Shown: positions 1 through 54,668 of the stretch, piece after piece
How the letters are laid out: each line of letters begins with the position of its first letter
Numbering within the stretch: position 1 is the stretch's first letter
Origin: Proteiniborus sp. DW1
GTDB taxonomy: Bacteria > Bacillota > Clostridia > Tissierellales > Proteiniboraceae
Length of the DNA stretch: 54,668 nucleotides
Assembly (NCBI RefSeq): GCF_900095305.1
Contig: NZ_FMDO01000021.1
Location: forward strand, 1-54,668
Reading direction: 5' to 3'
Notes under the pieces: generated by a model
The model's input: only the letters and a program-made list of their open reading frames with translations
The model's database searches: none
Told to the model about the DNA's origin: nothing
Position numbers and translations under genes: made by a program

Positions 1-75
1 TTTATTCCTTCTCCATCACAAAAATTGAGATAAGGCATAGACTGATATATAAGTGAAATTGGAGAGGTGATAAAT

Positions 76-1002
76 TTGGAGCTGCTGGGAAACAAGTTAA
101 TTGTTGCAAATACAGGTAGTGATTCAATATCTATTATTGATATTGAAAACTATAGCTTATCAGATACTATATATTTCAGTGAGTCAGTGAAAATAAAAGA
201 AAAAACAACCTCCACTGGACCATATGTTGGGCCACATCATATATGCTTCAAGGAAGACAATATAATTTACTCTGCAAACTCCTATAATAATAGTGTATAT
301 AAAATTAATATTGATTCAAAGGAAGTAGAGGATATTGTATTTGTGGGCAGCTTTCCTAGTCATTTAGTTTTTCATAATGGATTTATTTTCGTTACAAACA
401 GTGATTCTAACTCAATATCTGTTATAGAAGAAAAGGGCTTTAATTTAATTGAAAATATACCAGCAGGCGAAAGACCACACGACATAAAGGTTGATAAAGA
501 AAATAACAGACTCTATATATCAAACAACAATGGATATAGTGTGGATATGATTGATCTATCTCTAAATATTGAAAAAAAAATTAATTTAAAATACAATCCA
601 GTTCATGTTCTAGTTGAAGATAATATAATGTTTGTACTATCACCTCCATCTAATGGTTTGATAGATAGCAGGTTAGTAGTATACTCCTTAGAGAAGGACA
701 GAACAATAGAAGAAATCTATGTATCTGGAGTGATAGTTGACATGGTAATCTTAGAAAACAAAGAAACAGCGTTTGTAACGAATGTAGAAGATGGAAACTT
801 ATATGAGATTGATCTAATAGAATATAAAATCAGGTCAATTTATAACATAGGTGGAATGCCCAACAATATAATAAGAAAAAATGACGAGTTATATATCTCT
901 GATGCACTTTACAATAGAGTTGTCATATTTAATTATATTCAATGTCGAGTTGTTTGTAGCATAAATGTAGGTATTGAACCTAATGGACTAATTATAATTT
1001 AA
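76..1002 (+). CDS. YVTN-type beta-propeller repeat protein
   Basis: A protein of about 308 residues built of repeated blades with the pattern N-S-x-S-I-S-V-I (for example TNSDSNSISVIE) and 'SNNNGYSVDMID', typical of YncE/YVTN beta-propellers. No signal peptide or membrane segment is visible, so a cytoplasmic location is inferred. The ligand or partner is unknown. The TTG at 76 is preferred over the in-frame GTG at 67 because GAGGTGA at 64-70 is a good ribosome site five bases before it and overlaps the GTG. The gene stands alone, convergent with the DUF4364 gene. The fold call is strong; a specific function cannot be given. Confidence 0.8.
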   Translation: MELLGNKLIVANTGSDSISIIDIENYSLSDTIYFSESVKIKEKTTSTGPYVGPHHICFKEDNIIYSANSYNNSVYKINIDSKEVEDIVFVGSFPSHLVFHNGFIFVTNSDSNSISVIEEKGFNLIENIPAGERPHDIKVDKENNRLYISNNNGYSVDMIDLSLNIEKKINLKYNPVHVLVEDNIMFVLSPPSNGLIDSRLVVYSLEKDRTIEEIYVSGVIVDMVILENKETAFVTNVEDGNLYEIDLIEYKIRSIYNIGGMPNNIIRKNDELYISDALYNRVVIFNYIQCRVVCSINVGIEPNGLIII

Positions 1003-1019
1003 TTTTAAGTAAGATAAAA

Positions 1020-1043
1020 AATAGCCTGCAATAGTAGGCTATT
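1020..1043 (-). terminator. Intrinsic terminator of the DUF4364 gene
   Basis: AATAGCCT at 1020-1027 pairs with AGGCTATT at 1036-1043. On the minus strand the stem runs straight into six T residues (1015-1020). The stop codon of the DUF4364 gene lies inside the stem. Confidence 0.7.
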
Positions 1044-1569
1044 CATCTATCAATAGGTCAAAGATTTGTTTATAAATTTCGTGAGGATTTTTCTTCCAAT
1101 TATTGCAAATCATTTTTGCTTGTTTATTAGATACAACATTTAAGGACATGCTAAATAGATTTATATCTTTTTCGATAACCTTAAGATTCACTATATATTC
1201 AGACTCACTTTTTTTATAGTAGTTCCCAATTATTTGGCTTTCCTTTACCATTTCTTCTTTTTTCTTTTGAAATCTTTTAATGACTTCTTCTTTTAGAGTT
1301 TGTGGTATCCTATCATTAAAAAAGCTAAGAGTATCCTTTCCTGCATTTGATAAATGATAGTATTCTTGACCATCCTTTATAGAGAACTCAATAAATTTAG
1401 AGCTTACAAGTTCACTAATAAATTGCTGAGCTAAGAAATAATTCATATAGTTATTTTCTAATAAAAATTGAGTAATTTCTGAATTATTCATAGGAATATC
1501 TGCATTATCTAATATATATAAAATGAGAAGTTTATTTTGAGCTAATTCTTTGCTATTATCTATAAACAC
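1039..1569 (-). CDS. DUF4364 family protein, winged-helix-like
   Basis: A 176-residue protein matching the DUF4364 family of Clostridia. The N-terminal ~85 residues (ILYILDNADIPMNNSEITQF ... LVSSKFIEFSIKDGQEYYHLS) have the layout of a winged-helix domain, like PadR/MarR-type regulators, followed by a charged helix (residues ~90-115) and a beta-rich C-terminus. A DNA-binding regulatory role is inferred from the fold; no target is known. The start is GTG at 1569, with AGAGGGTGA about five bases upstream. It is transcribed alone on the minus strand, downstream of the SASP gene but separated from it by that gene's terminator. Confidence 0.8.
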   Translation of the reverse strand: MFIDNSKELAQNKLLILYILDNADIPMNNSEITQFLLENNYMNYFLAQQFISELVSSKFIEFSIKDGQEYYHLSNAGKDTLSFFNDRIPQTLKEEVIKRFQKKKEEMVKESQIIGNYYKKSESEYIVNLKVIEKDINLFSMSLNVVSNKQAKMICNNWKKNPHEIYKQIFDLLIDE

Positions 1570-1662
1570 ATAATCACCCTCTAATTCTAAAAAGCATATA
1601 TAATATTTGAGTATTCATACATTTGATAATACAAAAATCATAACAAAGTAATTATATCACAA

Positions 1663-1699
1663 AAAAAAGAGAAGCGGTATTACTCCACTTCTCTTTTTT
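1663..1699 (-). terminator. Intrinsic terminator of the SASP gene
   Basis: AAAAAAGAGAAG at 1663-1674 pairs with CTTCTCTTTTTT at 1688-1699. The stem extends inward by GG/CC across one mismatch. The minus-strand transcript ends in a T-run, just beyond the SASP stop codon. Confidence 0.85.
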
Positions 1700-1716
1700 G
1701 TATATTTACTTAATTA

Positions 1717-1923
1717 TTATTTACCTGCTAAGTTTCTTTGAGCTTGCTCTACTAATCTTTTAGTCATATAACCGCCAACGTATCCATTTTGTCTTGAGCT
1801 TAGGTTACCTTTATCTATTTGCTCATAGTTGGATAAACCTAGTTCGCTAGCGATTTCAGTTTTCATTTGGTTTAAAGCCATTCTTGCTTCAGGAACAACT
1901 ATTCTATTTGATGATCTAGCCAT
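1717..1923 (-). CDS. Alpha/beta-type small acid-soluble spore protein
   Basis: A 68-residue alpha/beta SASP. These proteins coat and protect DNA in the dormant spore and are degraded at germination by the GPR protease. Family marks visible are VVPEAR near the N-terminus, the GPR cleavage context TEIASELG, and the C-terminal GYVGGYMTKRLVEQAQRN block. Length is normal for the family. The ATG at 1923 follows a strong TTTGGAGGG ribosome site. It is monocistronic with its own terminator. A forespore sigma-G promoter is expected from family knowledge, but I could not place one with confidence. A 10-bp hairpin lies in the leader (1953-1975). Confidence 0.95.
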   Translation of the reverse strand: MARSSNRIVVPEARMALNQMKTEIASELGLSNYEQIDKGNLSSRQNGYVGGYMTKRLVEQAQRNLAGK

Positions 1924-1952
1924 GTTTTTCCCTCCAAATAGATTTTTTATAA

Positions 1953-1975
1953 TACAACATCATTTTGATGTTGTA
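1953..1975 (-). promoter_or_regulatory. Perfect hairpin in the SASP 5' leader
   Basis: TACAACATCA (1953-1962) and TGATGTTGTA (1966-1975) form a perfect 10-bp inverted repeat around a 3-base loop, some 30 bases upstream of the SASP start. No T-run follows in the direction of transcription, so it is not a terminator. An mRNA-stabilising hairpin or an operator are both possible. Confidence 0.5.
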
Positions 1976-2194
1976 ATAATAATATAACCAGCATAGATAC
2001 TCTATATGCTAGCAATTAATACTAACAAAGTACAGTATATAGAAAACATTTACAAGATTTCACATTTGGTTTCAGAATTGTAATCGAATTGTCATCAATA
2101 TAGTATAGCTTAACCAACTTAATTGAAATATAATTATATTATAGTTGTTCTATCTAATTTTTTAAACATAATCAAAGTACAAAGGAGGAAAAAA

Positions 2195-3319
2195 ATGAAA
2201 AAAATAATTAGACTTATTTCAATTGCGTTAATTCTTTTATTATTTGTATCAGGATGTTCAAAAAATATTAAAGATGCAAATGCAGAAGATATTCAAACAA
2301 CAGAAGACCAAACTCAGCAAAACAATGTAGAAGGAGAGGAGAATAAAGAAAGTCAACAAGAGGAAAGTAAGGAAGAAGAAATTAATGTAGACCCAAAGGA
2401 AAAGATAGATTTATCACTTAAACCAAATGAAGCAGGTCAGATTATGGTTCTTATGTATCATAATATAGGTGAAGAAGAGGCAGAATGGGTTAGAACACCA
2501 GAAAATTTCAAAAAAGACTTAAAGACACTATATGAAAAAGGGTACAGACCAATCAGTCTAGAAGACTTTGTCAACAATAACATTGATGTTGAAGCTGGAC
2601 TCACTCCAGTAGTGCTTACCTTTGATGATGGAAATCAAAACAACTTTAATATAATCGAAAAAGATGGACAAAAAATAGTTGATCCTAATTCAGCAGTAGG
2701 AATCTTAGAGGAGTTCAACAAAGAATATCCAGATTTCCCACTAAAAGCTACTTTTTTCGTATTTGGTGAGAATCCATTTAGGCAGCCAGAATTATTAGAA
2801 TATAAGCTAAATTACCTAATAGAAAAGGGTTTCGATATTGGTAATCATACAGTTGGGCATAATGATATGTCGAAAATTTCTGATCCTAATAAAATTCAAG
2901 AGTATATAGGTAAACAGGCAGCATTTTTAGAAAGTCTAATTCCTGGCTACAAGGTAAATACCTACGCACTTAGTTACGGTGCAAGGCCAAAGGACAAGTC
3001 ACTATATCCATATCTTCAAAAAGGCGAATTTGAAGGAAAGTCTTATGAGAATATTGCAATTCTAAATGTTGGTTGGGATCCTTCAGTATCGCCTATAGAC
3101 AAAGCCTTTGATCCTTATGCAATACATAGAATAAGGGCTAGCGAGACAAAGGTAGATGGAGTAGGAATGTATGACTGGCTAACAGTCTTTGATAAAAATC
3201 CAGAAAGAAGATTCATAAGTGATGGAAACCCAGACATAGTAACAGTTCCAAAGAAGTTTGAAGAAAAAGTGGACAAGGAGAAACTAGGAGATAAAGAGCT
3301 TTATATTTACGAGGAATAA
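2195..3319 (+). CDS. Polysaccharide deacetylase lipoprotein (NodB domain)
   Basis: A 374-residue predicted lipoprotein. It has a Lys-rich N-terminus and hydrophobic core ending in the lipobox VSGC (Cys about residue 21), then an acidic Glu/Gln-rich linker to about residue 75, then a carbohydrate esterase 4 (NodB) domain. Metal and catalytic marks are VLMYHNI, TFDDG (residues 142-146) and H218/H222 in GNHTVGH. It probably removes acetyl groups from cell-wall glycan outside the membrane. The ATG at 2195 follows AAAGGAGG, so an in-frame extension upstream to 2123 is discarded. It is monocistronic, convergent with the transporter gene. Confidence 0.85.
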   Translation: MKKIIRLISIALILLLFVSGCSKNIKDANAEDIQTTEDQTQQNNVEGEENKESQQEESKEEEINVDPKEKIDLSLKPNEAGQIMVLMYHNIGEEEAEWVRTPENFKKDLKTLYEKGYRPISLEDFVNNNIDVEAGLTPVVLTFDDGNQNNFNIIEKDGQKIVDPNSAVGILEEFNKEYPDFPLKATFFVFGENPFRQPELLEYKLNYLIEKGFDIGNHTVGHNDMSKISDPNKIQEYIGKQAAFLESLIPGYKVNTYALSYGARPKDKSLYPYLQKGEFEGKSYENIAILNVGWDPSVSPIDKAFDPYAIHRIRASETKVDGVGMYDWLTVFDKNPERRFISDGNPDIVTVPKKFEEKVDKEKLGDKELYIYEE

Positions 3320-3338
3320 CCTTATATAATAAATAAGG

Positions 3339-3387
3339 TGGAAATACTAAGCGAACCTTTGCAGGATACTATTAGCTTGTATTTCCA
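3339..3387. terminator. Bidirectional terminator between convergent genes
   Basis: TGGAAATAC-TAAGC at 3339-3352 pairs with GCTTGTATTTCCA at 3375-3387 with one bulged base. T-rich sequence follows on the plus strand. It separates the deacetylase from the convergent transporter gene, whose stop codon is three bases away. Confidence 0.7.
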
Positions 3388-3389
3388 TT

Positions 3390-4337
3390 TTATTTTTCTT
3401 TAATTATTTTCTGCGAAATATATAATAACACTGAAGAAAAAGGTAGCAAAATAATAGTAGTCACTACATTAAAAATAGTATGAGCATTAGCTATTTGTCT
3501 GGCTGGATTATCAGGAGATAAATATACTACAAAAGCGCAAAAATAATCAATTATAAAGTAAAAAATAATAACTCCAAAAACATTAAATAGCACATGTATT
3601 AAAGCTGCTTGTTTACCGAACCTATTTATCGCAAGGCTTCCAATAAGAGTATCTACACAAGTACCGATATTTTGACCTAAAATAATTGGAATAGCCGTGT
3701 TAATGTTTATAATGTTACTAGAAGTCATGACTTGAAGTATTGTTATGCCTGTGGTACTGCTTTGAATAATGGCAGTCAGTATAAAGCCAGCAAATATTGA
3801 CATGCCTTTACTTTTGCTAAGATATTTTATTAAGTTGAAAAAAAATTTAGTTGACTTGATTCTAGATATAGAATAAGTGATTACATCCATACCAGCAAAG
3901 ATTAAAGCAAGACCTAGTATGGTTTTCCATATAATATGATGCTTTTTACTTCTCAAAATTATCATTAAAAATATTCCTATTAAAAAAAGATATATTGAAA
4001 GGTTTTTAATCTCAAAGGCTAATAATTGAGCAGTAAATGTAGTTCCGATATTTGTCCCCATGATTATTGGAATAGCATTATAAATGCTTAATAAATTTCC
4101 ATGTACTAGGCTTATTATAATAATAGTAGCAGCACTACTACTATGAAGAAGTACAGTTGCTATAATGCCTATTGAGACTCCTCTTAATTTACTGGAGGTA
4201 AACCTATCGATTCCATTTCTTATCTTGTGAGATATTATTCCTTCAAAGGATTTTGACATTTGTCTTATGCCGGATAAAAATAAAGTGAGTCCACCAATAA
4301 TGCCTAATAATGAAACAAAATAAATATTTTCTAGCAA
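3390..4337 (-). CDS. Na/Pi cotransporter family membrane protein, short form
   Basis: A 315-residue polytopic protein of the Na+/phosphate cotransporter (NptA/PF02690) family. The two inverted-repeat signature motifs are present as LLHSSSAATI (about residue 63) and IIQSSTTGITI (about residue 190), each followed by a membrane segment and a GxNIGT motif. Many bacterial members have ~540 residues with a C-terminal PhoU-like domain; this one stops after the membrane part. Phosphate as substrate is inferred from the family and other anions are possible. The start is TTG at 4337 after GGGGGAAG. It is monocistronic, with a 12-bp hairpin in its leader. Confidence 0.85.
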   Translation of the reverse strand: MLENIYFVSLLGIIGGLTLFLSGIRQMSKSFEGIISHKIRNGIDRFTSSKLRGVSIGIIATVLLHSSSAATIIIISLVHGNLLSIYNAIPIIMGTNIGTTFTAQLLAFEIKNLSIYLFLIGIFLMIILRSKKHHIIWKTILGLALIFAGMDVITYSISRIKSTKFFFNLIKYLSKSKGMSIFAGFILTAIIQSSTTGITILQVMTSSNIININTAIPIILGQNIGTCVDTLIGSLAINRFGKQAALIHVLFNVFGVIIFYFIIDYFCAFVVYLSPDNPARQIANAHTIFNVVTTIILLPFSSVLLYISQKIIKEK

Positions 4338-4365
4338 GATTTCTTCCCCCTACAAAATCATAATC

Positions 4366-4394
4366 ATAAGCATATATTTAATATATATGCTTAT
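4366..4394. repeat. AT-rich 12-bp inverted repeat upstream of the transporter
   Basis: ATAAGCATATAT (4366-4377) and ATATATGCTTAT (4383-4394) are perfect reverse complements with a 5-base spacer. It is followed by eight T on the plus strand, but no plus-strand gene ends here. It sits 29 bases before the minus-strand transporter start, so an operator or leader hairpin is more likely than a terminator. Confidence 0.5.
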
Positions 4395-4519
4395 TTTTTT
4401 TTGTTAACACAAAAAGAAGCAAGCTATTCAATAAACTATTATGAATTTATATGTGCTGATTAATTTTTCTTTAAATGCAAATAATAATTGTGACTAAAAA
4501 ACATAAAAGAGGTGAAGAA

Positions 4520-5008
4520 TTGGATAAGAGACTTAGTGTTTCAGAATTAAAGCAAGAAATAAAAAGTTTTTTAAACGAAAATAGCTTAGGTTCACTGGCT
4601 ACATGTGGTAACAATATTCCAAGATGCAGTCCAGTACAATATTTTACAGGTAAGGATATGGAACTATATGTAATTTCATCTGGAGGAGAAAAATTTAATA
4701 ATATTCAAGAAAATCCTAATGTATGCTTGTTAGTAAATACAGAATATGTAGATTATAAGAAAATAAAAGGAGTACAGGTATTTGGTAAGGCTTACACAAG
4801 TTTGAAGCATACTTATCTTATAGATGAGGCAAAAAAATATGCACCTTATGAGAAGATGCTAGCAATAGAAAAGGATTGGATAAATATAATTAAAATAGTG
4901 CCAGATGAGATAGTGTATTTGGATGCATTAAATGGTGACAGAACTAAACAAGTTTATAAAAATGATCATGTTATTGAAATACAGGATAGAGAATTATCTA
5001 TTCATTAA
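4520..5008 (+). CDS. Pyridoxamine 5'-phosphate oxidase-like flavin-binding protein
   Basis: About 162 residues with the split-barrel FMN-binding fold of the PNPOx-like family. Features are an N-terminal helix (VSELKQEIKSFL), then LGSLATCGNNIPRCSPVQYF, 'YVISSGGEKFNNIQENPNVCLLV' with the usual Lys and Asn spacing, and 'KIKGVQVFGKAY'. Such small proteins bind FMN, F420 or heme, and the substrate is unknown. The TTG at 4520 is preferred over the ATG at 4475 because AAAGAGGTGA ends just before it. It is monocistronic with a clear terminator overlapping its stop. Confidence 0.8.
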   Translation: MDKRLSVSELKQEIKSFLNENSLGSLATCGNNIPRCSPVQYFTGKDMELYVISSGGEKFNNIQENPNVCLLVNTEYVDYKKIKGVQVFGKAYTSLKHTYLIDEAKKYAPYEKMLAIEKDWINIIKIVPDEIVYLDALNGDRTKQVYKNDHVIEIQDRELSIH

Positions 5009-5033
5009 GCTGTAGGATACTGCAGCTTTTTTT
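5007..5033 (+). terminator. Intrinsic terminator of the flavin-binding protein gene
   Basis: AAGCTGTAG (5007-5015) pairs with CTGCAGCTT (5020-5028) with one G-T wobble, followed by seven T. Confidence 0.85.
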
Positions 5034-5102
5034 CTTATATATGGTAATAATACTAAAACATTAGAATAAATTATATTAAAAATATTTTTGAGGAGGAAAT
5101 CG

Positions 5103-5870
5103 ATGAAAGTCTATATATTCAATAAAAAGGTTGCTATAAGATTAACAGCTGTACTATTACTTGTAGTAGTTTCAATAATGTTTACTGAAGTCATAAAAGA
5201 AGACGGGATAAGGAGTGTTTTTGCACCTACTAAAGAACTACCAATATACTGTGTTGATACTCCTGATAAAAAGATTGCTATTAGTTTTGATGCTGCATGG
5301 GGAACGGATTTTACATATGATATATTAGATACTCTAGATAAGTATAATGTAAAGACCACCTTTTTTTTAGTAGATTTTTGGGTCAAAAAACATCCTGACG
5401 TAGTAAAGGAAATTGATAGAAGAGGCCATGAAATTGGGAATCATTCAACTAATCATCCATATATGTCAAAGCTAGATGAAATTCAAATAATTAAAGAACT
5501 GAAAACAACAGAAGATAGTATAAAAGAGATTACTGGTAAAAGAACTACATTGTTCAGGCCACCATTTGGTGACTACAATGATAGGTTAATAAGAGTTTGT
5601 AGAGATAATGGATATTATGTAATACAATGGGACGTAGACTCACTAGATTGGAAAGAATATGGTGTGCAGCCAGTAGTTGATAGGGTCACTAGGAATGTAA
5701 AAAATGGTTCAATAGTTCTCTTTCATAATAATGCTAAATATGTATCTGAATTTTTACCAATTATTTTAGAAAAATTACAGGCTGAGGGCTATGAAATAGT
5801 CCCTATATCAGAACTGATATATAAGGATAACTTTTATATGGATAATACTGGGAAGCAAATCAAAAAGTAA
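5103..5870 (+). CDS. pdaB: PdaB-like sporulation polysaccharide deacetylase
   Basis: A 255-residue protein with one N-terminal membrane anchor (residues ~10-28) and a NodB domain, the layout and length of PdaB, a deacetylase needed for stable spores in Bacillus. Visible marks are SFDAAWG (61-67), TTFFLVDFW, GNHSTNH with H114 and H118, RPPFGDYND and QWDVDSLDW. The first motif has Asp-Ala where active enzymes carry Asp-Asp, as is usual in PdaB-type proteins, so catalysis may differ. The ATG at 5103 follows TGAGGAGG; an earlier in-frame start would overlap that site. It is monocistronic. The symbol is assigned from architecture, without a comparison being run. Confidence 0.8.
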   Translation: MKVYIFNKKVAIRLTAVLLLVVVSIMFTEVIKEDGIRSVFAPTKELPIYCVDTPDKKIAISFDAAWGTDFTYDILDTLDKYNVKTTFFLVDFWVKKHPDVVKEIDRRGHEIGNHSTNHPYMSKLDEIQIIKELKTTEDSIKEITGKRTTLFRPPFGDYNDRLIRVCRDNGYYVIQWDVDSLDWKEYGVQPVVDRVTRNVKNGSIVLFHNNAKYVSEFLPIILEKLQAEGYEIVPISELIYKDNFYMDNTGKQIKK

Positions 5871-5902
5871 AGTAAGACTTTTTAGCCTTACTTTACTTTT
5901 TT
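5862..5902 (+). terminator. Intrinsic terminator of pdaB-like gene
   Basis: AAAAAGTAAAGTAAG (5862-5876) pairs with CTTACTTTACTTTTT (5887-5901) and ends in T. A diverged repeat module B begins immediately after the T-run. Confidence 0.9.
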
Positions 5903-5953
5903 CAAATTTATATGAGCTATAGAGAACAAGTAAATTTGTGTTGTGAGACTGCG
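5903..5953 (+). repeat. Dispersed intergenic repeat, module B only
   Basis: CAAATTTATATGAGC at the left and AAATTTGTG then TTGTGAGACTGCG at the right match module B of the complete copies at 19.8 and 40.2 kb. The CAAATTTA and TAAATTTG arms can pair. It starts at the end of the pdaB terminator T-run. Module A is absent. Confidence 0.7.
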
Positions 5954-5957
5954 AAAA

Positions 5958-6122
5958 CTATGATCTCCCTAAATGAGTATACTTATCTGTATTTTCGTTT
6001 TCCATCATTTTTGTAATATGATCTTCTCTGTCTTTTAAATCAATCTCCATATCTTTTGCCATTTCTTCTTTAAAGCTTTGAAAAGCTTGCCTTGCATTAG
6101 GAGAAATATTTTTATTTTTCAT
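5958..6122 (-). CDS. Short SASP-like protein (54 aa)
   Basis: A 54-residue open frame. Its start resembles the first half of alpha/beta SASPs: NISPNARQAFQSFKEEMAKD, where PNAR and the EMA triplet sit where PEAR and the EIA GPR-cleavage site normally are. The second half (DREDHITKMMENENTDKY) lacks the usual Gly-Gly DNA-binding block, so DNA binding is uncertain. The ATG at 6122 has an excellent AGAGGTGA site 5 bases upstream, which supports translation. It is on the minus strand, convergent with pdaB and divergent from the MurE-like gene. A spore role is inferred from the N-terminal match. Confidence 0.65.
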   Translation of the reverse strand: MKNKNISPNARQAFQSFKEEMAKDMEIDLKDREDHITKMMENENTDKYTHLGRS

Positions 6123-6295
6123 TGTATCACCTCTTAATTATTCTTTGAATTTATTGAGAAAAATATTATTGGAATTTTATAGAATTATGGTGCTGAATTT
6201 TTTGAAGTACATAAAAAATTCGGTAAAGGTAAACCTATATCCATAGGATTTTTTCACCCGTACTTCTTCCATTAGATTTTAGAAGGAGAGCTTAA

Positions 6296-7729
6296 ATGAT
6301 GAAAATAGATGGAGTAGATATTACAGGTGTTACATGTGATTCTAGTAAAGTAAAAAAGGGTTTTGCATTTGTTGCAATAAAGGGAATAAGAAAGGATGGT
6401 AATCAATATATAAATGATGTTATAAAAAGAGGAGCAAGTATTATTTATACTGAAGATGATATCAAAAGTGATCTTATACCTGTAATTAAAGTACAAAATT
6501 CAAGAAAGAAATTAGCTGAGCTTTTAGATATGTACTATGATTATCCATCCAAAAAGCTAATATTGGTTGGTATAACTGGCACAAATGGCAAAACTACTAC
6601 ATCTTATATTTTGGATCATATACTCAAAAGTACAGGCATTAAAACAGGAGTTATAGGCACTCTAGGTATAAAAATTGGAGAAAGGCATATACCTACAAAC
6701 TTAACAACCCCAGAGCCAGAGGTTTTATTTTACCAACTAAAAGAAATGGTAAAAGAAGATGTTCAAGTAGCCATTATAGAAGTGTCGTCACATGGGCTTA
6801 AACTAGAAAGAGTATATGGATTAGATTTTGATATGGCTATACATACTAATATTGGATATGATCATGTGAACTTTCATAAAACCAAGACAGACTATATAAA
6901 ATCAAAAAAAATACTTTTTGATTCCTTAAAGAAAAATGGAATTTCCATAATTAATATAGATGATAAAGATGGTTTAAAGCTTATAGAAGGTAATACAAAC
7001 ACCTTAGTAGTTTCATATGGTTTAAATCCTAAATCTAGTATTACAGCATCAAGCTTAATGTTCCAAGACACCATAAGCTTTAATCTATGTATTCAGAGAG
7101 GATTGACTTCTCTAAACAGTTTAGAAGTAGAGCCTATGGAAATTCCAATATCTATGAAATTACTTGGTAGGCACAATGTATATAATTCCTTAGCAGCTAT
7201 TTGTGGAGCACTATGTATCGGTATAGAGCCTCATGTGATAGCAAAATTATTAAGCAATTTTACTGGAGTAGATAGAAGGCTTAGTTTAATATACAATAAA
7301 GACTATTTAATAATTGATGATTTCTGTCATAATCCCCAAGGATATGAGGTCATTTTCGAAACTATCCAATCACTGAATTTTAATAGGTTAATTATAGTCA
7401 ATTCTATAAGAGGTAATCGTGGAGTACAAATAAATAGAAAGAATGCTAAGGTTTTAGGGTCATGGTGTAACACTATGAATAATATGAGACTAATCTTGAC
7501 GCTTAGTAAAGACACAACAGGTGTAGCGGATAAGGTAAAAAAATCAGAGGTTTTAGCTTATAGGAGTATATTAGATAATATAGGGGTGGAATATACAATA
7601 AATGATAATTTAAAAGATGCACTTATAGAAGCATTAAAAATAGCAGAGAAAAACGACTTAATATTATTGCTTGGAGCTCAAGGTATGGATCAAGGTAAAG
7701 AGATAATAAAAAATATACTGGGTATCTAA
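6296..7729 (+). CDS. MurE-like Mur ligase with altered C-terminal domain
   Basis: A 477-residue ATP-dependent ligase of the Mur superfamily. The central domain is MurE-like: P-loop GITGTNGKTTT (93-103), TTPEP (137-141), VSSHGL (163-168), HTNIGYDHVNFH, the YIKSKKILF carbamoyl-lysine region, and GRHNVYNSLAA. The C-terminal domain departs from MurE. DDFCHNPQGYE replaces the usual DYAHTPD, the region around 369-384 reads NSIRGNRGVQINRKNA, and no DNPR diaminopimelate motif is seen. It may ligate a different amino acid or act on a non-peptidoglycan substrate, as cyanophycin- or polyglutamate-type ligases do. It is monocistronic, with no other mur genes nearby. Confidence 0.8.
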   Translation: MMKIDGVDITGVTCDSSKVKKGFAFVAIKGIRKDGNQYINDVIKRGASIIYTEDDIKSDLIPVIKVQNSRKKLAELLDMYYDYPSKKLILVGITGTNGKTTTSYILDHILKSTGIKTGVIGTLGIKIGERHIPTNLTTPEPEVLFYQLKEMVKEDVQVAIIEVSSHGLKLERVYGLDFDMAIHTNIGYDHVNFHKTKTDYIKSKKILFDSLKKNGISIINIDDKDGLKLIEGNTNTLVVSYGLNPKSSITASSLMFQDTISFNLCIQRGLTSLNSLEVEPMEIPISMKLLGRHNVYNSLAAICGALCIGIEPHVIAKLLSNFTGVDRRLSLIYNKDYLIIDDFCHNPQGYEVIFETIQSLNFNRLIIVNSIRGNRGVQINRKNAKVLGSWCNTMNNMRLILTLSKDTTGVADKVKKSEVLAYRSILDNIGVEYTINDNLKDALIEALKIAEKNDLILLLGAQGMDQGKEIIKNILGI

Positions 7730-7759
7730 AAAACTTATTCTTTTAAGAATAAGTTTTTT
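7728..7759 (+). terminator. Intrinsic terminator of the MurE-like gene
   Basis: AAAAAACTTATTC (7728-7740) pairs perfectly with GAATAAGTTTTTT (7747-7759) around a TTTTAA loop. Confidence 0.9.
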
Positions 7760-7800
7760 ATGTGAGGGAAATGAGTAGATAAATTTGTGTGGCGAAGTGG
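7760..7800 (+). repeat. Degenerate repeat module B after a terminator
   Basis: ATGTGAGGGAAATGAG followed by ATAAATTTGTGTGGCGAAG aligns with the ATGTGAGCGATAGCGAG ... ATAAATTTGTGATGCGAGA part of module B, roughly three quarters identical by eye. It begins at the last base of the terminator T-run. The rest of 7800-7973 is AT-rich with no visible gene. Confidence 0.5.
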
Positions 7801-7973
7801 AATAAAAAAATGTGTTATTTAGAAGGATTTTTTCTTTTTGTGTCTAATTAAGACTAAGGGATAACGTTTTTTTATTTTACTAATGAGATAAAAAAAATCA
7901 TATTATTGAGAAAAACAGAATAAACATATTTTAGATTAAAAAAACATAAGAATAGGAAGGGGAGTGGGGTTTT

Positions 7974-8648
7974 ATGGCAGACAAGGTGATTGATACTAAT
8001 TCAATAACCGTAGTAGGCAAGATACTCAATGAAAAGGAGTTTAGTCACGAAATGTATGGAGAGGGTTTTTATACTTTTGATTTAGAAGTTCCTAGATTAA
8101 GTGACTATTCTGATGTGTTACCAATTACAATCTCTGAAAGGCTTTTAGTTAATATGGAAATTAAGCCAGGGGAAAATCTAGTAGTAGAGGGGCAGCTAAG
8201 GTCATATAACAGATATGTAGATGGGAGCAACAAATTAGTTCTAACAGTATTTGCAAGAGATGCAAGTGTTCCTGAAACTGAGGAAGAGCTTAATGAATTA
8301 CTAAAAAGACCAAATGAAATCTATCTTGATGGCTACATATGTAAAACACCTGTTTACAGGACAACTCCATTTGGAAGAGAGATAACAGACTTATTAATAG
8401 CAGTGAACAGGCCTTATAACAAATCTGACTACATACCTTGTATCGCCTGGGGAAGAAATGCTAGATTCTGCGAAAAGCTTCAAATCGGTGATCACATAAG
8501 ACTATGGGGAAGAATTCAAAGTCGTGAATATCAAAAGAGAACAAGTGAAGGAGAAGTCTTGAACAAAGTGGCATTTGAGGTATCAATATCAAAGCTTGAA
8601 TTTGTAAAAGAAGATAATAATAGAGATGGAAAAAAACAAGACCTTTAA
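7974..8648 (+). CDS. Single-stranded DNA-binding-type protein with two OB folds
   Basis: A 224-residue protein with two consecutive OB-fold domains. The first is at about 8-100 (NSITVVGKILNEKEFSHE ... GENLVVEGQLRSYNR) and the second at about 112-212 (NEIYLDGYICKTPVYRTTPF with 'DLLIAVNR ... YIPCIAWGRNARFCEKL'). The second domain carries the SSB-like 'tpfG.ei.d..iAvnR' motif. It lacks the flexible acidic tail ending in a D-D-x-I-P-F-type tip of housekeeping SSB. Binding of single-stranded DNA is inferred. The ATG at 7974 follows GGGGAGTGGGG. It is monocistronic, ending in a terminator, upstream of the microprotein and methyltransferase genes. Confidence 0.75.
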   Translation: MADKVIDTNSITVVGKILNEKEFSHEMYGEGFYTFDLEVPRLSDYSDVLPITISERLLVNMEIKPGENLVVEGQLRSYNRYVDGSNKLVLTVFARDASVPETEEELNELLKRPNEIYLDGYICKTPVYRTTPFGREITDLLIAVNRPYNKSDYIPCIAWGRNARFCEKLQIGDHIRLWGRIQSREYQKRTSEGEVLNKVAFEVSISKLEFVKEDNNRDGKKQDL

Positions 8649-8663
8649 AAGGTCTTGTTTTTT
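8631..8663 (+). terminator. Intrinsic terminator of the SSB-like gene
   Basis: AAAAAACAAGACC (8631-8643) pairs with GGTCTTGTTTTTT (8651-8663). The 5' arm lies in the last codons of the gene. Confidence 0.9.
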
Positions 8664-8688
8664 GATATAATCTTATTGAGGTGGTTAG

Positions 8689-8820
8689 ATGGATTATAAG
8701 GTTGTAGTGCTTTTTATATTGTTAATTATTCTAGTTAGTATGCAATATTCATTAAATAGGATACTTGTAGAATTAAAAGACATAAAAAAAATATTACTAC
8801 AGAAAAGAATCAATAATTAA
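8689..8820 (+). CDS. 43-residue single-span membrane microprotein
   Basis: The open frame from ATG 8689 to TAA 8820 encodes 43 residues. It has a short N-terminus (MDYK), one strongly hydrophobic segment of about 15 residues (VVVLFILLIILVSMQ) and a Lys/Arg-rich amphipathic tail (LVELKDIKKILLQKR). GAGGTGG at 8679-8685 is a good ribosome site. It lies 13 bases before the methyltransferase start, with no terminator between, so co-transcription is likely. The positive tail predicts N-out/C-in topology. Family and function are unknown to me. Confidence 0.65.
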   Translation: MDYKVVVLFILLIILVSMQYSLNRILVELKDIKKILLQKRINN

Positions 8821-8833
8821 AGCAGGTGAAAAT

Positions 8834-10726
8834 ATGAAACCTTTAATAGCTAAAATTGAAAATATATATGAATCATATTCTACAGAAGGTTATAGAGAAA
8901 TAGATGAGGAAATAATACACTCTGTTACTTTCCTCATTCTAAAGTATCATGGTATTCAAGAAGAGCAGATTACAGAGTTAGGGTTAGATAAGCTATTAAA
9001 GGTGAAAAACTATAGAGCTTATTCTCAGCTGGAATGTAGTGATTTAAAGCAGTTTTGGCGGAATTATATGATTTTAGCTAAGGTCTATGAATACATAGTT
9101 TCAAGAAAGATAGATAGAAGAGAAAAGTATGGGATTTACTATACACCAGAATGGATAGTAAAACATATGGTAGATAAGTCAGTTAATGAAGTGCTGAAAA
9201 AACGAAATAGGCTTAAAGATATAAGGATACTAGAGCCTGCTTGTGGTTGTGGTGTATTTTTGTTGTATCTATTTGATGCACTATATGAGCTATATTTAAA
9301 GAGGACGAAATATTGCAGTATAGATATATGCAAAAATATTATCCGAGACAACTTATATGGAGTTGATATAGATCCCAATGCAATAGAAATATGCAAATAC
9401 TTACTGCTAATAAAAGTGCTTATAAAAACAGGCAAAGCTATGAAATTGGAATTTAATTTATTTGATGATGATTTTTTAGTAAGTTCTTCAATCAATGGTG
9501 AAGGCTACGATTTAATAATAGGAAACCCTCCATATTTAGAGAACAGAGGACTTAATAAGTACTTTGACAAAGAGTTTCTTAAAAGAAATTTTGCTACAGC
9601 GATAGGTAGGTTTGACATTTATAGTCTATTTATTGAAAAGTCAATATCACTACTTAATAAAGATGGAAGCCTTAACTTTGTTGTGCCAGGAAATTTGCTA
9701 TATAATAATAATTTTGCTCCCATAAGAAGATTTATATTAGATAACTCATCAATTATAAGTATAACTAATTTAGGTGAGGGTATTTTTCAAGATGTTGGAA
9801 TGAATATGATTATCATCTCTCTATATAATAGTATTATTAAATCCGATAACTTAATTAAATGTAAGAATATTTCTAATAGTGAAGATAAAAAGAGAGATAT
9901 TGAAAAAAATAAGTATAAGGAAGTTCCTCAGAGATTTTATGAAAATACACTTTTGAATGTTTTTGATATAGAATCTTCATATGAAACATTTGAACTCAGG
10001 GAAAAAATCTACCAGAGGTGTAATCTGAGAATCAATGATGTAGCTGAAGTAGTTTCTGGAATTGCAACTGGAAACATTAGAGCGAATTTATTGACAAAAG
10101 ACGGAAATAAGGAGAATACAAAACGGGTATTAGAAGGTAAGAATGTTAAAAGATTCTATCATGAATGGGCAGGCCTATACTTTATTAATGATAAATCTAT
10201 TATTGATAGAAACAAGGGGCAATATGCCACATTCATGAGAGAAGATATGATTAACAAAGAAAAGCTTATTATTAGGCAAACAGCAGATAAGTTTATTTGC
10301 TCATATGATAATGAGAAGTACTATATTCTAAATACTCTTTATTCATTGGTAATCAGAGAGAGTTATAAAAACACCCTAGATATAAAATATTTGCTGGCGC
10401 TTTTAAATTCAAAGCTCTATAATTTTTTATATAGTACTTTAATTAGAGAAAAAGGTAAGTTGTTTCCACAGCTTAAAGTATTTCATATTCAATATAGTCC
10501 CATTGTAATTCCTGATAAAAACACTCAGCAAAAAATAAGAAACATAGTAGATAAAATAATCATACTAAATAAGAAAATAAATAATAGTGATACCAAAGAT
10601 AGCACAGCCCAATCTAGACATGAAAAAGAAAGGGAGAGTTTATATCATCTTTTAGATAAAATGATATATAAGATATTTGGATTAAATTTTAAAGAAATTG
10701 AAACAATAAATAAAGAAGTTGATTAG
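8834..10726 (+). CDS. Orphan type II N6-adenine DNA methyltransferase, CamA-like
   Basis: A 630-residue gamma-class adenine methyltransferase. Marks are GIYYTPEWIV (100-109), SAM-binding motif I EPACGCGVFL (134-143), GVDIDPNAIE (motif II) and catalytic NPPY (231-234). From about 390 there is a TaqI/Eco57I-type target-recognition half ending in 'LLALLNSKLYNFLY'. I see no PD-(D/E)XK nuclease in the first 95 residues, and no restriction gene is adjacent, so it looks like an orphan. The layout, including the Cys-Gly-Cys-Gly form of motif I and GIYYTP, closely recalls CamA of C. difficile, which methylates CAAAAA and affects sporulation. That link is from recall, not alignment. It follows the microprotein gene. 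The start has AGCAGGTG upstream. Confidence 0.85.
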   Translation: MKPLIAKIENIYESYSTEGYREIDEEIIHSVTFLILKYHGIQEEQITELGLDKLLKVKNYRAYSQLECSDLKQFWRNYMILAKVYEYIVSRKIDRREKYGIYYTPEWIVKHMVDKSVNEVLKKRNRLKDIRILEPACGCGVFLLYLFDALYELYLKRTKYCSIDICKNIIRDNLYGVDIDPNAIEICKYLLLIKVLIKTGKAMKLEFNLFDDDFLVSSSINGEGYDLIIGNPPYLENRGLNKYFDKEFLKRNFATAIGRFDIYSLFIEKSISLLNKDGSLNFVVPGNLLYNNNFAPIRRFILDNSSIISITNLGEGIFQDVGMNMIIISLYNSIIKSDNLIKCKNISNSEDKKRDIEKNKYKEVPQRFYENTLLNVFDIESSYETFELREKIYQRCNLRINDVAEVVSGIATGNIRANLLTKDGNKENTKRVLEGKNVKRFYHEWAGLYFINDKSIIDRNKGQYATFMREDMINKEKLIIRQTADKFICSYDNEKYYILNTLYSLVIRESYKNTLDIKYLLALLNSKLYNFLYSTLIREKGKLFPQLKVFHIQYSPIVIPDKNTQQKIRNIVDKIIILNKKINNSDTKDSTAQSRHEKERESLYHLLDKMIYKIFGLNFKEIETINKEVD

Positions 10727-10911
10727 TCAGTAGAGTTTTTACAAAATTTATTTAGAAAGTCTATTTTTACCATAGTATGAATGTTGTACTCTTCTTGGCT
10801 AATGATGCCTTTTGCTTGGAGTTTGTCAAATAAATTTATAAAAGTTGAACAAAGTTCACATAATTTTCCTTCAATATCTTTAATATTTTTAGTATTTTTA
10901 GTATCTGTCAT
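10723..10911 (-). CDS. Small hypothetical protein with SHOCT-like motif
   Basis: 62 residues from ATG 10911; GAGG nine bases upstream fits this start better than the TTG at 10920. The C-terminal half (FDKLQAKGIISQEEYNIHT then KIDFLNKF) has the pattern of short oligomerisation-type SHOCT motifs, 'L..kGiIt.eEy...K..fL'. The first half has a CELC pair. It is convergent with the methyltransferase, and the two stop codons overlap by four bases, so the genes may influence each other's transcription. No function can be assigned. Confidence 0.55.
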   Translation of the reverse strand: MTDTKNTKNIKDIEGKLCELCSTFINLFDKLQAKGIISQEEYNIHTMVKIDFLNKFCKNSTD

Positions 10912-11150
10912 TTTAGTCAACCTCGACTTAATTTTTTATTTTAGTATATTAAAAATGTGTTCAAAATAATTCGTATAAATCATGTATATAGAAAAATAGA
11001 AGTAAAGTAAAGTAAAAACATTTACGCTTAATATATATCAATATATATTCTATATGTTTTTTGAAAATCCTTCTTACAATATTATATTTAATATATATTC
11101 AAAAAATTAAAATTGATTTTGTTTTTTTTAATGTACTCTTAATCAAATTA

Positions 11151-11179
11151 TTGACAAAGCAAGGTGTTTGGTTTAGAAT
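11151..11179 (+). promoter_or_regulatory. Sigma-A promoter for hpt
   Basis: TTGACA (11151-11156), 17-base spacer, TAGAAT (11174-11179). It lies 67 bases before hpt, in an otherwise gene-free AT-rich stretch (10912-11245) holding several TAATATATAT-type runs. Confidence 0.75.
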
Positions 11180-11245
11180 GAGGTTTAAATAGAGTGGATT
11201 GTCTTTATAATATTTTTAATTTATTCCTAAAGGGGTTGAAATCTT

Positions 11246-11773
11246 ATGATTACTAATAAGCAACGAAAAATTTTATTTTCTACTGATGAAATTAAAGAAA
11301 GAGTTAGGGAGCTAGGCCAACAAATAAACAAAGATTACGAAGGAAAAAAATTAGTAGTAGTATCTCTTTTAAGGGGTAGCTTTATATTTGCAGCAGATTT
11401 AGTGAGAGAGATAGAAGTACCTGTACAAATGGAGTTTATGACTACTGCAAGCTATGGATATGGTGAAGAATCATCTGGACAAGTTAATATAATTAATGAT
11501 ATTAAGGATGATATAGCGGGTAGAGATGTATTAGTTGTTGATGATATCATGGATTCTGGCTTAACTATGGAAAAAATAATTGAGCACTTGAAGAAGAAAA
11601 ATCCAAGCAGTATTAAATCTTGTGTTATGCTTGATAAGCCTGAAAGAAGAAGAACTGAAATCACACCTGACTATGTAGGATTTACAATTCCAGACTATTT
11701 CATAGTTGGCTATGGTTTGAATTATGGAGATTATTATAGAAATGTTCCTTATATTTTTTCATTTATAGACTAA
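11246..11773 (+). CDS. hpt: Hypoxanthine phosphoribosyltransferase
   Basis: A 175-residue purine salvage enzyme that joins hypoxanthine or guanine to PRPP. The PRPP-binding loop VLVVDDIMDSGLT lies at 95-107. Also visible are VVSLLRGSFIFAADL, the flexible loop MTTASYGYGEESSG, KPERR, and the C-terminal 'DYFIVGYGLNYGDYYRNVPYI'. Length is normal. It is monocistronic with its own TTGACA/TAGAAT promoter and a perfect terminator shared with the convergent dapB. The start follows AAAGGGG. Confidence 0.95.
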   Translation: MITNKQRKILFSTDEIKERVRELGQQINKDYEGKKLVVVSLLRGSFIFAADLVREIEVPVQMEFMTTASYGYGEESSGQVNIINDIKDDIAGRDVLVVDDIMDSGLTMEKIIEHLKKKNPSSIKSCVMLDKPERRRTEITPDYVGFTIPDYFIVGYGLNYGDYYRNVPYIFSFID

Positions 11774-11775
11774 TC

Positions 11776-11810
11776 TTTAAAGAGCTGATTTTCAAAATCA
11801 GCTCTTTAAA
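11776..11810. terminator. Bidirectional terminator between hpt and dapB
   Basis: TTTAAAGAGCTGATTTT (11776-11792) and AAAATCAGCTCTTTAAA (11794-11810) are perfect complements. It sits between the two convergent stop codons and ends T-rich on both strands. Confidence 0.9.
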
Positions 11811-11817
11811 AGTTTTC

Positions 11818-12576
11818 TTAATTCTTAATTAAATCGTCCATGTTATAATATCCAGGTTCTTTTTTAGATATAAATTTAGCGGCTCTAATAGCTCCTAGGG
11901 CAAATATGTTCTTAGATGAAGCAATATGTGATATTTCAATTGCCTCGTCATTACCAGCAAATATTACTGTATGTTCACCAACTATAGTCCCGCCTCGTAT
12001 AGAGTGGATCCCAATTTCATTTTCATTTCTTTTATCGGTTTTAGTATGTCTTCCAAAAATATACTTCTTAGGCGTTTTTAAGCTATCATTTATTTTATCT
12101 GCAATTAAAAAAGCAGTACCACTTGGAGCATCTACTTTTAGATTATGATGCTTTTCTACTATTTCAATATCATATGAATTGCCCACTATCTTTGCTGCTT
12201 CTTGAACCAGTTTAGATAGTACATTTATTCCTATTGACATATTGGCAGATTGAAAAATAGGAACATTTATAGATGCATTTCTTATATTGTTCATATCTTG
12301 GGTGGAAAGTCCTGTTGTCGCAATAACTAATGGAGTATTAGTTTTAATAGCATAATCTAATAAACTATCCAAGGCTTCAGGTCTAGAAAAATCTATTATA
12401 ACATCTGCTTTTTCCTTAAAGTCAAAAATATTCTTAAATATTGGGAAATTTGCCGTAATTCCTTGCAGATTTCTATCTATTCCAGCTGCTATCTCAAGCT
12501 CTTTATCTTGAGCAATTTGATTGGCTAATACTTGCCCCATCTTTCCATTACATCCATTTATTATTACCTTAAGCAT
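11818..12576 (-). CDS. dapB: 4-hydroxy-tetrahydrodipicolinate reductase
   Basis: 252 residues. It reduces 4-hydroxy-tetrahydrodipicolinate with NAD(P)H in the diaminopimelate/lysine pathway. The nucleotide-binding GCNGKMG lies at 8-14. The catalytic and substrate segment EKHHNLKVDAPSGTA and the IHSIRGGTIVGEH motif are intact. It lies 9 bases downstream of dapA on the same strand, making a dapA-dapB operon. In a spore former the same intermediate also feeds dipicolinic acid synthesis. No other lysine genes are in the window. Confidence 0.95.
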   Translation of the reverse strand: MLKVIINGCNGKMGQVLANQIAQDKELEIAAGIDRNLQGITANFPIFKNIFDFKEKADVIIDFSRPEALDSLLDYAIKTNTPLVIATTGLSTQDMNNIRNASINVPIFQSANMSIGINVLSKLVQEAAKIVGNSYDIEIVEKHHNLKVDAPSGTAFLIADKINDSLKTPKKYIFGRHTKTDKRNENEIGIHSIRGGTIVGEHTVIFAGNDEAIEISHIASSKNIFALGAIRAAKFISKKEPGYYNMDDLIKN

Positions 12577-12585
12577 GAGGACCTC

Positions 12586-13458
12586 CTATAGCATATTATA
12601 ATTTTTAAGTTCTTTAATAAGAACTTTAGTTGCTTCTTCTGACATCTCAACTAATGGGAGTCTCAAATCACCTACATTCATGCCTAGTAGATTCATAGCT
12701 TTTTTTATTGGAATTGGATTTGTCTCTATGAATAGAGCATCTATTAATGGTTTCATTTTAAGCTGAAGATGTTTTGCCCTTTCAATATCCTTTTTCAAAT
12801 AGCTTGCTACCATATCATGGGTATCTTTTGGAAGTATATTAGCTATTACAGATATGACACCTACTCCTCCTAAAGATAGTAGAGGGACTACCATATCATC
12901 ATTGCCAGAATAAATAGCAAAGTCTTCTGGACACAAGCGAGCTATTTCAGCTACCTGACTTATATTGCCACTAGCTTCTTTAACTCCTCTTATGTTAGGA
13001 TGCTTGGAAAGTTCAGCTAATGTACTTGGCAGTATGTTAAAGCCAGTTCTTCCAGGAACATTATAGACTATTATAGGGATATTTACACTATCTGCAATAG
13101 CATTGTAGTGAACTATAAGACCCTTTTGAGTAGATTTGTTATAATATGGGTTTACTATGAGTAATCCATCTACTCCAAGACTTTCTGCTTTTTTACTCAT
13201 TTCAACTGTATGTTGAGTATTGTTGCTTCCAGTTCCTGCAATAACAGGAATTCTTTTATTTACTATGTTTACCGTATATCTGATAGTTTCAATTTTTTCA
13301 TTATCTGTCATAGTAGCAGCTTCACCTGTTGTACCACAAATGATTATTGCATCAGTATGCTCTTTAATATGCCACTCTAGCAGCTCTCCTAGTTTATCAA
13401 AATCCACTTGATTATTTCTAAAAGGTGTAATGATTGCAACTCCCGAACCTTTAAACAA
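12586..13458 (-). CDS. dapA: 4-hydroxy-tetrahydrodipicolinate synthase
   Basis: 290 residues. It condenses pyruvate with aspartate semialdehyde, the first step committed to diaminopimelate. The TIM-barrel marks are CGTTGE (41-46), the catalytic Tyr in [11 protein letters not shown] (Y132), the Schiff-base Lys in VKEASGN (K160) and IYSGNDD. The start is TTG at 13458 with AAGGAGGAACC upstream. It is the first gene of the dapA-dapB operon. I see no lysine riboswitch or T-box in the 190-base gap to the divergent CPBP gene, so regulation is unresolved. Confidence 0.95.
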
Positions 13459-13579
13459 AATTACTGGTTCCTCCTTTCCTATGATAACTATAGATTACTA
13501 ACAAGAAGTTTATTTTTCTACCTCTTAAATATAGTATATTATCTTATATTTAAAAAGGGTACAGAATATACAATAGTAA

Positions 13580-13609
13580 TTGAATTTATCCAATATTCAA
13601 TGATAGAAT
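13580..13609 (+). promoter_or_regulatory. Probable sigma-A promoter for the CPBP protease gene
   Basis: TTGAAT (13580-13585), 18-base spacer, TAGAAT (13604-13609) preceded by an extended -10 TGA. It lies 37 bases before the start codon. Confidence 0.5.
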
Positions 13610-13646
13610 AGAGTGTAAGCAAAATTCATATTCAGGGGGTCAATTA

Positions 13647-14621
13647 ATGGTAAGAAATAATTCAAGGCCTTCAATAATTGAGGCTAATTCTTTTTATTTG
13701 TTTATTGGTATTATTCTATTAACTCTTGGTGCATATGTACAAAGTAAAGGAACATATTCTGGTCTAGTAATTACTGAGTATGTAATTATACTTGCACCGA
13801 CTATATTCTACATGAAAATGAGAGGATTTAGTCTCAAACATGTACTTAGACTAAATAAGATTTCACTTAAGCAAGTGCTGCTGATTCCACTGATAGTCAT
13901 TTTTTCTTATCCAATTGGAGTGTTTTTTAACTACTTAATGCTAATAGTTCTAAACTATTTTGGGAAGGTAAGACCAAATCCTGTTCCAATACCGGAAAAT
14001 GGTCAAGAAATGATAATAGGGCTTATAGTAGTAGCTTTATCTGCTGGAATATGTGAGGAAATAATGTTTAGAGGATTCATGATGAAAGCATATGAAAAGC
14101 TAGGTATGAAATTAAGTATAATATATTCAGCAATATTATTCGGATTATTTCACTTTAATATTCAAAATTTATTAGGACCGATTTATTTAGGCATAGTATT
14201 TGGATATATTGTGTATAAAACAGATAGTATTTTTGCTTCTATGATTGCCCATGCAGCTAATAATGCTTTTGCTCTAATATTAGGAATGTGGGTATCTAAA
14301 ATTGAAGTAAATCCAGAGTTAGCTTCAGAGATAGCTTCTTCTGGAGTAATATCAGATACAGCGGCTATGCTGCTGGGAGCTATTGGTGTAGGAATTATAG
14401 CAGCGATTTGCGGAGTGATAGTACTCTTTCTACTAAAGCTATTGCCAAAAACCAAAAATAATACTGCTGAGAATATAGAGCCTATTACTCAATTAGATAC
14501 AGGAACCGTTATTCATGAAGAATTAGAAGTTAGTACAAAAGAAGGTATACTATCTTATGCCCCAGTATTTATTGTAATATTAATGTTTATTTATGGAACA
14601 TATATGTTTTTTAAAATATAA
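13647..14621 (+). CDS. CPBP-family intramembrane glutamic endopeptidase
   Basis: A 324-residue polytopic membrane protein with the CPBP (Abi/CAAX-like) protease motifs: EEIMFRGFMM (EExxxR, the catalytic Glu pair), FGLFHFN, and a later 'AHAANNAFA' His-Asn motif. About eight hydrophobic segments are visible, including one at the very C-terminus. Homologues process prenylated proteins in eukaryotes and are linked to bacteriocin immunity or envelope processing in bacteria; the substrate here is unknown. CAGGGGG precedes the ATG. It is monocistronic and divergent from dapA. Confidence 0.85.
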   Translation: MVRNNSRPSIIEANSFYLFIGIILLTLGAYVQSKGTYSGLVITEYVIILAPTIFYMKMRGFSLKHVLRLNKISLKQVLLIPLIVIFSYPIGVFFNYLMLIVLNYFGKVRPNPVPIPENGQEMIIGLIVVALSAGICEEIMFRGFMMKAYEKLGMKLSIIYSAILFGLFHFNIQNLLGPIYLGIVFGYIVYKTDSIFASMIAHAANNAFALILGMWVSKIEVNPELASEIASSGVISDTAAMLLGAIGVGIIAAICGVIVLFLLKLLPKTKNNTAENIEPITQLDTGTVIHEELEVSTKEGILSYAPVFIVILMFIYGTYMFFKI

Positions 14622-14640
14622 ATTAGATAGGGAAAGATTA

Positions 14641-14669
14641 AAGGACCTACCTGGGGAAAGTAGGTCCTT
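14641..14669 (+). terminator. Probable terminator of the CPBP gene
   Basis: AAGGACCTAC (14641-14650) pairs with GTAGGTCCTT (14660-14669). The downstream T-run is weak (TATTAAT). The stem ends GACCTA/TAGGTC resemble those of repeat module A, but the interior does not match. Confidence 0.6.
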
Positions 14670-14680
14670 ATTAATGTAAA

Positions 14681-14705
14681 TTAATATATACAAAATATAT
14701 ATTAA
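14681..14705. repeat. AT-only 10-bp inverted repeat
   Basis: TTAATATATA (14681-14690) and TATATATTAA (14696-14705) form a perfect inverted repeat with spacer CAAAA. It lies in the gap between the CPBP and SASP genes, whose remainder to 14894 shows no gene. It could be an operator, or chance in AT-rich DNA. Confidence 0.35.
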
Positions 14706-14894
14706 AGGGGGAGTGGGAAAGTAGTATCTTTCACAAGCCATAGTTTAACATATAACTATCAAATTAATCAAGTGGAAATGTTAACTTTTAAGCAAACTTA
14801 ATAGTTATTTAAATTGCGTAACATTTGTATTACAGATTGATAAGAATAAAATTTCTCTTTTTTTCAAATAATAGCTAAAAGGAGGAATGTTGTT

Positions 14895-15083
14895 ATGAAA
14901 AATAAAAAGTTAAAAATTGAAACACCACAAGATAAATTGAAGTATGAAATAGCACAAGAACTAGGGCTAATGGATAAGATTAAAGAAGTGGGGTGGGGAG
15001 GACTTACTGCAAAAGAAACAGGGCGAATTGGGGGTATCATGACTGTAAGAACTAGAAATAAAGCTAAAGGTAAAGAAAAATAA
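14895..15083 (+). CDS. Divergent alpha/beta-type small acid-soluble spore protein
   Basis: A 62-residue SASP of the minor type. It has the GPR cleavage context YEIAQELGL and the DNA-binding block WGGLTAKETGRIGGIMT, but also a Lys-rich N-terminus and C-terminus. It differs clearly from the major-type SASP at 1.7 kb. AAAAGGAGGAATG upstream is a strong ribosome site for the ATG at 14895. It is monocistronic. Spore DNA protection is inferred from the family. Confidence 0.85.
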   Translation: MKNKKLKIETPQDKLKYEIAQELGLMDKIKEVGWGGLTAKETGRIGGIMTVRTRNKAKGKEK

Positions 15084-15177
15084 TTATAAAAATTGAGCAG
15101 TTGAATGCTTTATTAAATTATACTAAAATTAAATAGACATTAAATAACATGTTAGAATTATAAAAGGGGACAAAATT

Positions 15178-15915
15178 ATGAATGCATATATAGAGTTTGC
15201 GCGTATTTATGATGAATTGATGGAAGATATAGATTATTGTAGCTGGATGAAGTTTGTAAAATACACTTTGGACGAATATAATAAAAAACCACGAGATGTA
15301 TTAGAAATGGCATGCGGCACAGGAAACTTTACTAGGCTTTTATGTGAAGAGGACTACAATATAACTGCATTTGATTTATCTGAAGGATATGTTATCCATG
15401 CATATGATAAGCTAGACACATACAGGAATATTCGACTGATAAAGCAGGACATGGTAAGATTTAATATTAACAAAGAATTTGACATGGTAATATCTGTTTG
15501 TGATAGTATAAATTACATAACGAATTATTCAGAGCTTGTGAAAACCTTTGATAATGTGTATTTGCATTTAAGAGCAGGTGGAGTGTTCATCTTTGACGTA
15601 AATTCACATTATAAATTAAAAAAAGTAATAGGAAACAATACATTTGTTGAAGACAAAGAGGATGTGTTTTATGTTTGGGAAAATGAGTATGACGATGTAC
15701 ATGATATCTGTGAGTTTTATATAACTTTTTTTGTTAAAGAACAGGGTTTATATAAAAGGTTTGATGAAGTACATGTTGAAAAAGCATATGCTTCATCAGA
15801 CATTGAGAATGCTCTTAGAAAATCCGGTTTTAGTGTTATAAATGTATATAATGGATATTCTAGAGAACTGGTTAAGGACGATACTGAAAGATTAACTTAT
15901 TTTGCTATAAAATAG
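15178..15915 (+). CDS. Class I SAM-dependent methyltransferase
   Basis: A 245-residue methyltransferase. SAM-binding motif I is LEMACGTGNF (42-51), the acidic end of beta-2 is AFDLSEGYV, and 'DMVISVCDSINYI' is the motif-IV region. It then has 'LRAGGVFIFDVNSHYKL', the pattern of small-molecule methyltransferases often seen in clostridia upstream of csp/hslO-type genes. The substrate is unknown. AAAAGGGG precedes the ATG. It is monocistronic. Confidence 0.85.
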   Translation: MNAYIEFARIYDELMEDIDYCSWMKFVKYTLDEYNKKPRDVLEMACGTGNFTRLLCEEDYNITAFDLSEGYVIHAYDKLDTYRNIRLIKQDMVRFNINKEFDMVISVCDSINYITNYSELVKTFDNVYLHLRAGGVFIFDVNSHYKLKKVIGNNTFVEDKEDVFYVWENEYDDVHDICEFYITFFVKEQGLYKRFDEVHVEKAYASSDIENALRKSGFSVINVYNGYSRELVKDDTERLTYFAIK

Positions 15916-15971
15916 TATGTTCCTCTTATGCTTAAGTGTTGAATAAATAGGGATTTATCTGGGAATATTAA

Positions 15972-16000
15972 TTGACAAAGAGCTAACCATATGATAAACT
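15972..16000 (+). promoter_or_regulatory. Sigma-A promoter of the cold-shock gene
   Basis: TTGACA (15972-15977), 17-base spacer, TAAACT (15995-16000) with an extended -10 TG. The predicted leader of about 65 bases before the csp start fits the long untranslated leaders typical of cold-shock genes. Confidence 0.75.
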
Positions 16001-16071
16001 AGCAATTGTAAGTGGATGTACATAAAAGAGGTTCATCTGCAAATTTTTCAGTATATGGAGGAATGTTTTAA

Positions 16072-16272
16072 ATGGTTAAAGGTACAGTAAAATGGTTCAA
16101 TGCAACAAAAGGATATGGATTCATATCAACTGAAGCTGGAGAAGATGTATTCGTTCACTACTCAGCTATAACAGGAGATGGATTCAAGACTCTAGATGAG
16201 GGACAAAACGTTGAATTTGAAATAGTTCAAGGTGAAAAAGGACCTCAAGCTACAAATGTTACAAAACTATAA
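16072..16272 (+). CDS. csp: Cold-shock protein, CspA family
   Basis: A 66-residue single OB-fold cold-shock protein acting as an RNA chaperone. Both nucleic-acid-binding motifs are present: KGYGFIS (RNP1) and DVFVHYS (RNP2). Length is standard. The ATG at 16072 has ATGGAGGAATG upstream. It is monocistronic with its own promoter and terminator. Which csp paralogue it is cannot be told. Confidence 0.95.
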
Positions 16273-16320
16273 TCGACTATTATTCTAAACTTTTTATATA
16301 TAGTTTTTTGACGGTAGCAC

Positions 16321-16340
16321 AGCCCCTTTACGGGGCTTTT
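16321..16340 (+). terminator. Intrinsic terminator of the csp gene
   Basis: AGCCCC (16321-16326) pairs with GGGGCT (16332-16337), followed by a T-run. Confidence 0.85.
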
Positions 16341-16441
16341 ATATTTTTTGATTATTTTTAATATTTTAGGTAAAATATATAGGTAGATAAAACACATAAG
16401 TTATAATACTACAACTTCTAATATACTACAGGAGGATTTTT

Positions 16442-17329
16442 ATGCAGGATTATATTATAAGGGCTATGGACAGAGAAGGCAATATAAGAGTTTTTGTTGC
16501 TAATACGACTACCTTAGTCAATGATGCTAGAAACATACATAATACTACCCCTACTGCTTCAGCAGCTATAGGTCGTACGTTGACAGCAGCAGCCATTCTA
16601 GGAACTATGTTAAAGAACCAAAAAGAAACAGTATCTATTCAGTTAAAAGGGGGAGGGCCAATAGGCACAATATTAGCTGTAGCTAATAGTAAAGGAGAAG
16701 TAAAGGGCTATGTTGGAGATCCCACTGTTGAATTACCATTAAAAGATAATGGAAAGTTAGACGTAGGTGGTGCAGTTGGACAAAGTGGAAAGATTACTGT
16801 AATTAGAGACTTTGGATTGAAGGAACCTTATATAGGTCAGTCTGATATAGTGTCAGGTGAAATAGCCGAAGACTTAGTTAACTACTTTGCTTACTCTGAA
16901 CAACAGCCATCAGCAGTGGCTTTAGGTGTACTGGTGAACAGAGATACATCAATTAAAGCAGCAGGCGGTTATATAATTCAGGTATTGCCAGATGCAACTG
17001 AAGAAGCACTAGATAAACTTGAGAGCAATATAGCAAATGCTGAGCCAGTATCATCCCTAATCGATAAGGGACTTACACCTGAGGAAATTTTGTTGCATGT
17101 ATGTAGTGGCTTTGAAATGGATATAAAGGATAAATCCCCAGTCGAATTATCTTGTGATTGTTCCACTGAAAGGATACAAAAAGCTTTAATTGCTATAGGA
17201 AAAGATGAATTAGAGAAACTAATTGAAGAGGATGGGGAGGCAGAGTTAGTTTGCCATTTTTGTAATAAAAAATATCATTTTGATAAAGATGAGTTAAATT
17301 GCTTGTTAAAAGAAGCACGTGCACAATAG
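16442..17329 (+). CDS. hslO: Hsp33 redox-regulated chaperone
   Basis: A 295-residue cytoplasmic holdase that becomes active when oxidised and unfolded. The N-terminal domain shows 'ARNIHNTTPTASAAIGRTLTA' and 'QLKGGGPIGT'. The C-terminal redox switch keeps all four zinc-binding cysteines: C238-x-C240 (CDC) and C271-x2-C274 (CHFC). Length is normal. It lies alone after the csp terminator, with CAGGAGG before the ATG. In an anaerobe it would serve under oxidative exposure. Confidence 0.95.
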   Translation: MQDYIIRAMDREGNIRVFVANTTTLVNDARNIHNTTPTASAAIGRTLTAAAILGTMLKNQKETVSIQLKGGGPIGTILAVANSKGEVKGYVGDPTVELPLKDNGKLDVGGAVGQSGKITVIRDFGLKEPYIGQSDIVSGEIAEDLVNYFAYSEQQPSAVALGVLVNRDTSIKAAGGYIIQVLPDATEEALDKLESNIANAEPVSSLIDKGLTPEEILLHVCSGFEMDIKDKSPVELSCDCSTERIQKALIAIGKDELEKLIEEDGEAELVCHFCNKKYHFDKDELNCLLKEARAQ

Positions 17330-17364
17330 AGAGAAGCTGGAATATTTTTTTTGAAGAAAACCTA

Positions 17365-17393
17365 TTGACAATACTGTCAAAATATTATATACT
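17365..17393 (+). promoter_or_regulatory. Strong sigma-A promoter of the tRNA cluster
   Basis: TTGACA (17365-17370), 17-base spacer, TATACT (17388-17393). It is 26 bases before tRNA-Phe. Confidence 0.85.
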
Positions 17394-17419
17394 AAAATCT
17401 GTCGCTAGGGAGGAATTAC

Positions 17420-17495
17420 GCCCAGATAGCTCAGTAGGTAGAGCAGGGGACTGAAAATCCCCGTGTCGGTGGTTCGATTCCGCCTCTGGGCACCA
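17420..17495 (+). tRNA. tRNA-Phe (GAA)
   Basis: A complete cloverleaf with acceptor arms GCCCAGA/TCTGGGC, anticodon loop CTGAAAA (anticodon GAA), T-arm GGTGG-TTCGATT-CCGCC, and CCA encoded. It is first in a three-tRNA unit. Confidence 0.97.
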
Positions 17496-17563
17496 GCTTC
17501 ATAAATAGCTTGGTGCAAAGTAATCTATATGCATAATTGGCTTAGAGGAATGTGTTTTATTTT

Positions 17564-17638
17564 GCGGAAGTGGCTCAGTGGTAGAGCATCGCCTTGCCAA
17601 GGCGAGGGTCGCGAGTTCGAATCTCGTCTTCCGCTCCA
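17564..17638 (+). tRNA. tRNA-Gly (GCC)
   Basis: Acceptor GCGGAAG/CTTCCGC, anticodon stem CGCCT/GGCG-type around loop TTGCCAA (anticodon GCC), T-loop TTCGAAT, CCA encoded. It lies 68 bases after tRNA-Phe. Confidence 0.97.
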
Positions 17639-17718
17639 TTAATTTTATTGTTGGAAGCAGTTAGTTATCCTGTAAGGATTTCAAGTTGTCTATCCAACGA
17701 ACTATAGCAAGTTATAGG

Positions 17719-17791
17719 TAGGTCATTCACACACAATGAGTACCAAGTTTATGCGAGTGTAATGGGTAAATAAATTGGTGTTGTGAAACTG
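17719..17791 (+). repeat. Diverged repeat copy inside the tRNA cluster
   Basis: TAGGTAGGTC, then ACAATGAGTACCAAGTTTATG, GTAAATAAATTGGTGTTG and TGAAACTG align in order with the end of module A and all of module B. Module A's left half is not recognisable. It lies between tRNA-Gly and tRNA-Cys, on the same strand. Confidence 0.6.
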
Positions 17792-17804
17792 ATTGAACTT
17801 AATC

Positions 17805-17879
<75 letters not shown>

Positions 17880-17894
17880 TATACTAAAGCATAC

Positions 17895-17920
17895 AGTCTT
17901 CTTTTAAAGAAGACTTTTTT
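17895..17920 (+). terminator. Intrinsic terminator of the tRNA cluster
   Basis: AGTCTTCTTT (17895-17904) pairs with AAAGAAGACT (17906-17915), followed by TTTTT. Confidence 0.9.
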
Positions 17921-17991
17921 GTTTTTTGTATTTATTGTTTTAGATATGATATATATTATTATAGTCAAATTATAATGAGGAGCGGGTAATC

Positions 17992-18729
17992 GTGTGCACA
18001 AACCCATTTATCCCTAAAGGAAGAGCAAGAATTGCAATTATTGATGGTAGAGCTAGCCATAAAGTTAAAAAGGGTTTAAAACTGTTAGGAGTGAATGCAA
18101 TATATACATGTAAATGCGATGAATTATATGAGTCAATTTCTTACCATCCTGATATAGTAATACATCCTATTGATTATAATAAGGTAATAGTTGCTCCTAA
18201 TGTATATGATTATTACAATGAGATTCTACCTTTTTATGGGGTAAAGGTAATAAAAGGAGAAAAGAAACTCGGTAGAAACTATCCAGATAACATTGCATAT
18301 AATGTAGCAAGGATTTCAAGATACGCAATACATAACACTAATTTCACTGATGAAAAGCTTAAATTCTATTTAGAAAAAGAAGGTGTGGAATTTATACATG
18401 TTAAACAAGGATACTCAAAATGTTCACTAGCAATAATAAGTGAAAAAGCATGTATTACTTCTGATCCTTCAATTTATAAAGAGCTAATAAAGCATAGTGT
18501 GGACGTGCTTATGATAGAAGCAGGATTCATTGAATTACCAGGACTTAATTATGGTTTTATTGGAGGAGCTACGGGTATATTATCAAAAAAAGAATTACTC
18601 GTATCTGGAACACTTATAGAGCATCCTAGCTTAAACAGAATAAATGAATTTTTGAGAAAACATAAAATAAAAATACATTATTTAAGTAATAAAAAAATAA
18701 TTGACATTGGTTCAATAATTACTTTTTAA
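17992..18729 (+). CDS. DUF6873-like protein (GME fold)
   Basis: A 245-residue protein conserved in Clostridia. I recognise it as DUF6873, assigned to the guanidino-group-modifying-enzyme (GME) fold, from IIDGRASHKVKKGLKLLG, DIVIHPID, 'YPDNIAYNVARI' and GFIGGATGILSKKEL. The pattern of an Asp-His-containing strand and a late C-rich/Gly-rich segment fits that fold, but I cannot identify catalytic residues with certainty. The start is GTG at 17992 with GAGGAGCGGG upstream. It is followed 81 bases later by the ytxC-like gene. The reaction is unknown. Confidence 0.65.
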   Translation: MCTNPFIPKGRARIAIIDGRASHKVKKGLKLLGVNAIYTCKCDELYESISYHPDIVIHPIDYNKVIVAPNVYDYYNEILPFYGVKVIKGEKKLGRNYPDNIAYNVARISRYAIHNTNFTDEKLKFYLEKEGVEFIHVKQGYSKCSLAIISEKACITSDPSIYKELIKHSVDVLMIEAGFIELPGLNYGFIGGATGILSKKELLVSGTLIEHPSLNRINEFLRKHKIKIHYLSNKKIIDIGSIITF

Positions 18730-18810
18730 TACATTTATTACATTCCAGTTATGAGAATATAGCTTTATATTAAACATATACTACTATTACAGCAGAAAGG
18801 AGTGAGACAA

Positions 18811-19713
18811 TTGAAATTACTTACAATTGCATCTAAAGTTGAAACAGATAATATATTAGAAAACTATATTGATATATTTAAAAAAGAAGATTTAATTATA
18901 GAAAGAAGTGTAGGAAAATGTGGGGACTTCTTTCTAATTGACTATAACTTAAGTAATAAAAGTAGCAAAAAACATAAAAATATTAAGAACGTATTCAAAC
19001 ATTATATGGCAAATGGTATTGCTGATGTAATTATAGACATTTACCAAGAAAATATAGTTGAGAGATTATTACATTATAATCTATGTTATTTTGATAAGGA
19101 AGAAAAAGAAAAAATTAAAGCAAGTACTTTAGATTATCTAAAGAAAAATGAATACATTAATACAGAGGGGATAATATATAAAATTAGCAAGAAATCTAGA
19201 ATACTAAAATCTATAATAGACTTTTTAGAAGATAATGATTCTATTAATATAGAGGGATTTATAAACTTTAGATTAAAGTACTATTTGGATACTATAGAAG
19301 ATGCTATTGATAAAAATATTGAAGACTATTTTGCTGAGAAAGAGTACAGAGAGTTCATAAAAATACTTCAATATTTTGTAGAAGTCCAAGAGCCTAAGAG
19401 GGAAGTAGTAAATATCATTTTTACAAATAACAAATATAAATTAATTGATGAAAAAAGGTTAGCAATAAACAATGAATTTTTAGAAGAAATAAGCGAAGAA
19501 CTATCAGAGATAGATATTAATTATGATGATTTACTTATAAGTTCCCTTATAACTATAGCACCTAGGAAAATTATTATTCACTTAGATAGTGGAACAAATA
19601 ATTTTGACATAATAAACATAATCAAAAATATTTTTTTAAGCAAAGTAACTATATGTGAAGGCTGTGATCTATGTTGTAGCGATGTTTCATCTCATCCTTT
19701 CAAAGGATATTAA
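18811..19713 (+). CDS. ytxC: YtxC-like sporulation protein
   Basis: About 300 residues matching the YtxC family, a putative sporulation protein of unknown mechanism found in endospore formers. Family traits are 'SIIDFLEDNDSINIEGFINF' followed by RLKYYLDTIEDAIDKNIEDY, AEKEYREFIKILQYFVEVQEP and a late beta-rich segment ending CEGCDLCC. The TTG at 18811 is chosen over the GTG at 18802, since the latter overlaps the ribosome site AAAGGAGTGA. It is terminated by a strong hairpin. The twin-cysteine C-terminus could bind a metal; that is a guess. Confidence 0.75.
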   Translation: MKLLTIASKVETDNILENYIDIFKKEDLIIERSVGKCGDFFLIDYNLSNKSSKKHKNIKNVFKHYMANGIADVIIDIYQENIVERLLHYNLCYFDKEEKEKIKASTLDYLKKNEYINTEGIIYKISKKSRILKSIIDFLEDNDSINIEGFINFRLKYYLDTIEDAIDKNIEDYFAEKEYREFIKILQYFVEVQEPKREVVNIIFTNNKYKLIDEKRLAINNEFLEEISEELSEIDINYDDLLISSLITIAPRKIIIHLDSGTNNFDIINIIKNIFLSKVTICEGCDLCCSDVSSHPFKGY

Positions 19714-19735
19714 CTTTGAAAGGATGGCTTTTTTT
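19693..19735 (+). terminator. Intrinsic terminator of ytxC
   Basis: CATCCTTTCAAAG (19693-19705) pairs perfectly with CTTTGAAAGGATG (19714-19726), followed by GC and seven T. The repeat array starts two bases after the T-run. Confidence 0.92.
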
Positions 19736-19737
19736 AT

Positions 19738-19859
19738 GACCTAACCCGATTTCCCGAATGTATTTTTCGGGAAATCGCTGGTAGGTCAAACGCAACGAGC
19801 TCCAAATTTATGTGAGCGATAGCGAGCAAATAAATTTGTGATGCGAGACTGCGGCAAAT
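19738..19859 (+). repeat. Dispersed intergenic repeat, complete copy 1 (A+B)
   Basis: Module A (19738-19787): GACCTA and TAGGTC ends enclose CGATTTCCCGAA (19747-19758) paired with TTCGGGAAATCG (19766-19777). Module B (19803-19853): CAAATTTAT, GAGCGATAGCGAGC, AAATAAATTTG, then GCGAGACTGCG. It is followed without a gap by copy 2, giving a 122-base unit. There is no coding frame of credible length. Confidence 0.85.
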
Positions 19860-19980
19860 GACCTAACCCGATTTCCCGAATGTATTTTTCGGGAAATCGC
19901 TGGTAGGTCAAATGCACCAAACACCAAATTTGAACGACCGGAGGGAGTAAGCAAATTTGCGTTTCGGGACTGCGAAGTAT
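19860..19980 (+). repeat. Dispersed intergenic repeat, complete copy 2 (A+B)
   Basis: Module A (19860-19909) is identical to copy 1. Module B (19925-19976) has diverged inside (GAACGACCGGAGGGAG in place of GAGCGATAGCGAG) but keeps CAAATTTG ... CAAATTTG arms and the CGGGACTGCG end. It fills most of the gap before the DUF445 gene. Confidence 0.85.
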
Positions 19981-20059
19981 AGATTACATTATAACTATCT
20001 TTAATGCTCAAACTAAATATGGTATAATAAGTCGCATAATGTTGATAGAAGGTGAGATT

Positions 20060-20662
20060 ATGTTAGTGGTAAAAGTTTTAGTATTTGCACTTATTGGAGC
20101 ATTAATAGGATGGATTACAAATCTTATAGCGATAAAGCTGTTATTTAGACCATTTTATCCAATAAGGGTTCCTGTACTCAATTTCAGTATCCAAGGTTTA
20201 ATACCAAAACGTAGGGATGAAATAGCTAGTAGTATAGGCAATGTTATTGAACAGCAGCTTTTATCATTTGATGAACTTGTAGATAAAGTGATGGAAGATA
20301 AAAATATATCACAGATTAAAACAACTATTAAGAATAAAATTAATGAGGTAATTAGAGACAAGCTTCCGTCAATTATACCTAGCTTTTTAAAGAATATGAT
20401 CTATTCATATATAGATGATTTTATTGAAAAAGATGGGGATGCTATTATTAACGATTTAATAAGAAAGAGTATAGATAAAGCTTCAAAAGATATAAGTATA
20501 TCAGAAATTATTGAAGACAAAATTAAGGCCTTTGAAATTGAGAAAATTGAAGAAATAATTATTTCAATAGCTAAAACAGAATTAAAACATATTGAAATAC
20601 TAGGGGGAGTTTTAGGATTTATTATAGGTGTAGTTCAAGGTATATTGGCAGTCTTTGTATAA
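20060..20662 (+). CDS. DUF445 family membrane protein, short
   Basis: About 200 residues. The N-terminal membrane segment contains the hallmark GALIGWITNLIAIKLLFRP, followed by the 'IQGLIPKRRDEIASSIG' motif of DUF445 (YheB-like) proteins. Then come amphipathic helices and a second membrane segment at the C-terminus (LGGVLGFIIGVVQGILAVFV). It is about half the ~380 residues of Bacillus YheB. The ATG at 20060 follows GAAGGTGAG, preferred over the ATG at 20039. Function is unknown, with links to spore envelope in Bacillus. It is monocistronic. Confidence 0.8.
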   Translation: MLVVKVLVFALIGALIGWITNLIAIKLLFRPFYPIRVPVLNFSIQGLIPKRRDEIASSIGNVIEQQLLSFDELVDKVMEDKNISQIKTTIKNKINEVIRDKLPSIIPSFLKNMIYSYIDDFIEKDGDAIINDLIRKSIDKASKDISISEIIEDKIKAFEIEKIEEIIISIAKTELKHIEILGGVLGFIIGVVQGILAVFV

Positions 20663-20678
20663 GGCTTTTTAGGATCAA

Positions 20679-20736
20679 AAAATTCAGGAAGCAAAACTAC
20701 TTTACAGGTCATACAGTATATTGCTTCCTGAATTTT
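20679..20736. terminator. Bidirectional terminator between DUF445 gene and ftsH-like gene
   Basis: AAAATTCAGGAAGCAA (20679-20694) pairs perfectly with TTGCTTCCTGAATTTT (20721-20736) across a 26-base loop, between convergent genes. Confidence 0.85.
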
Positions 20737-20757
20737 GTTATTTTGTTTTTAGATTTG

Positions 20758-22329
20758 CTAAGTAGCTACTACGTGTGAATTATTATACTGGTCGAATATA
20801 TAGTCAAGCTCTTCTCCAGTCATAGTCTCATTTTCTAGGAGATATTCTGAAATTATGCGAAGTATATTTTTGTTTAGATTGATTAGTTGTAGTGCATCTT
20901 CATAGCAACTATTTATAATCTTCTTTATCTCTCTATCCACCTTATTAAATGAATATTTAATATACTGTTCTTTTATTGCTATATTTCCAAGTGAGCTCAT
21001 TCCATAGCTACATACCATTTCCTGTGCAATTTCTGTAGCTTTAATAAGATCATCCTTAGCTCCTGTTGTGATTTCTCCGAAAATAGCAAATTCAGCGGCC
21101 CTACCTGCAAGAAGTACTTTAATTTTATCAAGAAGTTCTTTTTCAGTAAGTAGGTATCTTTCTTCATCTGGCATTCTCAAAACATAACCTAGTGCTTGAC
21201 CTCTAGGAACTATTGATATCTTTTGTATCATATCCACATTTAATAGCTTTCCAACAAGAGCATGACCTGCTTCATGATAGGATACAATGTTTTTTTCTTT
21301 ATCTAGGACAGTTGGATTTTTTACTTCTAATCCCGCTACAACTCTTTCGATAGCTGAATTAAAATCATTTATATCTATTACTTTCTTTTTATTTCTAACA
21401 GCAATTATAGCTGCCTCGTTTGCAATATTAGCTAGTTGAGCACCAGAAAATCCATGGGTTTTCTTAGCTAAGTCCTCTATATTTATGCTTGCATCTAAAG
21501 GTTTATCCTTAGTGTGAACACCAAATATTTCTTTTCTAGCTTTAACATTAGGATTTCCTACATAAATATGTCTATCAAATCTTCCAGGCCTCAAAAGAGC
21601 CTCATCTAACAGATCGAGTCTATTTGTGGCTCCTATGACTATAACAGTTTGTGATCTGTAAAAACCATCCATTTCAACAAGAAGCTGATTTAAGGTTTGA
21701 TCTTTTTCATTATTACTATCAGAATTTCTTCTTGAACCTATGGCGTCTATTTCGTCTATGAACACTATACTAGGAGCTTCTTTTTTAGCCTTTTCAAATA
21801 AAGTGCGAACTCTTTTAGCTCCTACTCCTACATACTTTTCAACGAACTCAGAACCACTAGCATATAAAAAGGTTGATTTTGTCTCTCCTGCTAAAGCTTT
21901 TGCTAGTAGGGTTTTACCAGTGCCTGGAGGACCATAAAATAAAACACCTCTAGGAATTTTAGCTCCCATTTTAGTGTATTTTTCAGAGTTGTTAATAAAA
22001 TCAGTAATTTCTTGAAGTTCTTCTTTTATCTCATCTAATCCTGCAACATCTTTAAAAGATATCTCAGGCTTATTGTTTTCATTAGTAGAATCCTCTCCTT
22101 TCTTTTTCTCACTACTGAAAGAAGCTGGGACTAAGGATGGTTTAGAATCAAGTCTTAAATAATATACTAATACTATTAAAGTGACTATCCAAATAAAAAA
22201 TCTATCACCATTTGTAATATTAGATAAATTTATACTAGAAAAATACTTTTCATAAACTAGAAAAGTAGAAATCGATAGGCAGATTATTACAATTATAAAT
22301 GTCAATTTCTTTTTCAAGATATCAATCAC
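20758..22329 (-). CDS. FtsH-family ATP-dependent zinc metalloprotease, short form
   Basis: 523 residues. There are two membrane segments near the N-terminus (~10-26 and ~44-58) separated by only about 17 residues, so the folded extracellular domain of canonical FtsH (~75 residues, total 600-650) is missing. The AAA+ module has Walker A GPPGTGKT (133-140), Walker B VFIDEIDA, and the second region of homology GATNRLDLLDEALLRPGRFD. The zinc protease motif HEAGH is at 352-356 with a distal Asp/Glu region after. It degrades membrane or unstable cytosolic proteins; probably a paralogue of a housekeeping FtsH elsewhere. It is monocistronic on the minus strand. Confidence 0.85.
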   Translation of the reverse strand: MIDILKKKLTFIIVIICLSISTFLVYEKYFSSINLSNITNGDRFFIWIVTLIVLVYYLRLDSKPSLVPASFSSEKKKGEDSTNENNKPEISFKDVAGLDEIKEELQEITDFINNSEKYTKMGAKIPRGVLFYGPPGTGKTLLAKALAGETKSTFLYASGSEFVEKYVGVGAKRVRTLFEKAKKEAPSIVFIDEIDAIGSRRNSDSNNEKDQTLNQLLVEMDGFYRSQTVIVIGATNRLDLLDEALLRPGRFDRHIYVGNPNVKARKEIFGVHTKDKPLDASINIEDLAKKTHGFSGAQLANIANEAAIIAVRNKKKVIDINDFNSAIERVVAGLEVKNPTVLDKEKNIVSYHEAGHALVGKLLNVDMIQKISIVPRGQALGYVLRMPDEERYLLTEKELLDKIKVLLAGRAAEFAIFGEITTGAKDDLIKATEIAQEMVCSYGMSSLGNIAIKEQYIKYSFNKVDREIKKIINSCYEDALQLINLNKNILRIISEYLLENETMTGEELDYIFDQYNNSHVVAT

Positions 22330-22454
22330 CCTCTTTGCTGTTAAATTTTAAATTGGTACTATTATTTTAACCAATGTTTATGTTAATATTAGATAAATAA
22401 GGTTCATGTAAAAGAAAAATAATGAAAAATATTTTTTTAATAAGTAAAAAAGAT

Positions 22455-22483
22455 TTGACAACTGTTCAATGATTGCATATAAT
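22455..22483 (+). promoter_or_regulatory. Consensus sigma-A promoter of infC-rpmI-rplT
   Basis: TTGACA (22455-22460), exactly 17 bases, TATAAT (22478-22483): a perfect match to consensus, fitting a ribosomal-protein operon. Confidence 0.92.
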
Positions 22484-22489
22484 ATACTA

Positions 22490-22640
22490 AGAATTGTATT
22501 AGGGATAAAACAAAGTAGAAGTATCCGCTTCTCACCTTATAGCATAGAGCTCATAAGGTTAATATTGACGATTTATAAGTATTGTTGTACTTTTTTGTCG
22601 TTTTTAATGCGGATAGTTTCTACTATCCGCATTAATTTTA
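22490..22640 (+). promoter_or_regulatory. infC leader with attenuator (L20-leader type)
   Basis: A structured 5' leader. Hairpin 1 is AGAAG/CTTCT (22517-22532), presenting TATCCGC at 22522-22528 in the loop. Hairpin 2 is ACCTTAT/ATAAGGT (22534-22540/22553-22559). The terminator is AATGCGGATAGT (22606-22617) with ACTATCCGCATT (22622-22633), then T-rich. The TATCCGC of hairpin 1 can pair with GCGGATA of the terminator arm, a ready antiterminator. In Bacillus this operon is repressed by L20 binding its leader; the same logic is inferred here. Confidence 0.8.
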
Positions 22641-22667
22641 TTTAAAAATTTCAGGAGGTGTCTTAAT

Positions 22668-23174
22668 ATTAAAGAACTTCAGGTAAATGAGGAAATCAGA
22701 GAGAAAGAAGTTAGGCTGATTGATGTTGATGGAGAACAGCTTGGCATTATGTCATCAAAAAAAGCTTTAGAGCTGGCAGATGAAAAAAAGCTAGATTTGG
22801 TTATGATTGCTCCAAATGCAAAACCGCCGGTGTGTAGGATAATGGATTATGGTAAATACAAGTATGAACTTGCCAAAAGAGAAAAGGAAGCAAGAAAGAA
22901 TCAGAAGGTTATTACTGTTAAAGAAATTAGACTTACACCATCTATTGAAGCCAATGATTTGAATGTCAAAGCTAAGAGAGCCATTGATTTCTTGAAGGAT
23001 GATGACAAAGTTAAAGTTACAGTAAGATTTAGAGGAAGGGAAATGGGCCATACTGAAAAAGGAGAAGAGGTACTTAGAAAGTTTGCTGAAATTACTTCGG
23101 AGTATGGAGTCATAGATAAACAACCTAAACTCGAAGGTAGAAACATGGTAATGTATTTGAACCCAAAAAACTGA
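22668..23174 (+). CDS. infC: Translation initiation factor IF-3, AUU start
   Basis: 168 residues when begun at the ATT codon at 22668. That codon lies 7 bases after AGGAGGTG (22653-22660) and gives the normal IF-3 N-terminus [18 protein letters not shown]. The first ATG (22749) would delete most of the N-terminal domain and has no ribosome site. An AUU start is the known hallmark of infC and lets IF-3 repress its own translation. The linker and C-terminal domain ([33 protein letters not shown]) are intact. It is the first gene of infC-rpmI-rplT. Confidence 0.93.
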
Positions 23175-23196
23175 TTACTTGGAAGGAGGAAACACT

Positions 23197-23391
23197 ATGC
23201 CAAAAATGAAAACACACAGAGGAGCAGCAAAAAGATTTAAGAAAACAGGGTCTGGAAAGCTAAAGAGACATAAAGCATATAAAAGCCACTTAACAGGAAA
23301 GAAATCTCCAAAAAGGGTTAGAAATTTAAGAAAAGCAACATTAGTTAGCTCAGGAGACGAAAAAAGAATAAGACCATTATTACCATACTAA
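23197..23391 (+). CDS. rpmI: Ribosomal protein bL35
   Basis: A 64-residue basic protein with the typical start [20 protein letters not shown] and [10 protein letters not shown]. The ATG at 23197 follows GGAAGGAGG, making an upstream in-frame start at 23179 unlikely. It lies 22 bases after infC and 26 before rplT. Confidence 0.96.
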
Positions 23392-23417
23392 TTGGATGAA
23401 AGAGGAGGAGAGAATAG

Positions 23418-23768
23418 ATGGCTAGAGTAAAAAAAGCAGTAAATGCAAAGAAAAAACATAAAAAAATATTAAAGTCTGCAAAAGGCTATTATGGTGCAAA
23501 GAGCAAACTTTACAGACCAGCTAATCAAGCTGTAATGAAATCTCTTCAATATGCATATGTAGGACGTAAATTAAGAAAGAGAGATTTTAGAAAGCTTTGG
23601 ATAACAAGAATAAATGCTGCAGCAAGAATGAATGGTATGTCTTACAGTACTTTCATAAATGGATTAAAGAAAGCTAACATTGAAATAAATAGAAAAATGC
23701 TTTCAGAAATGGCAATTCACGATGCACAAGGTTTTGCAAAATTAGTTGAAGTTGCTAAAAATGCTTAG
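23418..23768 (+). CDS. rplT: Ribosomal protein bL20
   Basis: A 116-residue bL20 with [30 protein letters not shown], '[14 protein letters not shown]', [11 protein letters not shown] and the C-terminal globular domain that in Bacillus also binds the operon leader. Last gene of the operon, with GAGGAGGAG upstream and a terminator downstream. Confidence 0.96.
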
Positions 23769-23774
23769 AAAATA

Positions 23775-23803
23775 AAAGTTCCGATTACGGAGCTTTTTAT
23801 TTT
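23775..23803 (+). terminator. Intrinsic terminator of infC-rpmI-rplT
   Basis: AAAGTTCCG (23775-23783) pairs with CGGAGCTTT (23788-23796) with one wobble, followed by a T-rich run. Confidence 0.8.
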
Positions 23804-23901
23804 TCTCTTTTTAGTTTTGTTAACAAGTATAAGTTTATTGAAGTATTTAATTGGTATAATAATAAGTAAAATCAAAAATCCAGTGTTAGGAGTAAGTGGT
23901 T

Positions 23902-25245
23902 ATGATAGGAAATAAACATATAAATTTTAACCCAGCCCAAGTGCTTTCATTTGGATTTGCAGGACTTATTATTGTTGGTGCAGGACTTCTTAGTTTGCCG
24001 CTAGCTTCTGTAGATGGAAATAGCATAGGTTTTATTGATGCTTTATTTACTTCAGCTTCAGCTGTCAGTGTTACAGGATTTGTAGTAGTTGAAACAGCCA
24101 CGCACTGGACATTATTTGGAAAAATCGTTATAATTATTTTGGTGCAGATAGGCGGCTTAGGAATTATGACAATGGCCACGCTAATAGCTTTGCTTCTTGG
24201 AAAAAAAATTACCTTAAAGGAAAGGATTCTATTACAAGAAGGTTTAAATCAATTTTCCTTAGAGGGAGTAGTAAAGCTTACAAGATATATAATCATATCT
24301 ACACTATCAATTGAAGCAATAGGAGCTGTTTTATTAGCAACAAGATTTATACCTATATATGGTATTAAAAAGGGTATATGTTTTTCAATATTTCACTCTA
24401 TTTCAGCTTTTTGTAATGCTGGAATTGATATTACAGGAAATAGTATTGTTCCTTTTGCTGATGACGTAATAATAAATTTAGTATTAGTTATTCTTATTAT
24501 TGCTGGAGGACTTGGCTATTCGGTATATATAGATTTAATAACCAATAAGAAAAATATTAAAAAATTCAGTTTACATACAAGGTTTGTGTTATTGTTTAAC
24601 ACAATTTTATTTGTTATTGGTTTTGCTTTTATATTTGTGATGGAATACAATAATCCTAAGACATTAGGTAATCTACCACTTGTTGAAAAGATAATTGCAT
24701 CCATTTTTCAAGCAGTAAGTCCAAGGAGTGCTGGATTTTATAGTATAGATATTAGTGGACTTACTTTACCTACTACTTTTCTTATAATCATGATGATGTT
24801 TATTGGAGGTTCTCCTGGCTCAACTGCAGGTGGTATTAAAACTACAACCTTTGGAGTTTTAATAATAACAATAGTATCTGTGCTTAAAGGAAAAACAGAT
24901 GTAGAGATATTCAAGAAAAGAATACCACATGAACTTATATATAGAGCATTAGCAGTGATTGGATTAGCTTTTTTTGTTGTGATATTAGTCACAATGATTC
25001 TAACCTTAACAGATGCAGAAAGCTCTTTTCTAGACATTTTATTTAAAGCTACTTCTACTTTTGCTACAGTAGGTCTACATAGAGGGGCTATACCTAGTTT
25101 ATCTTTTTTTGAGAAAATAGTTTTTATACTGACAATGTTTGCAGGAAGAGTGGGACCATTGACATTAGGATTTGCATTAGCTAGAAGACAAAGTAAGACT
25201 AAGGCTAATTTTAGATATCCAGAAGGAAAGATAATGATTGGATAG
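23902..25245 (+). CDS. TrkH/KtrB-type potassium transporter subunit
   Basis: About 447 residues; a polytopic K+-translocating subunit with four pore-like repeats: SASAVSVTGF, 'ISAFCNAGIDITGNS', AVSPRSAGF and STFATVGLHRG, each with the selectivity Gly. Also seen are SPGSTAGGIKTTT and the C-terminal FAGRVGPLTL. The gene for the cytosolic RCK partner follows after 12 bases, giving a KtrAB-type system for K+ uptake. The ATG at 23902 is preferred over the GTG at 23896 by spacing from TTAGGAG. Na+ coupling is inferred from Ktr homologues. Confidence 0.9.
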   Translation: MIGNKHINFNPAQVLSFGFAGLIIVGAGLLSLPLASVDGNSIGFIDALFTSASAVSVTGFVVVETATHWTLFGKIVIIILVQIGGLGIMTMATLIALLLGKKITLKERILLQEGLNQFSLEGVVKLTRYIIISTLSIEAIGAVLLATRFIPIYGIKKGICFSIFHSISAFCNAGIDITGNSIVPFADDVIINLVLVILIIAGGLGYSVYIDLITNKKNIKKFSLHTRFVLLFNTILFVIGFAFIFVMEYNNPKTLGNLPLVEKIIASIFQAVSPRSAGFYSIDISGLTLPTTFLIIMMMFIGGSPGSTAGGIKTTTFGVLIITIVSVLKGKTDVEIFKKRIPHELIYRALAVIGLAFFVVILVTMILTLTDAESSFLDILFKATSTFATVGLHRGAIPSLSFFEKIVFILTMFAGRVGPLTLGFALARRQSKTKANFRYPEGKIMIG

Positions 25246-25257
25246 GATGGTGGATAA

Positions 25258-25920
25258 ATGAAGCAATTCGTAGTCATCGGTTGCGGAAGATTTGGGACTA
25301 GTGTAGCTAAAACCTTATATAATCAAGGTCATGATGTACTAGCTATTGATAAGGATGAAGAAATTGTACAGGAAATTTCTGATTCTGTTACATATGCTGC
25401 ACAAGCAGACGTAGAAGATGAATATGCATTAAAGGCCTTAGGTATTAGAAACTTTGATGTAGCAGTCGTTAGCATAGGATCTGATATTCAAGCATCTATT
25501 ATGGCAACTCTTATAGTCAAAGAATTGGGTGTAAAGACTGTAGTGGCAAAGGCACAGAATGATGTTCATGCAAAGGTTTTATATAAAATAGGTGCAGATA
25601 AAGTAGTATTTCCAGAAAGGGATATGGGCGTAAGACTAGCTCATAACCTTGTTTCTTCTAGCGTAATCGATTATATCGAATTTGACCCGGATTATAGTAT
25701 AGTTGAAATAACTGCCACAAAGGAATGGGAATACAAAACACTTAACGAGCTTAAGCTTCCTTCAAAGTATGGTATAAATGTAATAGCAATAAAGAAAAAG
25801 GTAGGATTAAATATTTCGCCTAATGCAGACGAAGCTATTATGCCAGGTGATGTACTAATAGTAATAGGTAGCAACACAAACCTTGCAAATCTAGAAAAAA
25901 AAAGTGGATTGAGGTTATGA
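25258..25920 (+). CDS. ktrA: KtrA/TrkA-type RCK regulatory subunit
   Basis: A 220-residue cytosolic subunit with an N-terminal RCK nucleotide-binding domain: GCGRFGTSVAKTL (Rossmann GxGxxG), the acidic residue in LAIDKDEEI, then 'VSIGSDIQASIMATLIVKELG'. The C-terminal TrkA-C domain (about 135-220) has the final GDVLIVIGSNTNLANLEKK. It gates the partner membrane subunit in response to ATP/ADP or NAD(H). It is in an operon with the transporter gene, and its stop overlaps the ATG region of the next gene. Confidence 0.92.
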   Translation: MKQFVVIGCGRFGTSVAKTLYNQGHDVLAIDKDEEIVQEISDSVTYAAQADVEDEYALKALGIRNFDVAVVSIGSDIQASIMATLIVKELGVKTVVAKAQNDVHAKVLYKIGADKVVFPERDMGVRLAHNLVSSSVIDYIEFDPDYSIVEITATKEWEYKTLNELKLPSKYGINVIAIKKKVGLNISPNADEAIMPGDVLIVIGSNTNLANLEKKSGLRL

Positions 25921-25922
25921 AT

Positions 25923-26732
25923 ATGAATGAAATGATAACGAGTTCATCAAATATCATGATAAAAGAAATAAAGTCGCTTTATAGAAAAAAAGATAGATGG
26001 ACGAAAAAAAGTTTTTTTATAGAAGGAATAAGAGCAGTTGAGGAAAGTATTTTATCAAATGCTAAAATTTCTTATATAGTATATTCTGATATGCTTTTTC
26101 ACATAAAGGGTGGAGAAGAGCTATTAAAAAAAATTCAAAGTAGCAATTATAAGCTAAACTATATATCAGATAAATTATTTAAAGAAATATCAGATACAGA
26201 AAAACCACAGGGTATTTTAGCTGTAGTAGAATATGATTTAAAGACAATAGATAATATTCTAAAAGAAAAAGATAACTTTATAATTCTTTTAGATAGATTA
26301 CAAGACCCTGGAAACATGGGCACTATTATTAGAACAGCTGATGCCTTTGGTTCAAATGGTGTTATAGTAACTGAAGGCTGTGTTGATGTATTTAATCCTA
26401 AGACTATTCGTTCTACTATGGGCTCTATATTTCATATTCCTATTTTATATTATAAAAGTTCTAATGAGGCTATAAGGGACTTAAAGGACAAGGGTATAAG
26501 AGTAGTTACTACATCACTTGATGCTAAAGAATTCTGCTTCGATGTAGACTTTATAAGGGATTTTGCGCTAATAATAGGAAATGAAGCCTCTGGGGTATCA
26601 GAAGAAGTTATAGCTGATTCAGATTTGCTAATTAAGATACCTATGCCAGGCAATGCTGAATCTTTAAATGCTGCCATTGCCTCTTCCGTAATAATGTACG
26701 AGGCTTTGAGACAGAGACAGAGCAGAGATTAA
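25923..26732 (+). CDS. TrmH/SpoU-family RNA 2'-O-methyltransferase
   Basis: About 269 residues. The N-terminal substrate-binding domain (KKSFFIEGIRAVEESI) is followed by a SPOUT knot domain. Motif 1 is LDRLQDPGNMGTIIRTADAFG, motif 2 LIIGNEASGVSEEV, and motif 3 IKIPMPGNAESLNAAIASSV, all intact. It methylates a ribose in rRNA or tRNA; the site cannot be told (RlmB/TsnR-like). It overlaps or abuts ktrA. ATG 25923 has GAGG eight bases upstream and fits better than ATG 25917. This gene commonly precedes pheST in Firmicutes. Confidence 0.88.
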   Translation: MNEMITSSSNIMIKEIKSLYRKKDRWTKKSFFIEGIRAVEESILSNAKISYIVYSDMLFHIKGGEELLKKIQSSNYKLNYISDKLFKEISDTEKPQGILAVVEYDLKTIDNILKEKDNFIILLDRLQDPGNMGTIIRTADAFGSNGVIVTEGCVDVFNPKTIRSTMGSIFHIPILYYKSSNEAIRDLKDKGIRVVTTSLDAKEFCFDVDFIRDFALIIGNEASGVSEEVIADSDLLIKIPMPGNAESLNAAIASSVIMYEALRQRQSRD

Positions 26733-26769
26733 AAGTTTAAAAAATCAAAAAATTTAGTTTACATATTCC

Positions 26770-26798
26770 TTGTTTTTTGCTATACCTCGTGCTATAAT
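26770..26798 (+). promoter_or_regulatory. Promoter for yqzL and probably the pheST T-box transcript
   Basis: TTGTTT (26770-26775), 17-base spacer, TATAAT (26793-26798) with extended -10 TGC. The Arg T-box promoter at 39.9 kb has the same -35 and extended -10. I see no separate clear promoter between yqzL and the T-box. Confidence 0.7.
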
Positions 26799-26831
26799 CT
26801 TAGTAAATAGCTTAGAGAGGTGTTTTATACT

Positions 26832-26921
26832 ATGTTAAATGCAGAGTTTTTCTGGAAACTATTTGAGCTAACTGGTTCTATTAACGCCTATCTAGTTTAC
26901 AAAGCGCTTATGATGAACTAA
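26832..26921 (+). CDS. yqzL: YqzL-family microprotein (29 aa)
   Basis: A 29-residue open frame starting MLNAEFFWKLFELTG and ending SINAYLVYKALMMN, which I recognise as the short YqzL family of Firmicutes. GAGAGGTG lies upstream of the ATG at 26832. It is the only coding sequence between its promoter and the Phe T-box, so it may be translated from the T-box transcript and lie ahead of stem I. Function is unknown. Confidence 0.75.
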   Translation: MLNAEFFWKLFELTGSINAYLVYKALMMN

Positions 26922-26937
26922 TAAATTAATATCTAAA

Positions 26938-27171
26938 AGTGATGATAGAGAAAGTATGTATTTAAAAACTTTGAGAGAGGAAGTGTCGTAGGCTGAAAGC
27001 ACTTCTATGTTTGAAAATACAGAAGTTCACTCTTGAACTGCTAGGTTGAAATAGTAGTAGACTTATGCCGGTTTTTTTACCGTTAACATAATGAGTGATT
27101 TGATGAACAATCAAATTATTAGGGTGGTACCACGGAAAGCCTTCGTCCCTTTGTGACGGAGGCTTTATTTT
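26938..27171 (+). promoter_or_regulatory. T-box riboswitch, Phe specifier (UUC), for pheST
   Basis: Stem I carries AAAGTA on its 5' side and GAAG-TTC-A on its 3' side, with the specifier UUC (Phe) at 27026-27028. The T-box sequence AGGGTGGTACCACGG is at 27121-27135. It is followed by the terminator AAAGCCTTCGTC (27136-27147) with GACGGAGGCTTT (27155-27166) and a T-run. Uncharged tRNA-Phe would stabilise the antiterminator and switch on pheS-pheT. Confidence 0.93.
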
Positions 27172-27174
27172 TAT

Positions 27175-27256
27175 GACCTAATCCGATTTATGACCTAACC
27201 CGATTTTCCGAGTGTTCTGTCATCTGAGCGTTAGCGAAGAATCTCGCATTTTGTGA
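27175..27256 (+). repeat. Truncated repeat copies after the Phe T-box terminator
   Basis: Two consecutive starts of module A: GACCTAATCCGATTTAT (27175-27191) and GACCTAACCCGATTTTCC (27192-27209). A different stretch follows, CTGTCATCTGAGCG-TTAGCGAAGAATCTCGC, of the 'CTGAGCG..GCGAAG' kind seen as a common intergenic motif in many bacteria. It begins four bases after the terminator T-run. Confidence 0.7.
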
Positions 27257-27288
27257 GGATTTGATTGCATTAGAAGGAGGGAGTTTAA

Positions 27289-27564
27289 GTGGAATATATA
27301 GTTAGTTTCTTTGCCTTTTTTATTATCTATTTTGGTATAACCTATACATTTAGTGTTATAAAAGGGAAATTCAATATAAAAGAATCAGATAGCATCAAGC
27401 AAAAAGGGAAGACTAGAAATAAAAGCACTAGAAATTCTAGTAATTCAAGAAGCAATAGCATAATTCAGAAAGACAACAGCGAATTTCATAGAATTCTTAA
27501 GAATTCTTTAGTAATTAGCTTTGTTTATATAATTATTATATTAATATTAAGTTTCTTTAAATAG
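27289..27564 (+). CDS. Small two-span membrane protein, unknown
   Basis: 91 residues: a hydrophobic segment at 3-23 ([20 protein letters not shown]), a basic Ser/Asn/Lys-rich linker (about 30-65), and a second segment at 72-90 ([18 protein letters not shown]). The start is GTG at 27289 with AAGGAGGGAG upstream. It lies between the T-box and pheS (19 bases before the pheS start), so it should be co-regulated by tRNA-Phe charging. I do not recognise the family. Confidence 0.7.
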
Positions 27565-27583
27565 TTTGGAAGGAGCGATGAAA

Positions 27584-28606
27584 ATGAAGGAAATGCTAAG
27601 CAATATAAAAGAAAATGCACTAAATGAACTAAGTAAAATTGGCAAATTAGATGATTTAGAGCAAATAAGAGTCAAGTATCTAGGTAAAAAAGGAGAATTG
27701 ACTGGAGTACTTAGAGCAATGGGTGGGCTATCATCAGAAGAGAGACCTATCATAGGTCAATTAGCAAATAAAGTAAGGGGACTAATTGAAGGAGAAATTG
27801 AAAGGGCTAGAGAAAAATTTAAAGCAGAAGAAAAAAACAGAAGACTTCAAACTGAGACAATTGATATTTCAATGCCAGGAAAGAGCATAGAAAAAGGTCA
27901 TAGACATCCTCTAATAGGAGTAATGGAAGAGTTAGAAAATATCTTCATGAGCATGGGGTTCAGTATTGTCCAAGGTCCAGAGGTGGAAACAGTATACAAT
28001 AATTTCGATGCATTAAATTCCCCTGAAAACCATCCTTCAAGGGATCCATCAGATACATTCTATATTACCGATGATATATTGCTAAGGACTCATACTTCAC
28101 CAGTGCAGATAAGAGCTATGAAACAAACTAAGCCACCACTAAGAATTGTATCTGCTGGTAGAACATTTAGATTTGATGATGTAGATGATACACATTCTCC
28201 TATGTTCCATCAGTTAGAGGGATTAGTAGTAGATAAAAATATTACAATGGGAAATTTAAAGCATACAATAGACATGTTCATAAAAGAACTATTTGGAAGT
28301 GAGATGAAAACTAGATTTAGACCACATTACTTCCCATTTACAGAACCAAGTGCAGAAGTTGACGTATCATGCTTAAAATGTATGGGTAAAGGCTGTGCTT
28401 CATGTAATGGAACAGGTTGGAGTATGGAGCTTTTAGGCTGTGGAATGGTACATCCAAATGTTCTAAGAAATTGTGGCATAGACCCTGAGGTATATAGTGG
28501 TTTTGCATTTGGACTTGGTGTAGATAGAATTGCAATGGTTAAGTATGGAATAAACAATATAAGACTACTTTTTGAGAATGATATGAGATTTTTAAATCAA
28601 TTTTAA
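27584..28606 (+). CDS. pheS: Phenylalanyl-tRNA synthetase alpha subunit
   Basis: A 340-residue class II synthetase subunit. It has an N-terminal coiled-coil (~1-85) then the catalytic core: '[14 protein letters not shown]', motif 2 '[23 protein letters not shown]', a Cys-rich insert ([17 protein letters not shown]) and motif 3 '[16 protein letters not shown]'. ATG 27584 lies eight bases after AGGAG, better than ATG 27578. It forms an alpha2-beta2 enzyme with PheT, 19 bases downstream, under the Phe T-box. Confidence 0.96.
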
Positions 28607-28625
28607 GGAGAAGGAGGACTAAGAT

Positions 28626-31022
28626 ATGCTAGTACCTGTTAAATGGCTTAAAGAATATGTTGATATAGATGTAGATTCAAAAGAATTAGCTGACAAACTG
28701 ACTATGTCAGGGTCTCATGTTGATTCTATTGAGGCTGTAGATAAAGGAATCGAAAATGTAGTAGTAGGAAAGATTTTAGAAATAGCTCAGCATCCAGATG
28801 CAGATAAGCTAGTAATTACTCAAATAGATGTAGGAACTGAAGTGATTCAAATAGTGACTGGAGCAAATAATATTAAAGTAGGTGACTATATCCCAGTAGC
28901 ACTAATAGGGGCAAAGCTACCTGGTGGAGTAAAGATTAAGAAAGGGAAACTTAGAGGTGTAGAGTCAAACGGAATGCTATGTTCAGCTCAAGAGCTTGGC
29001 ATAAGTGAAAATGTAGTACCAAAGGAAAATAAAGACGGGATTTTTATATTAGATAAAGAATATACTCTAGGCCAAGATATAAAGGAAACCCTAGGACTTT
29101 ATGGAGAGGTTATTGACTTCGAAATAACTCCAAATCGTCCTGACTGCTTGAGTATTATAGGAATGGCTAGAGAAACAGCTGCTACACTAGGAAAACCAAT
29201 GAAGCATTTAGACATCAAAATCAATAATCAAGTAGACGATATTAAGGACTATTTTAATGGAATAATAGTGGAAGCTAAGGACTTATGCAATAGATACTAT
29301 GCAAAGGTAGTTAAAGACATAAAAATAGGTCAGTCACCAATGTGGATGCAAAGAAGGCTTATGGAAGCAGGGGTAAGACCTATAAACAACATAGTAGACA
29401 TTACAAACTATGTAATGCTAGAAATTGGTCAGCCATTACATGCTTTTGATCTAGATAAATTATCAGGTAAAAAGATAATTGTAAGAAGAGCATTAGAAGG
29501 AGAAAAGATTAAGACTCTTGATGGAGTAGAGAGAAGCCTAGATACTTCAATGCTAGTAATTGCAGATGATAGTAGACCTATGGCTATTGCTGGAGTAATG
29601 GGAGGAGAAGATAGCGAGGTTACAGATGACACTAAGACTATACTTATAGAATCTGCAAACTTCGATGGAAGAAGTGTAAGACTTACTTCACGTAAGGTTA
29701 GTTTGAGAACAGAAGCATCTGCAAAATATGAGAAAGACTTAGATCCTAATCTATCAGATATAGCTTGTAACCGTGTATGTCAGCTTATAGAAGAAATAGG
29801 TGCAGGTACTGTAGTAGCTGGACATATTGATATCTATGAAGGAAAAGCTGAAGAGAGAACTCTAGAACTTTCGCCAGAAAAGGCAAATAGATTACTGGGA
29901 ACAGACATTGAAGCCAGTGAAATGATAAAAATGTTAAATTCCCTTGAACTAAATTCCAAGCTTGAAAATGATAAAATAGTAGTTTCTGTACCATCTTTCA
30001 GAAGGGACTTAACTATAGAGGCAGACTTAATAGAAGAAGTAGGCAGAATCTATGGAATAGATAAGATTATACCACAGCCTTTAGTAGGGACTCTAACTAA
30101 AGCTGAGAAAACATTATTTAGACAGATAGAAGACAGAGCTAAAACTATATTAACAGGTGTTGGACTAAATGAAATTACCACATACTCTTTTATAAGTCCT
30201 AAGCAATATGACAAATTAAACATAGCTGAAGACAGTATGAAAAGAAAATATGTTGGAATAAGAAATCCATTAGGAGAAGATTTCAGCGTAATGAGGACTA
30301 CTCTTATTGGAAATATGCTAGAGGTTATGACAAGGAACTATAAATATGGAGTAGACAAGGCATGGGCATATGAAATAGGAAGTACATTCACACCTAAGGA
30401 GCTTCCAGTTAAGGAGCTACCATATGAGAACAGAACCCTTTCTATTGGAATGTATGGCAGTAGCGACTTCTATACACTAAAGGGAGTAGTAGAAATCTTA
30501 TTTGAAAAGCTAGGAATTAAAGACTATGAATACATTAGGGAGAAAAACGATCCGTCATTCCACCCAGGCAGAACAGCTACTATAACATTAGGGAACCATG
30601 TACTTGGAATATTAGGTGAAGTTCATCCTGATGTATTAGACAACTTTGGAATGAAAGAAAGAGTATACGTAGCAGAGCTTAACTTTGAACTAATAGTACT
30701 ACATTCTAATCTAGATAGGAAATACATTCCACTTCCAAAGTATCCATCAGTTACTAGAGATATAGCATTAGTAGTTGATGAAGGGATTATGGTAAAAGAA
30801 ATAGAAAAAATAATAATGGAAAACAGCAAAAAGCTAGTAGAAGCTATTAAGCTATTTGACGTATACAAAGGCGGACAGATAGAAAAAGGTAAGAAGAGTG
30901 TTGCTTATTCAATTACCTATAGATCCCATGAAAAGACACTAACAGACGAAGACGTAGCTAAAGTTCATGATAAAATAGTAGAGAAACTACAAGAAAATTT
31001 AAATGCAACATTAAGAAGCTAA
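28626..31022 (+). CDS. pheT: Phenylalanyl-tRNA synthetase beta subunit
   Basis: 798 residues of normal length: an N-terminal tRNA-binding OB domain (~40-150, with 'HPDADKLVITQIDVG'), the B3/B4 editing region, B5 (ELSPEKANRLLGTDI), the inactive synthetase core, and the C-terminal ferredoxin-fold anticodon-binding domain (PKYPSVTRDIALVVDEGI to the end). It edits Tyr mis-charged to tRNA-Phe. The ATG follows AAGGAGGAC. A strong terminator follows directly. Confidence 0.97.
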   Translation: MLVPVKWLKEYVDIDVDSKELADKLTMSGSHVDSIEAVDKGIENVVVGKILEIAQHPDADKLVITQIDVGTEVIQIVTGANNIKVGDYIPVALIGAKLPGGVKIKKGKLRGVESNGMLCSAQELGISENVVPKENKDGIFILDKEYTLGQDIKETLGLYGEVIDFEITPNRPDCLSIIGMARETAATLGKPMKHLDIKINNQVDDIKDYFNGIIVEAKDLCNRYYAKVVKDIKIGQSPMWMQRRLMEAGVRPINNIVDITNYVMLEIGQPLHAFDLDKLSGKKIIVRRALEGEKIKTLDGVERSLDTSMLVIADDSRPMAIAGVMGGEDSEVTDDTKTILIESANFDGRSVRLTSRKVSLRTEASAKYEKDLDPNLSDIACNRVCQLIEEIGAGTVVAGHIDIYEGKAEERTLELSPEKANRLLGTDIEASEMIKMLNSLELNSKLENDKIVVSVPSFRRDLTIEADLIEEVGRIYGIDKIIPQPLVGTLTKAEKTLFRQIEDRAKTILTGVGLNEITTYSFISPKQYDKLNIAEDSMKRKYVGIRNPLGEDFSVMRTTLIGNMLEVMTRNYKYGVDKAWAYEIGSTFTPKELPVKELPYENRTLSIGMYGSSDFYTLKGVVEILFEKLGIKDYEYIREKNDPSFHPGRTATITLGNHVLGILGEVHPDVLDNFGMKERVYVAELNFELIVLHSNLDRKYIPLPKYPSVTRDIALVVDEGIMVKEIEKIIMENSKKLVEAIKLFDVYKGGQIEKGKKSVAYSITYRSHEKTLTDEDVAKVHDKIVEKLQENLNATLRS

Positions 31023-31023
31023 T

Positions 31024-31049
31024 AAAAAGAGCAGGCAACTGCTCTTTTT
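31024..31049 (+). terminator. Intrinsic terminator of pheST
   Basis: AAAAAGAGCAG (31024-31034) pairs with CTGCTCTTTTT (31039-31049). A repeat copy starts two bases later. Confidence 0.92.
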
Positions 31050-31051
31050 AT

Positions 31052-31164
31052 GACCTAACCCGATTTCCCGAATGTTTTTTTGGGAAATCGATGGTAGGTC
31101 AATCAGAGTGAGCACCAAATCTATTGAGGGAAGCCAAGTAAATAAATTTGTGTTGTGAGACTGC
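31052..31164 (+). repeat. Dispersed intergenic repeat, complete copy 3 (A+B)
   Basis: Module A (31052-31100): GACCTA/TAGGTC ends with CGATTTCCC (31061-31069) paired to GGGAAATCG (31082-31090). Module B (31115-31164): CAAATCTATTGAGGGAAGCC, then AAATAAATTTGTGTTGTGAGACTGC. The stretch 31165-31271 shows no further structure. Confidence 0.85.
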
Positions 31165-31271
31165 TCTATGCAAATAATTGAATTTTCAAAATAATAAAAA
31201 AATAGAGGAAAAAAGATATCTATAGAGAATTAATATTTAAGAATAAAAAATTATATTTAAGGGGGGCTTTT

Positions 31272-32909
31272 ATGAATAGGAAAAAGCTGTTTAAGCTATT
31301 GTTAGTTTTGGTAGTATTATCAATGGTGTTAGTATTACCTGTTTTTGCAGAGGATGCCACTGGGGAAGTTTACCAAAGTAGCTTATATGCCACGTTCTGG
31401 TCTCTGGTTCCACCAATTATAGCAATTGTGCTAGCTCTTATTACAAAGGAAGTATACAGTTCACTCTTCATAGGTATAGTCAGTGGAGCTTTATTGTATG
31501 CAAATTTCAATCCACTTAAAGCCTTTGATGCAATGTTTACTGAAGGATTTATACCTTCTCTAGCAGATGGTTGGAATGTTGGTATATTGATTTTCTTAGT
31601 TACTTTGGGAGCTATAGTAAGCCTTATTAATAAGGCAGGCGGATCTGCAGCCTATGGGAAATGGGCAAGTCAAAAAATCCGCACAAGAAAGGGAGCCATC
31701 CTTTCCACTTTCGGACTTGGTATACTCATATTTGTGGATGACTATTTTAACTGTCTGACTGTTGGAAACATTATGAGGCCTATTACAGATAAGCATAAAA
31801 TTTCTCGTGCAAAATTAGCCTATATTGTAGACTCTACGGCTGCGCCTATATGTATGATAGCTCCTATATCTTCTTGGGCTGCTGCAGTTACTGGTATTGT
31901 TGAAGGTTATGATGGATTAGAACTTTTTATTCGTGCAATTCCTTATAATCTTTATTCACTTTTGACTCTAGCAATGATAATCATAATTACTTTATTGGGA
32001 ATTGAATATGGTCCAATGAAAAAGCATGAAGAAAATGCTATTTTAAAAGGTGACCTCTATACAACACCAGATCGTCCATTTGAAGGTCAAGATGTAGAAA
32101 TGCATGCTGGAAAAGGAAAGGTTATAGATCTTGTTCTTCCTGTACTTATACTAATATTTTTCTGCATATTTGGCATGGTCTATACTGGTGGCATTCTAGA
32201 AGGTGCAAATATTGTCGATGCTTTTGCTAACTCTGATGCTTCTGTAGGATTGTCACTAGGCTCTTCCTTTGCACTTATTCTTATTATGATATATTTTATG
32301 GCTCGTAAAGTGCTTAGCTTCAGTGAATGCATGGAATGCTTCCCAGCAGGATTTAAGGCTATGGTTCCTGCTATCCTTATCCTTACTTTTGCATGGACAT
32401 TGAGTGGAATGACCAGTTTACTTGGTTCAAAAGAATATGTTAGTGGGATTTTTGCAGGTAGTGCAGCAGGGCTTAAGATATTCCTGCCAGCCATAGTGTT
32501 CCTTATAGCTATTGGAATGTCCTTCTCAACTGGAACATCATGGGGAACCTTTGGTATCCTGCTACCAATAGTGGTTGCAGTAGGGTTAGAGCCTGAGCTT
32601 TTGGTAATATCAGTCTCTGCTTGTCTTGCTGGTGCTGTTTGTGGTGACCATTGCTCACCTATTTCAGATACAACTATTATGTCTTCTACTGGAGCTATGT
32701 GCAACCATATTAATCACGTCTCAACTCAGCTTCCTTATGCATTAACAGTTGCAGTAGTGTCCTTTGTAGGCTATATCATAGCAGGTCTAATACAATCAGC
32801 TTGGATTGTGCTTCCTATATCTATTGCAATGATGCTTGGTACACTTTATGTAATTAAGATACTTACATCAAAAAAATCAGACTTAAATAGAACTCAAAAT
32901 CCAGTATAA
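31272..32909 (+). CDS. NhaC-family Na+/H+ antiporter
   Basis: 545 residues with an N-terminal hydrophobic, signal-like segment ending LPVFAED, then about twelve membrane segments. NhaC-family signatures include 'GIVSGALLYANFNP', IFVDDYFNCLTVGNIMRP (a charged pair within a membrane helix), DSTAAPICMIAPISSWAA, 'FSTGTSWGTFGILLPI' and CGDHCSPISDTTIMSS. It probably exchanges Na+ for H+, although close relatives may move amino acids or organic anions. It has GGGGGG before the ATG. It is monocistronic. Confidence 0.88.
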   Translation: MNRKKLFKLLLVLVVLSMVLVLPVFAEDATGEVYQSSLYATFWSLVPPIIAIVLALITKEVYSSLFIGIVSGALLYANFNPLKAFDAMFTEGFIPSLADGWNVGILIFLVTLGAIVSLINKAGGSAAYGKWASQKIRTRKGAILSTFGLGILIFVDDYFNCLTVGNIMRPITDKHKISRAKLAYIVDSTAAPICMIAPISSWAAAVTGIVEGYDGLELFIRAIPYNLYSLLTLAMIIIITLLGIEYGPMKKHEENAILKGDLYTTPDRPFEGQDVEMHAGKGKVIDLVLPVLILIFFCIFGMVYTGGILEGANIVDAFANSDASVGLSLGSSFALILIMIYFMARKVLSFSECMECFPAGFKAMVPAILILTFAWTLSGMTSLLGSKEYVSGIFAGSAAGLKIFLPAIVFLIAIGMSFSTGTSWGTFGILLPIVVAVGLEPELLVISVSACLAGAVCGDHCSPISDTTIMSSTGAMCNHINHVSTQLPYALTVAVVSFVGYIIAGLIQSAWIVLPISIAMMLGTLYVIKILTSKKSDLNRTQNPV

Positions 32910-32963
32910 AAAATATTATTTAAAATCACTATTTCATGATATAAAGATATAATTTTAAAAATT

Positions 32964-32993
32964 ATGGGTTGCTGAAATATTTCAGCAACCCAT
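32964..32993 (+). terminator. Palindromic terminator after the antiporter gene
   Basis: ATGGGTTGCTGAAATA (32964-32979) faces TTTCAGCAACCCAT (32980-32993), an almost seamless palindrome followed by TTAAATTTT. Confidence 0.75.
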
Positions 32994-33163
32994 TTAAATT
33001 TTACAAATCATTGGCTAAAACAACTACAGAGTTATATGTATTTTAATGTATCATACTATTTAAACTATTTTTAAATAATTTAATTACTTTTTATTTAAAT
33101 AGAAGGAATTTACATAAATAAAAAGAATAATATAGTAAGATGCTTTAAAAGGAGAGGTTTGCT

Positions 33164-33706
33164 ATGGCAAATAAGGAAAGAGTTATAGTTAATATAAATG
33201 GTCAAGAGTTTTCTGTATTAGGTAGTGAATCTGAAGAATATATAATGGGTATTGCAAAGATTGTAGATGATAACATAAAAGAGATAATGAAAAAGAATAA
33301 AAAACTAAGTCAGACTATGGCCGCTATATTAGCTGCATTTAATATGGCTGATAAATATACCAAAACATTTAATGAATTAAATAAGATAAACCAAGAGGTG
33401 GTAGAGCCCTTAAAAGAATTTGAGAAGATGAAAAAAGACTTAGATGATAGCAATAGCAAATTACAGGGGCTTAGAGACGAATGCAATAACTATAAAGATG
33501 AATTATTACAATCCAAAAGAGAAATAGAAAATCTTAACAAAACTATTAAACAGTATGAACAGGAGTTAAAAGCTAAAGAGGACGAGATAAATAAAGTAAA
33601 TAAATCTGTAGACGATCTTCAAAACAAACTTTTTGAGGATCAAGTTGAAATGGTTCAGCTTAGAAAAGAGCTAAGAGAGGCATTAAAAATGTTAGGTATG
33701 GATTAA
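33164..33706 (+). CDS. zapA: Cell division protein ZapA, extended
   Basis: 180 residues. The N-terminal ~85 residues are ZapA: RVIVNINGQEFSVLGSESEE, 'YIMGIAKIVDDNIKEIM', 'AAILAAFNMADKYTK'. After that is a long heptad-rich coiled coil (~85-175) not present in the ~85-residue Bacillus ZapA. ZapA bundles FtsZ at the division ring; the extension could lengthen the dimer or bind another partner. It has AAAGGAGAGG before the ATG. It is monocistronic. Extended forms are common in Clostridia. Confidence 0.9.
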   Translation: MANKERVIVNINGQEFSVLGSESEEYIMGIAKIVDDNIKEIMKKNKKLSQTMAAILAAFNMADKYTKTFNELNKINQEVVEPLKEFEKMKKDLDDSNSKLQGLRDECNNYKDELLQSKREIENLNKTIKQYEQELKAKEDEINKVNKSVDDLQNKLFEDQVEMVQLRKELREALKMLGMD

Positions 33707-33786
33707 TGTATAATAGTAATCTGATTAGATAAAATATTATTGTACAAAAAAACTAATAACATTATAATATAGTTAGCTTAATTATG

Positions 33787-33812
33787 AGAGTAGAACACTA
33801 CTCTTTATTTTT
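33787..33812 (+). terminator. Intrinsic terminator of zapA
   Basis: AGAGTAG (33787-33793) pairs with CTACTCT (33798-33804), followed by TTATTTTTT. Confidence 0.75.
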
Positions 33813-33884
33813 TACAAGAATGTGATGAAGCAGGTATTTTTAAATCACTTTAGGCCTTATGTTTGTTAACTAGGAGATGAGTTT

Positions 33885-36350
33885 ATGATAGATAAAGTAG
33901 AAATATTAGCACCAGTTGGGAGTATGGATGCTCTTTATGCAGCAGTGGAAAATGGTGCAGATGCTGTATATTTGGGAGGTAGGATGTTCAATGCAAGACA
34001 GTATGCCTCTAATTTTAGTGATGAAGAACTAAAGAGCGCAGTAGAATATGCACACCTGAGAGATGTTAAGGTGTATGTTACATTAAACATTTTATTGGAT
34101 GATAATGAATTAAAGGAAGTAATTGACTATTTAGTTTTCTTATATAACATTGATGTTGATGCGTTAATAGTTCAGGATTTAGGTTTGGTTAGAATAGTAA
34201 GAAAGCTTTTACCTGATTTTGAGATACATGCAAGTACACAAATGTCTATAAATAATTATCTAGGAGTACAGTTTTTAGAGGGACTAGGCTTCAAGAGAGT
34301 AGTTCTTGCTCGTGAATTGTCAACTGAAGAGATAAGTTATATAAGAGAAAAGACTAGTGCAGAATTAGAGGCATTTATACATGGGGCACTATGTATCTGT
34401 TATTCTGGACAATGTTTAATGAGCAGCATGATAGGTGGTAGGAGTGGCAATAGAGGTAGATGTGCTCAACCATGTAGAATGGCATATTCTATAGTAAATG
34501 TTGAAACAAATAAAATAATAAGTCCAAAGTTCGAGGAGAAATATATTCTAAGTCCAAGGGATTTAAATACAATAGAGCATTTAGAAGAAATAATAAATTC
34601 TGGAATAGTTTCATTAAAGATAGAAGGTAGAATGAAAAAGCCTGAATATGTGGCAGTAATAGTAGACAGATATAGAAAGGAACTAGATAGAGTTTTAGGA
34701 AAGCATAGTCAAAAGCTTGCAGAAAAAGATTATAGGGATATGGCTCAAATGTTCAATCGAGGCTTTACAAAAGGATATCTATTAGGAGACTATGGAAAAG
34801 ACTTTATTTCTTTTGATAAACCAAATAATAGGGGAATATTAATCGGAGAAGTTATTAAAGTGGACAAGAATTTTATCCATATAAGATTAGATGATGACCT
34901 AAGCAAAGGAGACGGAATAGAGATAATAGGTAAAAGTGGAGAAGGTCATGGCCAGATAATAGATAAAATAATTGATGGTAATGACACTGTCCAAAAAGGC
35001 ATCGAGGGAAAAGTTATAAAAATAAAGCGTATTAGTGGTGTAGAAGTAGGAGCTAAAGTATATAAGACCTTTGATTTGTCACTTAATACCGCCGCTGCTG
35101 AAACATATACAAATAAGGAGAACTTCAAAAAGATTCCTATAAACATGGCAGTAGAAGTAAAAATAGGTCAACCAGTAAGGCTAGTAATTATGCAAGAACA
35201 AAACTATATTGATGTTTTTAGTGATGAAATAGTAGAAAAAGGTATTAAGATTTCTTTAGACAGAGATAAGATAATTAAGCAGATGAACAAGCTAGGAGAT
35301 ACTCCATATGTTGCAGAAAACATAGATGTTGATTTAGAAGAAGGTGCAATGCTACCTATTAGTGCTCTCAATGGGTTAAGGAGAAAAGGTATAGAAGAGC
35401 TAAATAAAAAAAGAAGTAATTTTAATAATAGAGTAGAAGTAATATCAGAAAAACTTAGAGAGGGTATAGCTCAAGTCTTTAACTACTCTAAAAATGAAAC
35501 TAACAGACAAAGAAAAACTAGTGTAAAGATTAAGTCAAATTCACAATTTAAGCAGCTTGACCTAAATAAACTAGATAGAATTTATTTAGACTATAATCTA
35601 GAGATTGAAGATCAAATTAAAGAAGTAAGAAAATATAATAAAGAAATCTATATCTCTACAGAGAAGATTATCTCAAATGAAAAGTTTGATAAGATGGAAA
35701 AGGCATTTAATAAAATAATTGACGATATAGATGGAATAAGTACATCAAACATAGGAACATTAGAGTTTATTAGGAATAGATATAAAACAAATGTTCATTG
35801 TGATATAGGACTCAATATTTTTAATAGCTCAACAGTTAAGATATTGTCAGAGTACGGAGTTAGTAGTCTGACGCTTTCACCAGAGTTAAAATTAACCCAA
35901 ATCTCAGAGATATGCAAAAATAATGTAATGGAGTATGAGGTTATAGGATACGGATATTTGCCATTAATGATAACAAAGCATTGCCCAATGTCCCTTGTGA
36001 AAGGCTGCAAGAATGATGAGGATTGTAGTAGCTGTGAGCTTGCTAGTGGTTATGGTTTATATGATAGAAAAGGCATGACATTTGAAATGAAGAGAAAAGG
36101 AAAATCTACTATTATTTATAACAGTCAGCCTTTAATTGTTGTAGAAAGCATTCACAAAATTTTTTCGGCTGGCATGGATATGATGAGATTAGATTTTACT
36201 ATAGAAAAGGATAATGTTAAACTAATTCAAGAGTTATATTATAATTATATAAATGAAAAAATTGATAACTATGAGATGCAACAGATTGTTGATGAATTAA
36301 AAAGTAAAACTGGTAACACAACAGGACACTTTTTTAGGGGAGTTTTGTGA
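33885..36350 (+). CDS. Peptidase U32 family protein with DUF3656
   Basis: 821 residues. The N-terminal U32 domain has ILAPVGSMDALYAAVENGAD, ADAVYLGGRMFNAR, HASTQMSINN, the signature 'EAFIHGALCICYSGQCLMSS' and RSGNRGRCAQPCR, with the cysteines that bind an Fe-S cluster in relatives. The middle DUF3656 region (about 385-500) is followed by a second TIM-like half. Homologues such as RlhA modify 23S rRNA by hydroxylation rather than act as proteases; which applies here is unknown. First gene of an operon with mutS2 33 bases downstream. Confidence 0.88.
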   Translation: MIDKVEILAPVGSMDALYAAVENGADAVYLGGRMFNARQYASNFSDEELKSAVEYAHLRDVKVYVTLNILLDDNELKEVIDYLVFLYNIDVDALIVQDLGLVRIVRKLLPDFEIHASTQMSINNYLGVQFLEGLGFKRVVLARELSTEEISYIREKTSAELEAFIHGALCICYSGQCLMSSMIGGRSGNRGRCAQPCRMAYSIVNVETNKIISPKFEEKYILSPRDLNTIEHLEEIINSGIVSLKIEGRMKKPEYVAVIVDRYRKELDRVLGKHSQKLAEKDYRDMAQMFNRGFTKGYLLGDYGKDFISFDKPNNRGILIGEVIKVDKNFIHIRLDDDLSKGDGIEIIGKSGEGHGQIIDKIIDGNDTVQKGIEGKVIKIKRISGVEVGAKVYKTFDLSLNTAAAETYTNKENFKKIPINMAVEVKIGQPVRLVIMQEQNYIDVFSDEIVEKGIKISLDRDKIIKQMNKLGDTPYVAENIDVDLEEGAMLPISALNGLRRKGIEELNKKRSNFNNRVEVISEKLREGIAQVFNYSKNETNRQRKTSVKIKSNSQFKQLDLNKLDRIYLDYNLEIEDQIKEVRKYNKEIYISTEKIISNEKFDKMEKAFNKIIDDIDGISTSNIGTLEFIRNRYKTNVHCDIGLNIFNSSTVKILSEYGVSSLTLSPELKLTQISEICKNNVMEYEVIGYGYLPLMITKHCPMSLVKGCKNDEDCSSCELASGYGLYDRKGMTFEMKRKGKSTIIYNSQPLIVVESIHKIFSAGMDMMRLDFTIEKDNVKLIQELYYNYINEKIDNYEMQQIVDELKSKTGNTTGHFFRGVL

Positions 36351-36383
36351 TTAAAGCATTATATGCTTAACAAGGAGGTTTTT

Positions 36384-38762
36384 ATGAACGAAAAGACTTT
36401 AAGAGTACTTGAATATGGAAAAATTATTCAAATGCTTATAGATAAAACAGAGTCTAGCTTAGGAAGAGAAATAGCAGAGAAGCTAGTTCCAAGTACAGAT
36501 TTAAAGGAAGTACAGTATTCTCAAAATGAAACAGATGAGGGAGTAAGCCTTTTAATCAAAAGAGGTAGCGCGCCACTTGGAGGAATACATGATATTTTGA
36601 TTGAAGTTAAGAGGGCTGAAATTGGTTCAGTCCTTTCTCCAGGAGGACTGCTTAAGATTGCAGATACATTAAGAGCTACTAGGAGAATAAAAGGATTTTT
36701 GGGACAAGACAAGGGAGATAAAGACTCAAACTATCCTATTTTACAAGAGCTAATTAATGACTTAAACACATATAAGGATATAGAAGATGCTATATTTAAT
36801 GCTATCATTAGTGAAGAAGAGGTTGCTGATAATGCAAGCCCTCTTTTAAGAAATATTAGAAAACAAATTTCATCAAAGAATGATGCCATAAGGACCAAGC
36901 TTAATTCCATAATTAGCTCACAGGCTAATAAAAAGATGCTACAGGATGGAATCATAACTATAAGAGAAGGTAGATTTGTAGTGCCTGTAAAGCAAGAGTA
37001 CAGATCTAGCTTTCAAGGCTTGATACACGACCAGTCTTCTAGCGGTGCTACTTTATTTATTGAGCCTATGGCAGTAGTTCAACTGAATAATGAGCTAAAA
37101 GAGTTGAAGCTTAAGGAAAAAGCCGAAATAGAAAGAATACTAGCAGAGCTTACAGAGCACGTTGCTTCTGTAGCAGAAGGAATTAGAGCAAATCAAAAGA
37201 TATTAGCAAGAATTGATTTTATTTTTGCAAAGGCAAAGTTATCCTTATCTATGAGGGGAATGAAGCCAGATTTAAATGACAAGGGATACATTAAAATTAA
37301 AAATGGTCGTCATCCTCTTCTTGATGTAGACAAAGTAGTACCTATAGATATTTATATAGGAGATGACTTTAATTCCTTAGTTATCACAGGACCTAACACA
37401 GGTGGAAAGACAGTAACATTAAAAACCTTAGGACTCTTTACTTTAATGACACAGTCTGGCTTACAAATTCCTGTAGATTATGGTACAAAGATGGCCGTAT
37501 TTAAGAATGTATTTGCTGATATTGGAGATGAGCAAAGCATAGAGCAAAGCTTAAGTACATTCTCATCTCATATGACTAACATTGTAGATATTCTAGACCA
37601 TGTAGAAGATAATAGCCTAGTGCTTTTTGATGAGCTAGGAGCAGGTACAGACCCTACTGAAGGAGCAGCACTTGCCATGGCAATATTGGACCATCTATAT
37701 GGTAAGAATGTCATCACTGTAGCGACTACACATTATAGCGAATTAAAGATTTATGCCCTAACTACTCCAGGTGTAAAAAATGCTTCTATGGAATTTGATG
37801 TGGAAACACTAAGTCCAACTTATAAGCTTTTAATAGGGGTGCCAGGGAAATCTAATGCATTTGAAATATCTAAGAGACTTGGCCTAAATGATTTTATAAT
37901 AGATAGTGCAAGAAATTTGGTATCAAAGGAGAACATAGAATTTGAAGATGTATTAGCTAGTATAGAGAAAGACAGAAAAGAAACTGAACAAAATAGAGAA
38001 GAAACTAAAAGATTGAAGGAAGAAATAGAAAAGTTAAAAAGTGAGCTTCTTCAGAAAAAAGAAAAAGCAGATAGTATGAGAGATGAAATAATAAGAGAAG
38101 CAAAAAAAGAAGCTAGAAGGATAATCAGAGAAGCAAAGGAAGAATCAGAGAGTTTAATAAGTGAGATAAGAGAGATTTCTACAGAGATTGAAAAAGAACA
38201 TAACAAAAAACTACAAGAAGCTAGAGATAAAATAAAAAGAGAACTACAAAAGGTTGAAGGAGATATTACCGAAAATATAATAGTTAAAAAAACAAGCAAG
38301 CCTCCAAGAAATTTGAAGCCAGGTGAAAATGTTACATTATTAGGTTTAAATCAAGAAGGCGTGGTGCTAAATGAGCCAGATGAATCAGGTAATGTTATGG
38401 TACAAGTAGGCATTATGAAGATAAATGTTCATATTTCTACACTAGCTAGAGCTGATAAAGATGGAAAAGCCAAGGATAAAACTGCAGTTAAATCAATAGT
38501 TAAATCTAAGTCAGCTTTTGTAAAAAATGAGCTAGATTTAAGAGGCAAGAATTTAGAGGAAGCAATGCTAGATGTAGATAAATATTTAGATGATGTATAT
38601 ATAGCTGGCCTAAAGACAGTTTATATTATACATGGAAAGGGTACAGGTATTTTAAGAGAAGGTATAACTCAGCTGTTAAAAGGACATAAACATGTAAAAA
38701 ACCATAGATTAGGAAACTATGGAGAGGGCGGTACAGGAGTAACAGTTGTGGAAATCAAGTAA
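36384..38762 (+). CDS. mutS2: MutS2 / ribosome-rescue ATPase with Smr domain
   Basis: A 792-residue member of the MutS2 family. It has a MutS core and clamp (~1-320), an ABC ATPase with Walker A GPNTGGKTVTL near 336, the 'DELGAGTDPTEGAALAMAIL' Walker B segment, a long charged coiled coil (~515-640), and a C-terminal Smr nuclease domain with LDLRG and HGKGTGILREGI. MutS2 suppresses recombination and, in Bacillus, splits collided ribosomes. The ATG at 36384 follows AAGGAGG; an earlier ATG at 36363 has no ribosome site. It is in the U32-mutS2-DUF523-gerMN operon. Confidence 0.95.
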   Translation: MNEKTLRVLEYGKIIQMLIDKTESSLGREIAEKLVPSTDLKEVQYSQNETDEGVSLLIKRGSAPLGGIHDILIEVKRAEIGSVLSPGGLLKIADTLRATRRIKGFLGQDKGDKDSNYPILQELINDLNTYKDIEDAIFNAIISEEEVADNASPLLRNIRKQISSKNDAIRTKLNSIISSQANKKMLQDGIITIREGRFVVPVKQEYRSSFQGLIHDQSSSGATLFIEPMAVVQLNNELKELKLKEKAEIERILAELTEHVASVAEGIRANQKILARIDFIFAKAKLSLSMRGMKPDLNDKGYIKIKNGRHPLLDVDKVVPIDIYIGDDFNSLVITGPNTGGKTVTLKTLGLFTLMTQSGLQIPVDYGTKMAVFKNVFADIGDEQSIEQSLSTFSSHMTNIVDILDHVEDNSLVLFDELGAGTDPTEGAALAMAILDHLYGKNVITVATTHYSELKIYALTTPGVKNASMEFDVETLSPTYKLLIGVPGKSNAFEISKRLGLNDFIIDSARNLVSKENIEFEDVLASIEKDRKETEQNREETKRLKEEIEKLKSELLQKKEKADSMRDEIIREAKKEARRIIREAKEESESLISEIREISTEIEKEHNKKLQEARDKIKRELQKVEGDITENIIVKKTSKPPRNLKPGENVTLLGLNQEGVVLNEPDESGNVMVQVGIMKINVHISTLARADKDGKAKDKTAVKSIVKSKSAFVKNELDLRGKNLEEAMLDVDKYLDDVYIAGLKTVYIIHGKGTGILREGITQLLKGHKHVKNHRLGNYGEGGTGVTVVEIK

Positions 38763-38798
38763 ATTTAACAACTATTATACATGAAGAGGGATGATGTT

Positions 38799-39236
38799 AT
38801 GTATTTAATAAGTGCTTGCTTAGTAGGTATTGACTGTAAATATAGTGGAGGGAACAATCTTAATCCTAAAATCGTCAAACTTTTAGAAGAGAAAAAGGTA
38901 ATATTAGTCTGTCCTGAGCAGTTAGGCGGGCTGACAACTCCTAGACTTCCTTCTGAAATTGTATATGATGAAGATGGCAACAAAAAGGTAGTAAACATAG
39001 AAGGACAAGATGTAACGAAAGAGTTCTTTAAAGGTGCAGAGGAGACATTGAAAATCGCCAAACTAATGGGAGCAAAAGTAGCAATACTCAAAGCAAAGAG
39101 CCCATCATGTGGAAAAGGAAAAGTATATGATGGACAATTTAGACATGTACTAGTTGATGGAAATGGGATAACGACTGACCTCCTTGAGAAAAACGGTATT
39201 AAAGTATATACCGAAGAAGATGATATTGATTTCTAA
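38799..39236 (+). CDS. DUF523 family protein
   Basis: About 145 residues: ISACLVGIDCKYSGGNN at the N-terminus, VLVCPE-type 'ILVCPEQLGGLTTPR', and AILKAKSPSCGKGKVYDG. The conserved cysteines in these three motifs mark DUF523, thought to bind a metal or sulfur species (TudS-like desulfidases belong here). The ATG at 38799 is preferred, since GAGGGATG lies just upstream and overlaps the alternative start at 38781. It lies 36 bases after mutS2. Thio-nucleobase desulfuration is a possibility from family knowledge only. Confidence 0.85.
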   Translation: MYLISACLVGIDCKYSGGNNLNPKIVKLLEEKKVILVCPEQLGGLTTPRLPSEIVYDEDGNKKVVNIEGQDVTKEFFKGAEETLKIAKLMGAKVAILKAKSPSCGKGKVYDGQFRHVLVDGNGITTDLLEKNGIKVYTEEDDIDF

Positions 39237-39256
39237 AAAAATATGGGGGTGTTAGG

Positions 39257-39859
39257 ATGAAGAGAGGATTAATATTTTTCTTAGTATTAATTATTTCAGT
39301 ATTTAGTTTAATAGGATGTTCAAAGAATAAGGGGAAAGATAATAATGATGTTACTTTAGCTGATGGCAATGATGTCCAGACAGAGGATCCTGTAGAACAA
39401 GAGGATAATACCACAGATATAGAAAAAGCAAAATATATAGATTTTGCAGTATATTTGAAGCATAAGGACTTACCATATATATTTGGAGAAAGATTTGAAA
39501 TAAAGTCAGATGATCCAATACTTAAGGAAAAGACCCTTGAAGAAATAGCACTAGATAAACTATTTAATTATGATCTGGAAAGCTTTATATCTCCAGTTCC
39601 TAAGAACACAAAGATATTGGGGATTGAAAAAAAGGATGCTATAGTATATTTAGACTTATCAAAGGAATTTGTGAATAATATGCCCAAGGATAAAGCATTA
39701 ACAAGGATGGCTATAGAGGCAATAGTTAATACTCTAACTTTTTTCCCAGAAAATGAAAAGGTTGTGTTTAAGATAGAAGGGGAAACTATTAAAGAAATTA
39801 ATGGAGTTAGTTTAGACAAGGAATTTATTTTTAGTACTGAGTTTATACCTGAGAAATAA
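39257..39859 (+). CDS. GerMN-domain lipoprotein
   Basis: A 200-residue predicted lipoprotein with lipobox LIGC (Cys about residue 21), an acidic linker, and one GerMN domain (about 55-195) recognisable by the 'AIVYLDLSKEFVNN' strand and 'LTRMAIEAIVNTLTFFPENEKV'. GerM of Bacillus has two such domains and links SpoIIQ-SpoIIIAH rings during engulfment; here there is only one. It lies 20 bases after the DUF523 gene, the last of the operon. A sporulation or germination role is inferred. Confidence 0.85.
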   Translation: MKRGLIFFLVLIISVFSLIGCSKNKGKDNNDVTLADGNDVQTEDPVEQEDNTTDIEKAKYIDFAVYLKHKDLPYIFGERFEIKSDDPILKEKTLEEIALDKLFNYDLESFISPVPKNTKILGIEKKDAIVYLDLSKEFVNNMPKDKALTRMAIEAIVNTLTFFPENEKVVFKIEGETIKEINGVSLDKEFIFSTEFIPEK

Positions 39860-39880
39860 AAATTATTTACTAAAATCCCC

Positions 39881-39909
39881 TTGTTTTTAGTGGCAGCATA
39901 TGCTAATAT
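39881..39909 (+). promoter_or_regulatory. Promoter of the argS T-box transcript
   Basis: TTGTTT (39881-39886), 17-base spacer, TAATAT (39904-39909) with extended -10 TGC. Confidence 0.7.
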
Positions 39910-39916
39910 TTATTAA

Positions 39917-40155
39917 TAAATAAATGAAATTCTAGGATGAGGAAAGTAGGTTATACTGATTGTTATAGCGAGTCAGGTTGGTGGGAGCTGACACATAGGT
40001 ATATCTGAAGAGAGCCTCGGAGGAGCTATCTGAACTTAAGTAGGATATGCCGCTCCCCTGCGTTAAAGGGCTTGAGTGGGTATACTTATCTATACCAATT
40101 AGAGTGGTAACACGGGATCATATCTCGTCTCTTTCATTAGAGACGGGATTTTTTT
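39917..40155 (+). promoter_or_regulatory. T-box riboswitch, Arg specifier (AGA), for argS
   Basis: The 5' side has GGATGAGGAAAGTAGG. The 3' side of the specifier loop reads TGAAG-AGA-G, with AGA (Arg) at 40011-40013 in the same GAAG-NNN context as the Phe T-box. The T-box sequence AGAGTGGTAACACGGG is at 40101-40116, a variant of the consensus. Terminator ATCTCGTCTCT (40122-40132) pairs with AGAGACGGGAT (40139-40149), then T7. It controls argS by tRNA-Arg charging. Confidence 0.92.
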
Positions 40156-40157
40156 AT

Positions 40158-40325
40158 GACCTAACCCGATTGTTTCGGACGCTTTTCCGAAAGAATCGTT
40201 GGTAGGTCAAACGCAATGAGCATCAAATTCATGTGAGCGACAGCGAGCAAATGAATTTGTGTTGCGAGACTGCGGAAAATGACCTAACCCAACCTATCAT
40301 CCTGAACGAAGTGAAGGAACTCGTA
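40158..40325 (+). repeat. Dispersed intergenic repeat, copy 4 (A+B) plus truncated A
   Basis: Module A (40158-40208): same ends, but the inner stem is CGATTGTTTCGGA (40167-40179) with TCCGAAAGAATCG (40186-40198), a changed sequence with pairing kept apart from one G/G mismatch. Module B (40224-40274): CAAATTCATGTGAGCGACAG, then GAGCAAATGAATTTG and GCGAGACTGCGG, where both arms changed together (ATTC/GAAT). Then a new GACCTAACCC (40281-40290) leads into CATCCTGAACGAAGTGAAGG. It starts two bases after the Arg T-box T-run. Confidence 0.85.
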
Positions 40326-40395
40326 TTAATTAAGACTAGTATTAGCAAAATTATAATATATAAAAAATATTAGATATAAAATTAAGGAGGCAAAA

Positions 40396-42096
40396 ATGAT
40401 TGATTTTAGAAAAGAAATTGGAAAGCTTGTAAGTGCTAATTTTGAAAATTTAAATGAAGAAACAATATTAGAATTACTAGAAGTGCCACCTTCTTATGAT
40501 CTAGGCGATTATGCAATGCCGTGTTTTAGACTAGCAAAGGAGCTTAGAAAATCACCAAATATTATTGCTCAGGAAATAGCAGAAAATATAAAGGGAAGCG
40601 AATTGTTTGAGAAAATTGAGAATGCTGGACCATATGTCAACTTTTTTATAAATAAAAAAGTCCTTAGTGAAACAGTGCTAAAAGAGGTTTTTGAAAAGAA
40701 AGAGATGTTTGGTTCTACTAATATCGGGAAAGGACAAAATGTTACATTTGATTTTTCATCACCAAATATAGCAAAGCCTTTCCATGTAGGGCATCTTCGC
40801 TCAACAGTTATAGGTAATTCACTATATAAGATTTATAACTTTCTAGGATATAATTCAATAGGAATCAATCACTTAGGAGATTGGGGAACCCAGTTTGGAA
40901 AAATGATATCTGCGTATAAAAGATGGGGCGATGACGAGGCGCTAAAAAAAGAACCTATAAAAACCCTTCAAGCTCTTTATGTAAAATTTCATGAAGAAGC
41001 GGAAAAAAGCCCTGAGCTTGAAGATGAAGGAAGGTTATGGTTTAAGAAGCTGGAAGATGGTGATGAAGAAGCTAGACAGATTTGGAAGAGATTTGTTGAT
41101 TTAAGTTTAGAAGAATTCAATAGAATTTATGACTTGTTAAAAGTAAAATTTGATTATTATACAGGTGAAAGTTTCTATGAAGATAAAATGGCAAGAATTG
41201 TAGATATGCTAAAGGAAAAGGACCTTTTAGTAGAAAGTGAAGGTGCATATGTAGTTGATTTAGAAAAGTATAATATGCCGCCTTGTATAATACTTAAGAG
41301 TGATGGTACTACTATTTATGCGACTAGAGATATTACTGCTGCAATTTATAGAAAAGAGACCTATAATTTTGCAAAATCTATCTATATAACTGATTATTCC
41401 CAAAATCTTCACTTTGCTCAATGGATGAAGGTAATAGAGCTTATGGGATATGAGTGGGCTAAAGATCTTTATCATGCTTCATTTGGAAGAGTCAGTACAG
41501 AAGAAGGAAGACTTCAAACAAGAAAAGGAAATGTAATTTTACTTGATGATCTATTAAACAAAGCTATAGAAAAAGTAAAAGTAATTATTGAAGAAAAAAA
41601 TCCTAATTTAGAAAACAAAGATGAAGTAGCAAAGATGGTAGGTATAGGTGCAGTTATTTATAATGATTTAAGTAACGGAAAAATGAGAGATATTGTATTT
41701 AACTGGGATAGAATGCTTAGCTTTGAAGGAGAAACTGGCCCATACGTTCAGTATACCCATGCTAGAGCTAATAGTGTCCTTAGCAAAGCAGGTCATGAAA
41801 TTACATCAGATGTGAATTATTCATTAATTACAAATGACGAAGCTGTAAATGTAGTTAGACTATTGTATACCTTCAAAGATATAGTAATCTCAGCCATGGA
41901 AAAGAACGAACCATCTTTCATTGCTAGACATGTCATGGATATTGCACAAGCATTTAATAAATTTTATCATGAATGTCCAATTATCGTAGATGATAAAGAA
42001 CTTCAAAAAGCAAGATTATTAATAGTTTATAGTGTTGCTACGGTAATTAAGATAGGTCTAGGTTTACTAGGAATAGATGCCCCACAAAAAATGTAG
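40396..42096 (+). CDS. argS: Arginyl-tRNA synthetase
   Basis: A 566-residue class I synthetase of normal length. The N-terminal Arg-tRNA-synthetase additional domain (~1-85) precedes the core with PNIAKPFHVGHLRST (the HIGH motif as HVGH). Further on are GDWGTQFG, the 'TRKGNVILLDDLL' region replacing a classical KMSKS, and an alpha-helical anticodon-binding domain ending in LGIDAPQKM. TTAAGGAGG precedes the ATG at 40396. It is monocistronic under the Arg T-box. Confidence 0.97.
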   Translation: MIDFRKEIGKLVSANFENLNEETILELLEVPPSYDLGDYAMPCFRLAKELRKSPNIIAQEIAENIKGSELFEKIENAGPYVNFFINKKVLSETVLKEVFEKKEMFGSTNIGKGQNVTFDFSSPNIAKPFHVGHLRSTVIGNSLYKIYNFLGYNSIGINHLGDWGTQFGKMISAYKRWGDDEALKKEPIKTLQALYVKFHEEAEKSPELEDEGRLWFKKLEDGDEEARQIWKRFVDLSLEEFNRIYDLLKVKFDYYTGESFYEDKMARIVDMLKEKDLLVESEGAYVVDLEKYNMPPCIILKSDGTTIYATRDITAAIYRKETYNFAKSIYITDYSQNLHFAQWMKVIELMGYEWAKDLYHASFGRVSTEEGRLQTRKGNVILLDDLLNKAIEKVKVIIEEKNPNLENKDEVAKMVGIGAVIYNDLSNGKMRDIVFNWDRMLSFEGETGPYVQYTHARANSVLSKAGHEITSDVNYSLITNDEAVNVVRLLYTFKDIVISAMEKNEPSFIARHVMDIAQAFNKFYHECPIIVDDKELQKARLLIVYSVATVIKIGLGLLGIDAPQKM

Positions 42097-42118
42097 CTAA
42101 CAAATAGATAGATTCTAT

Positions 42119-42166
42119 AAAAGAAATATTCTCCATGAAATAATTGTGGATGGATATTTCTTTTTT
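42119..42166 (+). terminator. Intrinsic terminator of argS
   Basis: AAAAGAAATAT (42119-42129) pairs with ATATTTCTTTT (42154-42164); CCAT (42133-42136) and ATGG (42150-42153) can extend the stem. A T-run follows. Confidence 0.75.
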
Positions 42167-42226
42167 GAAGGGATTATTTTTTATAGTCCGTCTATAGTTA
42201 TAAGTAATTAGAAGGAGGATTATTTG

Positions 42227-43552
42227 ATGCAAAAAAAGAAAATAGGGGTTTTCACATTTGCTATAACGCTTATTTCTCTAGGTATCTTGTTACTTATAAG
42301 AAATTTTATAGAAATTGACTTAAAAACAGCAATTGGCATTGCTTGGCCAAGTATTATAATACTTTTTGGTATAGAAATTATTATCACCAAGCTAGTGCTA
42401 TCAAGAAACTCTGAAGAGACAAAGACGTATATAGATCCCTTGAGTGCAATCATACTGAGTATTATAATAGTTATTACATCAATCTATTCAAGTTTTAGTT
42501 TTGACAGAGGTTTTAGTTTTTTCTCAATTGTTAAATCTATTGATTTTGGAGATTTCTCTAATGGTGTGTTAAATTATAAGGATGTATCAACTTATAAATA
42601 CGACTTTACAATTGAATCAATAGGTAAGGAAGAGCTAGAAGTTATTAATCGATTTGGTGATGTGGAGGTAATTGGAGACTCAGTGGATAATATAGAAATA
42701 TCAGCAGAGATTAAAATCAATTATAATGATAAAGCCTATGCAGATGAATTATCAAAAAAAATTGTTAAGATTGATGATAAAGGAAGTCTTACAAGTATAG
42801 TCTCAGATTTCGCTGGTACTAAATATGATCAGAGTAAAGCAGGAAACATAAGCATCAGCTATTATATTCGTACACCATCACATATGAGAATAAATATAGA
42901 AAACGAGTTTGGAGATACGATTTTAAAAGGCCTAGAAAAAGATGTAGAAATTAATAGTCGACATGGTAATATTGAAGTATCAGATATTTTAGGCTTTGTA
43001 AAATTAGACAATTCCTTTGGAAGTATTGATGTTACGAATATTAAAGGTAATGTAGAAATAGATAATCAGCATGATGAGATATATGTTGAGAATGTAGAGA
43101 AAGATATTACAATTAAATGTAAATTTGGAGATGTAGAGGTTGAAAAAGTGGGAGGAAATTTAAATTTAGAAAATGAGCATGCAAATGTTGATGTAGAAGA
43201 CATCAAAGGAGACCTCTATATTTATGGTAGATTTGGAAATATAAATGTAGATAATGCAAATAAATTCATAAAAGTAATTTCTAAAAATGGAAACATATCA
43301 TTTAAGACTGAGAAATTAGTTGAAAAAGGTCTAGAAATAGAAAATGAGTTTGGTAATATAGATATTACAGTTCCATCAAAGCAAAGTGGTAGCTTTAATG
43401 TAGTAGCAGAGTTTGGAGAAATTGAAAATACGTTAGGCTTAAATGTTACTGAAGGTATTACAGAGCAGAACATAAATGATTTCATAGATAATACTAATAT
43501 AAAATTCTATATAAGAAGTAAAAACGGAAACATAAACCTTAACACAAACTAA
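42227..43552 (+). CDS. DUF4097 beta-helix protein with LiaF-like membrane domain
   Basis: 441 residues. The N-terminal membrane region has three hydrophobic segments (about 8-22, 32-52, 70-90), with the IAWPSIIILFG motif typical of LiaF/LiaI-type membrane domains. After it comes a long run of short beta repeats: FGDVEVIG, FGDTILKG, HGNIEVSD, FGSIDVTN, FGDVEVEK, FGNINVDN, FGNIDITV, the DUF4097 putative adhesin/beta-helix pattern. Such proteins sense or report envelope stress. ATG 42227 lies eight bases after AGGAGG. It is first in an operon with a sigma factor and anti-sigma gene. Confidence 0.8.
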   Translation: MQKKKIGVFTFAITLISLGILLLIRNFIEIDLKTAIGIAWPSIIILFGIEIIITKLVLSRNSEETKTYIDPLSAIILSIIIVITSIYSSFSFDRGFSFFSIVKSIDFGDFSNGVLNYKDVSTYKYDFTIESIGKEELEVINRFGDVEVIGDSVDNIEISAEIKINYNDKAYADELSKKIVKIDDKGSLTSIVSDFAGTKYDQSKAGNISISYYIRTPSHMRINIENEFGDTILKGLEKDVEINSRHGNIEVSDILGFVKLDNSFGSIDVTNIKGNVEIDNQHDEIYVENVEKDITIKCKFGDVEVEKVGGNLNLENEHANVDVEDIKGDLYIYGRFGNINVDNANKFIKVISKNGNISFKTEKLVEKGLEIENEFGNIDITVPSKQSGSFNVVAEFGEIENTLGLNVTEGITEQNINDFIDNTNIKFYIRSKNGNINLNTN

Positions 43553-43581
43553 CTTCTTAGGAATTGGGGTGGTGGTAACAA

Positions 43582-44178
43582 TTGAATGAAGAACGTATAG
43601 TTTGTGAGCTAAAGGCGGGAAATTATACTGTTTTTAAAGAAATAGTTGATTTATTTAAAAATAGGGTATTTGGGATGGCCTATAAGTTTACAAATAGCTA
43701 TGAAGAGGCTCAAGACTTATCTCAGGAAATATTTCTTAAAATATATAAGGAAATAGGTAGCTTTAGATTTGAAAGTAAGCTTTCTACTTGGATATATAGG
43801 ATATCAATAAACACATGTCTAGATTGGAAAAGAAAAAACAGTAAGATTAAAATACTAAGTACAAGTATAATTAACGATGATGATGAAACTGTTGAGCTTG
43901 ATATCAAGGACGATAAACCTTTGCCTGATGAGGTCTTTATTCAGTCTGAGAGTCAAAGGGAAGTACATGAACTAGTTTATGGGCTTCCTGACAAATACAA
44001 GACAGTAATTATAATGTATCATTTTAACAATATGTCTTATCAGGACATTTCAATAGCACTGAATATTCCTGAAAGGACTGTTGAAACTAGACTTTATAGA
44101 GCAAGAAGACTATTAAAAGATGAGTTGACAAAGCTAAATGAGAGAGGTGGATACAAGTGGAATGCAAAGAAGTCTTAA
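43582..44178 (+). CDS. ECF-type RNA polymerase sigma factor
   Basis: 198 residues: region 2 'EAQDLSQEIFLKIYKEIGSF' with STWIYRISINTCLDWKRK, an acidic linker, and region 4 'NNMSYQDISIALNIPERTVE' then TRLYRARRLLKDEL. No region 1 or 3, so group IV (ECF). The start is TTG at 43582 after GGGGTGGTGG. It lies 29 bases after the DUF4097 gene, and its end overlaps the anti-sigma gene by 22 bases, suggesting translational coupling. Autoregulation from an upstream promoter is expected for ECF systems; I could not place the promoter. Confidence 0.92.
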   Translation: MNEERIVCELKAGNYTVFKEIVDLFKNRVFGMAYKFTNSYEEAQDLSQEIFLKIYKEIGSFRFESKLSTWIYRISINTCLDWKRKNSKIKILSTSIINDDDETVELDIKDDKPLPDEVFIQSESQREVHELVYGLPDKYKTVIIMYHFNNMSYQDISIALNIPERTVETRLYRARRLLKDELTKLNERGGYKWNAKKS

Positions 44179-44603
44179 TTTTGGTTGATAAATACTTTGA
44201 AAATAGACTTAGCGACATTGAAAAGCATAATGTAAAAAAACACCTAGAAAAATGTAATAGGTGTAAAAAAGAATATGAAGACTTAGGTTTTACTTTTAGT
44301 ATCCTAGACAATCATTTTATTAATGCACCAGATAATTTAGTAGATGATATAATGATGAAAATAAGTAGCTTTGAAAATTCTAAGAAGAAAAGTGCAAAGC
44401 TTTTAAAGAATCTAGGCTCTAGCTTTGTAGCAGCAGGAATAATGCTTTCATTACTTAACTTTTCAGATTATGATTTGAAAATTATAGCAAGAGGTTTATA
44501 TAGAAGTGCTTTTGAATTAAATCAAGTTGTGACTAACCCTATTATTAAATTATCAGAAAGCTTAAAACATCTAACAAATTATAATAACAATAATATGAAA
44601 TAG
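44157..44603 (+). CDS. Zinc-finger anti-sigma factor
   Basis: 148 residues. The N-terminal anti-sigma domain has C3 and the H29-x3-C33-x2-C36 zinc motif (KKHLEKCNRCKKEYED). It has one membrane segment at about 83-100 (GSSFVAAGIMLSLLNF) and a short outside tail of about 45 residues. It holds the sigma factor inactive at the membrane until a signal arrives. The start is GTG at 44157 after GAGAGGTGG, inside the sigma gene's 3' end. The next gene follows after 19 bases. Confidence 0.88.
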   Translation: MECKEVLILVDKYFENRLSDIEKHNVKKHLEKCNRCKKEYEDLGFTFSILDNHFINAPDNLVDDIMMKISSFENSKKKSAKLLKNLGSSFVAAGIMLSLLNFSDYDLKIIARGLYRSAFELNQVVTNPIIKLSESLKHLTNYNNNNMK

Positions 44604-44622
44604 ATAAAAGGAGGTAGGGCGT

Positions 44623-45381
44623 ATGAAATGTGAATACCATAAGAATCTAGAATCAAGCCACATTTGTGCGGATTGTGGAGTAAGTATATGCAGAGATTGT
44701 GCAGTTGATGATAATGGAAAAACAATATGTTTAGAATGCGCAAAGAAAAAAGGGTTGCCAATTATAAAGAATATTTCTTATGAAAATAATACAAACAGCT
44801 ATAATTCAAATAATCATTATACAGACAATCATAATAGAACTAATTATCAGTCAAGTAATGTAAACTACTATGGTGGAAGAGCTCCAAAAAAATATAGTAC
44901 TTTTTGGTCAATTATCTTTTCTTTTCTACCAGGTGGAGGACACATGTACTTAGGATTAATGAAAAGAGGACTTCAATTTATGCTGTTGTTCTTTGGAACT
45001 ATTGCTTTATCTGGTCTCATTTATTCAGCGGACTTTCTAATATTCTTTGCTGTAGTTGTGTGGTTCTATAGCTTTTTTGATTGCATTCATATGAGAAAGA
45101 GGCTTGAGCATGGTGAAAACGTCGATGAAGATTTGATCTTTCCTATAGATACTAAAAACTTAAATGCAAAGCATCTAGGAATGGCATTTATAATTTTAGG
45201 TGGACTAGTATTACTAAATGAGCTTTTTGATCAACTAGTTTATATAGCTAACAGGATGAACATCTACTCTGAGTCTGTTAAAGTCACTATAAGGCTTATA
45301 AGAGAGTCAATATTTCCTGTAGTACTGATAATTATAGGTTTCTTTTTACTAAAAAGAACTAAGAATAATGTTAATGATTAA
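44623..45381 (+). CDS. B-box zinc-finger membrane protein with TM2-like region
   Basis: 252 residues: an N-terminal B-box-type zinc finger (C3, H6, C15, C18, C23, C26, C36, C39), an Asn/Tyr-rich linker (about 50-85), then membrane segments. The first are the TM2-like pair with FLPGGGHMYLGLMKRGLQ, then a LiaF-like C-terminal pair ('LGMAFIILGGLVLLNELF', 'VVLIIIGFFLLKR'). It is last in the DUF4097-sigma-antisigma operon. A role in the same envelope-stress circuit is inferred from position. GGAGGTAGGG precedes the ATG. Confidence 0.8.
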   Translation: MKCEYHKNLESSHICADCGVSICRDCAVDDNGKTICLECAKKKGLPIIKNISYENNTNSYNSNNHYTDNHNRTNYQSSNVNYYGGRAPKKYSTFWSIIFSFLPGGGHMYLGLMKRGLQFMLLFFGTIALSGLIYSADFLIFFAVVVWFYSFFDCIHMRKRLEHGENVDEDLIFPIDTKNLNAKHLGMAFIILGGLVLLNELFDQLVYIANRMNIYSESVKVTIRLIRESIFPVVLIIIGFFLLKRTKNNVND

Positions 45382-45402
45382 GCTAGGATTCCTAGCTTTT
45401 TC
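45380..45402 (+). terminator. Terminator of the ECF sigma operon
   Basis: AAGCTAGGA (45380-45388) pairs with TCCTAGCTT (45390-45398), followed by a T-rich run. Confidence 0.8.
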
Positions 45403-45460
45403 TTTTATTTTTTTAATAGTTTCTGCTATACTATATATAGCTTAACTGAGAGGTGTTACT

Positions 45461-46495
45461 ATGCTAGAAACTAATATAGAAAAATTTATAATATGTGCCT
45501 GCAGTGAAGAAGTTCGTAGATATAAAGAAAGCTTTTATCAGCCCGATGAGCTAGAACATGATAAAAATCAATGGACCTATATAGTGGAGCTTATGATTAT
45601 TACTATTAAGTCTCTTATTCCTGATGAAGTCCACCATGGTTCAGTAATAGATTATAAAAGATTTAATGAAGAGTTAAAACTATGGTATCACTATAGACAT
45701 GGAGATAATATTAGCTTATTAGGAAGTTTATATAATGATGAAAAAACTTATTGGGACTATGAAGATGATAGCATATTTTCAAGAATTACTCCTATAGTCT
45801 TCGTAAACGAAGATTGGATAGTAGCTAAAAAGGAAGTATTAAAGAACATTCTTTACTCTTCAGGAAATATATACTCCATTTTTGAAGGACTAGCTCTTAG
45901 TAAGCTGTTTTTTTTGCTTATTAATAATATAAGTATTAATTATGATGAGCTAATTAATCAAATTAAAGAAGAAATGATTTGCTTTTCACAAAAGGATTTT
46001 ATTAGAATGCATTCTAAAGACTTTAAATTCTCATTAGATACATACAAAGGTAATTTTGTTATTGATTTTGAAAGAAAGCGTATCGAAATACTTAATATAT
46101 TAAATGGGGTGAATTTAAGCTCGAAGTATAGTATTTTAAAGCAATCTTTAAATGTACTAAGAGAACAAGGGGAAAGTGGACTACCTACTTTTTTTCTTGG
46201 AGGTCTAAAAGGGTTAAAGTCAGTTTGCAACTATACTCCTATAAAGGATGAAGAGTTTATTAAAAGCTTGTGTGGTTTTTTGGTGAAGTTAAGGAAGGGA
46301 AGGTTTTCAGTTGAAAGTCTTAAAATAGATAAATACTTGTTACCTGATGTATTTCAATATAAGGAGGGAGATGTGTTTTTTCATACTTTATTGAAGAAAT
46401 GCCAGGTTGTTAAGATAATAAATGAGCCTAAAAGAATAACAAGCTTCATAAGAACAAAAACAGGTATTTATAGATTTAGGAGATATAAAGGTTAG
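45461..46495 (+). CDS. Hypothetical protein, mostly helical
   Basis: 344 residues, no signal peptide or membrane segment, predicted mostly alpha-helical by eye. A middle segment (SRITPIVFVNEDWIVAKKEV, 'YSIFEGLALSKLFFLLINN') is faintly like ADP-ribosylglycohydrolases, but the Asp-rich metal motifs of that family are not seen, so this is only a hint. The start ATG 45461 has GAGAGGTG upstream. It is monocistronic with a terminator. I do not recognise it. Confidence 0.7.
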   Translation: MLETNIEKFIICACSEEVRRYKESFYQPDELEHDKNQWTYIVELMIITIKSLIPDEVHHGSVIDYKRFNEELKLWYHYRHGDNISLLGSLYNDEKTYWDYEDDSIFSRITPIVFVNEDWIVAKKEVLKNILYSSGNIYSIFEGLALSKLFFLLINNISINYDELINQIKEEMICFSQKDFIRMHSKDFKFSLDTYKGNFVIDFERKRIEILNILNGVNLSSKYSILKQSLNVLREQGESGLPTFFLGGLKGLKSVCNYTPIKDEEFIKSLCGFLVKLRKGRFSVESLKIDKYLLPDVFQYKEGDVFFHTLLKKCQVVKIINEPKRITSFIRTKTGIYRFRRYKG

Positions 46496-46501
46496 GATTA
46501 A

Positions 46502-46534
46502 GAAAGAAAAGTGGATAATAACCACTTTTCTTTC
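46502..46534. terminator. Bidirectional terminator between two unknown genes
   Basis: GAAAGAAAAGTGG (46502-46514) pairs perfectly with CCACTTTTCTTTC (46522-46534), between convergent stop codons. Confidence 0.85.
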
Positions 46535-46735
46535 CTATAAATCTTTATTTAAATATTTTATAAATTCATCCTCACTTGTATCTGCCAATTCGCTTAATTC
46601 TCTAATAATGTTATCTTTTAGCTTAAGAAAAGTATCAATGTTAGTGTTCTTTCCTGTATATTCAAGGGCTTCTAATATTACCAACATGTCTTTTTTTGAG
46701 ATTTCAGCAATTGATATTTTCTCGAATTCTTGCAT
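46535..46735 (-). CDS. Small acidic hypothetical protein (66 aa)
   Basis: 66 residues, charged and helical (MQEFEKISIAEISKKDMLVI to 'DEFIKYLNKDL'), no Cys, no membrane segment. GGAGGG lies 11 bases upstream of the ATG, a rather long but acceptable spacing. It is convergent with the 344-residue gene. The gap on its other side, 46736-47027, is AT-rich and shows no gene. Family unknown. Confidence 0.6.
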   Translation of the reverse strand: MQEFEKISIAEISKKDMLVILEALEYTGKNTNIDTFLKLKDNIIRELSELADTSEDEFIKYLNKDL

Positions 46736-47027
46736 TTTATTAAATCCCTCCTCTAGTGCATACTAATATAATTGTTAATTAATCTAATCTATTCTATTCT
46801 ATAAAAAAAGATAAATACCTTCACTAATTTACAAATTTTTTCGCTAAAATTCTGTGAATTTTTTGGATAGTAGAATAATGCAATACTATTTTAACTATGG
46901 CTTTATAATTGCATAACACCAATAGACTAATAAAAAAATATATGTTAATAATATTGGAATATATAGCTTTTGTTTGATAATATAAGTAATGATACTATTA
47001 CATAGTAATTAGAAGGTAGGTTTTAAA

Positions 47028-48809
47028 ATGAAAATATTAATTACGACTTTAAATTCGAAATTTATTCATACTTCTCTTTCTATTAGATATTTGAAAAGTT
47101 TTGCTAAGGATGATTTTCCAAACATAGAGCTTGAAGAATATACTATAAATCAAAGTATAGATTATATAGTAGGAGATATATATAAGAAGGAAATAGATGT
47201 AGTAGCCTTTTCTTGTTATATATGGAATATTGAACATATACTTCACATATCAGAGGTGTTAAAACTAGTACGGCCTAATCTTAAAATTATACTTGGTGGG
47301 CCAGAGGTATCCTTTGATGGAGAAGATTTGATTAAAAATAATACATTCATTGATTATATAATTTATGGAGAAGGAGAAGAGACTTTTAAGGAACTTCTAT
47401 TAGAACTTAAAAATGAGAAAGATGATTTAAGAAACGTAAAAGGTTTGATTTTTAGAAAGGGAGAGGAAGTATTTACAAATGAACCTCGACCTCTGATACA
47501 AGACCTAGATATAATTCCTTCACCTTTTGATGATGATTTGAAGAATTTTAAAAATAAAATAGTCTATTTTGAGAGCTCAAGGGGCTGTCCTTTTAACTGT
47601 AGATTTTGTCTTTCTTCAACTATTAAGGGAGTAAGATTTTTCTCTATTGAAAGAGTAAAAAAGGATTTAAAAAAGCTGATAGATGCCAATGTTAAACAAG
47701 TGAAGTTTGTAGATAGAACATTTAATGCAAGAAAAGAGTATGCCCTTGAAATAATGAATTTTATCATAGGACAGAACCCAAATAATATTAACTTCCACTT
47801 TGAGGTGACTGCTCATTTGCTAGATGATGAGGTTTTAAGCTTCTTAAAGAATGTACCAGAAGGGTTATTTCAGTTCGAGATAGGAGTACAGTCAACTAAT
47901 CCTCAAACACTAGAGGCTATAGATAGGGTAACTAATATAGAGAAGCTAATGGATGTAGTGAAAAGGATTAAGAGCTATAATAATATACATCAGCATTTAG
48001 ATTTAATAGCAGGACTTCCCTACGAAGATTTAAATAGCTTCAAGAATTCATTTAATGATATATATTCATTAAGACCTGAAAAGCTGCAGTTAGGATTTTT
48101 AAAACTTTTAAAAGGTTCTGAACTTAGAAACAAAAAGGACAAATATGGTTACAAATTTATAGCCAAACCACCATACGAGGTACTAGAGAGTAATTTTATT
48201 AATTATAGAGAAATGCTTAAGCTAAAGGCAGTAGAGGATCTAGTTGAGAAGTATGCTAATGAGCTCTATTTTGAAAACAGTCTCAATTATATTATTAGAT
48301 ACTTCTATCAAAAGCCTTATGACTTTTTCGAATCATTTGCTGAGTACTGGGATAAGAACGAGCTTAGCAATAAGGCACATAGTAGAACAGATTTATATAA
48401 GATACTTCTAGAGTTCTATAGTAAAAATATTGGTGAGCATATTCTATTATTTAGAGATATTCTTAGATTTGACTTTGTATATAATACTAAATCACCTACT
48501 ATTCCTCATTTTATGAAAAACACTAATGAGGATATATCAAAAGCTAAGAAGCATGATTTTTTTAAGAAACAGTCAAACTTAGAAAAATATATACCTGAAT
48601 ATTTAAATATACCTACAAAAAAAATAATCAATGAGGTATATATTGAGAAGTTTAATTATGATATACTGGAAATTATAGAGAAAAGTTATAATTTAGATAT
48701 GGTTAATACTTTAGATACCTATATTCTGTTTGTATATAATAATGACAGAAAGGTATTCGAAAGATGTAAATATTTTAATATAACCGAAGAATTTTTACAT
48801 GAGGAGTGA
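47028..48809 (+). CDS. B12-binding radical SAM protein with DUF4080
   Basis: 593 residues. The N-terminal cobalamin-binding-like domain (1-140, with VVAFSCYIWNIEHI and LKIILGGPEVSF) precedes a radical SAM core with the 4Fe-4S motif C187-x3-C191-x2-C194 (RGCPFNCRFC). Then follow 'VKFVDRTFNARKEYALEIM', 'FQFEIGVQSTNPQTLEAIDR' and a C-terminal DUF4080 (about 370-560). The B12 site lacks a clear DxHxxG, so cobalamin may bind base-off differently or not at all. The substrate is unknown. Co-transcribed with the next gene, whose reading frame begins at its stop. Confidence 0.88.
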   Translation: MKILITTLNSKFIHTSLSIRYLKSFAKDDFPNIELEEYTINQSIDYIVGDIYKKEIDVVAFSCYIWNIEHILHISEVLKLVRPNLKIILGGPEVSFDGEDLIKNNTFIDYIIYGEGEETFKELLLELKNEKDDLRNVKGLIFRKGEEVFTNEPRPLIQDLDIIPSPFDDDLKNFKNKIVYFESSRGCPFNCRFCLSSTIKGVRFFSIERVKKDLKKLIDANVKQVKFVDRTFNARKEYALEIMNFIIGQNPNNINFHFEVTAHLLDDEVLSFLKNVPEGLFQFEIGVQSTNPQTLEAIDRVTNIEKLMDVVKRIKSYNNIHQHLDLIAGLPYEDLNSFKNSFNDIYSLRPEKLQLGFLKLLKGSELRNKKDKYGYKFIAKPPYEVLESNFINYREMLKLKAVEDLVEKYANELYFENSLNYIIRYFYQKPYDFFESFAEYWDKNELSNKAHSRTDLYKILLEFYSKNIGEHILLFRDILRFDFVYNTKSPTIPHFMKNTNEDISKAKKHDFFKKQSNLEKYIPEYLNIPTKKIINEVYIEKFNYDILEIIEKSYNLDMVNTLDTYILFVYNNDRKVFERCKYFNITEEFLHEE

Positions 48810-48814
48810 TGATT

Positions 48815-49591
48815 TTGGATATTTTAAAGGATTTATTATTAGTTAATAGGAGTACTCTGAGAAAAACTTCTAAACTATTTCTTAGCAATTGGGCAATTGT
48901 CTTTACAGGATTTGCATACACAATATTGAATATTGCTTTGTTCATTGTAATTGGTATACTCTTTAGTAATTCTATTTTGGGTTTCTTTTCTGGGATAATC
49001 TCAGCTATAGTTTCTAGTGCAATGATATCAAACTTCTTATATCTGCTTAACCAAATTATGAGATATGGAAAAATTACTTTTCAGGATTTTAAGGATGGGT
49101 TTACGGTTTATCTCTGGAAAGTGTATGGTGTGCTTTTTATTGGTTGGGCTGCAAGCTTTTTATATGGTAGAATTATAGAGCCTGTAATCTATTCTATCAA
49201 CTATTCATTAGCAGGAACTTTAAGCTTCATTATAAGTCTTTTAGTTTTGATACTGATGAATGCTTTACCTGAGACTATATATCAAAAGCATTATTCTGCT
49301 TGGGAGACTGTGACCTATACATTTAATTTTGTAAAGGAAAATTGGATTGAATGGTTTGTACCTAATATCATAATGCTTGGAATATTTTATTTAGTTACTG
49401 GCAATGTTATAAGAGATGTTCTAGCTATAAGCTCAGGTTACTTCTTTAGCTTATCAATAAGAGGGATAGTACTCTATATAATAGGTCAAATTCTGTTTAC
49501 ATTTATCATGATATATAGAGGAATTTTGTTTGATACTTTAAGTACAAGCACACGAAGAAAGAGAGCATATATGCAGCATTTATACAAGTAA
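48815..49591 (+). CDS. Polytopic membrane protein, unknown
   Basis: About 258 residues with roughly six hydrophobic segments (around 25-50, 55-75, 100-120, 130-155, 185-205, 215-240 from the chosen start). The TTG at 48815 is preferred because GAGGAG lies eight bases upstream; GTG 48806 and ATG 48809 are too close to it. It overlaps or abuts the radical SAM gene and is followed 35 bases later by the TPR gene, so the three form an operon. It superficially resembles DUF624/YesL-like proteins; I am not sure. Confidence 0.7.
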   Translation: MDILKDLLLVNRSTLRKTSKLFLSNWAIVFTGFAYTILNIALFIVIGILFSNSILGFFSGIISAIVSSAMISNFLYLLNQIMRYGKITFQDFKDGFTVYLWKVYGVLFIGWAASFLYGRIIEPVIYSINYSLAGTLSFIISLLVLILMNALPETIYQKHYSAWETVTYTFNFVKENWIEWFVPNIIMLGIFYLVTGNVIRDVLAISSGYFFSLSIRGIVLYIIGQILFTFIMIYRGILFDTLSTSTRRKRAYMQHLYK

Positions 49592-49626
49592 TATATTAAG
49601 TTTTGTTAGAAAGACAGGTGAGGATT

Positions 49627-50763
49627 ATGAAGGGGCTACGTGAATACTTTCTTGATAAGACAGAAAATATTTCTTTTATTGAGTTAAAACCAAACTCAAT
49701 GGTATTTATTAAAGACTATAAAATTGAATCTGATATACCATTGCCTTTAATTATAGACGAATTAATTAATGAGATAAAGGAAGGAACTGCTAAGGATGAA
49801 GTAAAGGTTTCTGCTATTATTAATGGAATGATATATACCATTGGTGCAGACCCAGATTTTAAACATTGTGAACAGTATAAAGATATCCTTTATCATTATG
49901 ATGAAAAAATAGAAGAGTATATATTGTATATTGGGCTAAAGAAGATTAACGAAAATGCTTTTGAAGAGGGAATTGTTTGGCTAAGAGCATTATATTATAT
50001 TAATGATAAAAATTTAATGGGAAAATATAATTATGCTCTAGCCCTAGAAGAAAAAGCTAGAAGGTTATTTGCAATAAGCAATAATAAAATGGGCAACCTT
50101 TTTCTAAATAGATCAACTAATGTTTTTGAAGAGGTTATTAATGAAAACCCGAACTTTGATTTAGCTTATTATAAGCTTGGCTATCATTATAAAAATAGTC
50201 AGCAGTACGTAAAAAGCAGTTTAATGTGGAAAAAATATATACAACTAGGAAAAGACACCGAGCTTTTAGATGAGGTAAGAGATAACTTAGAGTCAATGCA
50301 GGATGATATAACATATGAGGAAGGATACAACCTAATATTATCAGGTAATCCTAATGAAGGTCTCAAAAAACTCTTACCACTTAAGGATAAATATGTTGAC
50401 TGGTGGAACTTGTTTTTCATGATAGGTTTAGGATATAGGCAGTTAGGCATGTATCAAGAAGCCATTGATGAGTTCGAAACAGTGCTTGACTTTGTGCCAG
50501 ACCAGGTAGAAGCATTAAATGAGCTTGGGCTTTGTCAGGCATTCATAGGAAATTATAGTGATGCAATTTCTAATTTCACAAAGGCTATTGAGCTTAAGCC
50601 AAAGGATTATGAAATAAGATGTAATAGAGGTATGACTTATTTACAAATCAATGATATTGAAAATGCAGAAAAGGATATCAATGAAGCTTATGAACAGTGC
50701 GATACAGACGAAATAACTATTGCATGTAAACAAGAGCTTGAAAAAATAAAGAGTATGGCTTAG
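49627..50763 (+). CDS. TPR-repeat protein
   Basis: 378 residues, cytoplasmic. The first ~130 residues are unlike TPR. The rest has tetratricopeptide units, clearest in FDLAYYKLGYHYKNSQQYVK, 'WNLFFMIGLGYRQLGMYQEA', 'ALNELGLCQAFIGNYSDAIS' and 'IRCNRGMTYLQINDIENAEK'. It is a likely protein-interaction scaffold with an unknown partner. The ATG at 49627 has AGGTGAGG upstream, preferred over the in-frame TTG at 49603. Third gene of the radical SAM operon. Confidence 0.85.
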   Translation: MKGLREYFLDKTENISFIELKPNSMVFIKDYKIESDIPLPLIIDELINEIKEGTAKDEVKVSAIINGMIYTIGADPDFKHCEQYKDILYHYDEKIEEYILYIGLKKINENAFEEGIVWLRALYYINDKNLMGKYNYALALEEKARRLFAISNNKMGNLFLNRSTNVFEEVINENPNFDLAYYKLGYHYKNSQQYVKSSLMWKKYIQLGKDTELLDEVRDNLESMQDDITYEEGYNLILSGNPNEGLKKLLPLKDKYVDWWNLFFMIGLGYRQLGMYQEAIDEFETVLDFVPDQVEALNELGLCQAFIGNYSDAISNFTKAIELKPKDYEIRCNRGMTYLQINDIENAEKDINEAYEQCDTDEITIACKQELEKIKSMA

Positions 50764-50776
50764 GTCATACTTTTTT
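50752..50776 (+). terminator. Terminator after the TPR gene
   Basis: AGTATG (50752-50757) pairs with CATACT (50766-50771), followed by TTTTT. The stem spans the stop codon. Confidence 0.6.
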
Positions 50777-50808
50777 CTTTTCAACAAAATTAAGGTTTTG
50801 TAAACACA

Positions 50809-50838
50809 TTGAACTAAAAGATAAAATTATGATAGAAT
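50809..50838 (+). promoter_or_regulatory. Probable promoter of ptb-iorAB
   Basis: TTGAAC (50809-50814), 18-base spacer, TAGAAT (50833-50838) with extended -10 TGA, 55 bases before the ptb start. Confidence 0.55.
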
Positions 50839-50893
50839 AGTTTAGAGAAACGATTTCCTTTTTAAAACTACATATTCTAAAGGGGGGGATAAT

Positions 50894-51802
50894 GTGCTTA
50901 AATACTTAACAGATTTGATCGAAATAGCAAAAGAGCAAACAAAGAAGAGACTAGCAGTAGCTGCTTGTCAAGATGAAGAAGTATTAAGAGCTGTTCACGA
51001 AGCTGCTATAAGTGGAATTGTGGAACCAATATTAATTGGAGATATGGATAAAACCCAGATGATTGCAAGGGAACTAGGAATATCTATAGAAGCATATGAG
51101 AAAATTGATGTAAAAGAGCTAGATAAAGCCGCTGAAATAGCAGTGAGACATGTAAGCAGTGATAAGGCAGATTTTATAATGAAGGGATTAATAGATACCT
51201 CCATATTATTAAAAGAAGTCTTAAATAAGGAATATGGATTAAGGACAGATAGCTTACTTAGTCATGTAATGATATACGAGGTACCTTCATATCACAAATT
51301 TGTATTTTTAACAGATGGGGGAATGAACCTAGAGCCGAACCTAGATGACAAGGTTAAAATAGTAAAGAATGCTACAAAGGTTTGTAAGGCTCTTGGATAT
51401 GACAGGATAAAGGTAGCTGCTATTGCTGCAAAGGAAAAAGTAAATCCTAAGATGATTGCTACTGTCCATGCTGACGAACTTAAGAAAATGTGCAACGACG
51501 GATTATTTGAAAACGGAGTTATCATTGATGGACCCTTAGCTCTTGACTTAGCAGTATCAAAAGAAGCAGCTAAAATTAAGGGGTATAATAGCGAAGTAGC
51601 AGGAGATGCAGATATTCTTTTAGTGCCTAATATCGAAACAGGAAATGGAATCGGAAAGAGCTTAACTTATTTTGCAAATAGTCAATCAGCAGGTATCATA
51701 ATGGGGGCAAAGGTTCCAATAGTATTAGTATCAAGAGCTGATTCACATGAAGCTAAGCTTTATTCGATTGCCCTTGGCAGTATGATTTCTGAGCTAAATT
51801 AA
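50894..51802 (+). CDS. ptb: Phosphate butyryltransferase-type enzyme
   Basis: 302 residues. It converts an acyl-CoA (butyryl-, branched or aryl-acetyl-CoA) and phosphate to acyl-phosphate and CoA, the step before an acyl kinase makes ATP. Family marks are RLAVAACQDEEVLRAVHEA, ADFIMKGLIDTSILLKEVLN, FVFLTDGGMN, 'VIIDGPLALDLAVSKEAA' and GNGIGKSLTYFA. The start is GTG at 50894 after AAGGGGGGGAT. The usual kinase (buk) is not next to it; iorA and iorB follow instead, which suggests that the acyl group comes from 2-oxo-acid oxidation. Confidence 0.88.
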   Translation: MLKYLTDLIEIAKEQTKKRLAVAACQDEEVLRAVHEAAISGIVEPILIGDMDKTQMIARELGISIEAYEKIDVKELDKAAEIAVRHVSSDKADFIMKGLIDTSILLKEVLNKEYGLRTDSLLSHVMIYEVPSYHKFVFLTDGGMNLEPNLDDKVKIVKNATKVCKALGYDRIKVAAIAAKEKVNPKMIATVHADELKKMCNDGLFENGVIIDGPLALDLAVSKEAAKIKGYNSEVAGDADILLVPNIETGNGIGKSLTYFANSQSAGIIMGAKVPIVLVSRADSHEAKLYSIALGSMISELN

Positions 51803-51890
51803 ACTTGTCTCTGAAGCTAATGTTCATTAAGATTAGTGGCATAAGCAGTATTGAGTTTTATCAAAGTTATATTAAAGGGGGTAAAAAAGT

Positions 51891-53666
51891 ATGAAAAGAC
51901 TAATGACTGGAAATGAAGCAGTAGCTCAAGGAGCTTATGAAGCTGGGGTAGCTGTAGCTTCTGCGTACCCAGGAACTCCAAGTACTGAGATATTGGAAAA
52001 TATATCGATGTATAAAGAGATATATTCTGAATGGGCACCAAATGAAAAGGTTGCTTTAGAGGTAGCTATAGGAGCATCTATAGCTGGGGCAAGATCCTTA
52101 GCTGCAATGAAGCACGTAGGAGTTAACGTGGCAGCAGATCCATTATTCACTTTTGCTTATACGGGAGTAAATGGTGGCTGTATACTTGTATCTGCAGATG
52201 ATCCAGGTATGCATAGTTCACAAAATGAGCAGGACAATAGATATTATGCAAAATTTGCAAAGATTCCTATGTTAGAGCCAAGCGATAGTCAAGAAGCAAA
52301 GGATTTTGTTAAGATTGCATTTGAAATAAGTGAAGAGTATGATGCTCCAGTTTTACTAAGGCTTACAACAAGAGTGTGCCATGGAAAAGGATTAGTAGAA
52401 ATTGGAGAGAGAAAAGAAGTTGAAATTAAAGACTATAAAAAAGATATAGCTAAATATGTTGCAACACCTGCAAATGCAAGAAAACGTAGAGTTATATTAG
52501 AAGATAGATTAGCAAAACTAGAAGAATTGAGCAATAATTCTGAGTTAAACAAAATAGAATGGAATGATAAAAAGATAGGAGTTATTACTTCAGGTGTAGC
52601 ATATCAGTATGCAAAAGAAGTCTTTGGAGATAGAGCTTCATATTTAAAGCTAGGATTTACATTTCCAATACCAAAGGCAAAAATAAAAGAATTTGCTGAG
52701 CAAATAGAAAAACTATATGTAATAGAGGAACTAGAGCCATACCTAGAAGATGAAATCAGGAGTATGGGCATAAATGTAGTTGGTAAAGACGTTATTCCAG
52801 CTATAGGAGAGCTTAATCCAGATATATTAGCAGAAGTATTATTAGGAATAAAACCTGAAAAGGTAGAAGCTAATGCTGATAAGGTTGTTGGAAGACCACC
52901 GACTATGTGTGCAGGTTGTCCTCATAGAGGTTTATTCTATGTACTTAGCAAAAAGAAAAATGTAGCTATTACAGGAGACATAGGATGCTATACATTAGGG
53001 TCGGCGCCACCACTAGAAAGCATGGATACAACTATATGTATGGGGGCTAGTATAAGTGCTGGTCACGGATTTACTAAAGCTTTTGAAAAGGGTGGAAGGG
53101 ACACTAAAGTTTTTGGAGTTATAGGTGATTCTACATTTTTCCATTCTGGTATTACAGGCTTGATAAATGTAATATACAATAGTGGGAATTTAGCTACTAT
53201 TATACTTGATAATAGAATAACTGGGATGACAGGACACCAAGACAACCCAGGAACAGGTTACACTTTAGCAGGAGAAGCTACTCAGTTTATAGATATTGAA
53301 AAAATATGTGAGGCTATTGGTGTAAAAAATATAGCAGTAGTAAATCCACTAGATTTAAAAGAAACTGAAGAGGCAATAAATAAAGCTCTTAACACTAAAG
53401 AGCCTATGGTTATAATCACAAAGATGCCTTGTGTATTAAAGAAATCACCAACAGAGGAAGTAAAAGAATATAAACTAGATGAAAGAGTTAAATGTGTAGT
53501 AGATAGAGAAAAATGTAGGAAATGTAAGATGTGTCTAAGATGCGGATGCCCAGCAATATCATTTGATGTTAACTTAGGCTCCATAATTGATGAATCTATG
53601 TGTGTAGGCTGTGACGTATGTTTACAAATATGTCCATTTAATGCTATAGTAAAGGCGGGTGAATAA
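51891..53666 (+). CDS. iorA: Indolepyruvate ferredoxin oxidoreductase, alpha subunit
   Basis: 591 residues. It oxidatively decarboxylates aryl-pyruvates (from Trp, Phe, Tyr) to aryl-acetyl-CoA, reducing ferredoxin. The pyrimidine-binding domain starts MTGNEAVAQGAYEAGVAVAS. The TPP-binding domain has CAGCPHRG, GDIGCYTLGSAPPL and GDSTFFHSGITGLINVIYN with DNRITGMTG. The C-terminus carries two 4Fe-4S motifs, CRKCKMCLRCGCP and CVGCDVCLQICP; the first has an extra-Cys spacing typical of IorA. AAAGGGGG precedes the ATG. It lies 88 bases after ptb, and iorB is two bases downstream. Confidence 0.95.
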   Translation: MKRLMTGNEAVAQGAYEAGVAVASAYPGTPSTEILENISMYKEIYSEWAPNEKVALEVAIGASIAGARSLAAMKHVGVNVAADPLFTFAYTGVNGGCILVSADDPGMHSSQNEQDNRYYAKFAKIPMLEPSDSQEAKDFVKIAFEISEEYDAPVLLRLTTRVCHGKGLVEIGERKEVEIKDYKKDIAKYVATPANARKRRVILEDRLAKLEELSNNSELNKIEWNDKKIGVITSGVAYQYAKEVFGDRASYLKLGFTFPIPKAKIKEFAEQIEKLYVIEELEPYLEDEIRSMGINVVGKDVIPAIGELNPDILAEVLLGIKPEKVEANADKVVGRPPTMCAGCPHRGLFYVLSKKKNVAITGDIGCYTLGSAPPLESMDTTICMGASISAGHGFTKAFEKGGRDTKVFGVIGDSTFFHSGITGLINVIYNSGNLATIILDNRITGMTGHQDNPGTGYTLAGEATQFIDIEKICEAIGVKNIAVVNPLDLKETEEAINKALNTKEPMVIITKMPCVLKKSPTEEVKEYKLDERVKCVVDREKCRKCKMCLRCGCPAISFDVNLGSIIDESMCVGCDVCLQICPFNAIVKAGE

Positions 53667-53667
53667 A

Positions 53668-54246
53668 ATGTCTGATGTGAAAAATATTTTGTTTGTAGGG
53701 GTTGGCGGACAAGGAATAATACTTGCTAGTAAAATCTTATCTAAAGGTCTTATTGATGCTGGATATGATGTGAAGATGTCTGAAGTTCATGGAATGGCTC
53801 AACGTGGTGGTAGCGTAACCACACAAATAAGATATGGCAAAAAAGTTTATTCACCAATAATAGGTATTGGGCAGGCTGATATAATAGTGTCCTTTGAAAA
53901 AATGGAAGCTATGAGATGGATTGAACACTTAAAGCCACAGGGGAAGATGGTAGTGAATGACTATGCAATACCACCAGCACCAGTTTTATCTGGAAAAGTT
54001 AAATATCCAAAAGGAATAGTTGATGAGCTAAAAGATAAAGTTAATACTATAACTATAGACGCAGCAGAAGAAGCAAGACAACTAGGTAATATCAAAACAC
54101 AAAATATAATTATGCTAGGAGCACTAATCAAAGCAATGGGAATCGACGAAGTAGACTGGGAAAGTGTTATTAAAGAAGAGGTAAAGGAAAAGTTTGTAGA
54201 TATTAATTTGAAAGCATTTAATATAGGTAAAGATTTAGTAAAGTAG
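53668..54246 (+). CDS. iorB: Indolepyruvate ferredoxin oxidoreductase, beta subunit
   Basis: 192 residues of the 2-oxoacid oxidoreductase gamma-type domain: NILFVGVGGQGIILASKILS, 'EVHGMAQRGGSVTTQIRYG', 'ADIIVSFEKMEAMRWIEHL' and 'NIIMLGALIKAMGID'. It forms the active enzyme with IorA. ATG 53668 follows AAAGGCGGGTG and lies one base after the iorA stop, so translational coupling is likely; a GTG at 53659 is less good. A terminator follows. Confidence 0.95.
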   Translation: MSDVKNILFVGVGGQGIILASKILSKGLIDAGYDVKMSEVHGMAQRGGSVTTQIRYGKKVYSPIIGIGQADIIVSFEKMEAMRWIEHLKPQGKMVVNDYAIPPAPVLSGKVKYPKGIVDELKDKVNTITIDAAEEARQLGNIKTQNIIMLGALIKAMGIDEVDWESVIKEEVKEKFVDINLKAFNIGKDLVK

Positions 54247-54257
54247 ATAAATAACTG

Positions 54258-54285
54258 GAGCTAGGGGCGGACCTTAGCTCTTATT
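54258..54285 (+). terminator. Terminator of ptb-iorAB
   Basis: GAGCTAGG (54258-54265) pairs with CCTTAGCTC (54272-54280) with one bulge, followed by TTATTATATT. Confidence 0.65.
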
Positions 54286-54413
54286 ATATTGGCATTATTG
54301 CATATTCATATCTTTTTGTGGAATAATAAATATATATTAAAAAAGCACACTCAATGTTGATATAGCCTATAATGCATGCATTTAACATGAAGAGATAGTG
54401 GAATGAAATACCA

Positions 54414-54443
54414 TTGACTAAGGTTGCTATAGTATGTTATATT
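54414..54443 (+). promoter_or_regulatory. Sigma-A promoter 1 of the right-edge array
   Basis: TTGACT (54414-54419), 18-base spacer, TATATT (54438-54443) with extended -10 TGT. Confidence 0.65.
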
Positions 54444-54509
54444 AATCAAGTTGCTAATTTAATGCAAAATCATATTTACTTAAAGTCAACAAAAAATAAA
54501 AAAAAACTA

Positions 54510-54538
54510 TTGACATTTGTTTTTAAATTTGATATATT
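54510..54538 (+). promoter_or_regulatory. Sigma-A promoter 2 of the right-edge array
   Basis: TTGACA (54510-54515), 17-base spacer, TATATT (54533-54538). The initially transcribed region holds GTCGT/ACGAC. Confidence 0.8.
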
Positions 54539-54597
54539 GAATAAGTCGTCACTAAACGACAGAGTAAAACGAAGTGAAAAATAATTTAAAAAAAGTA

Positions 54598-54626
54598 TTG
54601 ACAAGACATAAAAAAAGTGTTAATAT
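54598..54626 (+). promoter_or_regulatory. Sigma-A promoter 3 of the right-edge array
   Basis: TTGACA (54598-54603), 17-base spacer, TAATAT (54621-54626), followed by AAGTCGGCTCGAC. Together with promoters 1 and 2 it looks like the stacked promoters of an rRNA operon that would begin beyond 54668. Confidence 0.8.
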
Positions 54627-54668
54627 TATAAAAGTCGGCTCGACAAACCGGCGGTAAAAATATTTGAA

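Follow-up and report, generated by a model that had tools for sequence, protein, structure and literature searches.

A short structured repeat family in Proteiniborus begins at terminators and at the ends of RNA genes

REP sequences and REPINs are short, palindromic, non-coding repeats that lie between genes in many copies, with GTAG at the 5' foot of the palindrome and an arrangement in inverted pairs. PATEs, which derive from IS200/IS605 elements, carry hairpins near their ends and cause no target duplication, and IS200/IS605 derivatives have a fixed short target sequence at their left end. MITEs, BOX, RUP and SPRITE elements are described as non-autonomous structured repeats in the accessible part of one source (PMC10969869), and the accessible text of a survey of REP sequences (PMC3733652) makes no mention of terminator, Clostridi or Firmicutes. 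Group IIC introns, according to the accessible portions of two papers, insert immediately behind rho-independent terminators (PMC8919778) and recognise a DNA stem-loop (PMC10190682).

The repeat family analysed here, called A-B, was found in a contig of 54,668 nt from Proteiniborus sp. DW1 (GCF_900095305.1, NZ_FMDO01000021.1), which as a whole is referred to as the window. An A-B unit is about 120 nt long and starts at its 5' end with TTATGACC; it consists of a module A (TGACCTAACCCGATT...AATCGATGGTAGGTCA), which forms a hairpin, and a module B, a second hairpin with the end GAGACTGCG. Units occur in head-to-tail tandem arrays or as cut-short copies, and their 3' end varies: a unit may stop with B, with a GGAAAA link or in a restart of A. 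The motif TTATG is present twice in the element, at the start and within B. The copies in the window and the T-boxes that precede two of them are listed below; the names ytxC, pheST, pdaB, MurE-like and argS are putative and are those of the first-pass annotation.

about 5903..5953, plus strand: B-only copy at the terminator T-run of putative pdaB; in G002, a congener, an A piece lies on the same T-run
about 7758..7799, plus strand: B-only copy at the terminator of a putative MurE-like gene, adjoining the T-run
17691..17800, plus strand: degenerate A-B copy in the spacer behind tRNA-Gly (GGTAGGTCA...ATGAGTACCAAGTTTATGCGAGTG...GTGTTGTGAAACTG); ends approximate, placed by eye
19734..19974, plus strand: A-B array of two units after TTA, with TGACC at 19737 and 19859, adjoining the terminator T-run behind putative ytxC
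26933..27153, plus strand: T-box leader (Rfam RF00230) upstream of the second docked site
27171..27216, plus strand: two cut-short A pieces on the T-box terminator, with TGACC at 27174 and 27191
31048..31165, plus strand: single A-B unit on the terminator behind putative pheST, with TGACC at 31051
39925..40135, plus strand: T-box leader (Rfam RF00230) upstream of an ORF read as Arg-related
40149..40155, plus strand: terminator T-run of the T-box at 39925..40135, whose last two T double as the TT of TTATGACC
40154..40290, plus strand: A-B unit on that T-run, with TGACC at 40157, followed by an 11-nt restart of A (TGACCTAACCC at 40280)

The first-pass annotation had placed all four A-led arrays and two B-only copies at terminator T-runs, and both observations hold. 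The four arrays begin TTATGACCTAACCCGATT (the first piece of the second array being TGACCTAATCC), in all of them TTA precedes TGACC and merges into the T-run of the terminator, and the two B-only copies adjoin their T-runs directly. In G002 the T-run behind putative ytxC is also filled, by an array with other stems; the orthologue of the 27171..27216 site is filled as well, that of the 40154..40290 site is filled with differing stems, and the putative pheST site is unoccupied, the terminator there running on as CTCTTTTTCCTATTAG. The A piece that G002 carries on the pdaB-site T-run makes it more likely that B-only copies are remnants, and they are probably not a separate class; a deletion between the TTATG repeats is a possible origin of the copy at 7758..7799. 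Rfam matches in the window are limited to two T-boxes, one L20 leader and three tRNAs, so that no described structured RNA family matches the A-B copies there. A search of the open literature, with most subscription journals outside its coverage, turned up no account of the family. At 27217-27260 and 40291-40325 of the window, the A pieces are directly followed by fragments of another repeat (CTGAGCGTTAGCGAAGAATC, CATCCTGAACGAAGTGAAGGA).

Like REP sequences and REPINs, A-B is short, palindromic, non-coding, intergenic and present in many copies. Unlike them, its arrays run head to tail and GTAG lies in the 3' arm of A, and no repeat-flanked Y1 (RAYT) locus was found for it in the genome G000. 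With PATEs it shares hairpins near the ends and the absence of target duplication, but its left tetranucleotide is not fixed (TTTT, ACCA, CCGA and CGGG, with TTA counted as element). As an apparently non-autonomous structured repeat it resembles MITEs, BOX, RUP and SPRITE elements, from which it differs in docking at RNA ends and in that no target duplication was seen.

In G000 (3.12 Mb, 62 contigs) there are 57 A starts at no more than two mismatches, compared to 1 for the reversed pattern. Eleven genomes were sampled. The stretches fetched from G000 and its two congeners, G001 and G002, yielded 157 copies: 119 heads, 36 inner copies and 2 copies too close to a contig edge. Four heads, all under the score cut-off, were dropped by hand (two antisense reads of the palindromic A, one chance match and one missed inner copy), which leaves 115. 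With a fixed score, applied in the sense direction only, a terminator hairpin and T-run read into the copy in 80 of these 115 heads (80 of 119 before dropping), and about five further heads have, by eye, a longer-loop terminator or a score just under the cut-off, for a total of about 85 of 115. Among 2500 sampled intergenic sites of each kind, a terminator was found at 6.7% for TTTTA, 5.2% for TTTA and 1.5% for ATTA; the binomial probability of 80/115 against the 6.7% background is about 4e-66. Inner tandem copies stand at terminators in only 1 of 36 cases. TTA lies immediately 5' of TGACC in 111 of the 115 heads (T in 114, T in 113 and A in 113, position by position), the four exceptions having been picked out from the copy listings of G000-G002. 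Four heads lie behind tRNA genes, five in a repeat that we call D and two on antisense 5S, and about 19 of the 115 have no recognisable fold or RNA end. The copies are nearly all in non-coding DNA, with 7 of 115 heads inside a called ORF. A fraction of shared sites (48/67) was discarded as biased, only stretches containing copies having been fetched. Twelve exact 15-mer matches in viral contigs were judged to be chance, none standing behind a T-run in the flanks inspected.

Docking at terminators is confirmed and is wider than first seen. In most copies the 5' end adjoins, in sense, the base at which a terminator or RNA gene stops. As far as sense scoring reaches, it is not the case in the genus that most copies lie off terminators or antisense to them; the targets also take in tRNA 3' ends, 5S ends, the flanks of 23S and 16S genes and the D repeat. 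In the tRNA arrays of the genus, copies begin right behind CCA at Val, Asp and Thr and 2 nt later at Lys; a fifth tRNA copy, in G211, is also behind CCA, and CCA is directly followed by TTA in 4 of the 5 cases. One tRNA cluster of G000 has short spacers instead (TTAAT behind Lys, TTATACTGC... behind Val, TTTTAAAG... behind Asp). Units are present in G002 behind Lys and Val, in G001 behind Asp and in a second G002 cluster behind Thr, and element-free orthologous spacers were seen for Lys, Val and Asp and not for Thr. In G001 a copy adjoins the 5' boundary of a 5S gene on its antisense strand (5S from 7008 to 6892, minus strand; TTA at 7009-7011). The two antisense-5S heads probably go back to a single event, with copying from one rRNA operon to another, and that single event could be a coincidence.

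The D repeat is some 220-230 nt long (right end by eye), has no ORF that we could see and no Rfam match, and also occurs in internally deleted copies; its places include G000:C44:141423-141745 (L056), C31, C4, C52:2585-2786 and G002:1537948. An A-B unit sits at one fixed internal position in some D copies. A run of Rfam on D-containing forms gave no more than one T-box and one sub-threshold match lying away from the repeat. Five element-free D repeats go on from CCGA directly into AA..., and five carry the element; in the best preserved of these (C31) CCGA is followed by TTATGACC...GACTGCT and then by AACCGAGAG, and the other four differ slightly, are degenerate on the right or have a right side that was not placed. 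The filled and empty D forms indicate a simple insertion with neither duplication nor loss, in which TTA belongs to the element. A reading of A as the end of an ORF was rejected: GATTA followed by TGA mimics a stop in four copies, but upstream that frame contains many stops and consists of the D repeat. Two further modules were seen. Module E (GCTCAGAAANCAAGTTTCTGAGTACTACAATTACACCAAATC...) substitutes part of A with the outer stem kept and also stands alone between 16S and 23S rRNA (G002 L122:3847, L123, L133, L143; G000 L042, L056). Module F (TTTATGATAGGAGTGTCCGTTAGGACC) lies inside B units of G002, and a similar form is found in tRNA-array spacers (G002 L119, L146). The spacers behind tRNA-Asp in L146 and L174 hold degenerate tRNA-like sequences with an extra hairpin.

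Across the order, TATGACCTAACCCGATT occurs at no more than one mismatch in 48 of 249 genomes, and contigs with TTTTATGACCTAACCCGATT include those of Tissierella pigra and Tissierella sp. Forty copies from three other families were chosen by hand among the matches listed, for room on both sides and without looking at hairpins; the counts from this set come without a background rate, and copies in rRNA operons or at orthologous T-boxes are not independent events. Eleven of the 40 lie 18-51 nt behind a same-strand T-box match (two of these T-boxes are just under the gathering score) and 15 lie in rRNA operons. Among the latter, 4 have a 5S match that ends 0-1 nt before TGACC, 3 stand at 25 nt behind 23S and 8 are upstream of 16S on the same strand, one of them by sequence likeness only. 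The remaining copies of the set are 1 after a tRNA, 7 at other terminators with 1 more that is doubtful, and 5 elsewhere; one of these five, a sense copy at about 728 of L225, lies within a sub-threshold cobalamin riboswitch match, behind a small hairpin. In the genus, our own matching of the copy and T-box lists gives 11 docked T-boxes out of 67. A rough comparison with terminator totals, which are estimates scaled up from a sample, gives a P of about 5e-6, or about 0.01 with orthologous sites collapsed. The common denominator of these sites is the end of a folded RNA gene and not a T-tract.

The copies had also been described as lying always in the orientation of the upstream gene. This is so for the four arrays in the window, but genome-wide there is no excess over adjacent ORF pairs: 85 of 106 heads share their strand with the closest ORF upstream, compared to 891 of 1098 adjacent ORF pairs that lie on a common strand. 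The orientation signal relates to the terminator or RNA gene and not to the ORF. Eleven copies stand behind T-boxes of the genus in sense orientation; a single copy on the other strand (C44:141628 of G000, in a D repeat) lies downstream at no more than 300 nt. A target in single-stranded DNA of the lagging strand would predict an excess on the leading strand. With respect to replication, terminators of G002 point with the fork in 22 of 23 docked cases (strict score) compared to 67 of 112 undocked hairpin-plus-T sites (P=0.0005); for gene-end terminators alone the figures are 13 of 14 and 52 of 71 (P=0.17), and the leading strand holds 47 of 54 heads of G002 and 452 of 538 ORFs. A bias for the lagging-strand template was set aside as significant against the loose baseline only and, given P=0.17 against gene-end terminators, we claim no strand effect beyond that of the terminators.

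A comparison of G000-G002 shows that filled and unoccupied orthologous sites both exist. Target duplication was absent from the D pair and from every filled/empty pair that could be placed, and there was little or no loss; on the right, several pairs show differences of a few bases, and in others divergence prevents the placement of that side. At C29:33359 of G000, which is not a terminator site, the filled sequence is TACTTTTATGACC...GGGAAAAGTATG and that of the empty congener TACTTTTTAGGGTATG, with a few bases exchanged. The precise 5' end and the variable 3' end resemble one-ended or single-strand insertion and do not fit a DDE transposase. There are 22 orthologous site pairs filled in two species. 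Among the 15 of them with a full A, identity of the variable core is 0.765, compared to 0.784 among non-orthologous copies, and sites thus persist or are re-hit and their content gets replaced.

The hairpins were assessed in an alignment of 49 units (47 from G000-G002 and two from related contigs) under a structure drawn by hand from the consensus, with apical stems left out. Of the cells in this alignment 95.7% pair, and pairing falls to 24-40% once the partners are slid. Both sides change in 13 of 32 pairs, where shuffles have a mean of 6.6 and 0 of 500 reach as high; the count of further pair types, a weak measure, is barely raised (28 vs 25.6 shuffled; 45 of 500 shuffles). Template switching during replication can also keep hairpins perfect, as stated in the accessible part of PMC8794818, and covariation alone is thus no proof of function. 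Stems are often common to the tandem units of one array. At C51:11788 and C55:44070 of G000 the A copies are near-perfect palindromes with the 3' arm GGGTTAGGTCA and look as though one arm was a copy of its partner. The apical loops of B of the GAGC/GAGT type are GNYA (GATA, GACA, GTTA, GCTA) in 41 of 55 cases and GNRA in 0 of 55 by our own sort, the rest being triloops or loops that do not start with G. GNYA loops differ from the usual RNA tetraloops, and DNA would be expected to be more tolerant than RNA of loops of this type; a literature search on that tolerance returned nothing usable.

Candidate enzymes were compared with the distribution of the element over the 249 genomes. Of the 48 genomes with the element 35 have a Y1 transposase, and of the 201 without it 123 do (P=0.14); for RF02001 introns, which we take to be class C group II introns, the corresponding numbers are 16 and 64 (P=0.86). 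G001 has no Y1 match, yet carries 22 copies, and the six Y1 loci of G000 have no A start at two mismatches or fewer; short BLAST matches of these loci do not fall on A-B copies when positions are compared by eye. We rejected RAYT/Y1 as the cognate transposase on the absence of A starts at the Y1 loci, the absence of Y1 from G001 and the co-occurrence, and the RF02001 intron as a partner on its co-occurrence. In G002 an RF02001 intron was not detected under stricter filters, and another group II intron and reverse transcriptase genes are present there; reverse transcriptases other than the RF02001 type were searched for in three genomes. Two RF02001-type introns of the genus begin, by eye, right behind hairpins (L178, L183), and L183 has a CRISPR repeat match near its intron. 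With group IIC introns A-B shares sense insertion directly behind a terminator stem-loop, in the sense-scored heads counted above. It differs in that it has no ribozyme match in the window at the gathering threshold, the introns of the genus being separate loci; in that about 120 nt is too short for a reverse transcriptase, whose genes lie elsewhere; and in that it starts with TTATGACC rather than GTGYG and is uncoupled from the introns in its presence.

How A-B comes to lie at these sites can be read in several ways. The suggestion that T-tract or hairpin DNA is chosen as a target stands as far as target choice is concerned, which is backed by filled and empty orthologous sites, the lack of target duplication, the fixed 5' end and the excess of terminators in the genus, and the 40 copies from other families lie at sites of a similar kind; a T-tract is insufficient, as tRNA CCA ends, 5S and D have no T-run. 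Recognition of a hairpin or folded strand would fit better than recognition of a T-tract and would cover the antisense-5S copy too. Our preferred reading, which we hold tentatively and rate somewhat short of an even chance, is that A-B is a non-autonomous mobile family whose fixed 5' end is joined to the end point of a folded RNA gene or of a terminator, through recognition of folded DNA. The element would move in single-stranded form, and the machinery of integration would recognise a stem with a short 3' tail in a folded DNA strand, much as group IIC introns recognise stem-loops at terminators; such a form would be offered by terminators, tRNAs, 5S and the antisense strand of 5S. Arrays, cut-short copies and B-only copies would then arise by tandem duplication and by deletion between repeats. 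Against this reading count the lack of co-occurrence with Y1 transposases or RF02001 introns, the roughly 19 heads where no fold or RNA end is recognisable, the strand excess that is not significant against gene-end terminators, the right-side differences of several filled/empty pairs and the barely raised number of further pair types. A wider version, possible and somewhat doubtful, is that the process reads the RNA end itself, by a machinery that accepts every folded strand ending in a free 3' tail, or by a reverse transcriptase that joins to the 3' ends of T-box leaders, tRNAs and 5S. Random insertion with survival only behind terminators and RNA genes, followed by homogenisation through gene conversion, would account for the stems common within arrays and for the nearly complete restriction to non-coding DNA. 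We regard it as improbable, as the 5' junction falls on the exact base of the RNA end (CCA/TTA in 4 of the 5 tRNA copies, 0-1 nt at 5S, the end of the T-run), and terminator-free intergenic TTTTA sites are about 14 times commoner, yet hold a minority of the copies.

Two further readings give RNA the leading part. A reverse transcriptase copying element RNA may switch from the 5' end of the element to the 3' end of another RNA (a U-run, tRNA CCA or 5S), after which the chimeric cDNA would recombine into the gene of that RNA. Such capture predicts sense orientation, exact abutment to 3' ends whatever their sequence and an excess at abundant short RNAs, and the T-box sites of the genus and of the other families, as well as the adjoined tRNA CCA and 5S ends, agree with it. 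The antisense-5S copy has no obvious RNA 3' end, however, nor has a G002 copy at 3623227, which by eye is antisense to a ribosome-binding-site-like sequence, or one at 538343, by eye behind an antisense 5S-like fragment; insertion inside the D repeat and the uncoupling of RF02001 introns from the element also speak against capture, which we consider quite unlikely. The choice between DNA folding and RNA capture rests mainly on the one antisense-5S copy, which mildly favours the former since a folded antisense strand would end there and no RNA end is expected; the T-box and tRNA sites are equally compatible with DNA folding, RNA capture and a role in RNA. In such a role the hairpins of A and B would work within transcripts that read through or are processed, and selection would keep them at RNA 3' ends as a stabiliser, a processing site or a second-tier regulator at T-boxes. 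The covarying hairpins (compatible with the mobile-element view too), the orthologous sites filled in two species and the many T-box and rRNA-operon sites in two clades point in this direction, but copies at orthologous sites resemble each other no better than unrelated copies do, some copies are reduced to short A pieces or to B-only remnants, some orthologous sites stand empty, and the loops are GNYA and not GNRA; we judge these roles, taken jointly, to be unlikely.

If either form of the wider version is true, A-B would be a mobile element for which the ends of RNA genes serve as a general address independent of sequence. The documented case that we found of terminators used in this way is that of group II introns of class C and near types, and a non-coding family of 120 nt at terminators, tRNA and 5S would widen this idea to RNA-gene ends as insertion address. 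The 157 mapped copies are available for learning the recognition rule, in which a safe-harbour principle of insertion may possibly be found. Copies docked at T-boxes become leader sequence in the read-through mRNA of the regulated gene, which raises the question of their part in its regulation.
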